Source: Deltaproteobacteria bacterium (GTDB taxonomy: Bacteria > Desulfobacterota > Syntrophia > Syntrophales > JAFGIO01). Taken from it: a stretch of 48,085 bases of DNA. The notes under the pieces were generated by a model. That model did no database searches and was not told the origin of the DNA. It saw only the letters and a list, made by a program, of their open reading frames with translations. Positions 1 to 48,085 of the stretch are shown in pieces. The stretch covers positions 1 to 48,085 of the forward strand of contig JAFGIO010000069.1 of assembly GCA_016929555.1 (NCBI GenBank), read 5' to 3'. Each line of letters starts with the position of its first letter. Within the stretch, counting starts at the first letter, position 1. A program made the translations under genes and the position numbers.

Positions 1-981
1 AATGTTAATCATATCGAAAGAGTTTATGTCCAAGCCGCCAAGTGGATCAGGGATAGAACCTCTCCATCGGAACGGATTGCAGCTTTCGATATCGGCATCC
101 TAAAGTATATCTCGAACCGCCGAATCCTCGACTTGGGGGGGCTGGTAGATCCGAAGGTCCATCCCTCATTGGTGCGTCGCGATTGCGGTGAATATTTGCA
201 GCGATATGATGCCGACTATATTCTTTATTCGCGCTTTCCCGATTGCGATTTTATGACCGGAATTTATCTTTCCGAGTACGGCAAGAAAAATCTACTGAAA
301 CAAAAACGGATAGCTGCATTCAGCACCGATTATTTTGTGACTCCCACGATCGTGCAATCGTTTCAGCTCGACATCTTTCGAATCGAAGCCTGGCTAAGGC
401 GGAATCCCGAGGGGATAAGAGAGCAGTTCACGGCAGAGGAAGCCCGCTGCGATTTTCCGGTGCATCAGGTTTATCGGGGAGAGGTTGAACTTTTGGGATA
501 TGACCTTGACCGGCCCGATTTAGAGGTGGTGAAGGGCGTGCCCCAAGCGGTCAATCTTACTTTTTATTGGCGCAAGGTCGTCTCTTCAAACAACAAATAT
601 TTCGTAAGAACAACCCTTTCCAATCCGGCAACCCGCCAGGTGATTATGGAGAAATATCATTTACCCACCCATGACATCTATCCCATGCCTCTCTGGAACT
701 GCCAGGAAATCGTGAAAGAGCATCACTTGATCTGGGTGCCCGACGCAGCGGCGCCGGGCACATACGACATCAGGGTCGGCCTAGTGAGCGCTGATGAATT
801 ACCGGATGCCAAGAAAAATGCCAAGGGCGTATTTTCGTTCCTGAAAGAACTCTTCGGTATGGATTTCGCCATCTTCCCTGTAGATGAAAGCGTGGGCCAA
901 GATGCCCTTGTCGGCAAGTTCAGGATTCGATCATCGGTTCTGGAACCGATCCGGTTTTTAAACAAGGGCTCCGAGTGGTAG
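1..981 (+). CDS. Membrane glycosyltransferase (GT39/ArnT-like), C-terminal part
   Basis: The frame is open from base 1, so this is the 3' part of a larger gene; the listed TTG start at 133 is internal. The first visible residues (ERVYVQAAKWIRDRT, then FDIGILKYISNRRILDLGGL) match the periplasmic region that follows the membrane helices in GT39-type polyprenyl-phosphate-sugar glycosyltransferases. The rest is a soluble beta-rich tail (LLGYDL near ORF residue 118, later APGTYDIRVGL) often found on such proteins. The catalytic N-terminal helices lie outside the window, so donor and acceptor cannot be inferred. It is convergent with the UbiA-family gene, 89 bases away, with no obvious terminator between them. 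Confidence 0.75.
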   Translation, partial: NVNHIERVYVQAAKWIRDRTSPSERIAAFDIGILKYISNRRILDLGGLVDPKVHPSLVRRDCGEYLQRYDADYILYSRFPDCDFMTGIYLSEYGKKNLLKQKRIAAFSTDYFVTPTIVQSFQLDIFRIEAWLRRNPEGIREQFTAEEARCDFPVHQVYRGEVELLGYDLDRPDLEVVKGVPQAVNLTFYWRKVVSSNNKYFVRTTLSNPATRQVIMEKYHLPTHDIYPMPLWNCQEIVKEHHLIWVPDAAAPGTYDIRVGLVSADELPDAKKNAKGVFSFLKELFGMDFAIFPVDESVGQDALVGKFRIRSSVLEPIRFLNKGSEW

Positions 982-1070
982 AAACAGAATGAATGCGAAC
1001 CTTCCCGTATTTCTCAGCGAACCCTTCACCTTGATACGACCCCTATCGTTGCTCAAATGTCTTTTGACGA

Positions 1071-1937
1071 TCACATATAGATCAAGAAAGCAAAGGAAAT
1101 AATCCAGCCTGCAATAGACATTTGGATAAAGGGATCCTTCATGAGAATCTCCGCTGGACTGCCGCTATTTTCTTCCAGCATGGCAATCTGAAGATAGCGC
1201 ATCACGCCTGTTAGGACGAAAATGGAAGTGATGTAGAGCTTGTCGGTCTTGAACTTGGCGATGATTTCGGGTGAAACGGTGTACATGAGATAGGCAACCA
1301 AAACCACCGCCGCCATGATCATCATGGAGGCGTCAATAAAGCGAAGATTATAGCCATCGATGGATTTACGGGGCCTGTGATTCTTTTCCAGAAAGATGAG
1401 CACATCATCCCGCCTTTTTCCAAGCGACAGAAAAAGCGCCAGCAGGAACGTCATGATCACGATCCACATGTAGACCGGAACACCCCCCACCGCGCCGCCC
1501 ACGAAAATCCGGATAACGAAACACGCGGCGACGATCATGACATCCAAAATCGGCACATGTTTTAACTTCACGCTGTAAGCCAGATTCAGGGATATGTAGA
1601 GTAGGCACAGGTAAAACATCTGTATAGAAAGGACATAGGCCAGGGATAACCCAAACACAAGGAGGCATGCCATCAACCCAATGGCCGATCCCTTCGTTAT
1701 CCTTCCTGCCGGAAGGGGGCGGTATTTCTTTTTCGGATGCTGGCTGTCCTCAATGAGGTCGTGAAGATCGTTGAAGATATAGACTGCGCTGGCCAATAAG
1801 CAAAAACCAAGGAAAGCAAGAGATACCTTGAACAACCGTTCGGGTTCTTGCAGACGCAGGGCAAAGAACAAAGGAAGGAAGATAAATAGATTCTTCGTGT
1901 ACTGGGGAAGGCGGATAAGGGCGATATAGTCTTTCAT
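1071..1937 (-). CDS. UbiA-family prenyltransferase, like decaprenyl-phosphate phosphoribosyltransferase
   Basis: This integral membrane protein of 288 residues has about eight hydrophobic segments. The first Asp-rich motif is NDLHDLIEDSQHPKKKYRP (about residues 56-74). The HP-K-RP extension is typical of the branch that transfers phosphoribose from PRPP to polyprenyl phosphate (DPPR synthase, Rv3806c-like) rather than quinone prenyltransferases. A second polar segment follows in the middle of the protein (GYNLRFIDASMM). The expected product is polyprenyl-phosphoryl-ribose-5-phosphate, a precursor of lipid-linked pentose donors. Its ATG overlaps the TGA of the small upstream ORF (ATGA), and an epimerase lies just beyond, so the three are probably one transcript. 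Family assignment is firm and the substrate is inferred. Confidence 0.85.
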   Translation of the reverse strand: MKDYIALIRLPQYTKNLFIFLPLFFALRLQEPERLFKVSLAFLGFCLLASAVYIFNDLHDLIEDSQHPKKKYRPLPAGRITKGSAIGLMACLLVFGLSLAYVLSIQMFYLCLLYISLNLAYSVKLKHVPILDVMIVAACFVIRIFVGGAVGGVPVYMWIVIMTFLLALFLSLGKRRDDVLIFLEKNHRPRKSIDGYNLRFIDASMMIMAAVVLVAYLMYTVSPEIIAKFKTDKLYITSIFVLTGVMRYLQIAMLEENSGSPAEILMKDPFIQMSIAGWIISFAFLIYM

Positions 1938-2107
1938 GTCCGGAAGGCGAGCCTTTTCAATAATATCGATAACGAGGAAGATCGAAAAACCTCATCCCAA
2001 TTGCTGATGGATGCGTTGATAATGACAATGTGAGGACCCTTCCGGGGGTAACACTTCCATCTATCAAGGATGTCATCGAAATCGAAGTGTGCTGTTTTCT
2101 CCTGCAT
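1934..2107 (-). CDS. Small ORF of 57 residues between epimerase and UbiA-family gene
   Basis: This ORF is too short for the supplied track. It reads ATG to TGA on the minus strand: MQEKTAHFDFDDILDRWK at the start and LLKRLAFRT at the end. It begins 2 bases after the epimerase stop (TAATCATG) and its TGA overlaps the next ATG (ATGA), a coupled arrangement typical of real operon genes. There is no clear Shine-Dalgarno, so translation would depend on coupling. There is no signal peptide or membrane segment. I do not recognise the sequence. It could be a small partner of the prenyltransferase or the remnant of a larger gene. Confidence 0.4.
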   Translation of the reverse strand: MQEKTAHFDFDDILDRWKCYPRKGPHIVIINASISNWDEVFRSSSLSILLKRLAFRT

Positions 2108-2109
2108 GA

Positions 2110-3150
2110 TTAAAAAAAGATCTTGGCAAATTGCAGGATGCCCTGTTTCCAGGGTACACGATGTGATATCCCGGATTGGCCCTTTATCTTATCAATGTTT
2201 TCAAGATACCATCTGAAATTGCGAACGAGCGCATCCTGATTGGAAAATTTAGGCCTGTACCCGAGAACGTTTTCTGCTTTTTCTATGGAGACAAAGGAAT
2301 CTTTCGATGCCGTTTCATAAACCCACTTGTACAGCGGTGAGAGTTTCAGGGATTCCAGAATTCTGAGGACCAGTACTACAGGCGCAGCGGGAAAGGGGAC
2401 TATCTTTTTTCCATACCCTGCGTAATCGAGGACGGCTTGGTAGTCCTCCCCCATCGTCTTGAATTCCTTGGCGCCGATGTTGAAAGTATCGTTTACCTTC
2501 TCTCTTTCCAAGGTCATGCAGAGAAATATTGCTTCACAAAGATCTTCGACATCGAGGAGTTGATAACGATTCTTTCCGTTGCCGATCATGGGAAAGCCGC
2601 GGCCGTCTCTTGCCCAATCGAAAAATAGGGCAAATACCCCCAGTCTTTCCGGACCGACAAAGGATTTTGGCCGTAAAATAGGAATACACATCCCCTTGCA
2701 GCGATACTCCAAACAGGCCTCTTCCGCCATGATTTTCGCCTTTCCGTAAGGGCCTACGCCGTCTAAATTATCGTCTTCGCAAAGCGGGTGATGATCCGGA
2801 ATACCGTAAACGGCCGTCGACGAGATGTAAATAAATCTCTCTACGTGACCTTGGTATGAGGCTTCCAAAAGGTTTTTGGTGCCATTAACAACCGTTGTGA
2901 ATAGGGTTTCCTCCGTGTAGAGAGGCAGTGCGGATGCGGTATGAATGACTGTATCGACACCTTTCAAGATCTCAGGGATTTTAATTTCATCCCTGATATC
3001 GCATTTTACAAAGGTGATTTTGGATGAGGCATCCGGATAGTCGAAATCGGCAATATCAAGGACAACCATATCGAAACGACTCTTTTTCAGGAGATACCGG
3101 ACAAGATTGATACCGAGAAATCCGGAACCGCCGGTGATTAGAACCCTCAA
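2110..3150 (-). CDS. NAD-dependent epimerase/dehydratase (extended SDR)
   Basis: This protein of 346 residues has the nucleotide-binding motif GGSGFLG at residues 7-13 and the catalytic YGKAK (YxxxK) with an upstream SS(T)AVYG segment. These define an extended short-chain dehydrogenase acting on nucleotide sugars or related substrates in the cytoplasm. The start is TTG at 3150, chosen because GGAGGAG sits 5 bases upstream and the Rossmann motif follows at once. The next genes are the 57-residue ORF and the UbiA-family enzyme, so it may supply or modify the sugar of a lipid-linked donor. The substrate cannot be read from sequence. Confidence 0.8.
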   Translation of the reverse strand: MRVLITGGSGFLGINLVRYLLKKSRFDMVVLDIADFDYPDASSKITFVKCDIRDEIKIPEILKGVDTVIHTASALPLYTEETLFTTVVNGTKNLLEASYQGHVERFIYISSTAVYGIPDHHPLCEDDNLDGVGPYGKAKIMAEEACLEYRCKGMCIPILRPKSFVGPERLGVFALFFDWARDGRGFPMIGNGKNRYQLLDVEDLCEAIFLCMTLEREKVNDTFNIGAKEFKTMGEDYQAVLDYAGYGKKIVPFPAAPVVLVLRILESLKLSPLYKWVYETASKDSFVSIEKAENVLGYRPKFSNQDALVRNFRWYLENIDKIKGQSGISHRVPWKQGILQFAKIFF

Positions 3151-3691
3151 ATTTTCTCCTCCACCCTGATCCTAGGCATCATAAACTTTCCATAATCACT
3201 GCGTCGAGCAAACCGGCCTCTTCCGAGACCTCACCTCGGGTTGACGGTTTTTCCCTCTGTTTACCGAATCGTTTCACGGTAGTGACGCGGCAGCTCGAAA
3301 ATCGCCCCCGCAATCTTGCATGGTTTGTGAAATCAGTCAATAGCGATTCTCGCAGCCAGATCAGCGCCTTATCACGGGGCAACTTCTCTTGGGCTACTCA
3401 GGAGGGGAGTGCCGTTCGTTCAGCAACTTGTGGAAATGCGGGTGTCTTCTGTGCTATCTTCATATCAGCGGTTGGGGGGAAAGCACCGGCCGTTGCGCGG
3501 TCGCAGTTCTAGGTACTCATCATGATGGTACCGCACCTGTAAATGCTCGATGTCAGCGAGTGTATCCATCCCGTTGATCGGATCATGCCGCCGGATTCAA
3601 CTCCACCACCGGAAACAGAGGCTGGCCATGCTGCGGGTAACGTGATGTTGCATCGTTGTCGGGATCAAAGAACCTAACTGCATACTAAAGA
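3151..3691. other. Intergenic stretch with no supported gene
   Basis: These 541 bases separate the divergent epimerase genes. Short ORFs exist on both strands (up to 76 residues), but none has a plausible ribosome binding site, recognisable motif or protein-like composition. I saw no tRNA, no convincing promoter and no long repeat. It could be an eroded gene or a scar, which I cannot show. Confidence 0.5.
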
Positions 3692-4789
3692 ATGAACGAC
3701 ATGCAATCTCACTCGCCGTCGGCCAATCACGCCTCTCTTCTCTTTGTTCACAATTCACAATCCAATATCTCCCTGAAGGGTTATCCTTTGACATCGACCG
3801 CCGATGCCGGCACGACGTCCGCAACGAAGTGCCACAGGATCCTGCTCACCGGGGCCGGCGGCTGTCTCGGAGGTTACCTCCTCGAGGAGTTCATGAATGA
3901 AAGCCCAGAGCATCTGGTTCTCCTGCTGCGTGATCCCGATAAAATCCGGATCGGTTCCACCTGGCGGGAGCGGCTGACGATCATCAGGGGGGATCTCAAC
4001 GAACTCGATCCTGTGCTGCCCCAGATTGAAAACATCGACCAGGCTGTATTGGCAGCCGCCTGTTGGGGGGGGTCGGAAACCTTTCCGGTCAATGTCATGG
4101 CCAATCTCAGACTGACCATCCATCTCGCCGCCCGGGGCTGCTGCCGCATCATCTATCTGTCCACGGCCAGCGTTCTGGATCGTGAAGGCAACCTTCTTCC
4201 GGCAGCCAGGGATCTCGGCTCGGAATACATCAGATCCAAGTACAGACTGGTCGAAGTCATGGAGAACCTGGAATTCCTTCAAAAAACAGAAATCATAGGC
4301 CTTTTCCCCACCCTGATCCTCGGCGGCGGGCCGGGCAAACCCTATTCCCACTTTGCCCGGCTCTTACAGCGGACCTTGCCTTGGGCCTGGCTGTGGCCTT
4401 TCTTGCGGGCCGAGGGCGCCTTTCACTTCATTCACGGTCTGGACATCGCCCGAATCGTACGCCACCTGACAGAGTCACCCCTCGCACCTGCCGAATCACC
4501 CCGGCGCATCGTGCTCGGCAACCCCGTCCTGAGCGTCAATGAATTTATCGGCGAATTCTCCGCTTATCTGGGTAAAAAGGCGTTTTTCCAGGTCAACCTG
4601 AAATCCTGTCTGATTGAAGCACTGATCAAAATCTTCCGCATCCGGCTTTCGCCCTGGGATCGTTACTGCCTGGAAAAACGCGACCTTTCTTTCCAGAACG
4701 CGGTCAACCCGTCCGCCTTCGGTCTGCCGGTTTATTGTCCGAATCCGGCCGCCGGTTTGGCCGCTATCGACATCAAGGCCGAACAATGA
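3692..4789 (+). CDS. NAD-dependent epimerase/dehydratase family protein
   Basis: This extended-SDR protein has 365 residues. The Rossmann motif is TGAGGCLGG near residue 53, and the catalytic tetrad region gives YLSTASV followed by YIRSK (YxxxK). The first 45 residues before the beta-strand RILLTGAGG are low in structure, and no strong Shine-Dalgarno precedes the ATG at 3692, so the true start may be further in. It is the only plus-strand gene between two minus-strand envelope clusters. A nucleotide-sugar or lipid-linked-sugar role is likely from context. The substrate is unknown. Confidence 0.75.
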   Translation: MNDMQSHSPSANHASLLFVHNSQSNISLKGYPLTSTADAGTTSATKCHRILLTGAGGCLGGYLLEEFMNESPEHLVLLLRDPDKIRIGSTWRERLTIIRGDLNELDPVLPQIENIDQAVLAAACWGGSETFPVNVMANLRLTIHLAARGCCRIIYLSTASVLDREGNLLPAARDLGSEYIRSKYRLVEVMENLEFLQKTEIIGLFPTLILGGGPGKPYSHFARLLQRTLPWAWLWPFLRAEGAFHFIHGLDIARIVRHLTESPLAPAESPRRIVLGNPVLSVNEFIGEFSAYLGKKAFFQVNLKSCLIEALIKIFRIRLSPWDRYCLEKRDLSFQNAVNPSAFGLPVYCPNPAAGLAAIDIKAEQ

Positions 4790-4942
4790 CATTAAAGATC
4801 AAGCGGGTCAACAAGCCCCAACAAATCGGCAATGACCGCATTCCCCCTTCTGCCAACTCCCATACCTTTCGGATAATAAACCCCCCAAAGCCTTTTTGTT
4901 TTCACCTCCAGCCAGAAATGGATCCCCGTGGAAAAAGATCGT

Positions 4943-6730
4943 TCAGTCCGGTACAGGGGGGAGCGGTTCTTTTGTTGGTCGACGGAAATGCCTTATCAAA
5001 TAACCATCCACTGCTTTCGTTTTCTGTTCCATCGGAAGAAAACCAAATCTTCTCATTAAGTTCGGTAAACCCGGATCCAGCACGTCAAAATTAAGCGCCC
5101 AGAAATCTAAAGGCCCGTCCATTGTTTTCAGAATCCTTTTGAATTCCGAATAATCCGGAAGATCGTCCTTGACACCCGTAACCAGCAGATAACGTGGTGG
5201 ACAATCCATATTGCCCCGGGTTCGCTCCTTTTCAAGGGCCCAAGCCAGTGACTGCAACTCGGCGACCTGACACCAGGTGTGACGATGGCCGACTGCAACG
5301 ACTATTGGCGCCCGAGACACGGTACCGATTATCCGGGCCACAATGTCGGGTTGCTGGCTTTTTGAGTAACCGAAATCGAGAGCCACAGTAAAGCCTCCCA
5401 GCAACCCCATCAGACCGATCAGCGCCATTTGCCTTCTTAGCCCTGCAGCCGACATTGATGGGTTTTCCACCCAGGAAGCGATCGCACCTGAAGCCCAAAG
5501 CAAGACCACTGGGAAAAAAAAGAAACCATAGCGCAAAGCTGCGGTTAAAAACCTGCCGGTCAGATAAGTGATTCCAAGTAAAATGAGCAGACTAAACATC
5601 AAAATCCAGAGCAATACAGAACCCGTTCTTCTCCGGGAATCGTCACCGGCGAGCCGGGCATAGCCCCGTCGAAAGAAGAGGACCGTCCAGAGAAAAAACG
5701 GAAATACCAGCAAGAAGGACAGCACCGGTATCCAGGGTGGCACGTTCTGCACCGGGAGTAAAAAGAAAAAGGTTATTAAGATGGCCATCAGTTCGGGAAT
5801 GGGATCGATAAAATAATGCCAGTCCGATAGAGTTCGTTGCAGCCATCGTGACATTTCGTGGCCGGGCAGAGCAGCCAGAACCGGTACGAGGGGTGCCAGG
5901 ACCATCAGGGTCACACCGGCATAAATGATCATTCTCAGGCGTACCTGCCGCGTCCAGGGCTGACCGTTCCGATGGTTGATAACCGCGTCGACCATCAGGG
6001 CCGTGACTTGGGCGAACAGGGCCAGGATGTGAAAGTAATGGGTCGCCAGCCCCAGGGCATTGCTCGTCATCCAGGCGGCAAAGAGCCAGACCGGGGGAGT
6101 CCGCCCGGCGCGCAGGCGACGCAGGGCAATCAGGAAGAAACCCAGTGAAAAAGCGATCCATATGACCGCCAGGTAATACATCCGTGTTTCCTGAAAAAGA
6201 TAGACACCAAAAGGAGATACGGCCATGAACCAAGCCGCGGCCAAAGCCGCCCAAGGGGAATGAAAGGACACCCAACCCAGCCAGGCCATAACGGCGACGG
6301 CAATGATCCCCATCGCGGCTCCCAGCGAACGCATCTGCCGGGCGCTGACGTATTCGTTTTCATCGGGAGCGAATACCTTAAGCCATAGGTTCAGGATGCC
6401 AAAATGCAGAGGCGGATGAACATCCTCGGCTACAACCGTGGCAATGACATCCAAAAATCCGGTCGTAGATCCCCCGCGCATTGGGGTCATCAAACGCTGA
6501 AAATCAATGGTCTCATTGACCGGAATAGCGCTAAAACCACGGCCCTGGGCCAGGCCGAGTGTGCCGAATTCATCGGTCCACAATGGCTTCCCCCCCAGAT
6601 TTAAAAAACGCAGGCCGCAGGCGAGAAAGATGCAAAGCAGCAGAAACAGTCCGTGTTTCCATACCGGCTTCGTTCGATCACCAACTGTCTCGGCTGAGGG
6701 ATCTTTCTTTCTTTGCATCATGAGGGGCAT
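4943..6730 (-). CDS. Membrane glycosyltransferase, GT39/PMT family (ArnT-like)
   Basis: This predicted inner-membrane glycosyltransferase has about eleven hydrophobic helices and a soluble C-terminal part. The catalytic loop motif LWTDEFGTL follows the first helix and contains the D-E pair typical of GT39/PMT_2 enzymes. HPPLHFGILNLWLKV and QETRMYYL are also family-typical. Such enzymes take sugar from a polyprenyl-phosphate donor and add it to a lipid or glycan on the periplasmic side. The track starts at 6847, but that overlaps the upstream GT2 gene by 98 bases. I prefer the ATG at 6730, which gives 595 residues and begins MPLMMQRKK, 19 bases after the GT2 stop. It is last in the eight-gene cluster. 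Donor and acceptor are unknown. Confidence 0.85.
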   Translation of the reverse strand: MPLMMQRKKDPSAETVGDRTKPVWKHGLFLLLCIFLACGLRFLNLGGKPLWTDEFGTLGLAQGRGFSAIPVNETIDFQRLMTPMRGGSTTGFLDVIATVVAEDVHPPLHFGILNLWLKVFAPDENEYVSARQMRSLGAAMGIIAVAVMAWLGWVSFHSPWAALAAAWFMAVSPFGVYLFQETRMYYLAVIWIAFSLGFFLIALRRLRAGRTPPVWLFAAWMTSNALGLATHYFHILALFAQVTALMVDAVINHRNGQPWTRQVRLRMIIYAGVTLMVLAPLVPVLAALPGHEMSRWLQRTLSDWHYFIDPIPELMAILITFFFLLPVQNVPPWIPVLSFLLVFPFFLWTVLFFRRGYARLAGDDSRRRTGSVLLWILMFSLLILLGITYLTGRFLTAALRYGFFFFPVVLLWASGAIASWVENPSMSAAGLRRQMALIGLMGLLGGFTVALDFGYSKSQQPDIVARIIGTVSRAPIVVAVGHRHTWCQVAELQSLAWALEKERTRGNMDCPPRYLLVTGVKDDLPDYSEFKRILKTMDGPLDFWALNFDVLDPGLPNLMRRFGFLPMEQKTKAVDGYLIRHFRRPTKEPLPPVPD

Positions 6731-6749
6731 ACCGAATTTTCCAGAAAAG

Positions 6750-7712
6750 TCAAGAATAACGGCTGGATCGGGTTTTTTCCGCCAGATCCCGTCTCCTCTC
6801 CGGACCGAGATCCTGCCAGACACGACGTCCCGCTGAGACTTCGACATGGTTTAACAGCAGCCATTTCCAGAAAGCGGAAGGCGGTTCCAAGCCGCTCTCC
6901 CGGGCTCTGTTTAGACGGGTTTCGAGTCCCAGCAAGCGGTCGAGAATGGCATCTATCCGCCTGATCGTGGCCAGTTGTTTGGTCTGCAGACCGACCGCCA
7001 GTTGCGGATGCTTGGCGTAAAAGAGCGCTCCATTGGCCCCGCGGCTTTCTTCACGGCGGCAATTTAGAAAGAAATCACGCCGGACCGAATCGGGCTTGTA
7101 GTGATAGATCGGTGCCCGCCAGTCATAGTACCGGCGCGTTCCCATCCCGGCCAGACGGAAATAGAGTTCGGGATCTCCCCAGCCATAGCATTGGAAATCC
7201 TCATCGAAACCGCCTGCGGCAACAACGAGTTGCCTTTCGACCGACGCATTGCCGGTAGGGAACGGATTGAAATGTCGCCCAAGGAGCATTCCACTGGTTG
7301 GATATCGTTCTTCCGGAGGCTTGCTCACTTCGACGATCGGCCCGCTGACGACCGCCCGTCGATGGCGTGCATGAACGGCCAGATGCCTCTCGAGAAAATC
7401 GGGACGTACCAGGGAATCATCATCAACGAAAACGAGCACCCGGCCTTCAGCCAGCGTTAAAGCGAGATTTCGGGCCGCCGGTGCACTGGAGCGCTTTTCC
7501 AGGCGGCAATAGATGAGATTGGGAGCACTGAACGCCCGCACAACCCGGGCCGTGTCGTCCTGCGAAGCGTCATCGACAACGACGATCTGGTAATCTCCAG
7601 CGGCCACGGTCTGATCCAGAAAGCGCGGCAGCGAGAGCCGCAGCACATCGGCACGATTGCGGGTCGGCAATATCAGGCTGGCGCCAATTCTGTCTCTTCC
7701 TGCTCTCTGCAT
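6750..7712 (-). CDS. GT2-family glycosyltransferase
   Basis: This protein of 320 residues begins with the GT-A fold strand ASLILPTRNRADVL. It has VVVDDASQDDT and the metal-binding FVDDDS, then a second-domain pattern GGFDEDFQCYGWGDPEL that resembles the Glyco_transf_7C/GT27-like segment. It is an inverting nucleotide-sugar-dependent transferase, expected at the cytoplasmic face. Its first 40 bases overlap the 3' end of the ABC exporter gene. No later start keeps the first beta strand, so the overlap is probably real. The sugar is unknown. Confidence 0.85.
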   Translation of the reverse strand: MQRAGRDRIGASLILPTRNRADVLRLSLPRFLDQTVAAGDYQIVVVDDASQDDTARVVRAFSAPNLIYCRLEKRSSAPAARNLALTLAEGRVLVFVDDDSLVRPDFLERHLAVHARHRRAVVSGPIVEVSKPPEERYPTSGMLLGRHFNPFPTGNASVERQLVVAAGGFDEDFQCYGWGDPELYFRLAGMGTRRYYDWRAPIYHYKPDSVRRDFFLNCRREESRGANGALFYAKHPQLAVGLQTKQLATIRRIDAILDRLLGLETRLNRARESGLEPPSAFWKWLLLNHVEVSAGRRVWQDLGPERRRDLAEKTRSSRYS

Positions 7713-9430
7713 AATTGCTCACGGTACAGCCGGTAATACAATCCGCCCGATTGATAAAGCTCCCGGTGACTTCCCTCTTCGACAATACGGCCGGCATCGA
7801 TTACCACAATACGGTCGACAGCGTGCACCGTTGCCAGGCGATGAGCGACGATCAGGGCGGTGCGGCCCTGCCAGGCACGCTGCAGGGCCTCGCGCACCAG
7901 ACGTTCCGATTCGGCGTCGAGAGCCGAGGTCGGTTCGTCCAGCAGCAGAATGCGCGGATCCCGCAAAAAAATCCGCGCAATGGCGATGCGCTGGCGTTGT
8001 CCCACCGAAAGGTTGGCCCCGCGCGGCTCGATGCGGGCCAGGTAGCCGTCCAATAATTTGTCTGCGAATTCAGCAACGTGGGCCGCTTCAGCCGCCCGGC
8101 GTACTTCCTCCAGGGAAGCCTCCGGCGCACCGAAACGCAGGTTATCCAGAAGGGTGCCGGCAAAAATGATCGGCTCCTGGTAAACTTCGCCGATCACCTG
8201 GCGGAGATCCCTCAGTTTCAAATCGGAGACATCCAAGCCATCAACCAGCAAAGTGCCGGAATCGGGAACGAGAAAACGGGGAATGAAATCGAGAATGGTC
8301 GACTTACCGCCGCCGCTCGGTCCGACCAAGGCCACTTTTTCGCCGGCCGAAATTCGCATGCTGAAATGCCTCATCGAAAAATTACTGCCCGGGTAAGAGA
8401 AGTTGATCCCGTCGAATTCTATCTCGCCCCGGGCCAACTCCGGAGACAGTCTCTTCCGGCCTTCTTTCTCCGGCGGAAGCAAGTGAATGCGGTTGAATCG
8501 ATCCATGACCGCGAAAAGCTGCATCAGCCTGCCCATGGAATGGCTTGCCTCCTGCGCCGGTGAGTAAGCCAGAGCGGCGCATGCCATAAACGATGTCAGG
8601 ACTTCCAGGGTAATGATTCCCTGTTGCAGAAACAGCGCGCTCAGAAAGATAAGAACGGTGATTCCGGCCCCGGCGGCCAGGGTTACAGCCACGGGATGGA
8701 AGGCGTCCATTTTTTCATAATCCAGTTGCACCCGCAGAGCCTCGGCGTTGAGGGCGTCGAAACGAACAGCTACATCCGACTCCCGGTTGCAGGACTTGAT
8801 CTCCTTCAATCCGCCGAGCATTTCCGTCACTTCGGCGACCAATGTGGCGAGCTGTTCCTGGGTACTGTGAGAAACCCCGTGGAGCTTGCGACCGAAATAC
8901 GAAGTGACCAGGACCAAGGGACTGATCAGCACCATAGCACAGAGAAAGAGCGGCCAGGTGTACCAGGCCATGGCTGCACCGAACACCACCAGCAGGATCA
9001 GCGCCGGAGCAAAAACGGAGACGACCCGGGTAAGTGCCTCCTGGAAAACCTGCAGGTCATTGGAAAAGCTGGAAACCAGTTCTCCTCCTCCGGCATCCGC
9101 CGCAGTGCGTGGTGAAACACCAAGGATATGGCGGAAAAGACGGATCCGGGTTGTACTGGTTATCTTCTGGCTTAAACTGATCATCAGATAGGTTCTGCCG
9201 AATGAAAAAAGCGCCCCTGCCGTGAAGAGGACCAGACCCAATGCCAAATGACGGGCCAGAACAGCTATGTCGAGACCGGGAAAGACCACGGCTACCAAAT
9301 GCCCTGCCCATACCGGTATGAGCAGGAAAAGTCCGGCAGAGACTGCGGTACAGAAAATGGCCCCGGCGAAGGCGGTCCGGTGCGACCACAACTCCCGCCA
9401 AAGCCACCCAAGGTGTCTTGAAGTGTTCAT
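7673..9430 (-). CDS. MsbA-type lipid/glycolipid ABC exporter, fused TMD-NBD
   Basis: This half-transporter has 585 residues and would work as a homodimer. Residues 1-310 hold six membrane helices, and the nucleotide-binding domain follows. Walker A is GPSGGGKST (about 370), the signature is LSVGQ (about 475, a variant of LSGGQ), Walker B is ILLLDEPTSALD and the H-loop is IVAHRLAT. The fold and length match MsbA and other lipid flippases. The gene lies between glycosyltransferases, and its ATG immediately follows the TAA of the LpxB-like gene. The likely job is flipping the glycolipid built by the neighbours across the inner membrane. The substrate is inferred from context only. Confidence 0.88.
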   Translation of the reverse strand: MNTSRHLGWLWRELWSHRTAFAGAIFCTAVSAGLFLLIPVWAGHLVAVVFPGLDIAVLARHLALGLVLFTAGALFSFGRTYLMISLSQKITSTTRIRLFRHILGVSPRTAADAGGGELVSSFSNDLQVFQEALTRVVSVFAPALILLVVFGAAMAWYTWPLFLCAMVLISPLVLVTSYFGRKLHGVSHSTQEQLATLVAEVTEMLGGLKEIKSCNRESDVAVRFDALNAEALRVQLDYEKMDAFHPVAVTLAAGAGITVLIFLSALFLQQGIITLEVLTSFMACAALAYSPAQEASHSMGRLMQLFAVMDRFNRIHLLPPEKEGRKRLSPELARGEIEFDGINFSYPGSNFSMRHFSMRISAGEKVALVGPSGGGKSTILDFIPRFLVPDSGTLLVDGLDVSDLKLRDLRQVIGEVYQEPIIFAGTLLDNLRFGAPEASLEEVRRAAEAAHVAEFADKLLDGYLARIEPRGANLSVGQRQRIAIARIFLRDPRILLLDEPTSALDAESERLVREALQRAWQGRTALIVAHRLATVHAVDRIVVIDAGRIVEEGSHRELYQSGGLYYRLYREQLCREQEETELAPA

Positions 9431-10663
9431 TTACGCATTGTCCCCGGCCAGGAAGTCCTGCAGTTCCGTGACCAGGCGGCCGGTCGCCCCGGGGGGGCCC
9501 ATGACGGCCCGCAGTTTGTCCTCGAGAGGACGTAGATCGGAATCAAGCATGGTTCTGACGAGGTCGACAACCTGACCGGTCCTGATATGACCGACCAGTT
9601 CCGGCACCACCATGCTTCTAATCCGTCGGTTGGGGTGGGCGGCATAACCGATGCTCCGATAGATCAGGTGGCCGACGGCACGCTTGATATATTTGCCGAT
9701 AAAAGGGATGCGGTCCACATGACCGGTAAGGCCCGGCCAAGGAATCAGTTCCGACTTCCAGGAAGGAATGGTGATAATCATCGGTACACCGAGGGCCGCC
9801 AGTTCGGCCGTATTGGAGCCAGGCAGGGTCAGAACGAGCTTAGCCCTCGCGGCAACCGCACCGTGCGGCAGGATCTCGATCCTGATTCCGGTCGGTGTGA
9901 CCACGTATTCCCGCCCGGCTTCAGTCAGCCAGGACAGGTTGACGCCCTCTATCCGACGGCCGTCATTGACATCCGGAATATCCCTTAAAAAATCGCCCGC
10001 CAGGAAATCCGATTTGGCCAACAGCCATTCGATATCAGTACGGCAGGTTTTGAGTTTTTCGGCCACCGCGGCGTAAAAGGGCAGTACGAACTTTACCAGG
10101 TAATCGCGACTGCCGGGATAGAGGCCGACAGTGTTCAGGCCCGACCGGGCCGGGAGACGCCCACGGCAATGCATCATTGCGGCATCGATCATCATGTCGC
10201 CGATGATTCTTTTGCCGTTGCTTTTCGCGACCCTTGAGTCGGCCCAAATCCCCGAATAAAAAACAGCAGCGAAAAAGGTCTCCATAGGAATTGGCTTCTC
10301 GACATAAGCCAGGCAGGGCTGCCCCAGCCTCCTGGCGAGCAACAGGGTCAGGACGCTGTCACCGCCAAGGTGAAGGACGAAGCCCGAACCATTCCTGTGA
10401 AAACCTGGAGGCAGGCGGTTGCGAAACACCAGGGACATGGTTTCTTTGGCCGTGCAAACTGCGTCGATCTCGGTCTGAGATCTGATCAGATCGTACTCCA
10501 GGCCGGTCGAGTAAACGCAGGGTACCACAGCCACACAGATACGAATCAAGGGCTGGCGCTTTCTCAATTCACTCACCAGGGGCTGGAGCCATCCGGCTAC
10601 TTCACCCGGACCGTTCACGGTAATTGTAACCTGGGGCAATGCCGTAGAGTTTCTCCTTTTCAT
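9431..10663 (-). CDS. LpxB-like glycosyltransferase (lipid-A-disaccharide synthase-like), second paralogue
   Basis: The protein opens with a beta strand and a glycine-rich turn, VTITVNGPGEVAGW, typical of GT19/LpxB-like GT-B glycosyltransferases. The C-terminal half has LPGSNTAELAALGVPMI, the usual nucleotide-sugar/phosphate-binding segment. As I recall the families, cyanobacteria carry a protein with the same NGPGE opening beside a true LpxB. I chose the ATG at 10663 (410 residues) rather than 10708, because 10708 overlaps the GNAT gene by 37 bases while 10663 lies 8 bases after its stop. The stop abuts the exporter start. It probably adds a sugar to a lipid acceptor. Identity with LpxB is not claimed. 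Confidence 0.75.
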   Translation of the reverse strand: MKRRNSTALPQVTITVNGPGEVAGWLQPLVSELRKRQPLIRICVAVVPCVYSTGLEYDLIRSQTEIDAVCTAKETMSLVFRNRLPPGFHRNGSGFVLHLGGDSVLTLLLARRLGQPCLAYVEKPIPMETFFAAVFYSGIWADSRVAKSNGKRIIGDMMIDAAMMHCRGRLPARSGLNTVGLYPGSRDYLVKFVLPFYAAVAEKLKTCRTDIEWLLAKSDFLAGDFLRDIPDVNDGRRIEGVNLSWLTEAGREYVVTPTGIRIEILPHGAVAARAKLVLTLPGSNTAELAALGVPMIITIPSWKSELIPWPGLTGHVDRIPFIGKYIKRAVGHLIYRSIGYAAHPNRRIRSMVVPELVGHIRTGQVVDLVRTMLDSDLRPLEDKLRAVMGPPGATGRLVTELQDFLAGDNA

Positions 10664-10671
10664 GATCAGAC

Positions 10672-11460
10672 TCACAATCCGTATCTCTGGGCGGCCCACA
10701 GCAACCAATCGCGATATACCCGGACCCTCGCCCCCCAGACCCGATTGACAAAGTCTTTTTCACGACCCAGCACGATTCGTTGGAAGGTGGAGGGTTTCTC
10801 GGCAAAGTAATCAAGCAGATGAAAGCAGTCGCAGGACTGACAGTACGCCTGAACCATCCGCAACCAGGCGCCGCCAGCGACCGGTTCCTCGACCTGGCCG
10901 TGGAGACGTTCTATGCCCATTTCCGCCAGACGGTCAAGAAAAATGGCCACCATTCTCGAATAGTATCGTTTTCTATGACCGGGAGACAGGACATTGCAGT
11001 GATAGTGGGCCGGAAAAAGCTTTCTGTTCAGGGGTGGCGCTTCCCGCCAGGATCGTGACAGCAGCCACCACAAGGTTCGCCGGGTAACCGGCCGTCGATA
11101 ACGACCTGTCAACAAGCGGACAAATATTCTGAGCAGAATCGGAGGCAGGATGCGACGACCCATGACAGCCACGAAGTGACCGGAATCGACACAGCCTAGC
11201 AGGTAGGCAATCACCCGGCCGCCTTCCTCGGCGACCAGACAGGACTCCGGTTCAAAATCGGTATAATATCGGGTCCAGTAATCGGCAAAGAGCTCCCCGT
11301 CCTCAAAAACCGAATCAAATCCTCTGTTGCGAAAGGCGGTATGGCGGCTGATCTCCCGAACAGCTTCCCGGTCCGCCGGCCGAAAGGGCCGAATGATCCC
11401 CTCTTCCTCCCGTTGGCTGCGACTGGATGATTCATGGATCGGATACGCTTCAGCGGTCAT
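10672..11460 (-). CDS. GNAT-family N-acetyltransferase
   Basis: The N-terminal third reads IRPFRPADREAVREI, followed by SCLVAEEGGRVIAYLLG, the usual beta-alpha start and central strands of GNAT acyltransferases. The C-terminal half (LHGQVEEPVAGGAWLRMVQAY) looks like the acyl-CoA and acceptor region. I chose the ATG at 11460 (262 residues), because it overlaps the GT2 stop as ATGACCGCTGA, typical of coupled genes; the track start at 11493 overlaps by 44 bases. In this cluster it may acetylate an amino sugar or other group on the glycolipid. That role is inferred from context. Confidence 0.75.
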   Translation of the reverse strand: MTAEAYPIHESSSRSQREEEGIIRPFRPADREAVREISRHTAFRNRGFDSVFEDGELFADYWTRYYTDFEPESCLVAEEGGRVIAYLLGCVDSGHFVAVMGRRILPPILLRIFVRLLTGRYRRPVTRRTLWWLLSRSWREAPPLNRKLFPAHYHCNVLSPGHRKRYYSRMVAIFLDRLAEMGIERLHGQVEEPVAGGAWLRMVQAYCQSCDCFHLLDYFAEKPSTFQRIVLGREKDFVNRVWGARVRVYRDWLLWAAQRYGL

Positions 11461-12442
11461 AGATGACCCCCCCCCACTCCACTTTGCGGTCACCGATCAG
11501 TTTGAGCATTACCAGCACACCGATGGCAACGGCCATGGGTTCGTAGAGCAAGGCCTGTAAATGAAACCGGCGGCACCCCGTACCAAGCAGGGCGGTCTGT
11601 ACAAAGGCCACGCCCAAAAAGAAACGAATCGCCAGAAGCTTGGGAAATACCCCGGAAAGAAGCACAGCGGCAACAGTCACCAGCGGCAATGAAGCCATCC
11701 AGATCCCCAGGATGACCGAGAGTGCCGAAAGCCCCCCGGCGCTGATACGCCTGGCTCGTTCCAAAAGGGCCCGCCAGCTTGAGCAGGCCGCCACTTCGAC
11801 CTTTCCCGAATTGGTATATAAGATTTTACCTCCGTGGGTCTTCAAGGCCCCAGCAAAGGCCCAATCTTCCGTGAGGGCGAAACCGATCCGCCTGAACCCG
11901 CCGATGTCGACAAAGAGTTTACGGCGAAAGGCGAAATTACCGAAAAAAACCCCGCTACGCAGGTGGAATAGGTTCAACACCCGGCAGAAAGCCAGGTAAA
12001 AAGCGGCATCCACCGTCTGCCATCCGTCCAATCTGCCACGACCGGCCCGGAAGGTAATGGGACCGGCGACCGCATCGGCCATGTTCCGTTCGATCGGTCT
12101 CACCATGGAAGCCATCCAGTTTGGACTTGCGATGCCGTCAGCGTCGAGTGTGAGAATGATCTTGCCGCGGGCAGACGAGATACCGGCCTCCAAGGCCATC
12201 TGTCGGGAGGTCAATGATTCGTCTCCTTTTTCCTCGATACGCAGCACCTGCAAGCCCGCCGTTCCGGCCGCTTCGGCAGCGGCCGCGGTCCCATCGGTAC
12301 TGCGATCGTCGACCAGGATGATTTCCCGTGCCAACCTGTCTATGCCCGCCTGCCGATCCAGTGATTGCAGGCAGGAAATAATGGTGGCTGCTGCATTGTG
12401 GGCGGTGATGATTATTGAATAGCGAACGTTATCGTCGGTCAA
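11450..12442 (-). CDS. GT2-family glycosyltransferase with C-terminal membrane segments
   Basis: This protein of 330 residues has the GT-A motifs YSIIITAHNAAATI, ILVDDRSTDGT and LTLDADG. A QxxRW-like region is not obvious. Near residue 245 the chain becomes hydrophobic, with two to three membrane helices, as in membrane-anchored GT2 enzymes that glycosylate lipids. The start is TTG at 12442, overlapping the upstream TGA as TTGA; no ATG precedes the first beta strand. It is third in the cluster, after the LpxB-related gene. The acceptor is probably a membrane lipid, and the sugar is unknown. Confidence 0.85.
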   Translation of the reverse strand: MTDDNVRYSIIITAHNAAATIISCLQSLDRQAGIDRLAREIILVDDRSTDGTAAAAEAAGTAGLQVLRIEEKGDESLTSRQMALEAGISSARGKIILTLDADGIASPNWMASMVRPIERNMADAVAGPITFRAGRGRLDGWQTVDAAFYLAFCRVLNLFHLRSGVFFGNFAFRRKLFVDIGGFRRIGFALTEDWAFAGALKTHGGKILYTNSGKVEVAACSSWRALLERARRISAGGLSALSVILGIWMASLPLVTVAAVLLSGVFPKLLAIRFFLGVAFVQTALLGTGCRRFHLQALLYEPMAVAIGVLVMLKLIGDRKVEWGGVIYDR

Positions 12443-13653
12443 GTCGCTCCTCCAGTTGGCAGGCCAGCGAGGATCCCGTGAACCGCGTTGGCAATAGACG
12501 CTCCAGCCCCGGGCTTTCCCATTCGTTCACGTCCGGCCCGACCCATTTCTTCACACCTGGCTGGATTGGCCAGCAAATTTGCGAGAGCCCGGCACAACTC
12601 TCTCGGTTCCCTGGGCACGGCGACGGCAGCCGGTCCGAAGTATTTCATTTTCATCTTGACGTAATTCTCTCCCTGCACCCCCGCGGAGGGCACGACGATC
12701 AGGGGGATGCCGAGACCGATGGCCTGTTCATTGGCGGTACCGGCCATGCCGATGATAATCTTGGAAAGACTCAAAACGTCGGCGAAACGGTTTTGGACCA
12801 CCAGGGTTTCCATACCGGCCGGACCGCGCAGCTTGATGAAGGCGTTGACATTGTCACCGGAAGCCGCCGGTCGCCACTGCGCCAGGCGGGAATCCTTCTT
12901 CAGCGTGTCGGCAACCGTTTCCCTGTCGACCTCGGGTCTCGCGGCCACCAGGAAAGTCAGTCGCTCCGGCTGCGAACAGTATTCCCGGGCAGCCAGGACC
13001 AGGGCCAGCAGCTCACACAGGTTGCGATCGGCATCGGTTCGGGTGCCGGGCAGCATTCCGACAACGGTTCTTTCGGTGCCGATGCCCAACCGGTCGCCAC
13101 TGCCTTCTAGGCCGTCCATCATCGGATTCCCCAGGTAGCGATTCCTGATCCCTGCCCGGTCGAGTTCGTTCACGGTAAGCCGGTCACGGGGGAAAACCAT
13201 CAGGCAATGGCGGCGCAGCAGGAAACGTTCCGGGAATGTGTAATCGTACCGGGAGTTGTAGTAGGAAGATTTCGCGCAGCCTATTAAAACAAAGGGCGTG
13301 CGCATAACCACGGCGGCCGCGACCGGTACGATGTCACCCACGGCGACGACCAATCGGTATGAGCGGCGCAGATCGTTGGCTGCCTTGTACTGGCGCCAAT
13401 GGGTAACGATCCAGCCCGCAAGCAGATCCGCAGCCATCAGCCGCCAGCTCAGGGTGGCAAATCCATCGCTGGGCAAGTGGTTGGCTGCACCGACCAGAGG
13501 AATTCTGCGCTCCACGTAAGCCCGGCCCATTCCTACCATCGGCCAGGCATCCAGGCTGATGCCGCCGGTGCCGTTTTCCCGGAGACCGTCGATAACCCGG
13601 CCGGCGATGAGATCCTCGCCATGGCCGTTTGAGACGAAGAGGATGTCTTTCAT
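12439..13653 (-). CDS. Lipid-A-disaccharide synthase-related protein (cyanobacterial-type)
   Basis: The protein begins MKDILFVSNGHGEDLIAGR and later has VAVGDIVPVAAA, KSSYYNSRYDYTFP, MVFPRDRLTV and LGNPMMDGLEG. From memory these segments match the lipid-A-disaccharide synthase-related family known mainly from cyanobacteria (TIGR03492-like), not canonical LpxB. The C-terminal half has the GT-B phosphate-binding GTANEQAIGLGIPLIV. I chose the ATG at 13653 (404 residues), because it overlaps the deacetylase stop as ATGA and starts the family-typical strand; the track's 26-residue extension is out of family. The reaction is unproven. A glycosyl transfer to a lipid acceptor at the cytoplasmic membrane is the simplest guess. 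Confidence 0.85.
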   Translation of the reverse strand: MKDILFVSNGHGEDLIAGRVIDGLRENGTGGISLDAWPMVGMGRAYVERRIPLVGAANHLPSDGFATLSWRLMAADLLAGWIVTHWRQYKAANDLRRSYRLVVAVGDIVPVAAAVVMRTPFVLIGCAKSSYYNSRYDYTFPERFLLRRHCLMVFPRDRLTVNELDRAGIRNRYLGNPMMDGLEGSGDRLGIGTERTVVGMLPGTRTDADRNLCELLALVLAAREYCSQPERLTFLVAARPEVDRETVADTLKKDSRLAQWRPAASGDNVNAFIKLRGPAGMETLVVQNRFADVLSLSKIIIGMAGTANEQAIGLGIPLIVVPSAGVQGENYVKMKMKYFGPAAVAVPREPRELCRALANLLANPARCEEMGRAGRERMGKPGAGASIANAVHGILAGLPTGGAT

Positions 13654-14468
13654 CGCTCCGGTGCCCCCGGCCCGCTGGTCCGCAGCCTCTCCCAGCGGCT
13701 GACTGCCTCGGCCAACGACAGAGCCGTCCACCCGTCTTTTTCGAGGCGGGCAATCAATTCGCTCGCTTGCCTCCAGGTTGCCGGATCATCCGGATCGGTG
13801 GGGTGCAGGGATAAACGGAACGGTTTTGCGGTAGACATCAGCTTTTCGATCTTTCTGCCGCGCAACCGGCGGGCGACAGCCCGACGCAGTTTTCTCTCGC
13901 CTTCGTCGAAGCTGATGACCGGTAAGGGCATGCGCAAGCCGGAACAGAATTGCAGGCCGTCGTAAAGCATGTAACCTTTGAAGCCGGCATGGATCAATGC
14001 CCGGGTCGTGGCCTTGCTTTGCAGCCAGCGGGGGGCACAGAACCAACTCGGCTCTTCCAAAAAACCGGCTTTAAAAGCCCGCTTTCCATGCCGCAGTCTT
14101 TCCTTGGCATTCTTTTCATCGAGCCCTGCAAACTCGGAACGGTTGTCGTGGCCATAAAAAAGCCAGTTCAAAAAACTTCTGCCCAGGGAATGGCTCCAGC
14201 CATGCAATACCTTCTCTCCGGGCAGGGCGGCAAGAATCCGGCAAAATTTGCGGTCGGCGGGCATTTCACCCTCTCCGGGCCAGCAGGGCACTACCAACAG
14301 GGAAGCCGCCTGCCGTGCCCGTGAGGGAAGCAGGCCGAGTAAAGTTTCAAAACGGTCCATCATTCCCGGATGAAGATCGTGTATTTCCGGAAGATAAAAA
14401 CGCGACCAAGCCGATACCCCGGACGCTTTTGTTTCGTTGTTTTCCAGTCCGCTACCGGAAAGTCTCAT
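13650..14468 (-). CDS. DUF2334/polysaccharide deacetylase-like protein
   Basis: This protein of 272 residues fits the NodB-like/DUF2334 fold. An early metal-site-like EIHDLHPGMMDRF follows YLPEI, the second motif region is VLHGWSHSLGR (H-x3-H type), and FCAPRWLQSKAT matches the substrate-binding strand. There is no signal peptide, so it may act in the cytoplasm. DUF2334 proteins are presumed deacetylases or hydrolases of glycans or lipids. It is first in the eight-gene cluster and overlaps the next gene by ATGA. The start at 14468 has only a weak purine-rich upstream sequence. Confidence 0.75.
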   Translation of the reverse strand: MRLSGSGLENNETKASGVSAWSRFYLPEIHDLHPGMMDRFETLLGLLPSRARQAASLLVVPCWPGEGEMPADRKFCRILAALPGEKVLHGWSHSLGRSFLNWLFYGHDNRSEFAGLDEKNAKERLRHGKRAFKAGFLEEPSWFCAPRWLQSKATTRALIHAGFKGYMLYDGLQFCSGLRMPLPVISFDEGERKLRRAVARRLRGRKIEKLMSTAKPFRLSLHPTDPDDPATWRQASELIARLEKDGWTALSLAEAVSRWERLRTSGPGAPER

Positions 14469-14873
14469 GTTCGTCTTTCGCCGCGTCGAGTTGAGCCGTT
14501 TTCTCCGATTTTCAGGCCGCCGGGTAAAAATATGTGGTACGCCCAGTTGTTAATGGATTGTTGCCGATTTCTGCACCTTTTCGGTACGTCTGGTGGGTTT
14601 TTACTTACACCATGACCCGCTTTTTCGCAAGTCCCCGATCATCACGGACAGTCGGAAACCCTAGATTCCTGACAGCTGCAACGGCATTGATGAGGCGAGC
14701 ATTCTTGTCCTGTCGGCAGATCGCGCAATTCACCCGTCTGTTCCCGCTGCCGCCCGATGGTTCATGTTACGACAGCCTTCATTCAGGAATAGTGTGTGCG
14801 ATAACTGGATATGTGTCCTCAGCGGGTTATCTTCATGCTTTAGCGCCATTGTGCCATTGTCGTCTTTCGGCGC
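14469..14873. other. Intergenic stretch upstream of the glycolipid cluster
   Basis: These 405 bases lie between the lptF/G-like gene and the deacetylase gene, both on the minus strand. The short ORFs here lack motifs and ribosome binding sites. I see no clear promoter, terminator hairpin with a T-run, or transposase remnant. The length suggests that a promoter for the eight-gene cluster could lie here, but I cannot point to one. Confidence 0.4.
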
Positions 14874-16058
14874 TCAGCGATTGGCTTTGAACAGGAGATA
14901 GGAGCCTGCCGACAGCCCCAGCAGGGTTGGCAACCAGGCCGCCATTACCGGTGACAGAATACCCACCTCACCCATGGCATTCGTAATGAAAGAGAGCAGA
15001 TAGTAGCCGAATATAATCACAACGCTGATGCCGAAGCTGGTGGCTCGGCTGGTGCGATGGGCCAGCACACCAAGGGAGGATCCCACCAGGCCAAACACCA
15101 CGCAGACAAAGGGCAGGGCACCCTTCTGGTGAATCCGAATCTCCCAGAGGCGAATCATTTTCTCGTCACCGCCCTGTCGAATCAGATCCAGTTGGCGAGT
15201 GGCCTCAGCAATGCTCATTTCCGTGTCTTTTTTGTTGCGACGGGCCAGGTCAAAGGGGGTACGAGGCAGCTGCAGTTCCTGGGTTTGAAAGGTGGCAATA
15301 CCGCGAAGGGATCCATCGGGGGCGACCGAGTAAATCGTGCCGCTGTTGAAATTCCAGTGGTTCTTGCTAAAGTCCCAGGTAGCAGATTCTGCGCTGACTA
15401 CCAGATTCAGTCCGGGCTGTGAAAAATCAAGAATCGTAAGTCCGTACATCGTAGTTCCGTCAAACCGCTGGGCATAGATCTGCCGCTTTAACTTCCTTGC
15501 ATTGGGATTGTCGGCAGAGGGCTGAAACTCCTGATAGAAAATGTTGTGCTCTTGAAAGGGTGGCCGCGCGGTATTTAGTGCCCGCTCCAGGGTAATGGCA
15601 GCCCGATAGTTGGCGGTGGGAGTGACCATCTCATTAAAAAAAAAGGTGAGTCCGGTCATCATCAGGCTTAACACAATTGCCGGGGCAACCATCCGCCGAA
15701 TGCTGACTCCGGCGCCCTGCAGGGCGATCAACTCGCTATCGCTGGAGAAGCGGCTGTAGGTCATCATCGTCGCCAAAAGGGTTGACATCGGAAGGGCTAA
15801 CACAATGAATTCAGGCAACTTAAACAGGAAAATCTTTGCTGCCAGCGTAATGGAAAGGCCCGATTCGGTCATCCGGCGAATCAACTCAAACAACGCTCCA
15901 ATGGAGATGCCGATGGATGAAAAGGCGCCCACACCAAATAAAAACGGCAGGGTCAGTTCTTGAGCTATGTAGCGATCCATGATGGAAAAGACAGACCCCC
16001 ACAAAGAATGACGCAAAACCAAAGATTGAGAAGGATGGGTGGTCGCCATAGACAACAT
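14874..16058 (-). CDS. LptF/LptG-family permease of lipopolysaccharide export, cyanobacterial-type
   Basis: This permease has 394 residues, with three N-terminal membrane helices, a periplasmic beta-jellyroll region and three C-terminal helices, as in YjgP/YjgQ proteins. MDRYIAQELTLPFLFGVGAF, KLPEFIVLALPMSTLLAT, PPFQEHNIFYQEF, LQLPRTPFDLA and LPFVCVVFGLVG are the segments I remember from cyanobacterial members, including a short extension before MDRY. That extension supports the start at 16058; 15980 is the alternative. With LptB it would form the inner-membrane ABC complex that extracts lipopolysaccharide. Only one permease gene is present, where proteobacteria have two (lptF and lptG). No lptA or lptC lies nearby. 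Confidence 0.88.
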   Translation of the reverse strand: MLSMATTHPSQSLVLRHSLWGSVFSIMDRYIAQELTLPFLFGVGAFSSIGISIGALFELIRRMTESGLSITLAAKIFLFKLPEFIVLALPMSTLLATMMTYSRFSSDSELIALQGAGVSIRRMVAPAIVLSLMMTGLTFFFNEMVTPTANYRAAITLERALNTARPPFQEHNIFYQEFQPSADNPNARKLKRQIYAQRFDGTTMYGLTILDFSQPGLNLVVSAESATWDFSKNHWNFNSGTIYSVAPDGSLRGIATFQTQELQLPRTPFDLARRNKKDTEMSIAEATRQLDLIRQGGDEKMIRLWEIRIHQKGALPFVCVVFGLVGSSLGVLAHRTSRATSFGISVVIIFGYYLLSFITNAMGEVGILSPVMAAWLPTLLGLSAGSYLLFKANR

Positions 16059-16089
16059 TTAACCGTGGATAAAAACTGTATAGATATGA

Positions 16090-16824
16090 CTAGATCGAAA
16101 AACCCTTTCCCAGGTAATGCTCCCGCACCAGGGGGTTCTGGTAAAGTTCATCGGCATCGCCCGAGGCCAGAATCCGTCCCTCGTTCATGATATAGGCGCG
16201 ATCGACTATTCTCAGAGTCTCTCGAACGTTGTGATCGGTGATGAGGATACCCATGTTGCGATCGCGCAGTTTGGCAACAATCTCCTGAATTTCAGACACG
16301 GCAATGGGGTCTATCCCGGTAAAGGGTTCATCGAGAAACAAGAACTTTGGACCCTCGGGGCCGGAAGCAAGGGTGCGAGCTAACTCTGTCCGGCGTCGCT
16401 CTCCTCCCGACACCCGGATGCCCGGGGTGTAGGCCACTTGCTCCAGCCGAAATTCCTCGATCAGATTCCGTAGACGATCACCGCGCTCTTCAATCGGCAC
16501 CCCGGTCTGTTCCATCACCAGGAGAATGTTATCGGCAACGGAAAGGTTACGAAATATACTGGATTCCTGTGCCAGGTAACCGATTCCCAACCGAGCTCGC
16601 CGATGCAGGGGCAGATCGGTTATATCGATTTGATCGAGGCATACCTTGCCGCCATCGGGCCGCTCTAACCCCACGGCCATATAGAAGGTAGTGGTTTTGC
16701 CGGCTCCGTTGGGTCCCAAGAGGCCGACGATCTCACCCCGGGACACCGACAGGCTTACCCGGTCAACCACTTGGCGTTCGCCATATCTCTTTTGAACGTT
16801 ATCGAGTACGATTTTCAACAACAC
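16090..16824 (-). CDS. lptB: LPS export ABC transporter ATPase LptB, cyanobacterial-type
   Basis: About 244 residues carry Walker A GPNGAGKTT, Q-loop YLAQESSIF, signature VSGGERRR, Walker B FLFLDEPFTGIDP and H-loop ITDHNVRET. Proteobacterial LptB has YLPQE; the YLAQE form and DNILLVMEQTGVP match cyanobacterial LptB as I recall it. The listed ORF runs upstream to 16998, but those residues are not family-like. GTG at 16824 (then TTG TTG AAA ATC) gives the usual length. No Shine-Dalgarno is visible, so the start is uncertain. It powers the Lpt permease encoded just downstream and is transcribed from the strong promoter near 17.1 kb. Confidence 0.9.
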   Translation of the reverse strand: MLLKIVLDNVQKRYGERQVVDRVSLSVSRGEIVGLLGPNGAGKTTTFYMAVGLERPDGGKVCLDQIDITDLPLHRRARLGIGYLAQESSIFRNLSVADNILLVMEQTGVPIEERGDRLRNLIEEFRLEQVAYTPGIRVSGGERRRTELARTLASGPEGPKFLFLDEPFTGIDPIAVSEIQEIVAKLRDRNMGILITDHNVRETLRIVDRAYIMNEGRILASGDADELYQNPLVREHYLGKGFSI

Positions 16825-17112
16825 GCTTGATGAGAAGGCATTATTTGTCAAGTTGCTTGACGGTATCCCTATTGCCTTTAGTGACTTGAAGTACTTAATC
16901 TTGTTCCATGACATAGACTTATTTTTGTGGCTGAACGCCTTCAAGCTTTCGCATAACGGCCTGCGGTGAACCGATTCACCTTTCACCCCTATAACCACCA
17001 GCCTACGTACAAAGCTCGAAACGGTCGGCGTACTTCGTCGGATTAGAATTTCAAGCCACTGTATTTGCTAAGCTTTAGCTATCAAGTTCGGGCCCCGCTT
17101 TTGATGGGTCAG

Positions 17113-17141
17113 AGTATAGGAAGGCCGTTTTTGCTTGTCAA
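17113..17141 (-). promoter_or_regulatory. Sigma-70-type promoter upstream of lptB
   Basis: On the minus strand TTGACA (17136-17141) is followed by a 17-base spacer and TATACT (17113-17118), almost the perfect consensus. It points toward lptB and implies a leader of roughly 280 bases before the proposed GTG start. It lies just downstream of the FAD-dehydrogenase gene, so it would separate lptB-lptF/G from that gene. Confidence 0.75.
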
Positions 17142-17223
17142 GGCATATTTGGCATCGAAAAACGGGGGCTGACAACTCGGTTCCCAACACAGACGGCCGT
17201 TGCGGTTCGCTCGACTCCAGAAA

Positions 17224-18549
17224 TCAAGAAGATTTCTTGGCGATTCCCCTGGCGGCAATGATGCCCGAAATCGCCGCTCCCACAATGCCGCGGCTCTTTC
17301 CGGTGCCGTCGCCTGCCACGAAGATCCCCCCGACATTCGTCTCGAGATTTTCATCCGTGATGAAGTGCGTATCGAAGAATTTGATCTCCGGTGCATACAG
17401 CAGGGTGGACGGATGAAGAATCCCGGGCACGATCTTATCGAGCGTTTTCAGGGATTCCCAGAGGTTGTCGATGATGCGGGCGGGCAAACCGAGCGTGATA
17501 TCCCCCGGTGTGGCACGATAGGTGGCCTTGCAAAGCCCGAAATGGCGTGTTGCACTGTTGAAGGTCGATCGGGAGCTTCTTCTCCCTTCCCGGAAGTCCC
17601 CCACCCTCTGAACGATCGGCCTGCCGCCCCCCAATAGAAAGAACTGCTTTGCGATCATATGGCCGAATTCCGTCGTGTCGGAAAAGGGCTCGGTCAGAGA
17701 GACCGTGTTGATCAAGGCAAAATTGGTGTTTCCCGTTTTCCGGCCGGAGAGTGCATCACCGTTTATCAGCTTGAAGTTGTAATAATTTTCAGACCGTACC
17801 CGTCCGCCCGGGTTGGTGCAGAAGGTCCGGACCCTGTCCCCGTGTCGTGTTGTGTGAAAAATGAATTTCGGGTCGTATACGACATCGGTAACGGCATCAT
17901 AGAACTTCCTGTTCAATTCGACACGGATTCCCACATCGATGGGTCCGAAATTATGGCGAATATTCATTTTAGAGGCTACGTCGCGAAACCAGTAAGCACC
18001 GCTGCGTCCCGGAGCGGCGAGAACGGCTTTCGCGGTGTAGCGCACTTTTTTCCGTTGATGACTGCAGGAAACGAGACATGTGTCGTCATCCAGCTTCGCA
18101 AGGGAGGTAACGGCCGTTCCCAGCAAAAAGTCCGTTTTTTTCAGGTGGCTTCTCAAATAATCAACGGCCGACTTGCCGTTGTCCGTTCCCCAGTGCCACT
18201 GTTCCGGTGCGATGAATCGAGCGCCATGCTCCTCGGCGATGTTTCCGAGTTCACGGATTTTTTCATCGTCATCGACAAAGGTTACCTGCTTGCATTCTGG
18301 AAAGCGGGTGAAGCTCTGCCTGACTTTTTCCATTAATCGCTGCGCAGAATCAGGATCGATCTTGAGTTCATCCAGATCGATTCCGACGCGATAGTCGAAG
18401 TTCAGCTTGCCGTCGTTCAGCAATCCTCCTGCGGGATAGGGGCGCCGATCGACGATGGCGATCCTTTCCATTCCCAAATGCTCCAGCTGCATGGCCGCAA
18501 AGAGGCCCGCCGGGCCGGAACCTATGATCAATACATTGTAAGCATTCAT
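17224..18549 (-). CDS. FAD-dependent dehydrogenase (COG2509-like)
   Basis: This flavoprotein has 441 residues. The N-terminal dinucleotide-binding motif is VLIIGSGPAGLFAAMQ (residues 6-21), followed by IVDRR. The C-terminal segment GGIFVAGDGTGKSRGIVGA closes the FAD site. The overall pattern matches the uncharacterised FAD-dependent dehydrogenases of COG2509 (BaiN/HI0933-related). There is no membrane segment or iron-sulfur motif, so it is probably a cytoplasmic oxidoreductase of unknown substrate. It is divergent from the OFA transporter. A GGAGG lies 14 bases before the ATG, which is longer than usual. Confidence 0.8.
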   Translation of the reverse strand: MNAYNVLIIGSGPAGLFAAMQLEHLGMERIAIVDRRPYPAGGLLNDGKLNFDYRVGIDLDELKIDPDSAQRLMEKVRQSFTRFPECKQVTFVDDDEKIRELGNIAEEHGARFIAPEQWHWGTDNGKSAVDYLRSHLKKTDFLLGTAVTSLAKLDDDTCLVSCSHQRKKVRYTAKAVLAAPGRSGAYWFRDVASKMNIRHNFGPIDVGIRVELNRKFYDAVTDVVYDPKFIFHTTRHGDRVRTFCTNPGGRVRSENYYNFKLINGDALSGRKTGNTNFALINTVSLTEPFSDTTEFGHMIAKQFFLLGGGRPIVQRVGDFREGRRSSRSTFNSATRHFGLCKATYRATPGDITLGLPARIIDNLWESLKTLDKIVPGILHPSTLLYAPEIKFFDTHFITDENLETNVGGIFVAGDGTGKSRGIVGAAISGIIAARGIAKKSS

Positions 18550-18581
18550 ATGCCGCTTCGACTCCTCCTTGGTTCTTTAAC

Positions 18582-18610
18582 ACATTATCCCGCAGGACCG
18601 CTACGTTCAA
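18582..18610 (-). promoter_or_regulatory. Candidate sigma-70 promoter for the FAD dehydrogenase
   Basis: On the minus strand TTGAAC (18605-18610) and TATA-like TAATGT (18582-18587) are 17 bases apart. The position, about 35 bases before the ATG, is suitable for transcribing the dehydrogenase. It is back to back with the OFA transporter promoter. Confidence 0.5.
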
Positions 18611-18772
18611 TCCATCCTGGAGCCGTTCGTGAAAAATTTGAAGGTAAGTTACACACATTTATTGACATGGCCGGAAGGAGGTCGTTGAAAAAAAGCCTGT
18701 TGACTCATAATACATGTTGCCGATTCGGAGGAGCACGCAGATACATACGTTGCCCAGTTGCCCAGTTTTTCA

Positions 18773-18801
18773 TTGACTTTAACTTGAAGTTCCTTTATGT
18801 T
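18773..18801 (+). promoter_or_regulatory. Candidate sigma-70 promoter for the OFA transporter
   Basis: TTGACT (18773-18778) and TATGTT (18796-18801) are 17 bases apart, directed at the transporter gene 60 bases downstream. A short tandem repeat TTGCCCAG lies directly upstream and could be a binding site. Confidence 0.6.
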
Positions 18802-18860
18802 ACGTCGAATTTGTCCTACCGGCACAGGAAGTTAAATCTCAATAAGATCAGGAGGTTTCC

Positions 18861-20126
18861 ATGGCAGATCAGAAGGTTATGAATCGTTGGTTGGTCGTCG
18901 TCGGTGCGGTGCTAATCCAATTGTGCCTCGGCGCGATTTACGCTTGGTCGGTCTTCACCCCGATATTGAAAGATGCCGGATGGTCGAAGGTCGATACGCA
19001 GGTCGTGTTTTCCGTCGGTCTCGCATTCTTCGCCATCGTAATGATCTATGCGGGCACGAAACTCAACGACTGGGGCCCGCGGAAACTTTCCCTGATGAGC
19101 GGTATTGTTCTGGGCTTGGGGTATCTCCTGGCGGGACTACTCGGGGGAACGAACTTCTGGGCGCTGGTCATCTTTATCGGCGTCATCGGCGGATCGGGCA
19201 TCGGATTGGGATACGTCGTCCCGATAGCGGTCGGCATGAGATGGTTCCCCGACAAGAAGGGCATGATCACCGGCCTCGCCGTCGCAGGTTTCGGATTCGG
19301 CGCGATGGGATGGGTCAAGCTGGCCGGTGAATGGGGACATCTTTTACAGAACGTAGGTCTTTCCACGACCTTTTCCATCTACGGGGTCGCCTTTGCCGTC
19401 ATGGTCATTTGCGGCGGTCTGGTCATGATCTATCCGCCGGACGGATGGAAGCCGGCTGGCTGGCAGCCCGAGCAGGCGGCGGCCGGCGGCAGTGGCGGCG
19501 GTGAAGTGAATTTCGAGAGCGGTCAGATGCTCAGGACTCCTCAATTTTTCATGATCTTTTGCACCTTTCTCTTTACCGCCAGCGCGGGTCTGATGACCAT
19601 CGGTCTGATGAAGCTGTATCCGATGGAAGCCCTCCAAGCCAAGGGTATCAGCGAAGCGGCGGCAAGCGGCATCGCGGGAACGGCCATGGCGATCTTCTTC
19701 AGTCTCGCGAACGGTCTCGGGAGGATCGGCTGGGGAATGGTCAGCGACAAGATCGGCAGGAAGACATCGATCGTGATCATGGCAGGCACCCAGGGGATCA
19801 TCGTGATCCTCTTCACCATGATGGCGGGATCGCCGATGCTTCTTTACCTCGGAGCGACGCTCATCGGTTTCAATTTTGGAGGCAACTTCGCCCTCTTTCC
19901 GGCAATCACCGCCGATATCTTCGGCACGAAAAACGTCGGCCGCAACTATCCCTATATATTCCTGTCCTACGGTTTGGGCGGCATATTCGGCCCGATCCTG
20001 GGCGGCTTCCTGGGCGATATGGGCAACTTCGCCCTGGCCTTCACGATTTGCGGCGTCGCCTGTCTGATCGGTGCCTTCCTGACCTTCATGGTCCGCCAGC
20101 CGAAAGCGATACCGGTCGCGGCGTAG
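18861..20126 (+). CDS. OFA-family major facilitator (oxalate/formate antiporter-like)
   Basis: This MFS protein of 421 residues has about twelve membrane helices. The opening MNRWLVVVGAVLIQLCLGAIYAWSVF, with the GAIYAWSVF segment and a following DWGPRK loop, is characteristic of the OFA (oxalate:formate antiporter) family. AGGAGG (18850-18855) sits 5 bases before the ATG. OFA proteins move small carboxylates (oxalate, formate, pyruvate, lactate and others), and many act in anaerobes on unknown acids. No oxalate-degrading genes lie nearby, so the substrate is open. It is flanked by a divergent FAD dehydrogenase, and a hairpin follows the stop. Confidence 0.88.
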   Translation: MADQKVMNRWLVVVGAVLIQLCLGAIYAWSVFTPILKDAGWSKVDTQVVFSVGLAFFAIVMIYAGTKLNDWGPRKLSLMSGIVLGLGYLLAGLLGGTNFWALVIFIGVIGGSGIGLGYVVPIAVGMRWFPDKKGMITGLAVAGFGFGAMGWVKLAGEWGHLLQNVGLSTTFSIYGVAFAVMVICGGLVMIYPPDGWKPAGWQPEQAAAGGSGGGEVNFESGQMLRTPQFFMIFCTFLFTASAGLMTIGLMKLYPMEALQAKGISEAAASGIAGTAMAIFFSLANGLGRIGWGMVSDKIGRKTSIVIMAGTQGIIVILFTMMAGSPMLLYLGATLIGFNFGGNFALFPAITADIFGTKNVGRNYPYIFLSYGLGGIFGPILGGFLGDMGNFALAFTICGVACLIGAFLTFMVRQPKAIPVAA

Positions 20127-20158
20127 GCATAATGATCAGGATATCCTATCCACTGGGC

Positions 20159-20187
20159 GGCCGGGGGGTGTTCTCCCCCGGCCCCCA
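20159..20187 (+). terminator. GC-rich hairpin after the OFA transporter
   Basis: The sequence GCCGGGGGG-TGTT-CTCCCCCGGC can form a stem of about 8 base pairs, 40 bases after the stop. It has no T-run, so it may act as a stabilising or bidirectional structure for the convergent pair rather than as a strict intrinsic terminator. Confidence 0.4.
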
Positions 20188-20490
20188 CAATGTCTCTTTG
20201 CCTGCCGTTCCCTCGATATCCTGCGCCCCTCCATCTTCTTTTCAGGTTCACCATGGAATGATTCCTATCGAATATCAGAGGAAGGTCGGAAGAAAGGTCG
20301 TGAACACCCTCATCGTTGCCTACGATACCCCCAAGCTGAGGCATCGCCGGTATCTTGTCTTCAGCGGATGGCATTCAGGGAATCGATATCCCGCTTTCTC
20401 TCCCGGCGCCTCGTCTCGGCTCAACCGTTCGGCATAGCCGGGGGACGCCCCGCGGCGATTCAGAATCCTCGGGTTCGCGACAGCTCTCGA

Positions 20491-22389
20491 TCAGCTCTCC
20501 AGTTCGAACCCCCTTCGATAACTCCCCAGCAGCTTGAGAAATTCGGTCTTTTCTTTCAACTCCTCCAGAAGATGCCGGTGTTCCTCTGCATAGATATCGA
20601 TTTCCACGTCTGCATAGAAAAGATACTCCCAGGGCTTGCCTGTGCGGGGACGGGATTCCAGCTTGACCAGGTTGATGTTCTTTTCTGCGAAAATCTTGAG
20701 CGTTGCGTACAAAGATCCCGGTTTGTTGCCGACGGAATAGATCAGGGACGATTTGTTGTTGGGACCGTCCAGGAAAGGCTCCCGGGAGATCACGACGAAG
20801 CGGTCGAAATTCCGCGGGTTGGTTTCGATGCCCTCCTTGAGCACCGTCATCCGAAACAACCCTGCCATATCCTTGCCGGCGATCGCCGCTTCGCGTGGAT
20901 CATTGCTGTCCCGGACCCTGCGGAGGGCTGTCGCGGAATCCTGAACCGCCACCAAGTCCCATTGAGAATTCCGGGACAGAAATTCCTTGCATTGCTGAAA
21001 GACCTCGGGATGGGCATAGACCTTTTGAATCTCTGCGACGGCTGCACCTGCAAATCCGATCAGGTTGTGCACGCTTCGGAGGGTCAGCTCGCCCACAATC
21101 CGCAGATCGTACTCCAAAAGCAGGTCATAATTTTCATGAAAACTCCCCGACAAGCTGTTTTCCACAGGAATGATTCCCAAGGCTCCGTCTTCGTTCTGCA
21201 CGGCGTCGAAAATTTCCCGATAGGAAGCGACAGACCGGCTGGGAACGTCCGTGCCGAAGAACTGCTCGCAGGCCTTGTGGCTGAAAGGACCTGAAGGGCC
21301 CGTATAGACGATCCTGTGAGCATGCCTGGAATCTCCCTCGCGGGGTTTCATGACGGCCGCCTTTTCCAGGTAGGTGTAGTCCAGTTGCTTGCCGACGACG
21401 GGAGCGATCACATACAGGTCGCGCATGAGCTGCTCGAACTGCTCGGGATAGAGACTCTGGGGGCCGTCGGAGAGCGCCTTGTCCGGTTCCGTGTGCACTT
21501 CGATGATGAGGCCGTCGGCTCCCGCGGCGATGGAGGCGCGGGCCATGGGGCTGACCTTTTCGCGGATGCCCGTCGCATGGCTCGGGTCGACGATAATGGG
21601 AAGGTGTGTGAGCTCTTTGATGACGGGAATGGCCGTAAGATCGAGGGTATTTCGGGTATACCTCTCGAAGGTGCGGATGCCGCGCTCACACAGGATGACC
21701 CGATCATTCCCTTCGGAAAGGATGTATTCGGCGGACATGAGCCATTCCTCGATGGTGGCCGAAAGACCCCGCTTCAGAAGGACGGGCTTGCCGATGCGCC
21801 CCACGCATTTGAGAAGCTCGAAATTCTGCATGTTGCGCGCTCCGATCTGCACCACATCCACATACTTCATCATCAGATCGGCCTGCCCGGTCGATGTCAT
21901 TTCGGTAACGATCCCCAGTCCCGTTTCCTCCCGCACCTCGGCGAGAATTCTGAGGCCGTCCTCTCCCAGACCCTGAAAGGAGTATGGGGACGTGCGGGGC
22001 TTGAAGGCGCCGCCCCGGAAGAGCACCGCCCCGTGACGGCGCACCACCCTGGCGATTTCCAGGGTCCGTTTCCGATCCTCCACGCCGCACGGACCGGCAA
22101 TGACCACCAGACGGTCGCCGCCGATGAACACATCCCCGACTTTGATAACCGAGGGAGTCGGATGCATCTCCCGGCTCACCAGTTTGTACTCCTTGGAGAC
22201 AGGGAGAACCTTGGCGACCCCGGGCAGGGTTTCAAAGTAACGGATATCCTTCTTGATTGTTCCCACCACACCCAGAATGACTTCTTCAACGCCCTCGATC
22301 TCTTTGATGATGTAGTTTTCCGAACGGAGCAAATCCATCAGTCCTTCTTTTTCCTTGGGGCCAAGCCCCCGCTTCAAAACGAGTATCAC
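20491..22389 (-). CDS. Bifunctional DAHP synthase / prephenate dehydratase with ACT domain
   Basis: The N-terminal 70 residues form a small regulatory ferredoxin-like domain. The DAHP synthase (AroF type I-beta) domain follows: VVIAGPCGVED, GGAFKPRTSPYSFQGLG, IGARNMQNF and VDPSHATG. A prephenate dehydratase domain starts near residue 360 (VYTGPSGPFSHKA, PVENSLSGSFHENYDLL), and a C-terminal ACT domain (KPGSLYATLK, KLESRPRTG) gives Phe feedback binding. It would couple the first step of the aromatic pathway to phenylalanine synthesis. The family's catalytic TRF motif reads DRF here (NPRNFDRFVVIS). The track start at 22467 runs through the attenuator hairpin; the likely start is GTG at 22389 after AGGGGGGG, giving 632 residues. 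Regulation is by the upstream attenuator. Confidence 0.9.
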   Translation of the reverse strand: MILVLKRGLGPKEKEGLMDLLRSENYIIKEIEGVEEVILGVVGTIKKDIRYFETLPGVAKVLPVSKEYKLVSREMHPTPSVIKVGDVFIGGDRLVVIAGPCGVEDRKRTLEIARVVRRHGAVLFRGGAFKPRTSPYSFQGLGEDGLRILAEVREETGLGIVTEMTSTGQADLMMKYVDVVQIGARNMQNFELLKCVGRIGKPVLLKRGLSATIEEWLMSAEYILSEGNDRVILCERGIRTFERYTRNTLDLTAIPVIKELTHLPIIVDPSHATGIREKVSPMARASIAAGADGLIIEVHTEPDKALSDGPQSLYPEQFEQLMRDLYVIAPVVGKQLDYTYLEKAAVMKPREGDSRHAHRIVYTGPSGPFSHKACEQFFGTDVPSRSVASYREIFDAVQNEDGALGIIPVENSLSGSFHENYDLLLEYDLRIVGELTLRSVHNLIGFAGAAVAEIQKVYAHPEVFQQCKEFLSRNSQWDLVAVQDSATALRRVRDSNDPREAAIAGKDMAGLFRMTVLKEGIETNPRNFDRFVVISREPFLDGPNNKSSLIYSVGNKPGSLYATLKIFAEKNINLVKLESRPRTGKPWEYLFYADVEIDIYAEEHRHLLEELKEKTEFLKLLGSYRRGFELES

Positions 22390-22412
22390 GATACCCCCCC
22401 TGTTTTTTTCGG

Positions 22413-22453
22413 TAAAAAACAAAAAACCCCAAGGGGATTTCCTCGGGGTTTTT
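22413..22453 (-). terminator. Intrinsic terminator of the phenylalanine attenuator
   Basis: On the minus strand AAAACCCCGAGG pairs with CCTTGGGGTTTT (one G-T pair), followed by GTTTTTT, a classical rho-independent terminator. It lies in the leader, 24 bases upstream of the aroF-pheA GTG start. The left arm can instead pair with the upstream hairpin's right arm, so it is expected to be conditional. Confidence 0.85.
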
Positions 22454-22465
22454 CGATGGGTCCTC

Positions 22466-22493
22466 ACCCCGGGCGGCTTCCTGACCGCCCGGG
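22466..22493 (-). promoter_or_regulatory. Attenuator upstream hairpin (segments B and C)
   Basis: On the minus strand CCCGGGCGG and CCGCCCGGG form a perfect 9-base-pair stem with loop TCAGGAAG. The right arm continues GGT, giving CGGGGT, which can pair with ACCCCG of the terminator's left arm. The left arm CCGGGCGG can pair over 8 bases with CCGCCTGG at the end of the leader peptide ORF. This gives mutually exclusive structures. Confidence 0.75.
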
Positions 22494-22514
22494 AGCGTTT
22501 TTCAATGCGCTCAG

Positions 22515-22616
22515 CTATCCAGGCGGACAGGTTCGAAAAGCAAAAAAGCTAAAAAAGCCTTTGCCCTGCTCAAAACCGTTTCCCGATATCCTGCCGGGAC
22601 TGATTGCTGTATGCAT
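22515..22616 (-). CDS. Phenylalanine-rich leader peptide of aroF-pheA
   Basis: This ORF of 33 residues is too short for the track. It starts ATG at 22616 after AAGGAAGAAT and ends TAG. The peptide is MHTAISPGRISGNGF, then EQGKGFFSFFAFRTCPPG. Six of its 33 residues are Phe, and five of those fall within residues 21-27. This mirrors the enterobacterial PheL leader, whose stalling on Phe codons controls a downstream terminator. Ordered segments of alternative pairing begin inside its last codons. The gene controlled is the fused aroF-pheA just downstream. Confidence 0.85.
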   Translation of the reverse strand: MHTAISPGRISGNGFEQGKGFFSFFAFRTCPPG

Positions 22617-22685
22617 ATTCTTCCTTGACATCACTCTGAAAGACATTGTCCTTCACAGGGATCCATTCTTTCAATCTACGGCATA

Positions 22686-22714
22686 CCCATAAATGCCTTT
22701 TGGGATATTGTCAA
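22686..22714 (-). promoter_or_regulatory. Sigma-70 promoter for the pheA leader and aroF-pheA
   Basis: TTGACA (22709-22714) and TATGGG (22686-22691) are 17 bases apart on the minus strand. It would start transcription near 22680, giving a leader of about 290 bases that includes the peptide ORF and terminator. Confidence 0.7.
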
Positions 22715-23100
22715 TCGAAAAGTTGGGAAAAACGGCCCTCCCCTTGAAATTGAATCTTTGCGAAACCATCCTTGTCGCAGCCGGGGGGCGCGGGGCGAAG
22801 GCCGTCGCAAAAGCGATTTAACGGAAATTCCGCGATGATCATGGGGAAGATACCAAGGCCGTTCCGAAGGCCGGCGGGACTGCTTGGCAGGTTTATTGCA
22901 TTAAAGGTGGACATCAGCCATTCCAGCATCCTGAACCGTGGCTGGATCACCTCCCGATTGGAATGAGTGCCCCTCAATAGGGGTTGCGGGGTGGAATGGA
23001 AGAATCATTGTAAGGGGCAAGAAATATGTCCAAGAGTGCACAAGGATGCAATGCCGGCGGCCGATAGGTTCATGCAACGAAAAAGACAGGGTCTGTTGAA
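22715..23100. other. Intergenic stretch between aroF-pheA promoter and histidine kinase
   Basis: These 386 bases separate divergent genes. An 88-residue ORF on the minus strand (22711-22977) has no recognisable motif and overlaps the attenuator promoter. A promoter for the histidine kinase must lie here, but I cannot identify one with confidence. Confidence 0.4.
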
Positions 23101-25068
23101 ATGGCTTCGGATTCATCGACAAAAAGAGAGATAAGCTGCAGGATTACCCGCACGTTGATCATGTATGTCCGGGAGACGCACGGTTCGCTCGGGAATCTCC
23201 TGGAAGGACTGGATCTGAGCGAGGCCTATCTCCTCGATACGAACAACTGGGTTTCCCATGAATTATTGCATATCCTCTACGCGCGGATGATCGACATTCT
23301 CGGGGACAACCACAGCGTATATAAAATGACGTTGGCGGCCAAACGCTTCCAATCCCTGGGACTTCTGGATTGGATCGCACGATTGCTGGGAAACCCGAAG
23401 CTGATCTATGCCCAGGCGCCGAAGTACAACAGACTTCTCAAGGCCAATGGGGATGTCTACATCCACGAGTTGGGGGATTCCTGGGTGGTTTTGGAAGACC
23501 GGTATCACGACAGCGCCCAGAAAACCCGTTACGACTGCGACTACACACGGGGGGTTCTTGCAGGCATCCCGACCCTATTCGATATGCCCTTCGCACAGGT
23601 CGAAGAGATCGAATGCCAGGTCGCACACGAGGTATACGGCGAGAGGATCTGGCCGGACGCACCCGTGTACGGTGCCAGAGGATGCCTTTACCGGATCCGG
23701 TGGGATCCCAAAGACCTCCCGCCGGTATGGAAACGTCTATTTCAGCGGTACAGCGTCTATCGAAAGGCCATCGATAATCTTCAGGAGGCCAACCGGGTGA
23801 TCCAGGAAAAATACGATGAGGTAAAAAGACTGGCGCTCGAGTTGGAAACGGCCAACCGGCATCTCACCGAATCGAAGCGGCAATTGGAGAATTACACGGC
23901 CGAACTGCATGCTTCGGAACGCCGCTACCGACTTCTGGCGGAAAACGTGACGGATACGATCTGGGTGTTGAGTCTTGATACACTGCATTTCACCTATGTC
24001 AGCCCTTCCGTCAAGCGTCAGCGCGGCTATTCGGTGGAAGAGGCCATGGCGTTACCCCTGGAAAAAACGGTAACGGCTGAATCTCTCGAACAAGTTTTAG
24101 CGGTACTCGAAGAAGAACTCGTCCGGGAGAACACGGGAAATGCCGACCCGAACCGATCGAGAACCATCGAAGTTCAGCAGTACCATAAAGACGGATCGAG
24201 CAGTTGGGCCGAGGTCACGACATCCTTTTTGCGGGACGATGAGGGCAAGGCCGAGGGTGTGTTGGGGGTCACTCGCGACGCCTCGGAGAGGAAGCGGGCC
24301 GAACAGCTTTACCAGGCGAAAATAGCGGCGGAAGCGTCGAACGCGGCGAAGAGCGCCTTCCTTTCCCGAATGAGCCACGAGCTCCGAACCCCCCTGAACC
24401 ATATCATGGGTTTTACCGAATTGATCCTGGATAAACATTGCGGCGATCTAAACGAAACACAGGAAGAGTATCTGGAAGACGTGTATCGCAGCAGCCAGCA
24501 TTTGCTCGCCCTGGTCAACGAGATCCTGGATGTCTCAAAAATCGAGGCCGGCAAACTCGAATTAAAACCGACTTCTGTAAATTTGAAGCTGCTGCTCGAA
24601 CAGAGCCTGTCCATCGTCATGGACAAGGCAATGCAGCGAAAGATCCATCTGCATGCGAAAATCGGGGACGTTCCCGACGCCATAACCGCAGATGAGCTCA
24701 GGCTGAAGCAGATCTTGTACAACCTGCTGTCCAACGCCGTAAAGTTTACCGAAGACGGCGGAAATGTCACCCTCGAAGCCCGGTTGTCCGCAAGCTCCAG
24801 GGAGGGAAACCGAATAGAGGCCGAACCCGCGGGCGACGCGTTGCAGATCGATGTCATCGATACGGGCATCGGCATTCGACAGGAAGATCTGGCAAAAATT
24901 TTCGAGCCGTTCTCCCAGTTGGAAAGTCCCCTAAGCCGCAGGTATCCCGGAAGCGGATTGGGCCTATGGCTCACGAGAAACCTTGTCGAAATGCACGGGG
25001 GCAGGATATGGGCGGAGAGCGAGGGCCCCGGCAAGGGTGCCGTATTTCGGTTTACCCTGCCTTTTTAG
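23101..25068 (+). CDS. Orphan sensor histidine kinase with N-terminal sensor domain and PAS
   Basis: This kinase has 655 residues and is cytoplasmic, with no membrane helices. Residues 1-220 form a globular sensor region ending in DYTRGVLAGIPTLF and GARGCLYRIRW, a pattern reminiscent of V4R-like domains (tentative). A coiled-coil linker (about 220-270) and a PAS domain (YRLLAENVTDTIWVLS, about 275-400) follow. The HisKA phosphorylation site is FLSRMSHELRTPLNH. The ATPase domain shows the N box NLLSNAVKFT, DTGIGI and GSGLGLWL. There is no receiver domain, and no response-regulator gene is adjacent, so its partner is elsewhere. The signal is unknown. The Shine-Dalgarno is weak (AGGG). Confidence 0.88.
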   Translation: MASDSSTKREISCRITRTLIMYVRETHGSLGNLLEGLDLSEAYLLDTNNWVSHELLHILYARMIDILGDNHSVYKMTLAAKRFQSLGLLDWIARLLGNPKLIYAQAPKYNRLLKANGDVYIHELGDSWVVLEDRYHDSAQKTRYDCDYTRGVLAGIPTLFDMPFAQVEEIECQVAHEVYGERIWPDAPVYGARGCLYRIRWDPKDLPPVWKRLFQRYSVYRKAIDNLQEANRVIQEKYDEVKRLALELETANRHLTESKRQLENYTAELHASERRYRLLAENVTDTIWVLSLDTLHFTYVSPSVKRQRGYSVEEAMALPLEKTVTAESLEQVLAVLEEELVRENTGNADPNRSRTIEVQQYHKDGSSSWAEVTTSFLRDDEGKAEGVLGVTRDASERKRAEQLYQAKIAAEASNAAKSAFLSRMSHELRTPLNHIMGFTELILDKHCGDLNETQEEYLEDVYRSSQHLLALVNEILDVSKIEAGKLELKPTSVNLKLLLEQSLSIVMDKAMQRKIHLHAKIGDVPDAITADELRLKQILYNLLSNAVKFTEDGGNVTLEARLSASSREGNRIEAEPAGDALQIDVIDTGIGIRQEDLAKIFEPFSQLESPLSRRYPGSGLGLWLTRNLVEMHGGRIWAESEGPGKGAVFRFTLPF

Positions 25069-25131
25069 GAGCATCGACCCGATCGCCTCCCGAGCAAGCA
25101 TTCTTTTCCGCAGATGCGGACAAATGAAATA

Positions 25132-25160
25132 TTGACGAAAAAAATACGGTGCGGTATAGC
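25132..25160 (+). promoter_or_regulatory. Candidate sigma-70 promoter upstream of the DUF2177 gene
   Basis: TTGACG (25132-25137) and TATAGC (25155-25160) are 17 bases apart, about 90 bases before the DUF2177 start. It would drive DUF2177 and probably the truncated acyltransferase. Confidence 0.6.
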
Positions 25161-25247
25161 GATCGTGAGAATAATCATTTATAAACCCGCAATAATTTGG
25201 AATTCCGGAATCGAAGAAATCTCTCGGTGAAAGGAGGCTTCGAAAAG

Positions 25248-25673
25248 ATGAAAGGCATGCTCTATTACGGCAAACTGTATGCGCTCACACTGGGGTTCCT
25301 CATCCTCTTTGACTATCTTTGGCTCAACCTCGTCATGGGAGGCTTTTACAGGAGCAGGCTGGAGCCGATCGGCCGGATCGCCGGGAACTCCCTCGATGTC
25401 CATGTCCCCACGGCGATCGCCTCCTGGCTGCTCGTTGCCCTCGGTCTGGTGATCTTTGTCCTCCCGAGGGCCCGGGAAGCCGGATCGGATCCCGGTGCCA
25501 TCCTTTGGGGAGCCCTCTTTGGGCTCATCGTGTACGGCGTGTACGATTTCACCAATTACGCAATCCTCAAGGATTGGCCCCTTTCGGTGACCGTTGCCGA
25601 CATTCTTTGGGGAATCTTTGTCTGCGGTCTGATGGGTCTCTTGGTCAGCAAGTTCGGCAACTGGCTTGCGTAA
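25248..25673 (+). CDS. DUF2177 family membrane protein
   Basis: The family-typical features are LFDYLWLNLVMGGFYR after the first helix and LFGLIVYGVYDFTNYA in the third. There are about four membrane helices in 141 residues. Function is unknown. I chose the ATG at 25248 rather than the track's 25197, because GGAGG lies 11 bases upstream and the helix begins directly. The promoter at 25132 precedes it, and a truncated PlsC gene begins 25 bases after its stop. Confidence 0.8.
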   Translation: MKGMLYYGKLYALTLGFLILFDYLWLNLVMGGFYRSRLEPIGRIAGNSLDVHVPTAIASWLLVALGLVIFVLPRAREAGSDPGAILWGALFGLIVYGVYDFTNYAILKDWPLSVTVADILWGIFVCGLMGLLVSKFGNWLA

Positions 25674-25698
25674 AACCACCTTTTCCATTGGGGCTCCC

Positions 25699-26046
25699 AT
25701 GAGAAAGGTCCTGTACATTCTCTATCAGCCCTACAAATGGCTGGTACTCCTTCCCCTGTTCGTGATCTCGACCGTGTTCTTCATCCTTCTGGGCATGGTC
25801 ATCCTCCTCTTTTTCGACGACAACACCGGCAACAGGATCGCCGGAGGAGGATGGGCAAGATTCAATCGCTTCATCACATCAGCAGGGGTCGATGTCATCG
25901 GCAGGGGCCATGTCAAGGCGGGACAATCCTACGTCGTGGTGACGAACCATCAGAGCCTGTTCGATATATTCGTCCCGTGGGGATATCTCTGGATCACCAC
26001 GAAATGGGTCATGAAGAAGGAACTCCGAGAGATCCCTCCAAAGTGA
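25699..26046 (+). pseudogene. Truncated 1-acyl-sn-glycerol-3-phosphate acyltransferase (PlsC) remnant
   Basis: The N-terminal half is a good PlsC: a membrane anchor (MRKVLYILYQPYK, then about two helices), then VVVTNHQSLFD with the NHx4D catalytic motif, and KWVMKKELREIP. It stops after PPK at 115 residues, where family members run to about 240. The FPEGTRS motif and second half are missing, and the downstream 120 bases do not restore them in any frame. This looks like an internal deletion rather than a point frameshift. It is probably non-functional; a short protein cannot be excluded. Confidence 0.7.
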
Positions 26047-26219
26047 AAAATACCATTCGGGACGCTTTGATCGAACCGCTGCAGGAGGATCGGTCAAGGG
26101 AGGACAGGCGGCACAGGAGGATTTTTGTATAAAATCGATGCAACCGGTTCATGGGAAATGCCTGAACGGTGAACACACCTTTAAGGAATCGACTGCAGGA
26201 AACCGAAGGCGTCCGTTTC

Positions 26220-27500
26220 ATGAAAGAACAGCAGAAACCAAGGCGGAAGCGACGGCCCAGGAACCGAGATCACAGTGACATGATCGCCATCTGCTTGTCG
26301 GACGGCCCCAGGACGGTGGCGGACATCGAGGAGCAGTTCATCGCCTTTCCCCGGAGCTTCGGCCTCTTCATCGAGATCTTCGATCGAGAATCCATCGACC
26401 GCGGCGACCTGACCCGGGACCTGCTGACCGATCTGGAGAAGATGAACGACGCCGGCTTGGTAGAGCGTCAAGGAGAGCGCTACGAACTGACCCCCCTGGG
26501 GTACGAAAAGGCCGCCGGGAAGCTGGCTGGCCTGCGCGAAGCGGGAATGCTCGCGCGAAAGCTCGCAGAACCGGAGATCGTCTCGCGCGTCTCGCTGGGT
26601 GTGCACCTCGGGCTGGCGGCGCTCAAGCTGCCTGCGGGCCTGCTTTCGGGAAGCGTCGGGCTGATCAACGATGCGGCGGACACGCTACTCGACGGGCTCG
26701 CCAGCCTTCTCGTTTATGCCGGATTTCGGTTCAACAAGGAGCGTGCGGTCAACGGGATACTCGTGCTGCTGATGCTGGGCACCGGCGTCTTCACGTGTCA
26801 CGAAGCGATGAAACGCTTCTTCATCCCTGTCCAGCCGGAAGTGGACTGGTTCGCTTTCCTGGCCGCTCTCCTCTCTGCGCTGGTTTGCCTGGCGCTGTGG
26901 GGCTATCAGCGCTACGTCGGTCTGCGCCGCGGCAGCATGGCGCTCATCACGCAATCGGTCGACTCGCGCAACCATGTCATCGTTGCACTCAGCGTTACGG
27001 CTGGTTTGATTGCCGCGCTGCTCCGCTTCAGCCTTTTGGATACGCTGGTGGGACTGGCGGTGGCGATCCTGATCCTAAAGAGCGCGGTTGAACTGGGCGT
27101 CGATACCGTCCGTTCATTGAGGGAAAAAGAGGCGGATTTCTCCCGCTACAGGACGGGACTTACGGAACGTTATGCGAAATTCCGGCGGGCCCAGTTGCGC
27201 GACTGGATGCTTTATCTCGTGAAAAAGGAAGAAGGTCTGTCACAGGCTGCGTTGAGGAAGCGGGCATGTCAGGCTCTCGATTTCAGCGAAATTCCGGCAT
27301 TGCGGGAATTGGGTCTGGACCGGCAGAGTGAGGCCGAAGAACTGGTCGAACAAAGCCTGACCGAATTGTATGAGCGCGGATGGCTCGCGGGGAATGAACG
27401 GCTGAACCTGACCGGCGAGGGGATAGAACGCCTCAGCGGACTGCTCAAAAGAACCCGTGGAGAAAGGCACCGTCTTTCGACCGGGAGCAAGAGGGGGTAA
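26220..27500 (+). CDS. Six-helix CDF-like membrane protein flanked by winged-helix-like segments
   Basis: About 426 residues. Residues 15-110 look like a winged helix (MNDAGLVERQGERYELTPLGYEKAAG). A six-helix core follows, with CDF-type LPAGLLSGSVGLINDAADTLLDG in helix 2 and a helix 5-6 pair of the usual length. The C-terminal end (LTELYERGWLAGNERLNLTGEGIERL) resembles the N-terminal wing pattern. In typical cation diffusion facilitators helix 5 carries H-x3-D; here the corresponding stretch is VDSRNHVIVALSV, so the metal site looks altered, though DTLLD in helix 2 remains. The usual cytoplasmic CDF domain is replaced. It may sense or regulate rather than transport. The start at 26220 is preferred over the track's GTG at 26169, but this is uncertain. 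Confidence 0.7.
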   Translation: MKEQQKPRRKRRPRNRDHSDMIAICLSDGPRTVADIEEQFIAFPRSFGLFIEIFDRESIDRGDLTRDLLTDLEKMNDAGLVERQGERYELTPLGYEKAAGKLAGLREAGMLARKLAEPEIVSRVSLGVHLGLAALKLPAGLLSGSVGLINDAADTLLDGLASLLVYAGFRFNKERAVNGILVLLMLGTGVFTCHEAMKRFFIPVQPEVDWFAFLAALLSALVCLALWGYQRYVGLRRGSMALITQSVDSRNHVIVALSVTAGLIAALLRFSLLDTLVGLAVAILILKSAVELGVDTVRSLREKEADFSRYRTGLTERYAKFRRAQLRDWMLYLVKKEEGLSQAALRKRACQALDFSEIPALRELGLDRQSEAEELVEQSLTELYERGWLAGNERLNLTGEGIERLSGLLKRTRGERHRLSTGSKRG

Positions 27501-27725
27501 ATGGCATTCGTTTTTAAAACAACCTGCGCATTCCGGGGAACCCTCGTCTTCTTGACGCGCAAGAGGATCCTGTTTCTGTTTTTTTTCATCCATCCCTTGG
27601 AACGCTTGGGCCCACCGGCTGAAAACGCTCGACAGCGCTGAACTATATCTCGGGCCGAATCGGTCAAATTCATCGGGTCGGCTTCATGAAAAAAGATCGA
27701 CAAAACCAAGAAGGAGGACAGGACA

Positions 27726-28298
27726 ATGGAAGCCAAGGTTAGAGAAGAATATCGAAGGTTGTCCCGCAGGAAGCTATTGCAGAGAGTTTATGATTTCGGT
27801 TCAGCTTACGAAATAAACTCCTACAGCTGTTCCCAATGTACAGTGGCGGCACTTTACAGAGTTCTCGACATTCCGGAGGCCCTCGTGAAGGCGGCCTGTT
27901 CAAACGCTGCAGGCACCGCCTGGCAACTGGTGGGGACATGCGGTGGACTGGTAGGCGGCATCATGGTTCTCGATTATTTTTACGGCCGTCCTTTCGGACA
28001 TATGTCGGACAAAAAGGTAATCCAAGACCCCAACGTGACCGATCTTCTTTCGTCCCAGAAAATCGCCAGATTGCTTTTCAACAAATATATCGAGGAATAT
28101 GGCACCATAACCTGCGCGGATATTCAACAACAGCTTTACGGCCGGGTATTCTATCTCGAGGATATGCAGGAATTTCAAAAAATGGAAGAGGCCGGCGGTC
28201 ACGCAAACCCCGAAAAAGCACCAAAAATTGTCGGGAATGCGGCCAGATGGACCATGGAAATCCTTCTCGACAAGGGGGCGGTCGTACTCGGCAAATAA
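27726..28298 (+). CDS. C_GCAxxG_C_C family redox protein
   Basis: This protein of 190 residues has the family's cysteine pattern: NSYSCSQCTVAALY, then AACSNAAG, VGTCGGLVGG and, further on, ITCADIQQQLYGR. Such proteins occur mainly in anaerobes and are thought to be redox-active; the reaction is unknown. A strong AGGAGG (27712-27717) lies 8 bases before the ATG. There is no signal peptide. It ends before a convergent enoyl-CoA hydratase gene, with an inverted repeat between them. Confidence 0.85.
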   Translation: MEAKVREEYRRLSRRKLLQRVYDFGSAYEINSYSCSQCTVAALYRVLDIPEALVKAACSNAAGTAWQLVGTCGGLVGGIMVLDYFYGRPFGHMSDKKVIQDPNVTDLLSSQKIARLLFNKYIEEYGTITCADIQQQLYGRVFYLEDMQEFQKMEEAGGHANPEKAPKIVGNAARWTMEILLDKGAVVLGK

Positions 28299-28413
28299 CT
28301 GCATTACCCTGTCCTCGCTCCGCAAAATCGACAGATAGCCCCAATTGCGGCTTCACCGGCGCCTGTCGAGCCGGCATTGAAGGACCTTACCCGTGAGACG
28401 TTCCACGGCGGCT

Positions 28414-28472
28414 CCCCGTTCTGTTGGTACGCCCATTCCACTATCGGCACCTCTTCCACCGTACCAACGGGG
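28414..28472. repeat. Imperfect inverted repeat in convergent intergenic region
   Basis: CCCCGTT-CTGTT-GGTACG (28414-28431) faces CGTACCAACGGGG (28460-28472) across a 28-base loop. The arms pair perfectly except for a 5-base bulge. There is no T-run on either side. It lies between the C_GCAxxG_C_C gene and the convergent enoyl-CoA hydratase, so it may be a bidirectional 3' structure. Confidence 0.6.
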
Positions 28473-28510
28473 TTGGGAAGCGCTTCAAGCCGGCGGGGGT
28501 TCCGCAATCT

Positions 28511-29287
28511 TCAGGTTTTCTTTTCCTTGCGCTGCCGGGCGAGTTTGGCCTGGAGCGCATCGATCCGCTGGTGGTTCTCCTCGGAGCCGATATAGGACCG
28601 GAAGAGCCATTCCTGGATCTTCATCGCCCCATCCAGGTCTTCATTGACAAGCTTGTTGGCCAGGCGCTTTGTCTCTTTCAGACAGGCCCGGTCATGGGTG
28701 GCCATTTCCCTGGCGATGGCCATGACGGATTCCTGCAGTGTGCCATCCGGAAACACCTTGCTGACATAACCCATCTTTTCCGCTTCGTAGGCATCGTAAA
28801 TCCGGCCTGTCAGGGCAACCTCCTTGGCTCGCCCCATGCCGATAATCCTCCACAGGGGGTCCATGATCGGGGTGACGGCAATGACGATTTCGCGCTGGCC
28901 GAAGCGCGCCCGCTCCGAAGCATAGCGGATGTCGCACATCATCGTCAGATCGAATCCACCGGCGATTGCCGGACCCCCAACGGCACAGATCACGGGCTGT
29001 TCGCAAAAGAGGATGGCCCGGTAGGCTCTATGAAAGAGGGCCGTATATTCCTCATTCGAGACCTTTTCCAATTTGCGGATGATATTCAGGTCGAAGCCGG
29101 CGGAAAAATACTTATCGCCGCCCGTTAGAACGATCACGTTGACATCCTGCCTCTTGGCCAGATCGACAAAGACGGTTTCGATCTCTTCCAGCACATCCGG
29201 CGCCAGGGAATTTCCCTTATCTGGCCGGTGAATGGTGACGAGGGCTACCTTGTCCTCGACTTCGAGTTTCAGGTATCGATATTCCAC
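28511..29287 (-). CDS. Enoyl-CoA hydratase/isomerase family protein
   Basis: This crotonase-fold protein has 258 residues. The oxyanion-hole segment KYFSAGFDL is followed by ICAVGGPAIAGGFDLTMMCDIRYA, which contains the typical GG and the acid region. The substrate could be an enoyl-CoA or a 3-hydroxyacyl-CoA in fatty-acid or aromatic degradation; the sequence does not say. The start is GTG at 29287, chosen because GGAGG lies 4 bases upstream. Downstream is the inverted repeat and upstream is nikR, 74 bases away on the same strand. Confidence 0.85.
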   Translation of the reverse strand: MEYRYLKLEVEDKVALVTIHRPDKGNSLAPDVLEEIETVFVDLAKRQDVNVIVLTGGDKYFSAGFDLNIIRKLEKVSNEEYTALFHRAYRAILFCEQPVICAVGGPAIAGGFDLTMMCDIRYASERARFGQREIVIAVTPIMDPLWRIIGMGRAKEVALTGRIYDAYEAEKMGYVSKVFPDGTLQESVMAIAREMATHDRACLKETKRLANKLVNEDLDGAMKIQEWLFRSYIGSEENHQRIDALQAKLARQRKEKKT

Positions 29288-29361
29288 GAATCCTCCCTAT
29301 CGGAAATTACGGGGACCTCTTATCCCGATATCTGACATGACCCGAAGATTGGAAAATCCCT

Positions 29362-29781
29362 TCAAGCCATCTCGGTACCGGTGCTCGACATGCTCAGGAT
29401 GCCGTGCCGAACCCCCTTGAGGGATTTCAGCATGTCGGCAAGCCGCTGCAATCGCGCGGGTTTCCCCTTGACAGCCACGATTTCCAGGCAATTGTCATGG
29501 TCCAGGTGGATATGCTGGGTAGAGATGATGATGTCCTGGAATCCGTGCTGGATATCGGTGATTTTGTTCAGCAGTGCCCGTCCGTGATGGTCATAGACAA
29601 AGGTAATGGCTCCGGCGACCTCGCCATCGCCGGCCTGCCAGGCCTTTTTGACCAGTTCCTGGCGGATGAGATCCCGGAGGGCTTCGGAACGATTGCTGTA
29701 ATTGCGCTGCCGGATCAGGCTGTCGAACTTATCCAGCAGTTCCTTCTCCAGAGAGACGCCAAATCTTGCGAGTTCGGACAT
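29362..29781 (-). CDS. nikR: Nickel-responsive regulator NikR
   Basis: This protein of 139 residues starts with a ribbon-helix-helix DNA-binding domain (RFGVSLEKELLDKFD, NRSEALRDLIR) and ends with an ACT-like metal domain. The metal site shows STQHIHLDHDNCLEIV, with the two His and one Cys of the high-affinity square-planar nickel site. It would repress genes when nickel is plentiful. A NikR box precedes it, so autoregulation is likely. No nickel transporter or nickel enzyme gene is seen nearby. Confidence 0.9.
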   Translation of the reverse strand: MSELARFGVSLEKELLDKFDSLIRQRNYSNRSEALRDLIRQELVKKAWQAGDGEVAGAITFVYDHHGRALLNKITDIQHGFQDIIISTQHIHLDHDNCLEIVAVKGKPARLQRLADMLKSLKGVRHGILSMSSTGTEMA

Positions 29782-29794
29782 GGTCCATCCATTC

Positions 29795-29822
29795 GTATTA
29801 CCTTTTTGCCTGCTCGTAGCAC
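29795..29822 (-). promoter_or_regulatory. Probable NikR operator (autoregulation)
   Basis: GTATTAC-N14-GTAGCAC lies 14 bases before the nikR ATG. It matches the GTGTTAC-N13/14-GTAACAC form described for deltaproteobacterial NikR at 6 of 7 bases in each half. It would sit on or just after the nikR promoter. Confidence 0.6.
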
Positions 29823-29885
29823 GCGAAAAGGATCCCTGTCAACATCATTTAACCCGGATCCGCACGGTTGGGTTTGGAATTCCCG

Positions 29886-30500
29886 TCATGTTCTCTCGGA
29901 AAGATAGGCCTTTGCGAGACTTGTATTGACATGAACGACCCCTTTGTTCATGTTCTTCATGGGGTAATCGTCCGTGATTTCCGGAAGCTGGTCCGCCTCC
30001 GCCTGGGTTCTGACGACGGAACCGGCGGGCACATAGCGGCGATCCGCCACGGTCACCCCCATCAGAATGACGCCCGGTTCGATGACGCACTGCCTGCCGA
30101 CGGCGGATCTGAAAATCAATGATTGCATGCCGACGAAGGTGTCATCGAGAACAACGGCAGGGCCGTGGATCTGGACCTGGTGTGCCAGGGATACCCGGTT
30201 CCCGACATATACGGCATACTTCTGCCCGTCGACGGCGAAAAGGTTTTGCTCCAAGACGTTGCCGTGGCTTTCCGTCTCCAGGGCGTGGATGATCACACCG
30301 TCCTGGACGTTGGAACTGTCGCCGATGAACAGAGGCCGCCCTTCGTCGCCGCGGATGGACGCCATGGGCGCCACCATGACATTGCTGCCGATGATGACAC
30401 TGCCGATCACGGCGGCGAGAGGATGAACATAACTCAAGGGACCGATGACCGGCCAGGAGGCTTCTGCACTGAAATCCGTCACGACATTCTTTTCGATCAT
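29886..30500 (-). CDS. Cam-type gamma carbonic anhydrase family protein
   Basis: This left-handed beta-helix protein has 204 residues. It shows the gamma carbonic anhydrase residues: SIRGDEGRPLFIG (Arg, Asp and Glu corresponding to Arg59, Asp61 and Glu62 of Cam), NVQDGVIIHALE (Gln, Asp, the first zinc His and Glu84-like) and SLAHQVQIH with the other two zinc ligands. The Glu pair is the Cam type rather than the CamH type. It would interconvert CO2 and bicarbonate. A good AAGGAG lies 8 bases before the ATG. There is no signal peptide, so it is cytoplasmic here. Confidence 0.85.
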   Translation of the reverse strand: MIEKNVVTDFSAEASWPVIGPLSYVHPLAAVIGSVIIGSNVMVAPMASIRGDEGRPLFIGDSSNVQDGVIIHALETESHGNVLEQNLFAVDGQKYAVYVGNRVSLAHQVQIHGPAVVLDDTFVGMQSLIFRSAVGRQCVIEPGVILMGVTVADRRYVPAGSVVRTQAEADQLPEITDDYPMKNMNKGVVHVNTSLAKAYLSERT

Positions 30501-30605
30501 GCCATAATCTCCTTCTTATGTTACAGGCGCGCTGCCTGTTCTCCGCTCAGAAGACCCAACCAAACCGTTTCGATAATATCCCCGGACGTCTCTGCGATAA
30601 AGCGC

Positions 30606-31391
30606 TTACCCTTTTGCATCCTTGGCTGCCGTTTCACGCAGGTAGATGAGGCGCAGCCCTTCCAGGGTGAGCATTTCATCGACTTTATCAATGGACTTTG
30701 TTTCCGAGGCAACGATCTTTGCCAGCCCCCCCGTTGCGATCACGAGGGGATTGGATTTCGTTTCCGCTTTCATTCGCTCGACGATACCGTCCACGAGACC
30801 GGCGTAACCGAAGATGATACCCGCCTGCATACCGCTGACGGTATCCTTGGTGACGACGCACTTCGGTCTCGCAAACTCCACCCTCGGGAGCTTGGCAGCC
30901 CGCTGGAAAAGGGCGTCGCTTGAAATCACGATGCCCGGCGAAATGCACCCGCCCAGATATTCCCCCTTTGCGGAAACATAATCGAAGGTTGTCGCCGTTC
31001 CGAAATCGACGATGATGAGTTCCCTCTTGTATTTTTCGAAGGCAGCGACGGCATTGACGATCCGGTCGGCCCCCACCTCGCGGGGGTTGTCGTAGAGGAT
31101 CGGCATCCCCGTCTTGATGCCGGGTCCGACGATGATCGGTTTGATGTTGAAATATTTACGACAGAGGGGTTCCAGGATGTTTAGCATGGGCGGCACGACG
31201 CAGGAGATGATGATGGCCTTGATGGCCCGGGAGCTGATCCTGCTCGATTTGTAAAGTTGATAAATGAGCATGCCGTACTCGTCGACGGTATGGTCCACAA
31301 CCGTCCGCAGACGCCAGTCATGCACCAGTTCGTCCCCGTCATAGACACCGATGACCGTATTCGTATTGCCCACATCTATGACCAGAAGCAT
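30606..31391 (-). CDS. coaX: Type III pantothenate kinase
   Basis: This protein of 261 residues is of the ASKHA kinase type. [15 protein letters not shown] is the phosphate-1 loop, [16 protein letters not shown] is family-typical, and [12 protein letters not shown] is the phosphate-2 segment. It makes 4'-phosphopantothenate for coenzyme A. RBS AAGGAG lies 8 bases before the ATG. It follows birA by 54 bases in the valS-nadC-birA-coaX arrangement. Confidence 0.92.
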
Positions 31392-31445
31392 GATTTCACT
31401 CCTTTCTTGGAGCTATTCCCCCCGTATGCCGATGAAGGCGGTCCT

Positions 31446-32237
31446 TTAAGGTTTCTTCACGACGGAAGCATCGCCGGCCAGAATGCGCTTCGTACCGCCC
31501 TTTCCGTCGGACAGAAGCAGCGCCCCGGCTTCATCGATGCCCAGGACGTCGCCCTGCTCGATCTCGCCGCCGAAAACCACCTGAATGGGTTTGCCCAAGA
31601 TATCGGCATAGGCCGTCCAGAGGGTCCTTATAGGCTCGAATCCCTCCGACAGATACCTCCCATACAGCCTGTCCAGATCCTCGTACAGGGCAACGGCCAG
31701 ATCGAGCCTCGAGAGGGGACGGCCGACCTCTTCCCTGAGGGTCGTCGAGATGTCCCGGAAGGCCTCGTCGAGGTCTTCCCTGCGCATGTTGATGTTGATT
31801 CCGATCCCGGCGACGGCGAAATCGACGCGGGAACCGGCCGCCTTCATCTCCGTGAGGATGCCGCAGACCTTCCGACCCTTGATCCGGACGTCGTTGGGCC
31901 ATTTGAGGGTCACACCTCCGCAGTAGCTTGAAAGAACGTCGGCGACGGCGACGCCTGACAGCAGTGTGAGCTGGGCTGCCACCGCCGCCTCGATCGCGGG
32001 CCGCAGCAGGATGGTGGTATAGAGATTGGCCCGGGGCGGCGACTGCCACACCCGGTTCATGCGGCCCTTGCCCTTTGTCTGATGGTCTGCGACGGCCACG
32101 GTTCCCTCAGGTGCGCCTTCGATGCCCAGACGGAAAACGAAATCGTTCGTCGAGGATATCTCATCGAAGAAGTGAACCTCCGCGCCGATCCTCTTTCCCG
32201 CAAGACGCTCCGACAGTGCCGGTCCATTCAAATCCAT
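31446..32237 (-). CDS. birA: Biotin--[acetyl-CoA-carboxylase] ligase (BirA), no DNA-binding domain
   Basis: This protein of 263 residues contains the biotinyl-AMP/catalytic region HFFDEISSTNDFV and KGKGRMNRVWQS (the GRGRxGRxW loop), with KWPNDV further on. The C-terminal part is the SH3-like lid. The N-terminal helix-turn-helix of E. coli BirA is absent, so it acts only as ligase. It attaches biotin to carboxylase carrier domains. Its ATG lies directly after the nadC stop. Confidence 0.92.
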   Translation of the reverse strand: MDLNGPALSERLAGKRIGAEVHFFDEISSTNDFVFRLGIEGAPEGTVAVADHQTKGKGRMNRVWQSPPRANLYTTILLRPAIEAAVAAQLTLLSGVAVADVLSSYCGGVTLKWPNDVRIKGRKVCGILTEMKAAGSRVDFAVAGIGININMRREDLDEAFRDISTTLREEVGRPLSRLDLAVALYEDLDRLYGRYLSEGFEPIRTLWTAYADILGKPIQVVFGGEIEQGDVLGIDEAGALLLSDGKGGTKRILAGDASVVKKP

Positions 32238-33089
32238 TCAATCGAACCTCAGGGAAATGTCCGCAGCGGCGGCGGAATGGGTCAAGGCGCCCACAGATAT
32301 GAAATCCACCCCGGTTTCCGCGATCTGCCTCACGTTCTCAAGGGTCACATTGCCTGAGGCCTCGAGGGGAACCTTGCCCGCCACCTTCGAGACCGCCTCG
32401 CGCATCGCCGGAAGCCCCATATTGTCGAGCATGATGATATCGGCCCCGGCGGCAAGGGCCTGATCGACCTCGTCGATGCTGCGCGCCTCCACCTCGATCT
32501 TGAGGGTATGGGCGATGCCGCTCCGGGCCAGCATTACGGCCCGCTCGATGCCGCCGGCCGCCGCGATGTGATTGTCCTTGATCAGCACGCCGTCGAAGAG
32601 GCCGAACCGATGGTTGAAGCCCCCTCCCGTTCTCACCGCCGCCTTGTCCAGGAGGCGAAGCCCTGGAGCGGTCTTGCGCGTATCGAGAATGCGTGCCGAT
32701 GTCCCTTTCACGGCCTCCACGAAGCGATGCGTGAATGTGGCAATGCCGCACATTCGCTGAAAGAGATTCAAGGCCACCCGCTCCGCCATGAGGATGCTGC
32801 CGAGATTTCCTCCGACTTCGGCAATGATGTCCCCGGGAGCAGCCGCTTCGCCGTCACTCCGAAATCCTCGGAAGGCGATACCGCCGTCCACGTAAAGGAA
32901 GACTTCCCTGAAGACATCGGTGCCGGCGATGACGGTGGCCGATTTGGCATAAGCTGTGGCAATACCCGTTTCGAACCCCTTCAGAATCGACCGGGTCGTC
33001 ACGTCCCCCGCTCCGATGTCTTCATCCAGCGCCCTTTCGATGATTCCGTGAAGCACGCGTTTCTGCAAATGTAGATTTATGGAGTTCAT
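32238..33089 (-). CDS. nadC: Nicotinate-nucleotide pyrophosphorylase (carboxylating)
   Basis: This protein of 283 residues has DTRKTAPGLRLLDK and a GGGFNHRFGLFDGVLIKDNHI segment, the signature of quinolinate phosphoribosyltransferase, and a C-terminal TIM-barrel part with EVEARSIDE and MLDNMG. It makes nicotinate mononucleotide from quinolinate and PRPP in NAD synthesis. The ATG overlaps the valS stop as ATGA, and its own stop abuts birA. Confidence 0.95.
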   Translation of the reverse strand: MNSINLHLQKRVLHGIIERALDEDIGAGDVTTRSILKGFETGIATAYAKSATVIAGTDVFREVFLYVDGGIAFRGFRSDGEAAAPGDIIAEVGGNLGSILMAERVALNLFQRMCGIATFTHRFVEAVKGTSARILDTRKTAPGLRLLDKAAVRTGGGFNHRFGLFDGVLIKDNHIAAAGGIERAVMLARSGIAHTLKIEVEARSIDEVDQALAAGADIIMLDNMGLPAMREAVSKVAGKVPLEASGNVTLENVRQIAETGVDFISVGALTHSAAAADISLRFD

Positions 33090-35746
33090 GGTCCCAGTGA
33101 AAGGAGTTTTTTCAGGGCACTATCCAGGGCTGCATGCTTCTCGCACAACTGCCTGTATTTCCCTTCTTCCTTTTGGATGACCGCTGCGGCCGCTCTGGAC
33201 AGAAAATCGCGGTTGGCGATCTTTTTCCCCACAAAGGCCAAATCCTTGTTGATCTTGGCGATTTCCTTCTCGAGACGGGCCTTCTCGCCCCCGATGTCCA
33301 CGAGGCCCTCCAAATGTACGAGAATCTGTAGATTGCCTACGATGGCCGTGGCGACACCTTTGAGATCCTCCATATCGCCTCGGATGGCGCAATCTTCCAG
33401 GTTGGCCATGGCGACGATGTAATCCTTGCCTGCCTTCACGATGGACCGCGATGATTCATCCTGGGTCCTGATAAGGACCTTCAGCTTCTTGGAAGGCGCC
33501 AGTCCCATTTCGCCGCGGATATTGCGGATGGCGCTGATGGTATCCATGAGGATGCCCATATTGGTTTCCGCCTCCGGATCCCGGAGCCCGTCCTCGACGG
33601 TCGGAAAGGCGGCAATCATGATGGCGCCGCCCTCTGGAACCAGGGTATACCATATCTCCTCGGTCAAAAACGGCATGAAAGGATGAAGCAGCTTCAAGAC
33701 CGTTTTGAGAACGTAAAGCAGGGTATGCTGGGCGGCGAGACGGCTCCGGGCATCCCCATTCCCGTAGAGAATCGGTTTGATGAGCTCGAGATACCAGTCG
33801 CACAACTCGTGCCAGACGAACTGATAGACAGCCGCCGCCGCATCGTTGAAGCGGTACTCTTCGATTCCTCCAGCGACACCGTCGATGGTCCGGCCGAGCC
33901 TGGCCTTTATCCAACGGTCCGGAAGCGACTCTTCTTCTTTCGATACCGAGACCCCTTCCTCCGGATAATCCTCGAGATTTATCAGGGAAAACCGCGTTGC
34001 GTTCCAGATCTTGTTTACGAAATACTTATAGCCTTCGATGCGTTCCTCGGACATTCTCACATCCCTTCCCTGGGCCGTGAAGGCGGCCAGGGTGAAACGG
34101 AAGGCGTCGGCGCCGTATTTGTCGATCATCTCTATGGGATCGATGATGTTGCCTCTGGACTTGCTCATCTTGTCGCCCTGCTCGTCACGGACCAGGGCGT
34201 GCAGGTAGACGTCCCGGAAGGGGACGTCCTTCATGACGTAAAGCCCCATCATCATCATCCGGGCAACCCAGAAGAAAAGGATGTCGAAGCCCGTAACGAG
34301 AAGCGACGTAGGATAGAAGGTCTTCAGGGCCTCCGTCTGATCGGGCCAACCCAGTGTCGAAAAGGGCCAGAGCGCCGAGCTGAACCAGGTATCCAGAACA
34401 TCCTCTTCCTGGGTCAGGGCCGTTCCGCCGCAGTCGGGACAGGATTGGGGATCCTGCGCGGCGACGATGATCCTGCCGCACTCGTCGCAATACCAGACGG
34501 GAATCCGGTGCCCCCACCAGATCTGCCGCGAGATGCACCAATCGCGGATGTTGTTCATCCAGTCGAAATAGGTTCCCTCCCAGGTTGCGGGAACGATCCG
34601 CGTCTTGCCCTTGACCACCGCAGCGACGGCCGCTTTCGCCAAGGGGGCGATCTTCACGAACCACTGCCGGGAGACCATGGGTTCTATATCGGTCTTGCAG
34701 CGGTAGCACTGGCCGATATTGTGCAGGTAGGGTTCCACCTGGAGGAGATAGCCGTATTTCTTCAGGTCGGCGACAATGTTTTCACGGCAAACGTACCGGT
34801 CCTGGCCCCGATAGAGACCGGCGTTTTCGTTCATTGCCCCGCCTCCGTCCATGATCCTGATGATCGGCAGGTTGTGCCGCCCTGCCATGGCAAAGTCGGC
34901 GGGATCGTGGCCCGGTGTGATCTTGACGGCGCCTGAGCCGAATTCCATGGTGACATAACTGTCCGCGATGATGGGGATCTCGCGTTCTACGAGAGGCAGG
35001 ATGACGCTCCTGCCGACGATATCACGGTAACGCGGATCATCGGGATTAACGGCTACGGCCGTGTCGCCCAGCATGGTTTCGGGCCGCGTCGTGGCGACGA
35101 CAATGCCCCCATCCCCATCAACGAAAGGATAGCGGATATGCCAGAGGTGGCCGTTTTCCTCGTTGTACTCCACCTCGAGATCGGAGATTGCCGTGTGGCA
35201 GCGGGGACACCAGTTGACGATATAATCGCCCTGATAGATGAGGTCGTTGTTGTAGAGGCGGACGAAAACCTCCCGAACGGCCCTCGAGAGGCCTTCATCC
35301 ATGGTGAAGCGCTCGCGGGACCAGTCACAGGAACATCCGAGCCGTTTGAGCTGGTTGATGATCATGCCTCCGTATTTGGCCTTCCATTCCCAAACGCGCT
35401 CCACGAAGCGCTCGCGGCCAAGGTCGTTCCGGCTGATGCCTTCCTTGGCCAGTTCCTGTTCCACGACGTTCTGCGTCGCGATTCCCGCATGATCCATGCC
35501 GGGCATCCACAGGGTGTTGTAGCCCTGCATCCTCCTAAAACGGATGACAATATCCTGCAAGGCGTTGTTCAGGGCGTGTCCCATGTGGAGCATGCCCGTG
35601 ACATTCGGGGGCGGAATGACGATGCAGAAGGGCTGCTTCTCGGATCGATCCTCCGCATGGAAATAACCGTTTTCAAGCCAATACTTGTACCATCTCGTCT
35701 CGGCCTCGTGCGATTCAAAGGCCCGACCCAATGTCCCTCTAACCAT
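33086..35746 (-). CDS. valS: Valyl-tRNA synthetase
   Basis: This class I synthetase has 886 residues. The HIGH-type motif is PPPNVTGMLHMGHAL (about 46-60), KMSKSRGN provides the second ATP-binding motif, an editing (CP1) domain lies between, and zinc-binding-like CDECG and CPDCG occur before the second half. The C-terminal coiled coil EKARLEKEIAKINKDL is the usual tRNA-binding arm. GGAG lies 8 bases before the ATG. It is followed by nadC and preceded by the SLH/TPR lipoprotein gene, 16 bases away. Confidence 0.97.
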   Translation of the reverse strand: MVRGTLGRAFESHEAETRWYKYWLENGYFHAEDRSEKQPFCIVIPPPNVTGMLHMGHALNNALQDIVIRFRRMQGYNTLWMPGMDHAGIATQNVVEQELAKEGISRNDLGRERFVERVWEWKAKYGGMIINQLKRLGCSCDWSRERFTMDEGLSRAVREVFVRLYNNDLIYQGDYIVNWCPRCHTAISDLEVEYNEENGHLWHIRYPFVDGDGGIVVATTRPETMLGDTAVAVNPDDPRYRDIVGRSVILPLVEREIPIIADSYVTMEFGSGAVKITPGHDPADFAMAGRHNLPIIRIMDGGGAMNENAGLYRGQDRYVCRENIVADLKKYGYLLQVEPYLHNIGQCYRCKTDIEPMVSRQWFVKIAPLAKAAVAAVVKGKTRIVPATWEGTYFDWMNNIRDWCISRQIWWGHRIPVWYCDECGRIIVAAQDPQSCPDCGGTALTQEEDVLDTWFSSALWPFSTLGWPDQTEALKTFYPTSLLVTGFDILFFWVARMMMMGLYVMKDVPFRDVYLHALVRDEQGDKMSKSRGNIIDPIEMIDKYGADAFRFTLAAFTAQGRDVRMSEERIEGYKYFVNKIWNATRFSLINLEDYPEEGVSVSKEEESLPDRWIKARLGRTIDGVAGGIEEYRFNDAAAAVYQFVWHELCDWYLELIKPILYGNGDARSRLAAQHTLLYVLKTVLKLLHPFMPFLTEEIWYTLVPEGGAIMIAAFPTVEDGLRDPEAETNMGILMDTISAIRNIRGEMGLAPSKKLKVLIRTQDESSRSIVKAGKDYIVAMANLEDCAIRGDMEDLKGVATAIVGNLQILVHLEGLVDIGGEKARLEKEIAKINKDLAFVGKKIANRDFLSRAAAAVIQKEEGKYRQLCEKHAALDSALKKLLSLGP

Positions 35747-35762
35747 TTATACGCTCCGATAA

Positions 35763-36932
35763 CTAAAAGAATTTCAACTCTTCCTTCATTTTGCGAATGA
35801 TGAGCAAGGCCTCCACTCCCGGTACCGGTTTCAGGGGGGCAAACTCGCCCGAAGTCATATCCAGAGGTCCCATGATGCCCCGTGAGGTCACCGTCATGAC
35901 GGCGTTGAAGTAGGGGAGATCGGACCGGAGATCGGGAAAGGGCGAAGTCGTCCCGATGAATTTCGTCGCCAGGGCATGGTCCCCCGTGACCTTGATCAGA
36001 ATATCTTCGATCATCATGGCATAGGTGGCCCGATCCACAATATCGCCGGGCCGGAACGTGCCGTCGGGATAGATTTCCAGGCCGCGAATACCGATCTTCA
36101 GGCAATCTTCTATGTCCACCTTCAGGGGATGGTCCGCAATATCGATCGCCGTGGGGGCGGCGGGGGCCGTCCTGGCCTTTTCGGGATCCTTGAAATCCGT
36201 GTCAAAACTCTTGGGTGTCCGCTTTTTGTACAGGACATCTATCCGCAGCTCCTCCATGAAAAGGGCCGCGGCATCCGCCCTATTGATCCGCTCCAGAATG
36301 GCGATCTTTTTGCCCGCCGTCGTGCCCGGCATGGCGCGCTGGATTTTTTGAATCAGGTTCCATTCCCTGTCCGCTTCGCCGACATAATCGCCCTTGAGTT
36401 CCAGGACCTTCGCAAACATATTGCCGGCCTGAGCGAAATCCAGGGCTTCCTTGTAGGCCCTGCCGGTATAATGGTAAAGGGCGGGCGCTTGGGGATCGAT
36501 CTGCAGGGCCCAGCTATATTCGTCTTTCACTTTGTCGAGCCATCCCTTGTCGGCCGTCCTGTTCATGGTGTGGAGTCTGATGTAGCCCACATGGGCCGCC
36601 ATCTTGTCCTCCTTGGAGACGGCATACCTCTTCGCCAGCTTCATAGCCTCGAAGGCCGGCTTGAAATCGCCCTGGAAGGCCTTCGCAAGTCCTTTCCCCG
36701 CATGGGCCCGGGGATATTTCCGGTCGAGTTGAAGAGCGAGATCGAATTCACGGTCGGCCTCGGCGTATTTCTCCTGGTCGAGCAGTTTGAATCCCACATA
36801 GGTATGATGGGCCGGCGTATCCATCTCACCGACGGGCTGCCGCGCTTTCGGCCCGCAGGAAACCACAAAGGCCCCAAGTCCGATCATCAGAATAAATAGC
36901 CATATATTCCGATATTTGTTTCGATGAATCAT
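35763..36932 (-). CDS. TPR- and SLH-like lipoprotein
   Basis: This protein of 389 residues has a lipoprotein signal: a hydrophobic stretch followed by FVVSCGPK, with the lipidated Cys near residue 26. TPR-like repeats follow (YVGFKLLDQEKYAEADREF, then ALQLDRKYPRAHAGKGLAK). The C-terminal part has INRADAAALFMEE and a DIVDRATYAMM/PFPDLRSDLPYFNAV pair that resembles S-layer homology repeats. It is probably anchored to the inner leaflet of the outer membrane, perhaps binding peptidoglycan. A good AAAGGAG precedes the ATG. Its place 16 bases upstream of valS is unexpected. Confidence 0.75.
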   Translation of the reverse strand: MIHRNKYRNIWLFILMIGLGAFVVSCGPKARQPVGEMDTPAHHTYVGFKLLDQEKYAEADREFDLALQLDRKYPRAHAGKGLAKAFQGDFKPAFEAMKLAKRYAVSKEDKMAAHVGYIRLHTMNRTADKGWLDKVKDEYSWALQIDPQAPALYHYTGRAYKEALDFAQAGNMFAKVLELKGDYVGEADREWNLIQKIQRAMPGTTAGKKIAILERINRADAAALFMEELRIDVLYKKRTPKSFDTDFKDPEKARTAPAAPTAIDIADHPLKVDIEDCLKIGIRGLEIYPDGTFRPGDIVDRATYAMMIEDILIKVTGDHALATKFIGTTSPFPDLRSDLPYFNAVMTVTSRGIMGPLDMTSGEFAPLKPVPGVEALLIIRKMKEELKFF

Positions 36933-37043
36933 GGTGTTCTCCTTTCGGCAAATAGGTTCAATGGAAAGGCCGATCTATCGATCAACGCACCGGATGAATC
37001 CGGGATAACCGACCCTGAAAACTATATTCATACCAAGGTGATG

Positions 37044-38009
37044 TCAAGCGATTTTCGGCAATGCAGCGGACGCTCCTCCTTCAAGATAGGTCCCGATTCT
37101 CCGTTTCAAGGCGTCCCTGTCACGGCTCGAAAACCATTCGGTGTCCCGCTCCGCCCCGAACCAGGTCATCTGCCTTTTTGCATAACGCCTCGTGTCCCGT
37201 TTCATAAGGCCGAGGGCCTCGTCAAGGCTGCACAGCGCTCCCCTGACAAACCGTACCATATGCCGGTAGCCCAGCGACCGCATGGGCTTGAGATCGTCGC
37301 TATAGCCCGAAGCGAGCAATCCGCGCACCTCGTCAAGAAGGCCTTGATCGACCATACGCTGTGCCCGGGCGTCGATCCTTTCGCACAGAAGCGACCGCTC
37401 CATTGTCAATCCGATCCTGAGAATCTCATAACGCCTGATTCCGAAGCGATGCTCCCGATGTTTCTCCACGATGGACTGTCCGCAAAGTTCCAGGACTTCC
37501 AGGGCCCGGATGATCCGGACGGCATCGCCTGGCCGGATCAGGGACGCCGCCTGCGGGTCCCTTCGGCGCAGTTGTTCATAGAGAAATGCCTTGCCGAATC
37601 GATCCATCTGGTCTCTGTAGAAGGTCCTCCGCTGCTCGTCGGCGGAGGGGCCCTGGAAGAGTCCTCCCAGCAGGGCACGGATGTAGAGGCCCGTCCCGCC
37701 TACGACGAAGATCGGCTTGCCCTGCCTGTCGAGGTTTTCGATGATCTGCCCGGCAAGCTCGACAAAGCGTGCCGCGTTGAACGGTTCATCGGGACTCACC
37801 ACATCGATCAGATGGTGGGGAATCCGGCGGCGCATCTCCGGAGTCGGTTTCGCTGTTCCGATGTCCATGTACCGGTAGACCTGCATGGAATCGGCATTGA
37901 TGATTTCCGCCTGCCAGTCGCAGGCCAACGCTAGGGCGAGTTCCGTCTTGCCTACGCCGGTTGGTCCCGTAATGACGATCAAGCGGGGTTTGTGCGTTCC
38001 GGAATCCAT
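37044..38009 (-). CDS. miaA: tRNA dimethylallyltransferase
   Basis: This protein of 321 residues begins with the P-loop ITGPTGVGKTELAL and has INADSMQVYRYMDIGTAKP, the tRNA- and DMAPP-binding region typical of MiaA. It prenylates A37 of tRNAs that read UNN codons. It lies 15 bases downstream of mutL, an arrangement seen in many proteobacteria. RBS AAAGGGG precedes the ATG. Confidence 0.95.
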   Translation of the reverse strand: MDSGTHKPRLIVITGPTGVGKTELALALACDWQAEIINADSMQVYRYMDIGTAKPTPEMRRRIPHHLIDVVSPDEPFNAARFVELAGQIIENLDRQGKPIFVVGGTGLYIRALLGGLFQGPSADEQRRTFYRDQMDRFGKAFLYEQLRRRDPQAASLIRPGDAVRIIRALEVLELCGQSIVEKHREHRFGIRRYEILRIGLTMERSLLCERIDARAQRMVDQGLLDEVRGLLASGYSDDLKPMRSLGYRHMVRFVRGALCSLDEALGLMKRDTRRYAKRQMTWFGAERDTEWFSSRDRDALKRRIGTYLEGGASAALPKIA

Positions 38010-38024
38010 GAAATCATCCCCTTT

Positions 38025-39824
38025 TCATCGCCGCCCGAACATCTTTTCCAACTCCGGCAGACCGAGGGTGATCCAGACCGGCCTGCCGTGGGGACAGCTT
38101 TGCGGATGGGGCGTTCCCGCAAGGTCCTGGCAGAGTCTTTTCACTTCCATGGCCGATAGACTGTGGCCTGCCTTCACGGCGCCCCGGCAGGCCAGAAAGG
38201 TGAAAAGCCTATCCCGTCTCTCGCTCAAGCTCGCCGGCCGGCCGGCCTCGGACAAATCGGAAATCAAGTCGGATAGAAGGATTGCCGGCTCCGTCCGGTC
38301 GAGGATGGCCGGCACGGCCTTGACAACGACGGTATCGCCTCCGAAGGGTTCAACTTCCAGGCCGGCATCCTTGAACAGGTCGACGAACTCTTCGAACAGG
38401 GCCATCTCCCGGGGGGTGAGGCTCACAACCTCGGGAATGAGTAAAGACTGGCAGGCAACCCTTCCCGAAGGCGCTTCCGATGCGGCACGCAGCTTCTCGA
38501 AAAGAATTCGTTCATGAGCGGCATGCTGGTCCATCATCATCAGTCCCTTTGGGGACGAGAAGACCAGGTAGGTATGATCGACCTGTCCGAGGTAATCGAG
38601 ATCGGCGAAGTCCACTGTCTCGATTTTTTCCGAAAACACCGGAGGGGATACCCCGTCGGCGTAATCCACTTTCCCGAAACGATCTTTTCCCCCCTCGGTC
38701 TTTTCACGGTCGAACGAGAGTTTTCCGCTTTCCGACTGCAGGGTATAGCGTTTCAGCGCCTCCTCCATCCTGACGGCATGGGTTTTCGACATTCCGCGGA
38801 AAACGTCGGGCTCGGGCAGGCCTGAAACGGGTGAAAGGCCGGAGAGCGCCCTTCCCAGGGATCCGGCAACGAGTTCGTAGACCTCCCGAGGATGTCGGAA
38901 GCGCACCTCCATCTTGGCCGGGTGAACATTGACGTCGACATCGCCGGAAGGCATGTCGAGAAAGAGGGCGGCCGCCGGGAACCTTCTGGCCGGGATCAGT
39001 TGACGGTAGGCCGTCATAACGGCGTGGCTGAGCAGCGCATCCCGGATGTAGCGCCTGTTCACATAGAAAAAGAGCTGCCGGGCACCGGACCGGGTCAGCT
39101 CCGGCTGGGAGCAGTACCCCCCGATGCGCATTTCGCCCCGGTTCCCCTGCAGCAAGACCATACGGTCGCTGAAATCGCCTCCCAAGAGGAGACCTATACG
39201 CTGGCGGCTGTCGGACACCGCCGGCAGATTCAGGATCTCTCGCCCTCCCGTCAGGACCCGCAAGCGGACCGCAGGGTGTGCCAGGGCGATGCGGGTGATC
39301 ACATCCAAACAGTGTCCCTGCTCCACCTTTTCCGACTTCAGGAATTTGCGGCGGACGGGGACATTGGCAAAGATATGGCTGACGGATACCGAAGTGCCCA
39401 CCGGACAGCCGACTTCCCGAGACTCCGTGACGACGCCCGCTTCGACGGCGATCGTGACCCCCGAGAGGTTTTCCACCTTTCTCGTCGTCAGGGTTGTATG
39501 CGTGACAGCGGCGATGCTTGGCAGCGCCTCGCCCCGGAATCCAAAGGAGGTGACCCGGTATATATCGTCGAAATGGTAGATCTTGCTCGTCGCATACCGT
39601 TCAAAGGCTAAGGCCGCATCGGCAGGATCGATGCCCGAACCGTTATCGGTGACCCGCAGGGCCTCGCATCCCCCCTTTTCCATCTCGACGGTGATATCGG
39701 TCGCACCGGCATCCAGGGCGTTTTCGATCAGTTCCTTGACGATGGAAGCCGGTCGTTCGATCACCTCACCGGCGGCGATCTTACCGATCAGTTCATCGGG
39801 CAGCAGGACGATGGATCCGCTCAA
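38025..39824 (-). CDS. mutL: DNA mismatch repair protein MutL, endonuclease type
   Basis: This protein of 599 residues has an N-terminal GHKL ATPase with AAGEVIERPASIVKELIENALDAGA and FGFRGEALPSI. The C-terminal domain keeps the latent endonuclease motifs DQHAAHERILFE, ACRGAVKAG and CPHGRPV, as in organisms that lack MutH. It links MutS mismatch recognition to strand nicking. The start is TTG at 39824 with AGGTGA/AGGA upstream; no ATG precedes the first strand. A terminator from the upstream exported-protein gene lies between. Confidence 0.95.
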   Translation of the reverse strand: MSGSIVLLPDELIGKIAAGEVIERPASIVKELIENALDAGATDITVEMEKGGCEALRVTDNGSGIDPADAALAFERYATSKIYHFDDIYRVTSFGFRGEALPSIAAVTHTTLTTRKVENLSGVTIAVEAGVVTESREVGCPVGTSVSVSHIFANVPVRRKFLKSEKVEQGHCLDVITRIALAHPAVRLRVLTGGREILNLPAVSDSRQRIGLLLGGDFSDRMVLLQGNRGEMRIGGYCSQPELTRSGARQLFFYVNRRYIRDALLSHAVMTAYRQLIPARRFPAAALFLDMPSGDVDVNVHPAKMEVRFRHPREVYELVAGSLGRALSGLSPVSGLPEPDVFRGMSKTHAVRMEEALKRYTLQSESGKLSFDREKTEGGKDRFGKVDYADGVSPPVFSEKIETVDFADLDYLGQVDHTYLVFSSPKGLMMMDQHAAHERILFEKLRAASEAPSGRVACQSLLIPEVVSLTPREMALFEEFVDLFKDAGLEVEPFGGDTVVVKAVPAILDRTEPAILLSDLISDLSEAGRPASLSERRDRLFTFLACRGAVKAGHSLSAMEVKRLCQDLAGTPHPQSCPHGRPVWITLGLPELEKMFGRR

Positions 39825-39963
39825 TATCCTTCACCTAAACAACCTTCATGCCCCGTGGAACCCCGCGAAGCATGAAAACAGGCAATGTCCTTCCCGCCCC
39901 CGCCTTCGCGGAGGTAAACCGCGGCGGGAATCCGGGAAGCTTCTTTTCTGAACAAATGAGAAA

Positions 39964-39999
39964 GACCGCAGAACCCCGACCACGGGGTCTTCTGCGGTC
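39964..39999 (-). terminator. Hairpin terminator between LPP20-like gene and mutL
   Basis: GACCGCAGAA-CCCCG pairs with CGGGG-TC-TTCTGCGGTC (a 2-base bulge, loop ACCA). On the minus strand it is followed by the T-rich TTTCTCATTTGTTC. It would end the exported-protein transcription unit before mutL. Confidence 0.65.
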
Positions 40000-40063
40000 G
40001 TCGTGAACTCCGGAATTCAACAGGAAGCAAGACCCTTTTGCGCAAGGCCCTGCGTACCCGGAA

Positions 40064-40981
40064 TCAATCCAATACGATCATGACACGGCATTTTTTCATG
40101 AAGGTCAAATTGTCGGAGGCAGCCCTGATCCGGTCGGCATCGGTCATAGCGATCACGATGTCCGACCGCCCGGGTCCCGCAGTCTTGAGTCCCTTCACGC
40201 TGATAGGGTTGTTCGTCACCCGGGGGTTGCTCTGAGCCGCTGTCAGATCTCTGGCATAACCGCTCATTCCCTGCTGGACGGCATATTCCCGGTCCACATT
40301 CAATGCGCCGTAGACTTCCTCGCCGTCTTCATCGAGTATCCGGGGAGACATGGCGGGCCTCGCCTGAATGCCGCGGGCATCGACGACGAGACCCGTATAA
40401 ACCTCGGGGGCGGGAACGGCGGGTGCCGGGGCGACGGGTTCGGGTGCAGCCGGGACGGGAGGCGCAGCCACCGGCGCCGGAGGCGCAACGACTTCGGGCT
40501 TGCGCTCCAGAACCTTGGGAATGATGACCCGCGACAGATCGCCCAACAGGGGCATTCTGACAACAACTTCGACGGTCCCGTCGGACATGTAATCGGGTTC
40601 GCCTACGATGACGGCGCCCTTGACGAAGCCTTCGACCTGGCTGTTGATGACGTCGCTTTCGATGGTAAAGTCCCGCACCACGGTCGTTGAATCAATACGC
40701 ACACCCTTGATGATTTCGAGGAGATTCCGCTTGGCGATTATTTCCGCTGCCCGGATAGCCGCGGGCCTCGCTCCGGGCTTTCCGACAAGACGATCGGGAG
40801 GCGCGCCAATGCCTTTGGCTTCGATATAACCGATACTCCAGTTTATCCTTCCCTGACCGATCTGCTCGATCATCTGCGCTCCCTCGGGCGTTGCGCCTTT
40901 TTCCTCACAGAGGCCGAAGCCTGCCGGAAGGAACAACAATCCGATCATCACAACAACGACAAATATCCGTCTTGACATCAT
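40064..40981 (-). CDS. LPP20-family exported protein
   Basis: This protein of 305 residues begins with a signal peptide (MSRRIFVVVVMIGLLFLPAG, cleaved near FGLCEE). The AAIRAAEIIAKRNLLEIIKGVRID segment and SQVEGFVKGAVIVGE are typical of LPP20/FlgP-like proteins. A Pro/Ala-rich linker (about 165-195) follows, then a second compact domain. A lipobox is not convincing. RBS AAGGAGG lies 5 bases before the first ATG. It is last in the exported-protein cluster and is followed by a hairpin terminator. Confidence 0.75.
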   Translation of the reverse strand: MMSRRIFVVVVMIGLLFLPAGFGLCEEKGATPEGAQMIEQIGQGRINWSIGYIEAKGIGAPPDRLVGKPGARPAAIRAAEIIAKRNLLEIIKGVRIDSTTVVRDFTIESDVINSQVEGFVKGAVIVGEPDYMSDGTVEVVVRMPLLGDLSRVIIPKVLERKPEVVAPPAPVAAPPVPAAPEPVAPAPAVPAPEVYTGLVVDARGIQARPAMSPRILDEDGEEVYGALNVDREYAVQQGMSGYARDLTAAQSNPRVTNNPISVKGLKTAGPGRSDIVIAMTDADRIRAASDNLTFMKKCRVMIVLD

Positions 40982-41109
40982 AATATCCTCCTTCTCATTG
41001 TGTCATCCCTCTCTGGGCGAACAAGCAAACGCCTGTCCAATCCACAGAATAAACAGCGAAAGTTCCTAAAAAACCGAACGATTTCCCTTTCACTTCCTTG
41101 CAGGCTCTC

Positions 41110-43866
41110 TCATCTCCCAACGGCAAAGGCCTTTTCCTCAGGGACCTCGAGGGCAGGATTGACGTTGATGTTCTTTTCGGGATCCCCCCAGATCATATTG
41201 GGATCGGGCGGATAGTTCCCCCACCAGTTCTGCCTTGCATCGATGTAAATGGAAGAGAACGCACGGATGGCTATCTCATTGTCTATAAAATTGTTGAAAT
41301 GTATGGAGGGGTTCGACATGCCCACACAATTGACGGCCCCCTCGCCCCGGTTGCCGCTGAAGGTGCTGTACCGGATCCGGGGAGCTGTATCGTTACGGCA
41401 GTAAACGCCGCTCTGGGCGTTGTCGGCGATGTGGCAGAAAGAGATATCCGGATCCCCGAAATAGATATCGAAAGCGACGGAGGCGTTTCTCACAAAGCAA
41501 TAGGCGAAGGCGCTGTTGACTTCTGTCGCCTTTTTGAACCTGACGGCACTTCTGTAGAAGCCGGGAGAGGCGGATACGGCCGAAGCGCAAAAGTGGATGG
41601 GATTGTCCTGCGTCCCTCTGGCCATCACGCCGCCGTCTTCCACGTTGATGGACATGTTCTGATCGTACTGAATCGTTACTCCCGGTTCGATGTAAAGGGT
41701 TGCGCCGCCGTCCACGGTGAGATCCCTCGACACCCGGTAGGGGCTGTTGGCGAGGGTCAGAAAGGCGTCTGTCTTGACGGCACCGCCTAAAACCTGCGGA
41801 AGGATCTGGATTTGCAGAGGCTTCCCTTCCGGGGGGGGGCCGCTCAAGACGGAGGCGATGTTGATCCGTCCTCGAATCCTTGCAAGGACTTCCAGCGCTT
41901 CCGGGGCGCCCCACCAGTTATTCAACGCATGTACGGGTTCACCGGTCATATCCGCCGACATGTCCAGAGGTTTGTTGTCGATGATCGTATTTTCTTCGAT
42001 CACGGCCTGGCTTGCTTGGATGGCGACACCCGTGGAGCCGTTCCGCGCGATCGTGTTGCGGCGGATCACGGGAGAGGCCGATTGGATCAGGATGCCCGTC
42101 CTGTCGTTGTCCAGGATACGGTTATCCAAAAGCAACGGCTGGGCCCCCGCTATGACCACCACAGCCGCCTCCCGATTTTTATGGATGGTGTTGCGGGACA
42201 CCAGGGGCTTCGAAAAGGCGCCCGCTATTTTGAGGGCCGAGCCGTTCTCCGTAAGTTCGCAGACCTCGATCCGAGGCGAGGAGGCTTCCAAGGCAACGGC
42301 CGTTATGGCGTTGCGGATGCGGCAATGAGCAAGCAGGTTCTCCTTCTCCTTGACATTGGAATAGACAATGCCTGTCCAGGGCTTGTCCTCCTGATACGCA
42401 TCGAAGAGGATCAGACGCTCGACATCGCCCGCTGCGTGCAGGCGCCCTTCCACAATAAGGGCGCCTCCCTTGGAGCGGATTTCGGTTCCCGGCTCGATGG
42501 TCAGAAGCGCCATGTCCCTGACCACGACGTCATCTTCCATGATATAGGGGCTGGCACCGGCATACCAGGTAGAGTCCACATCGAGGGTTCCGGAAACGGG
42601 CGTCGGCCCGGGCGCCAAGGGCATGCCCGCGATAGTCCCTGTTTTCTCGCCTTCATTTCCGGCCAGATCATAGGCCGCTATCTGATAATAGTACCTTTTG
42701 CCGTTCGTCAGGTTCTCATCGCGGAGTTCGTCGAACTCCGTCCGGGCGATCTCCCGGTAACCGGAAAGGGGGGTGTCGCTGCGATACACACGATACCCTG
42801 CCAGATCGGCGGCGGCCGATTTCTCCCAGTTCAAGAGAACCGTTGCATTGCGGCCCAACGCTGATGGCTCTCCGGGCTTGTCAGGAGGCACTGTATCGAG
42901 CGTGACGGTTCCGATGGCATCGATCCAGTCGACTCTGTTTCCGGTATCATCGGTGAGGTGTCCCGTGATGACGGCCCCGGAAACAGCATCGCCGGGGAGA
43001 ACCTTGTAGATCCCGAGGTAACCGCCCGGCTCGACCTCCTCCATGTCGATATGCTTCTTGAAATCTCCGATATCGAAGGATGCCCGCATCTTTGGCGAGC
43101 CTTGAATGACGACCTTGATCTCGTCTCCGGCCCTCTTGGGAAGGTTCTTCGTATCCTGGGTAAGCAGGGTGATGACGGGTGGCCTCAAGGCCTCGGCCAG
43201 CGGCGGTGAGGGAATGGTCTTGACCATCTCTCGGAAGAGATCGTCACAGGCGCGAAGCAGTTGGATATCCCTCACGTTCATGGCCGTGGCAATTACCGTT
43301 GCAATAATGCCTACCGGGGTCGTTGCGATGCCCCCCTCGTGGATGCGGACCACGTGCTTGCCGCTCCAGAGAAAGTGCCCCGTCTTCGCATCGAACATCC
43401 GGATGTCCGCACCGACGGAAACCTGTGAATAGACAAGCGCAAAGAGCTTGTCAAAATTGGATATGTCCCCGTAGACGACGGCATCGACGCCCAGGATCTT
43501 TCCCAAATCCGCTGGCGCAGTCCTTTTGATGGCCTCCGGATCGGCGAGGTTGGCCTTTGTCAAGAGATCATCCACCCTGGCAAGTTCCATATCCATGTAT
43601 GGCAATGAACTGAAATGGTTGTAGAAACCCTTTCTAACGGCCTCGTATCCCGCTTTGCCTTGAGACTGGTCGTAGAAAGGAAGAACGGCCACGGTTCGCG
43701 GCTTGTGGGTTTCCATATAGGGATCCACCTGATAGGTGCCCTCGAAGAGCGATCGTATCTCCGGGGCAATCGCCGTTGTCTTCGTGGCGATGACACAGCT
43801 CTGATTCATGACGAGCAAAAGGAGCAGTAGGATGAAAAGAACCGACGCCTTGAATCCTTTTTTCAT
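41110..43866 (-). CDS. Lipoprotein with DUF799/GNA1162 domain, FN3 domain and parallel beta-helix
   Basis: The start is ATG at 43866 with GGAGGAG 3 bases upstream, giving 918 residues. The lipobox is MNQSC near residue 24. Residues 25-220 match DUF799 (GNA1162-like): RTVAVLPFYDQSQ, LGVDAVVYGDI and GHFLWSGKHVV. A FN3-like domain (about 310-400) and a right-handed beta-helix with ladders such as LLDNRILDNDRTGILIQ and VIRRNTIARNGSTGV follow. The NWWG turns (NNWWGAPE and QNWWGNYP) recur in such surface helices. It is probably anchored to the outer membrane and could bind glycan or other surface material. Confidence 0.8.
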   Translation of the reverse strand: MKKGFKASVLFILLLLLLVMNQSCVIATKTTAIAPEIRSLFEGTYQVDPYMETHKPRTVAVLPFYDQSQGKAGYEAVRKGFYNHFSSLPYMDMELARVDDLLTKANLADPEAIKRTAPADLGKILGVDAVVYGDISNFDKLFALVYSQVSVGADIRMFDAKTGHFLWSGKHVVRIHEGGIATTPVGIIATVIATAMNVRDIQLLRACDDLFREMVKTIPSPPLAEALRPPVITLLTQDTKNLPKRAGDEIKVVIQGSPKMRASFDIGDFKKHIDMEEVEPGGYLGIYKVLPGDAVSGAVITGHLTDDTGNRVDWIDAIGTVTLDTVPPDKPGEPSALGRNATVLLNWEKSAAADLAGYRVYRSDTPLSGYREIARTEFDELRDENLTNGKRYYYQIAAYDLAGNEGEKTGTIAGMPLAPGPTPVSGTLDVDSTWYAGASPYIMEDDVVVRDMALLTIEPGTEIRSKGGALIVEGRLHAAGDVERLILFDAYQEDKPWTGIVYSNVKEKENLLAHCRIRNAITAVALEASSPRIEVCELTENGSALKIAGAFSKPLVSRNTIHKNREAAVVVIAGAQPLLLDNRILDNDRTGILIQSASPVIRRNTIARNGSTGVAIQASQAVIEENTIIDNKPLDMSADMTGEPVHALNNWWGAPEALEVLARIRGRINIASVLSGPPPEGKPLQIQILPQVLGGAVKTDAFLTLANSPYRVSRDLTVDGGATLYIEPGVTIQYDQNMSINVEDGGVMARGTQDNPIHFCASAVSASPGFYRSAVRFKKATEVNSAFAYCFVRNASVAFDIYFGDPDISFCHIADNAQSGVYCRNDTAPRIRYSTFSGNRGEGAVNCVGMSNPSIHFNNFIDNEIAIRAFSSIYIDARQNWWGNYPPDPNMIWGDPEKNINVNPALEVPEEKAFAVGR

Positions 43867-43910
43867 ACACTCCTCCACAACGCGGATCGCCCCCTGAGGC
43901 TCAGGAAAGC

Positions 43911-44306
43911 CTACTCGGATTTCACAGGTTCCTTGTCCTTGGGACCGGCTTGTTCATTTTTGAGCATCTCGACGATGAACTGATTCCCATCGGATGGTGC
44001 GATCTGAATAAACTTATAGGGAATGGCCACGGGTTCCCGCCCGGTAGCGAGGGTTCGATGTGTGAGGACCCAAACGGCCCCGGACGTCGTGTCGACGAGA
44101 TAGGCGTTGTCTCCGCCTCCGGAAACAACCTGATATCTCCCCACGTCTGCGGCGAAAGTTGCGCTGCAAAAGGGAAGCATCCAAAAGAAGCCCGCCAAAA
44201 CCAGCATGGCGATCCCGACGACGAACACCCCATTTTGCCTGAAGCCTGCGGCCCCTTTCGGGTCATGGTTTATCGTTCCCTTTAGTGCTTTCTTCATCGG
44301 ATACAT
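43911..44306 (-). CDS. Small exported protein of unknown function
   Basis: This protein of 131 residues has a positively charged N-terminus, one hydrophobic segment (VFVVGIAMLVLAGFFWMLPF) and a signal-peptide-like cleavage region SATFAADVG. The remainder (YQVVSGGGDNAYLVDTTSGAVWVL) resembles a small beta-rich domain. I do not recognise the family. It lies between the two large exported genes, with AAGGA 9 bases before the ATG, and is likely a partner in the same assembly. Confidence 0.65.
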   Translation of the reverse strand: MYPMKKALKGTINHDPKGAAGFRQNGVFVVGIAMLVLAGFFWMLPFCSATFAADVGRYQVVSGGGDNAYLVDTTSGAVWVLTHRTLATGREPVAIPYKFIQIAPSDGNQFIVEMLKNEQAGPKDKEPVKSE

Positions 44307-44356
44307 AATTTGAATTCCTTACATAGGGTCTTAAAAGGAGTCCGATTCTACCGGAT

Positions 44357-46639
44357 TTAACGTCCGACGATCGTAACTTCTGCGCTGGGATCGCTTTCAA
44401 GGCCGTCAAGGCTCGAGGCCGTAACGACATAGGTCTTTTTCTTCCCCTTCTCCGGGGCGGGTTCCACGAATCCCGTTTTCTGAACCGTCTCGATCTTTTC
44501 GAGACCGAAAAACCGCTTTTCATAGACCGTATAATAGGCTATATCGGTCTCGGCGTTTGCCTTCCATCTCAGTTCCACCCGTCCTCCCCGAAGGTCAGCC
44601 GTGAATGCCCCGGGACGTTTCGGCCTGGACTTCGTCTCGACGGTGATGACATCGGAAAAGGCGCTGACGAGGCCGTCCTGATCTTCCGCCAGGATTCTGT
44701 AACGATAGACCATTCCATCCTTCAGATCCTTGTCGACATAATAGGTCCCGCCCCGAACTTTCGCAATGCGGTCAAATTCGCCCCCGTCCTTTCCTGGAGC
44801 CCGATAGATGTGATAGGTATCGATATCGCTCTCGGGATTCGCCGACCAGGAAAGGGGAACCTCCCTGACCTTTTGCGATTCGCCCCCGAGACCCTGCGGC
44901 TTCGATGGAACGGCCTTGGTTGTCCCCGATGCCACCTCGGACGGGTCGCTTTCGACATCCACCCTGTTGTATGCCCGGATGGTGTAATAATAGGTGGCAT
45001 CATCATCGAGCCTTTCCAAGCCCCTGGAAGCATCCGAGTAAGCCGTGTTGAGTCTGCCCTCGATCTTTTTGAGGAGCTCGTATTGCCCGATTTTCTCCCT
45101 GGACCAGTAGAGGTTGTAGCCTTGGACCTCTGTTTGGGGACTTGGCGTCCAAGACACGTCGATCCTTTTCACCAATCCGCTGGTGGCTGTCAGATTCTGG
45201 GGAGTCGGGGGTTTACCCTTTGTCATGACGGAAACGGTAACGGATGGCGAGCTTTCCGTTTCGGGATCTTCGAAAGACGTCACCCTGTAATAATAACGAA
45301 GATTGTCACCGAGCCCCTCCTTGTCCACATGCTGGATGATCCCGGGTTGTCCCGATGGCGGAGCGTCGATCTTCTTGATCCTGGTAAAGCTTCCGTCCTC
45401 CATCATGCTGCGGTATACATAATACCCATTGACGACGGGCGAGTTGACCGGTTCCCAGGTTAAAACCACCTCTCGGATCAAGTCTCCCTGAACGGATAAG
45501 CCTTTGACGATCGGCACCGTCGTTACTTTCATTGGAAATGAGAATTCGCTTTCCAGGTTCTTTTCGTTGTAGGCAAGGACCTGATAGTAGTAGTCCTCGC
45601 CGTCAGCGAGCCCATTGTCTATGAAGGTTACCTTGGACAGTTTATCCAGCGTCGAAAAGGCATCCCTTTCCATGCCAAGACTCTTTCCCAAGATATTTGC
45701 CACCTCGCGATAGGGGCCCGGCTCCACCTTGGACCGAAAGAGCTTGTAACCTTTCAATTTCAAAGGATCCTCGCTGCTGATTGGATTGGGAGCCCAGGTG
45801 AGATGCACGCTCTTGATATGGCCTTCGGCCCGCAGGATGACGGGCGGATTGGGGGTCAAGGCCGTTTCGGCCGCAATCAGACTCGAATATTCGCTCCTGC
45901 CGCCCTTGCTGTCGATGGAACGGATTTTATAGAAATAGGTGGTATTTCTATCCACTTCCTGATCGACGAATTCGGGCCTTGTCACGGTGGCGATTTTGGC
46001 GAAGGGCCCCTCTTCTGCAAGGCTTCTCATGACCTCGAAACCCACGGCCGTCTGGGAAGGGTCTTCCCAGCTCAAATATACCCGTTTGTTGCCCGCCCGT
46101 TTCCGGAAATTCACCGGGCCTTTGAAGGTGGGTTCTTCGTCCCTCCTTTCCACAATCTGAGTGGTGATGGTTTGGGCAATCATCGCGCCGAGTTTTCGGA
46201 CTTCGGTTGTCAGGCCCGCATCTCCAAGGGCACGCAACTGTGTGGAGAAGATCGAACGGCGCTGCTCAATATGGACGACGTTGCAGTTGATCGTGATCAC
46301 CGACCCCTTTTTCCCCACATTGCCTACGACGATGACATTCAATCCCAGACGTGTGCCTATGTGTAGGACATTATCGAGATTTTCATCCTGCCGAAGATCG
46401 TTGAGGCTGAGAAACGCTTCCAGCTCCTTGCGCTCGAGCACGGCCAGTGCAGGGTCCGCTTTCAACTCATCCACGAGCATATTGGTGACCGTGGTTCCAT
46501 AACCGGAGGCCTCGAGGCTCGGCGTCCCGAAGTTGAAGACCGAGATCTTCACGCTGGAATGCATTTCTGCACAGGCACTGGACGCGCTGAAAAGCAGGAC
46601 CATCGTCAAGACGACCCACAGACTCTTTCTTCCCCCCAT
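44357..46639 (-). CDS. CsgG-like exported protein with six FN3 domains
   Basis: This protein of 760 residues has a signal peptide ending SSACAEM. Residues 30-165 look like CsgG/FlgO-type domains: VKISVFNFG, VLERKELEAFLS, and LGLNVIVVGNVGKKG. Six fibronectin type III repeats follow, each with a WxP/A..D..GY.YRS-like strand, for example VNGYYVYRSM and VQGYNLYWSR. It would form or line a periplasmic or outer-membrane channel with an adhesive or spacer array. RBS GGGAGG lies 5 bases before the ATG. Confidence 0.8.
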   Translation of the reverse strand: MGGRKSLWVVLTMVLLFSASSACAEMHSSVKISVFNFGTPSLEASGYGTTVTNMLVDELKADPALAVLERKELEAFLSLNDLRQDENLDNVLHIGTRLGLNVIVVGNVGKKGSVITINCNVVHIEQRRSIFSTQLRALGDAGLTTEVRKLGAMIAQTITTQIVERRDEEPTFKGPVNFRKRAGNKRVYLSWEDPSQTAVGFEVMRSLAEEGPFAKIATVTRPEFVDQEVDRNTTYFYKIRSIDSKGGRSEYSSLIAAETALTPNPPVILRAEGHIKSVHLTWAPNPISSEDPLKLKGYKLFRSKVEPGPYREVANILGKSLGMERDAFSTLDKLSKVTFIDNGLADGEDYYYQVLAYNEKNLESEFSFPMKVTTVPIVKGLSVQGDLIREVVLTWEPVNSPVVNGYYVYRSMMEDGSFTRIKKIDAPPSGQPGIIQHVDKEGLGDNLRYYYRVTSFEDPETESSPSVTVSVMTKGKPPTPQNLTATSGLVKRIDVSWTPSPQTEVQGYNLYWSREKIGQYELLKKIEGRLNTAYSDASRGLERLDDDATYYYTIRAYNRVDVESDPSEVASGTTKAVPSKPQGLGGESQKVREVPLSWSANPESDIDTYHIYRAPGKDGGEFDRIAKVRGGTYYVDKDLKDGMVYRYRILAEDQDGLVSAFSDVITVETKSRPKRPGAFTADLRGGRVELRWKANAETDIAYYTVYEKRFFGLEKIETVQKTGFVEPAPEKGKKKTYVVTASSLDGLESDPSAEVTIVGR

Positions 46640-46707
46640 TTCAACCTCCCGGCACCAACGACTTTATTAGCAATCCTTCAACCTTTCAGATATATAGACA
46701 ACCGCCA

Positions 46708-48085
46708 TCAAGTACCGGAGACGAGCAATTCTATGAATTCCTGAGATTTTTTGGATATGGGCGTGGCAATGCCCTTCGTCTTTTCGTCATAGATCGCATC
46801 CATGTACTTCTCTATGGCAATTTCGTAGTTTCGCCTTCTAAGTCTCTGCTGTTCTGCCTCATTGAAATACTCGACTTCGAGACTCTGGTAGTTTTTCAAT
46901 ACGCTTTGTCCCATCTCGGAAACCTTGACGTTGGTCAGTTCATCGAGGACTTCGGTTTCTGTTGAAAGTTCCAGCGGATCATAGGCGATGCCGGCCGCAG
47001 GCACGGCGTCCTGATAGGGGTCTTCCTTGATAAGCTTGCCCGCGAGGGTATTCGTAAAAACATTCTCGCCGGTCATGGTATCCACAAGCTTATAGGATAT
47101 CTCGATGAGAGCGCTGATTTTTGCGATTCCCCTCTTATGGGGGATAAACTGATAATTGCGTTTTTTGACGGTCCGGGGCGGTGAGTTCTTGAATTCCTCG
47201 GGCGTCGGCTTGGGGTGAAGAATCAACCAGTCCGAGAATTCCGGATTGTGGACTACCTCCTCATCGACGAGGACTTTCACTTGACTGATGCTGGCGTTAT
47301 CCGTCCTTTCAGACGAAAAATGAAGGACGTCCCCCATGATGAAGGTGTCGATGCCCCGCATTTTGCCGAGGGTCTGTGCCGATTTCAGGTCCACGATGCC
47401 CGTTTGTCCCAACTGCATCTCCCGCAGGATGGACTGCAGGTTCTCGCGCTCAATGATCCTGAGGTCGCCGCTGGCGCTTTTATGAAGATAGGCAATCAGT
47501 TTGTTGGCTGCTATCTTGCCCGCATCCTTGTTGTTGCTGGGGCTGCCGAAGTCAAAAACCGCAATGGACTTTCGGATTCGCTTATTGATATTGTCTTTAG
47601 CGACTAGAACCTTATGGAACAAATCGCGGTAATTCGGATTGAGCTGTTCTATCTGCTGGTACCAGACGAGGCTGTTGCCCCATAATTCCTTTTCGGCGTA
47701 CCTGTCGGCTCGCTCCATCAATTTCGCACAGAAGCTATTGACGAACTCTTTGTAGGCGGCCTCATCCTGCAGGGTGGCCGAGTAGTTCCTGGCCAGGGTC
47801 GTTTTCTTCATGGCTGCGTAGAATTTATCCTGGTTCACGAGCTTTACGGCGTCATCGAAGTAGATTTGAGCCACCTTGGCCTTCAGACTGCCCAATTTAT
47901 CGAAGAGTTTCCGATTCTCCGGACCGTATTCCCCGGCCTTCTCGAACATCAGGATTGCCCTGTCCCACTTCAGGGCCTGAGCGGCCTTTTCAGCTTCGGC
48001 AATGAAATAGTCAGGATTGTCCTTTGATTTGGCCTCCTCGTATAGAGCGGCCACATCGTAATAACCCGGATTGAGGTCCATCGCC
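46708..48085 (-). CDS. TPR/CsgG-like exported protein, N-terminal part beyond window end
   Basis: The frame is open to the window edge and the visible start (MDLNPGYYDVAALYEEAK) looks like the middle of a TPR, so the gene continues to the right. The first 170 visible residues are helical repeats. Then comes a CsgG-like domain: KSIAVFDFGSPSNNKD, IIERENLQSILREMQLG and IDTFIMGDVLHF. The C-terminal part adds a long insert with a VDTMTGENVFTNTLAG segment. It is the first gene of the exported-protein set. Its signal peptide and full length are unknown. Confidence 0.75.
   Translation of the reverse strand, partial: AMDLNPGYYDVAALYEEAKSKDNPDYFIAEAEKAAQALKWDRAILMFEKAGEYGPENRKLFDKLGSLKAKVAQIYFDDAVKLVNQDKFYAAMKKTTLARNYSATLQDEAAYKEFVNSFCAKLMERADRYAEKELWGNSLVWYQQIEQLNPNYRDLFHKVLVAKDNINKRIRKSIAVFDFGSPSNNKDAGKIAANKLIAYLHKSASGDLRIIERENLQSILREMQLGQTGIVDLKSAQTLGKMRGIDTFIMGDVLHFSSERTDNASISQVKVLVDEEVVHNPEFSDWLILHPKPTPEEFKNSPPRTVKKRNYQFIPHKRGIAKISALIEISYKLVDTMTGENVFTNTLAGKLIKEDPYQDAVPAAGIAYDPLELSTETEVLDELTNVKVSEMGQSVLKNYQSLEVEYFNEAEQQRLRRRNYEIAIEKYMDAIYDEKTKGIATPISKKSQEFIELLVSGT

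Follow-up and report, generated by a model that had tools for sequence, protein, structure and literature searches.

The DNA analyzed here (the window) is a 48,085-nucleotide stretch of a deltaproteobacterial genome of the order Syntrophales. On its minus strand, positions 20491 to 22389 encode a fusion of DAHP synthase with prephenate dehydratase (aroF-pheA), identified by its domain matches: a ferredoxin-like FXD domain and DAHP_synth_1 are followed by the prephenate dehydratase and ACT domains. One gene therefore combines the initial step of the aromatic pathway with a committed step to phenylalanine. Its start is likely the GTG codon at 22389, which is preceded by GGGGGGG and coincides with the residue at which the homologues of the fused gene begin. 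The upstream neighbor, a sensor-kinase-like gene at 23101-25068 on the plus strand, is transcribed divergently, so the terminator described below does not belong to it.

Anatomy of the leader

The region ahead of aroF-pheA contains, all on the minus strand, a promoter at 22686-22714 that consists of TTGACA (22714-22709), a 17-nt spacer, and TATGGG (22691-22686). The -10 element is weak, with 3 of 6 consensus matches; the TTGACA-N17 layout, however, is found in all 17 fused-gene relatives tested, and 82% of the relatives reach a promoter score of at least 9 of 12, compared to 10% of shuffled sequences. Downstream, the ribosome-binding site (RBS) AAGGAAG (22620-22626) precedes a short open reading frame (ORF) of 33 codons (22515-22616) that is predicted to be translated into MHTAISPGRISGNGFEQGKGFFSFFAFRTCPPG and is retained in the relatives. 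It includes the run FFSFFAF (22536-22556) with five Phe codons, i.e., codons for the amino acid that the controlled gene helps to produce, and the spacing of this run to the first pairing segment is kept in the family. An intrinsic terminator lies between the leader ORF and the gene.

Five RNA segments can be distinguished. Segment 1, CCGCCTGG (22519-22526), lies in the end of the leader ORF; segment 2, CCCGGGCGG (22485-22493), can pair with either segment 1 or segment 3; segment 3, CCGCCCGGGGT (22466-22476), can pair with segment 2 or, through its CGGGGT, with segment 4; segment 4 (22441-22455) is the 5' arm of the terminator and includes ACCCCG; and segment 5 (22414-22434) combines the 3' arm of the terminator (22434-22420) with the U-tract T6GT6 (22426-22414). 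The original prediction, made from this DNA alone, had named the promoter, the leader ORF with its RBS, the segments, and the terminator, as well as three competing helices of 8, 9, and 6 bp, and direct reading of the sequence places every one of these elements where it had been put. The segments pair exactly: CCGCCTGG (22526-22519) with CCGGGCGG (22492-22485) in helix 1:2, which runs into a mismatch when extended past 8 bp; CCCGGGCGG (22493-22485) with CCGCCCGGG (22476-22468) in the 9-bp GC hairpin 2:3; CGGGGT (22471-22466) with ACCCCG (22449-22444) in helix 3:4, which spans no more than 6 bp in the window; and the 15 pairs of the terminator stem 4:5 (22455-22441/22434-22420), followed by T6GT6. 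The terminator and antiterminator folds are mutually exclusive. An additional hairpin around the Phe codons, 0:1, reaches only -6.7 kcal/mol in the window and, being weak there, is not claimed as a part of its leader.

Conservation of the leader and its alternative helices

Relatives of the fused gene were drawn from the order of the window, from its phylum, and from GTDB genomes. The fusion is encoded in only 3 of the 155 genomes of the order; the scan of GTDB genomes detected it in Syntrophobacteraceae, Desulfomonile, and Desulfobacterales, as well as in Spirochaetes. The absence of a Phe-rich ORF or of the alternative pairings in such relatives would have argued against the original prediction. 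The search for it found instead a leader peptide at all 22 other Desulfobacterota-type fusion loci with enough upstream DNA, Phe-rich in 21 of them and often reading GRFFFFFRSVHP, and the same segments. The exception, L046, has a leader with FF and WWW. Locus L006 is cut off. A leader peptide was looked for and not found at two more distant fusion loci, L053 and L054, and no Phe-run leader was seen upstream of the spirochaete homologues. Loci of aroF-pheA fusions that lack this leader are widespread among Spirochaetes and a small number of other phyla (L055, L057-L108, and L110-L113, mostly Spirochaetes). In the protein tree, the window copy and those of two members of its order form a single clade that adjoins Syntrophobacteraceae; this position, together with the rarity of the fusion in the order, suggests that the fused gene and its leader were acquired together.

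The structure alignment included 37 leaders from different gene classes, which aligned well. An unguided all-against-all scan of its columns yielded only four long helices, 1:2, 2:3, 3:4, and 4:5, with strong compensatory change, the remaining signal being a single 5-bp variant of 1:2. In the two helices assigned to starvation, 1:2 and 3:4, 94.7% of the positions were paired, and there were 98 double-changed cells, compared to 25.8 after shuffling (0/500); for the two helices assigned to sufficiency, 2:3 and 4:5, the respective numbers of double-changed cells were 120 and 39.7 (0/500). The second covariance model of the family, R2, leaves out most of the codon run and is limited in structure to 2:3 and 4:5. 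The two helices that are absent from this model were nevertheless recovered in 100 R2-aligned leaders: helix 1:2 was paired in 93%, with 135 double changes versus 17, and helix 3:4 was paired in 88%, with 75 versus 26. Exchange of segments between species weakened the pairing in 1:2, 2:3, 3:4, 4:5, and 0:1, so that the pairing within species was better, and had no effect on the negative-control pairs 1:3 and 0:2.

In Desulfobacterales, the fused-gene loci (L040-L052, L056, and L063) have a strong 0:1 hairpin, GGACGCTTC...GAAGCGTCC, that surrounds the Phe codons and extends into segment 1, and its arms covary (p=1e-4). By analogy with the first hairpin of the his leader, it may serve to ensure termination of transcripts whose leader is not translated.

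Of 100 family members, 79 have a U-tract after hairpin 2:3, which makes this hairpin a terminator itself in most relatives, a feature that had not been part of the original prediction. Such leaders contain two serial terminators, T1 (2:3) and T2 (4:5), both of which are blocked by the starvation fold. Tandem terminators are found in 13 of 25 leaders of fused genes. The window copy represents the single-terminator form with T2 only: unlike in most of the family, its segment 3 is not followed by a U-tract (1 T in 9 positions).

The same helices could in principle control translation initiation of the fused gene or the stability of its RNA, rather than transcription termination. Attenuators that hide an RBS do exist (PMC9413887), and the RBS of the fused gene lies only about 20 nt past the terminator. 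However, this RBS and the start codon (22400-22387) are outside the switching helices, and 98 of 100 members have a U-tract after the 4:5 hairpin, which makes control at either of these levels very improbable.

The geometry of the leaders is likewise constrained. The last aromatic codon is located exactly 6 nt 5' of segment 1 in 63 of 98 leaders, and from segment 1 to the end of the stop codon the distance is about 10 nt (median over leaders). With this spacing, a ribosome stalled early in the codon run can be expected to leave segment 1 free, and one that has reached the stop codon would cover it.

The anatomy, conservation, covariation, geometry, and codon-gene match (see below) allow the likely sequence of events to be predicted. 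Transcription would start near 22680, and a ribosome would translate the 33-codon leader. When charged tRNA-Phe is in short supply, the ribosome would stall at the Phe codons (22556-22536) and leave segment 1 free; helix 1:2 could then form, segment 3 would capture segment 4 in helix 3:4, and terminator 4:5 would be prevented, so that RNA polymerase would read on into the fused gene. When Phe is ample, the ribosome at the stop codon would cover segment 1, and formation of 2:3 and then of terminator 4:5 would stop transcription. This position-dependent logic, put forward in the original prediction, appears to be supported by the conservation of its helices in relatives, as judged from covariation, segment swaps, and modeled folding.

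Folding of the leader with the ribosome footprint blocked, which had been proposed as a check, agreed with the switch at one stage of synthesis and did not discriminate at another. In the window leader before segment 5 is made, a ribosome on the Phe codons gave probabilities of 0.49 for helix 1:2 and 0.33 for helix 3:4, and a ribosome at the stop codon gave 0 for both; across 89 members, the same folding produced a clear shift toward 3:4 in 38 and the opposite shift in 1. For the full leader at equilibrium, the terminator was favored whatever the state of the ribosome, and the states were not discriminated. Given that equilibrium favors the terminator in every state and that only 38 of 89 members shift clearly, the switch would have to be kinetic, with the order of synthesis deciding the outcome. 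Taken together, the evidence makes it very probable that this leader attenuates transcription through a translating ribosome, with charged tRNA-Phe as the sensed signal and the fused aroF-pheA gene as the target.

Distribution of the scaffold and its codon runs

The first covariance model was built from 23 leaders and searched against the order and the phylum; besides the fused gene, it matched other genes with other leaders. R2 matches were found in 152 of 155 genomes of the order and in 236 of 395 sampled in the phylum, compared to 0 of 20 genomes from other phyla; an empty result of this kind says little without a positive control, a role filled here by the matches in the order. In 91.5% of the family leaders (n=118), the last 24 residues include at least 5 aromatic ones, compared to 2.0% of 307 control placements, each figure being based on the most aromatic ORF at the respective place.

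The type of codon tracks the type of gene in the 118 loci and in all 8 copies in the window's own genome, with gene products checked by protein family. Averaged over the last 24 leader residues, Phe counts were 5.9 for aroF-pheA fusions and also 5.9 for substrate-binding proteins of the LIV type; aminotransferase leaders had 5.6 Phe and 2.3 Tyr. Mixed runs precede genes for DAHP synthase (2.4 Phe, 3.2 Tyr, and 1.8 Trp) and for ADH synthase, the entry enzyme of the alternative aromatic route (3.4 Phe, 4.3 Tyr, and 0.9 Trp). The trpE leaders averaged 3.5 Trp, and leaders of a second substrate-binding protein averaged 4.7 Tyr. By gene, Trp runs are found for trpE and trpB, Leu runs for leuA, and Val/Leu runs for acetolactate synthase.

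The window leader is only one of eight on the common scaffold in its own genome, which goes beyond the original prediction, and every one of these R2 matches has a fitting leader. Besides the Phe leader of the fusion (FFSFFAF), they include FFAFYGFF in front of a transporter operon (L217, G000:C71:1-14500, leader at 285-423, operon at about 418-8629); the Phe+Tyr+Trp leader WSSFSFWFRYYY (L218, G000:C224:20000-34411, minus strand, about 10504-10647); a WWWW leader of trpE; a Val/Leu run before acetolactate synthase (L254, C162); WWW before a TrpB-like gene (L255, C108); a Leu run before leuA (L256, C252); and WWW before trpB (L257, C95). The two weakest matches have E values of only 1e-4 and 4e-4, so they rest on the agreement between leader and gene. 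The Val/Leu and Leu leaders on the same scaffold extend the family past aromatic amino acids.

Could the leader region simply contain ordinary, perhaps bidirectional, intergenic terminators next to a Phe-rich ORF that is a chance T-rich frame? In favor of this, hairpins rich in GC and followed by U-tracts are widespread, and weak antisense matches to the model are also obtained with the scaffold. However, the divergent upstream neighbor leaves nothing to terminate on the minus strand, helices 1:2 and 3:4 covary, and the leaders fit the amino acid of the gene, including runs of Trp, Tyr, Leu, and Val that are no T-rich homopolymers; such a coincidence is extremely improbable.

A leader bound by a tRNA (in the manner of T-boxes), a protein, or a metabolite, and hence sensing Phe without translation, would typically also have alternative terminator and antiterminator folds. 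When the window and 40 loci were scanned against Rfam 15, however, no family was matched at its gathering score, be it T-box or riboswitch, and the T-box covariance model gave no match there. Moreover, the conserved, translated codon run keeps a constant spacing to segment 1 and varies with the gene on an otherwise unchanged scaffold. The probability of this alternative is close to nil.

The conserved letters, with the consensus GCCNTGGG and its partners, make shared ancestry of the copies, rather than convergence, the likely explanation of their sequence similarity. There is good reason to regard the family as one phylum-wide homologous scaffold of five segments, usually with tandem terminators, that has been repeatedly respecified by its codon run alone, forming an amino-acid regulon that spans the genome and is able to travel with its genes. 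The specificities would then comprise Phe; Tyr; Trp; Phe+Tyr; Phe+Tyr+Trp; Leu; and Val/Leu. If, as appears, one scaffold has been recoded for many amino acids throughout this phylum of anaerobes, the way in which regulatory specificity evolves can be tested directly; the family also illustrates how tandem terminators can be governed by one leader peptide.

The leaders also yield functional predictions for poorly annotated genes. The L217 operon encodes a LIV-type ABC transporter, a FadD-like ligase, and a PaaK-like ligase (phenylacetate-CoA ligase family, below the equivalog cutoff); its Phe leader suggests, as a guess, that this transporter and its acyl-CoA ligases take up and activate an aromatic acid to supply Phe. 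The L218 cluster contains an unfused second aroF, aroB, and a chorismate mutase-prephenate dehydratase gene. Its leader being of the Phe+Tyr+Trp type, the genome holds two sets of DAHP synthase and prephenate dehydratase under different attenuators. Tyr-rich leaders, GYYYYGYLRRS, precede a LIV-type substrate-binding protein at three loci (L270, L292, and L309), which suggests a Tyr-linked transporter. A Trp-rich leader is found before a protein of the Phenol_MetA_deg family (L180, G091:C21), and leaders of aromatic type are found at L310 and L312 ahead of proteins that match no Pfam family; the genes at these three loci are candidate additions to the known aromatic amino acid genes.

Comparison with known attenuators

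Attenuation by leader peptides, a textbook mechanism, has been known chiefly from enterobacteria, whose operons each have a distinct leader. Like the window leader, the Escherichia coli pheA attenuator has a leader peptide with Phe codons in front of a prephenate dehydratase gene; unlike it, with its four segments, the window scaffold has five and the target is the aroF-pheA fusion. The Rfam model Phe_leader (RF01859) did not match the window or its own genome in a search that finds the E. coli leader. In the ilvGMEDA and ilvBN leaders, several kinds of regulatory codons occur in one peptide, which thus senses several end products, as would the Phe+Tyr+Trp leaders; the latter, however, control entry enzymes of the aromatic pathway. 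The DAHP synthases of E. coli are under TyrR/TrpR control.

The best near-match of the window in Rfam is His_leader (RF00514), at 28.1 bits versus a gathering score of 49. Both in the his attenuator of Salmonella and E. coli and in the window leader, the folds form two chains of mutually exclusive helices. In the his attenuator, the codon region is separated from the terminator by an extra hairpin (PMC1183508), and the single-terminator form in the window resembles it in having such a hairpin ahead of its terminator. In contrast to the his attenuator, the window leader contains Phe rather than His codons and controls an aromatic gene, and in most of its relatives this extra hairpin doubles as a terminator.

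In the same broad group of bacteria, an attenuator has been predicted for the aroA'-aroB'-pheA-aroF-tyrA-trp supraoperon of Desulfovibrio vulgaris (PMC1173090, Table 7, Merino database). Its first gene, aroA', encodes an ADH synthase, a class also found here behind the scaffold; the entry, as far as the table goes, states no leader peptide, family, or codon logic. A study of delta-proteobacterial regulation (PMC545781) names no attenuator of the leader-peptide type for aromatic genes, and in the open-access literature the tabulated D. vulgaris prediction is the one related report found in this phylum. By analogy, the mechanism would be classical and work like the enterobacterial his and phe attenuators. 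Apparently new, within Rfam and open-access text, are the phylum-wide scaffold, its recoding for multiple amino acids, the tri-aromatic leaders of entry enzymes, and the tandem terminators.
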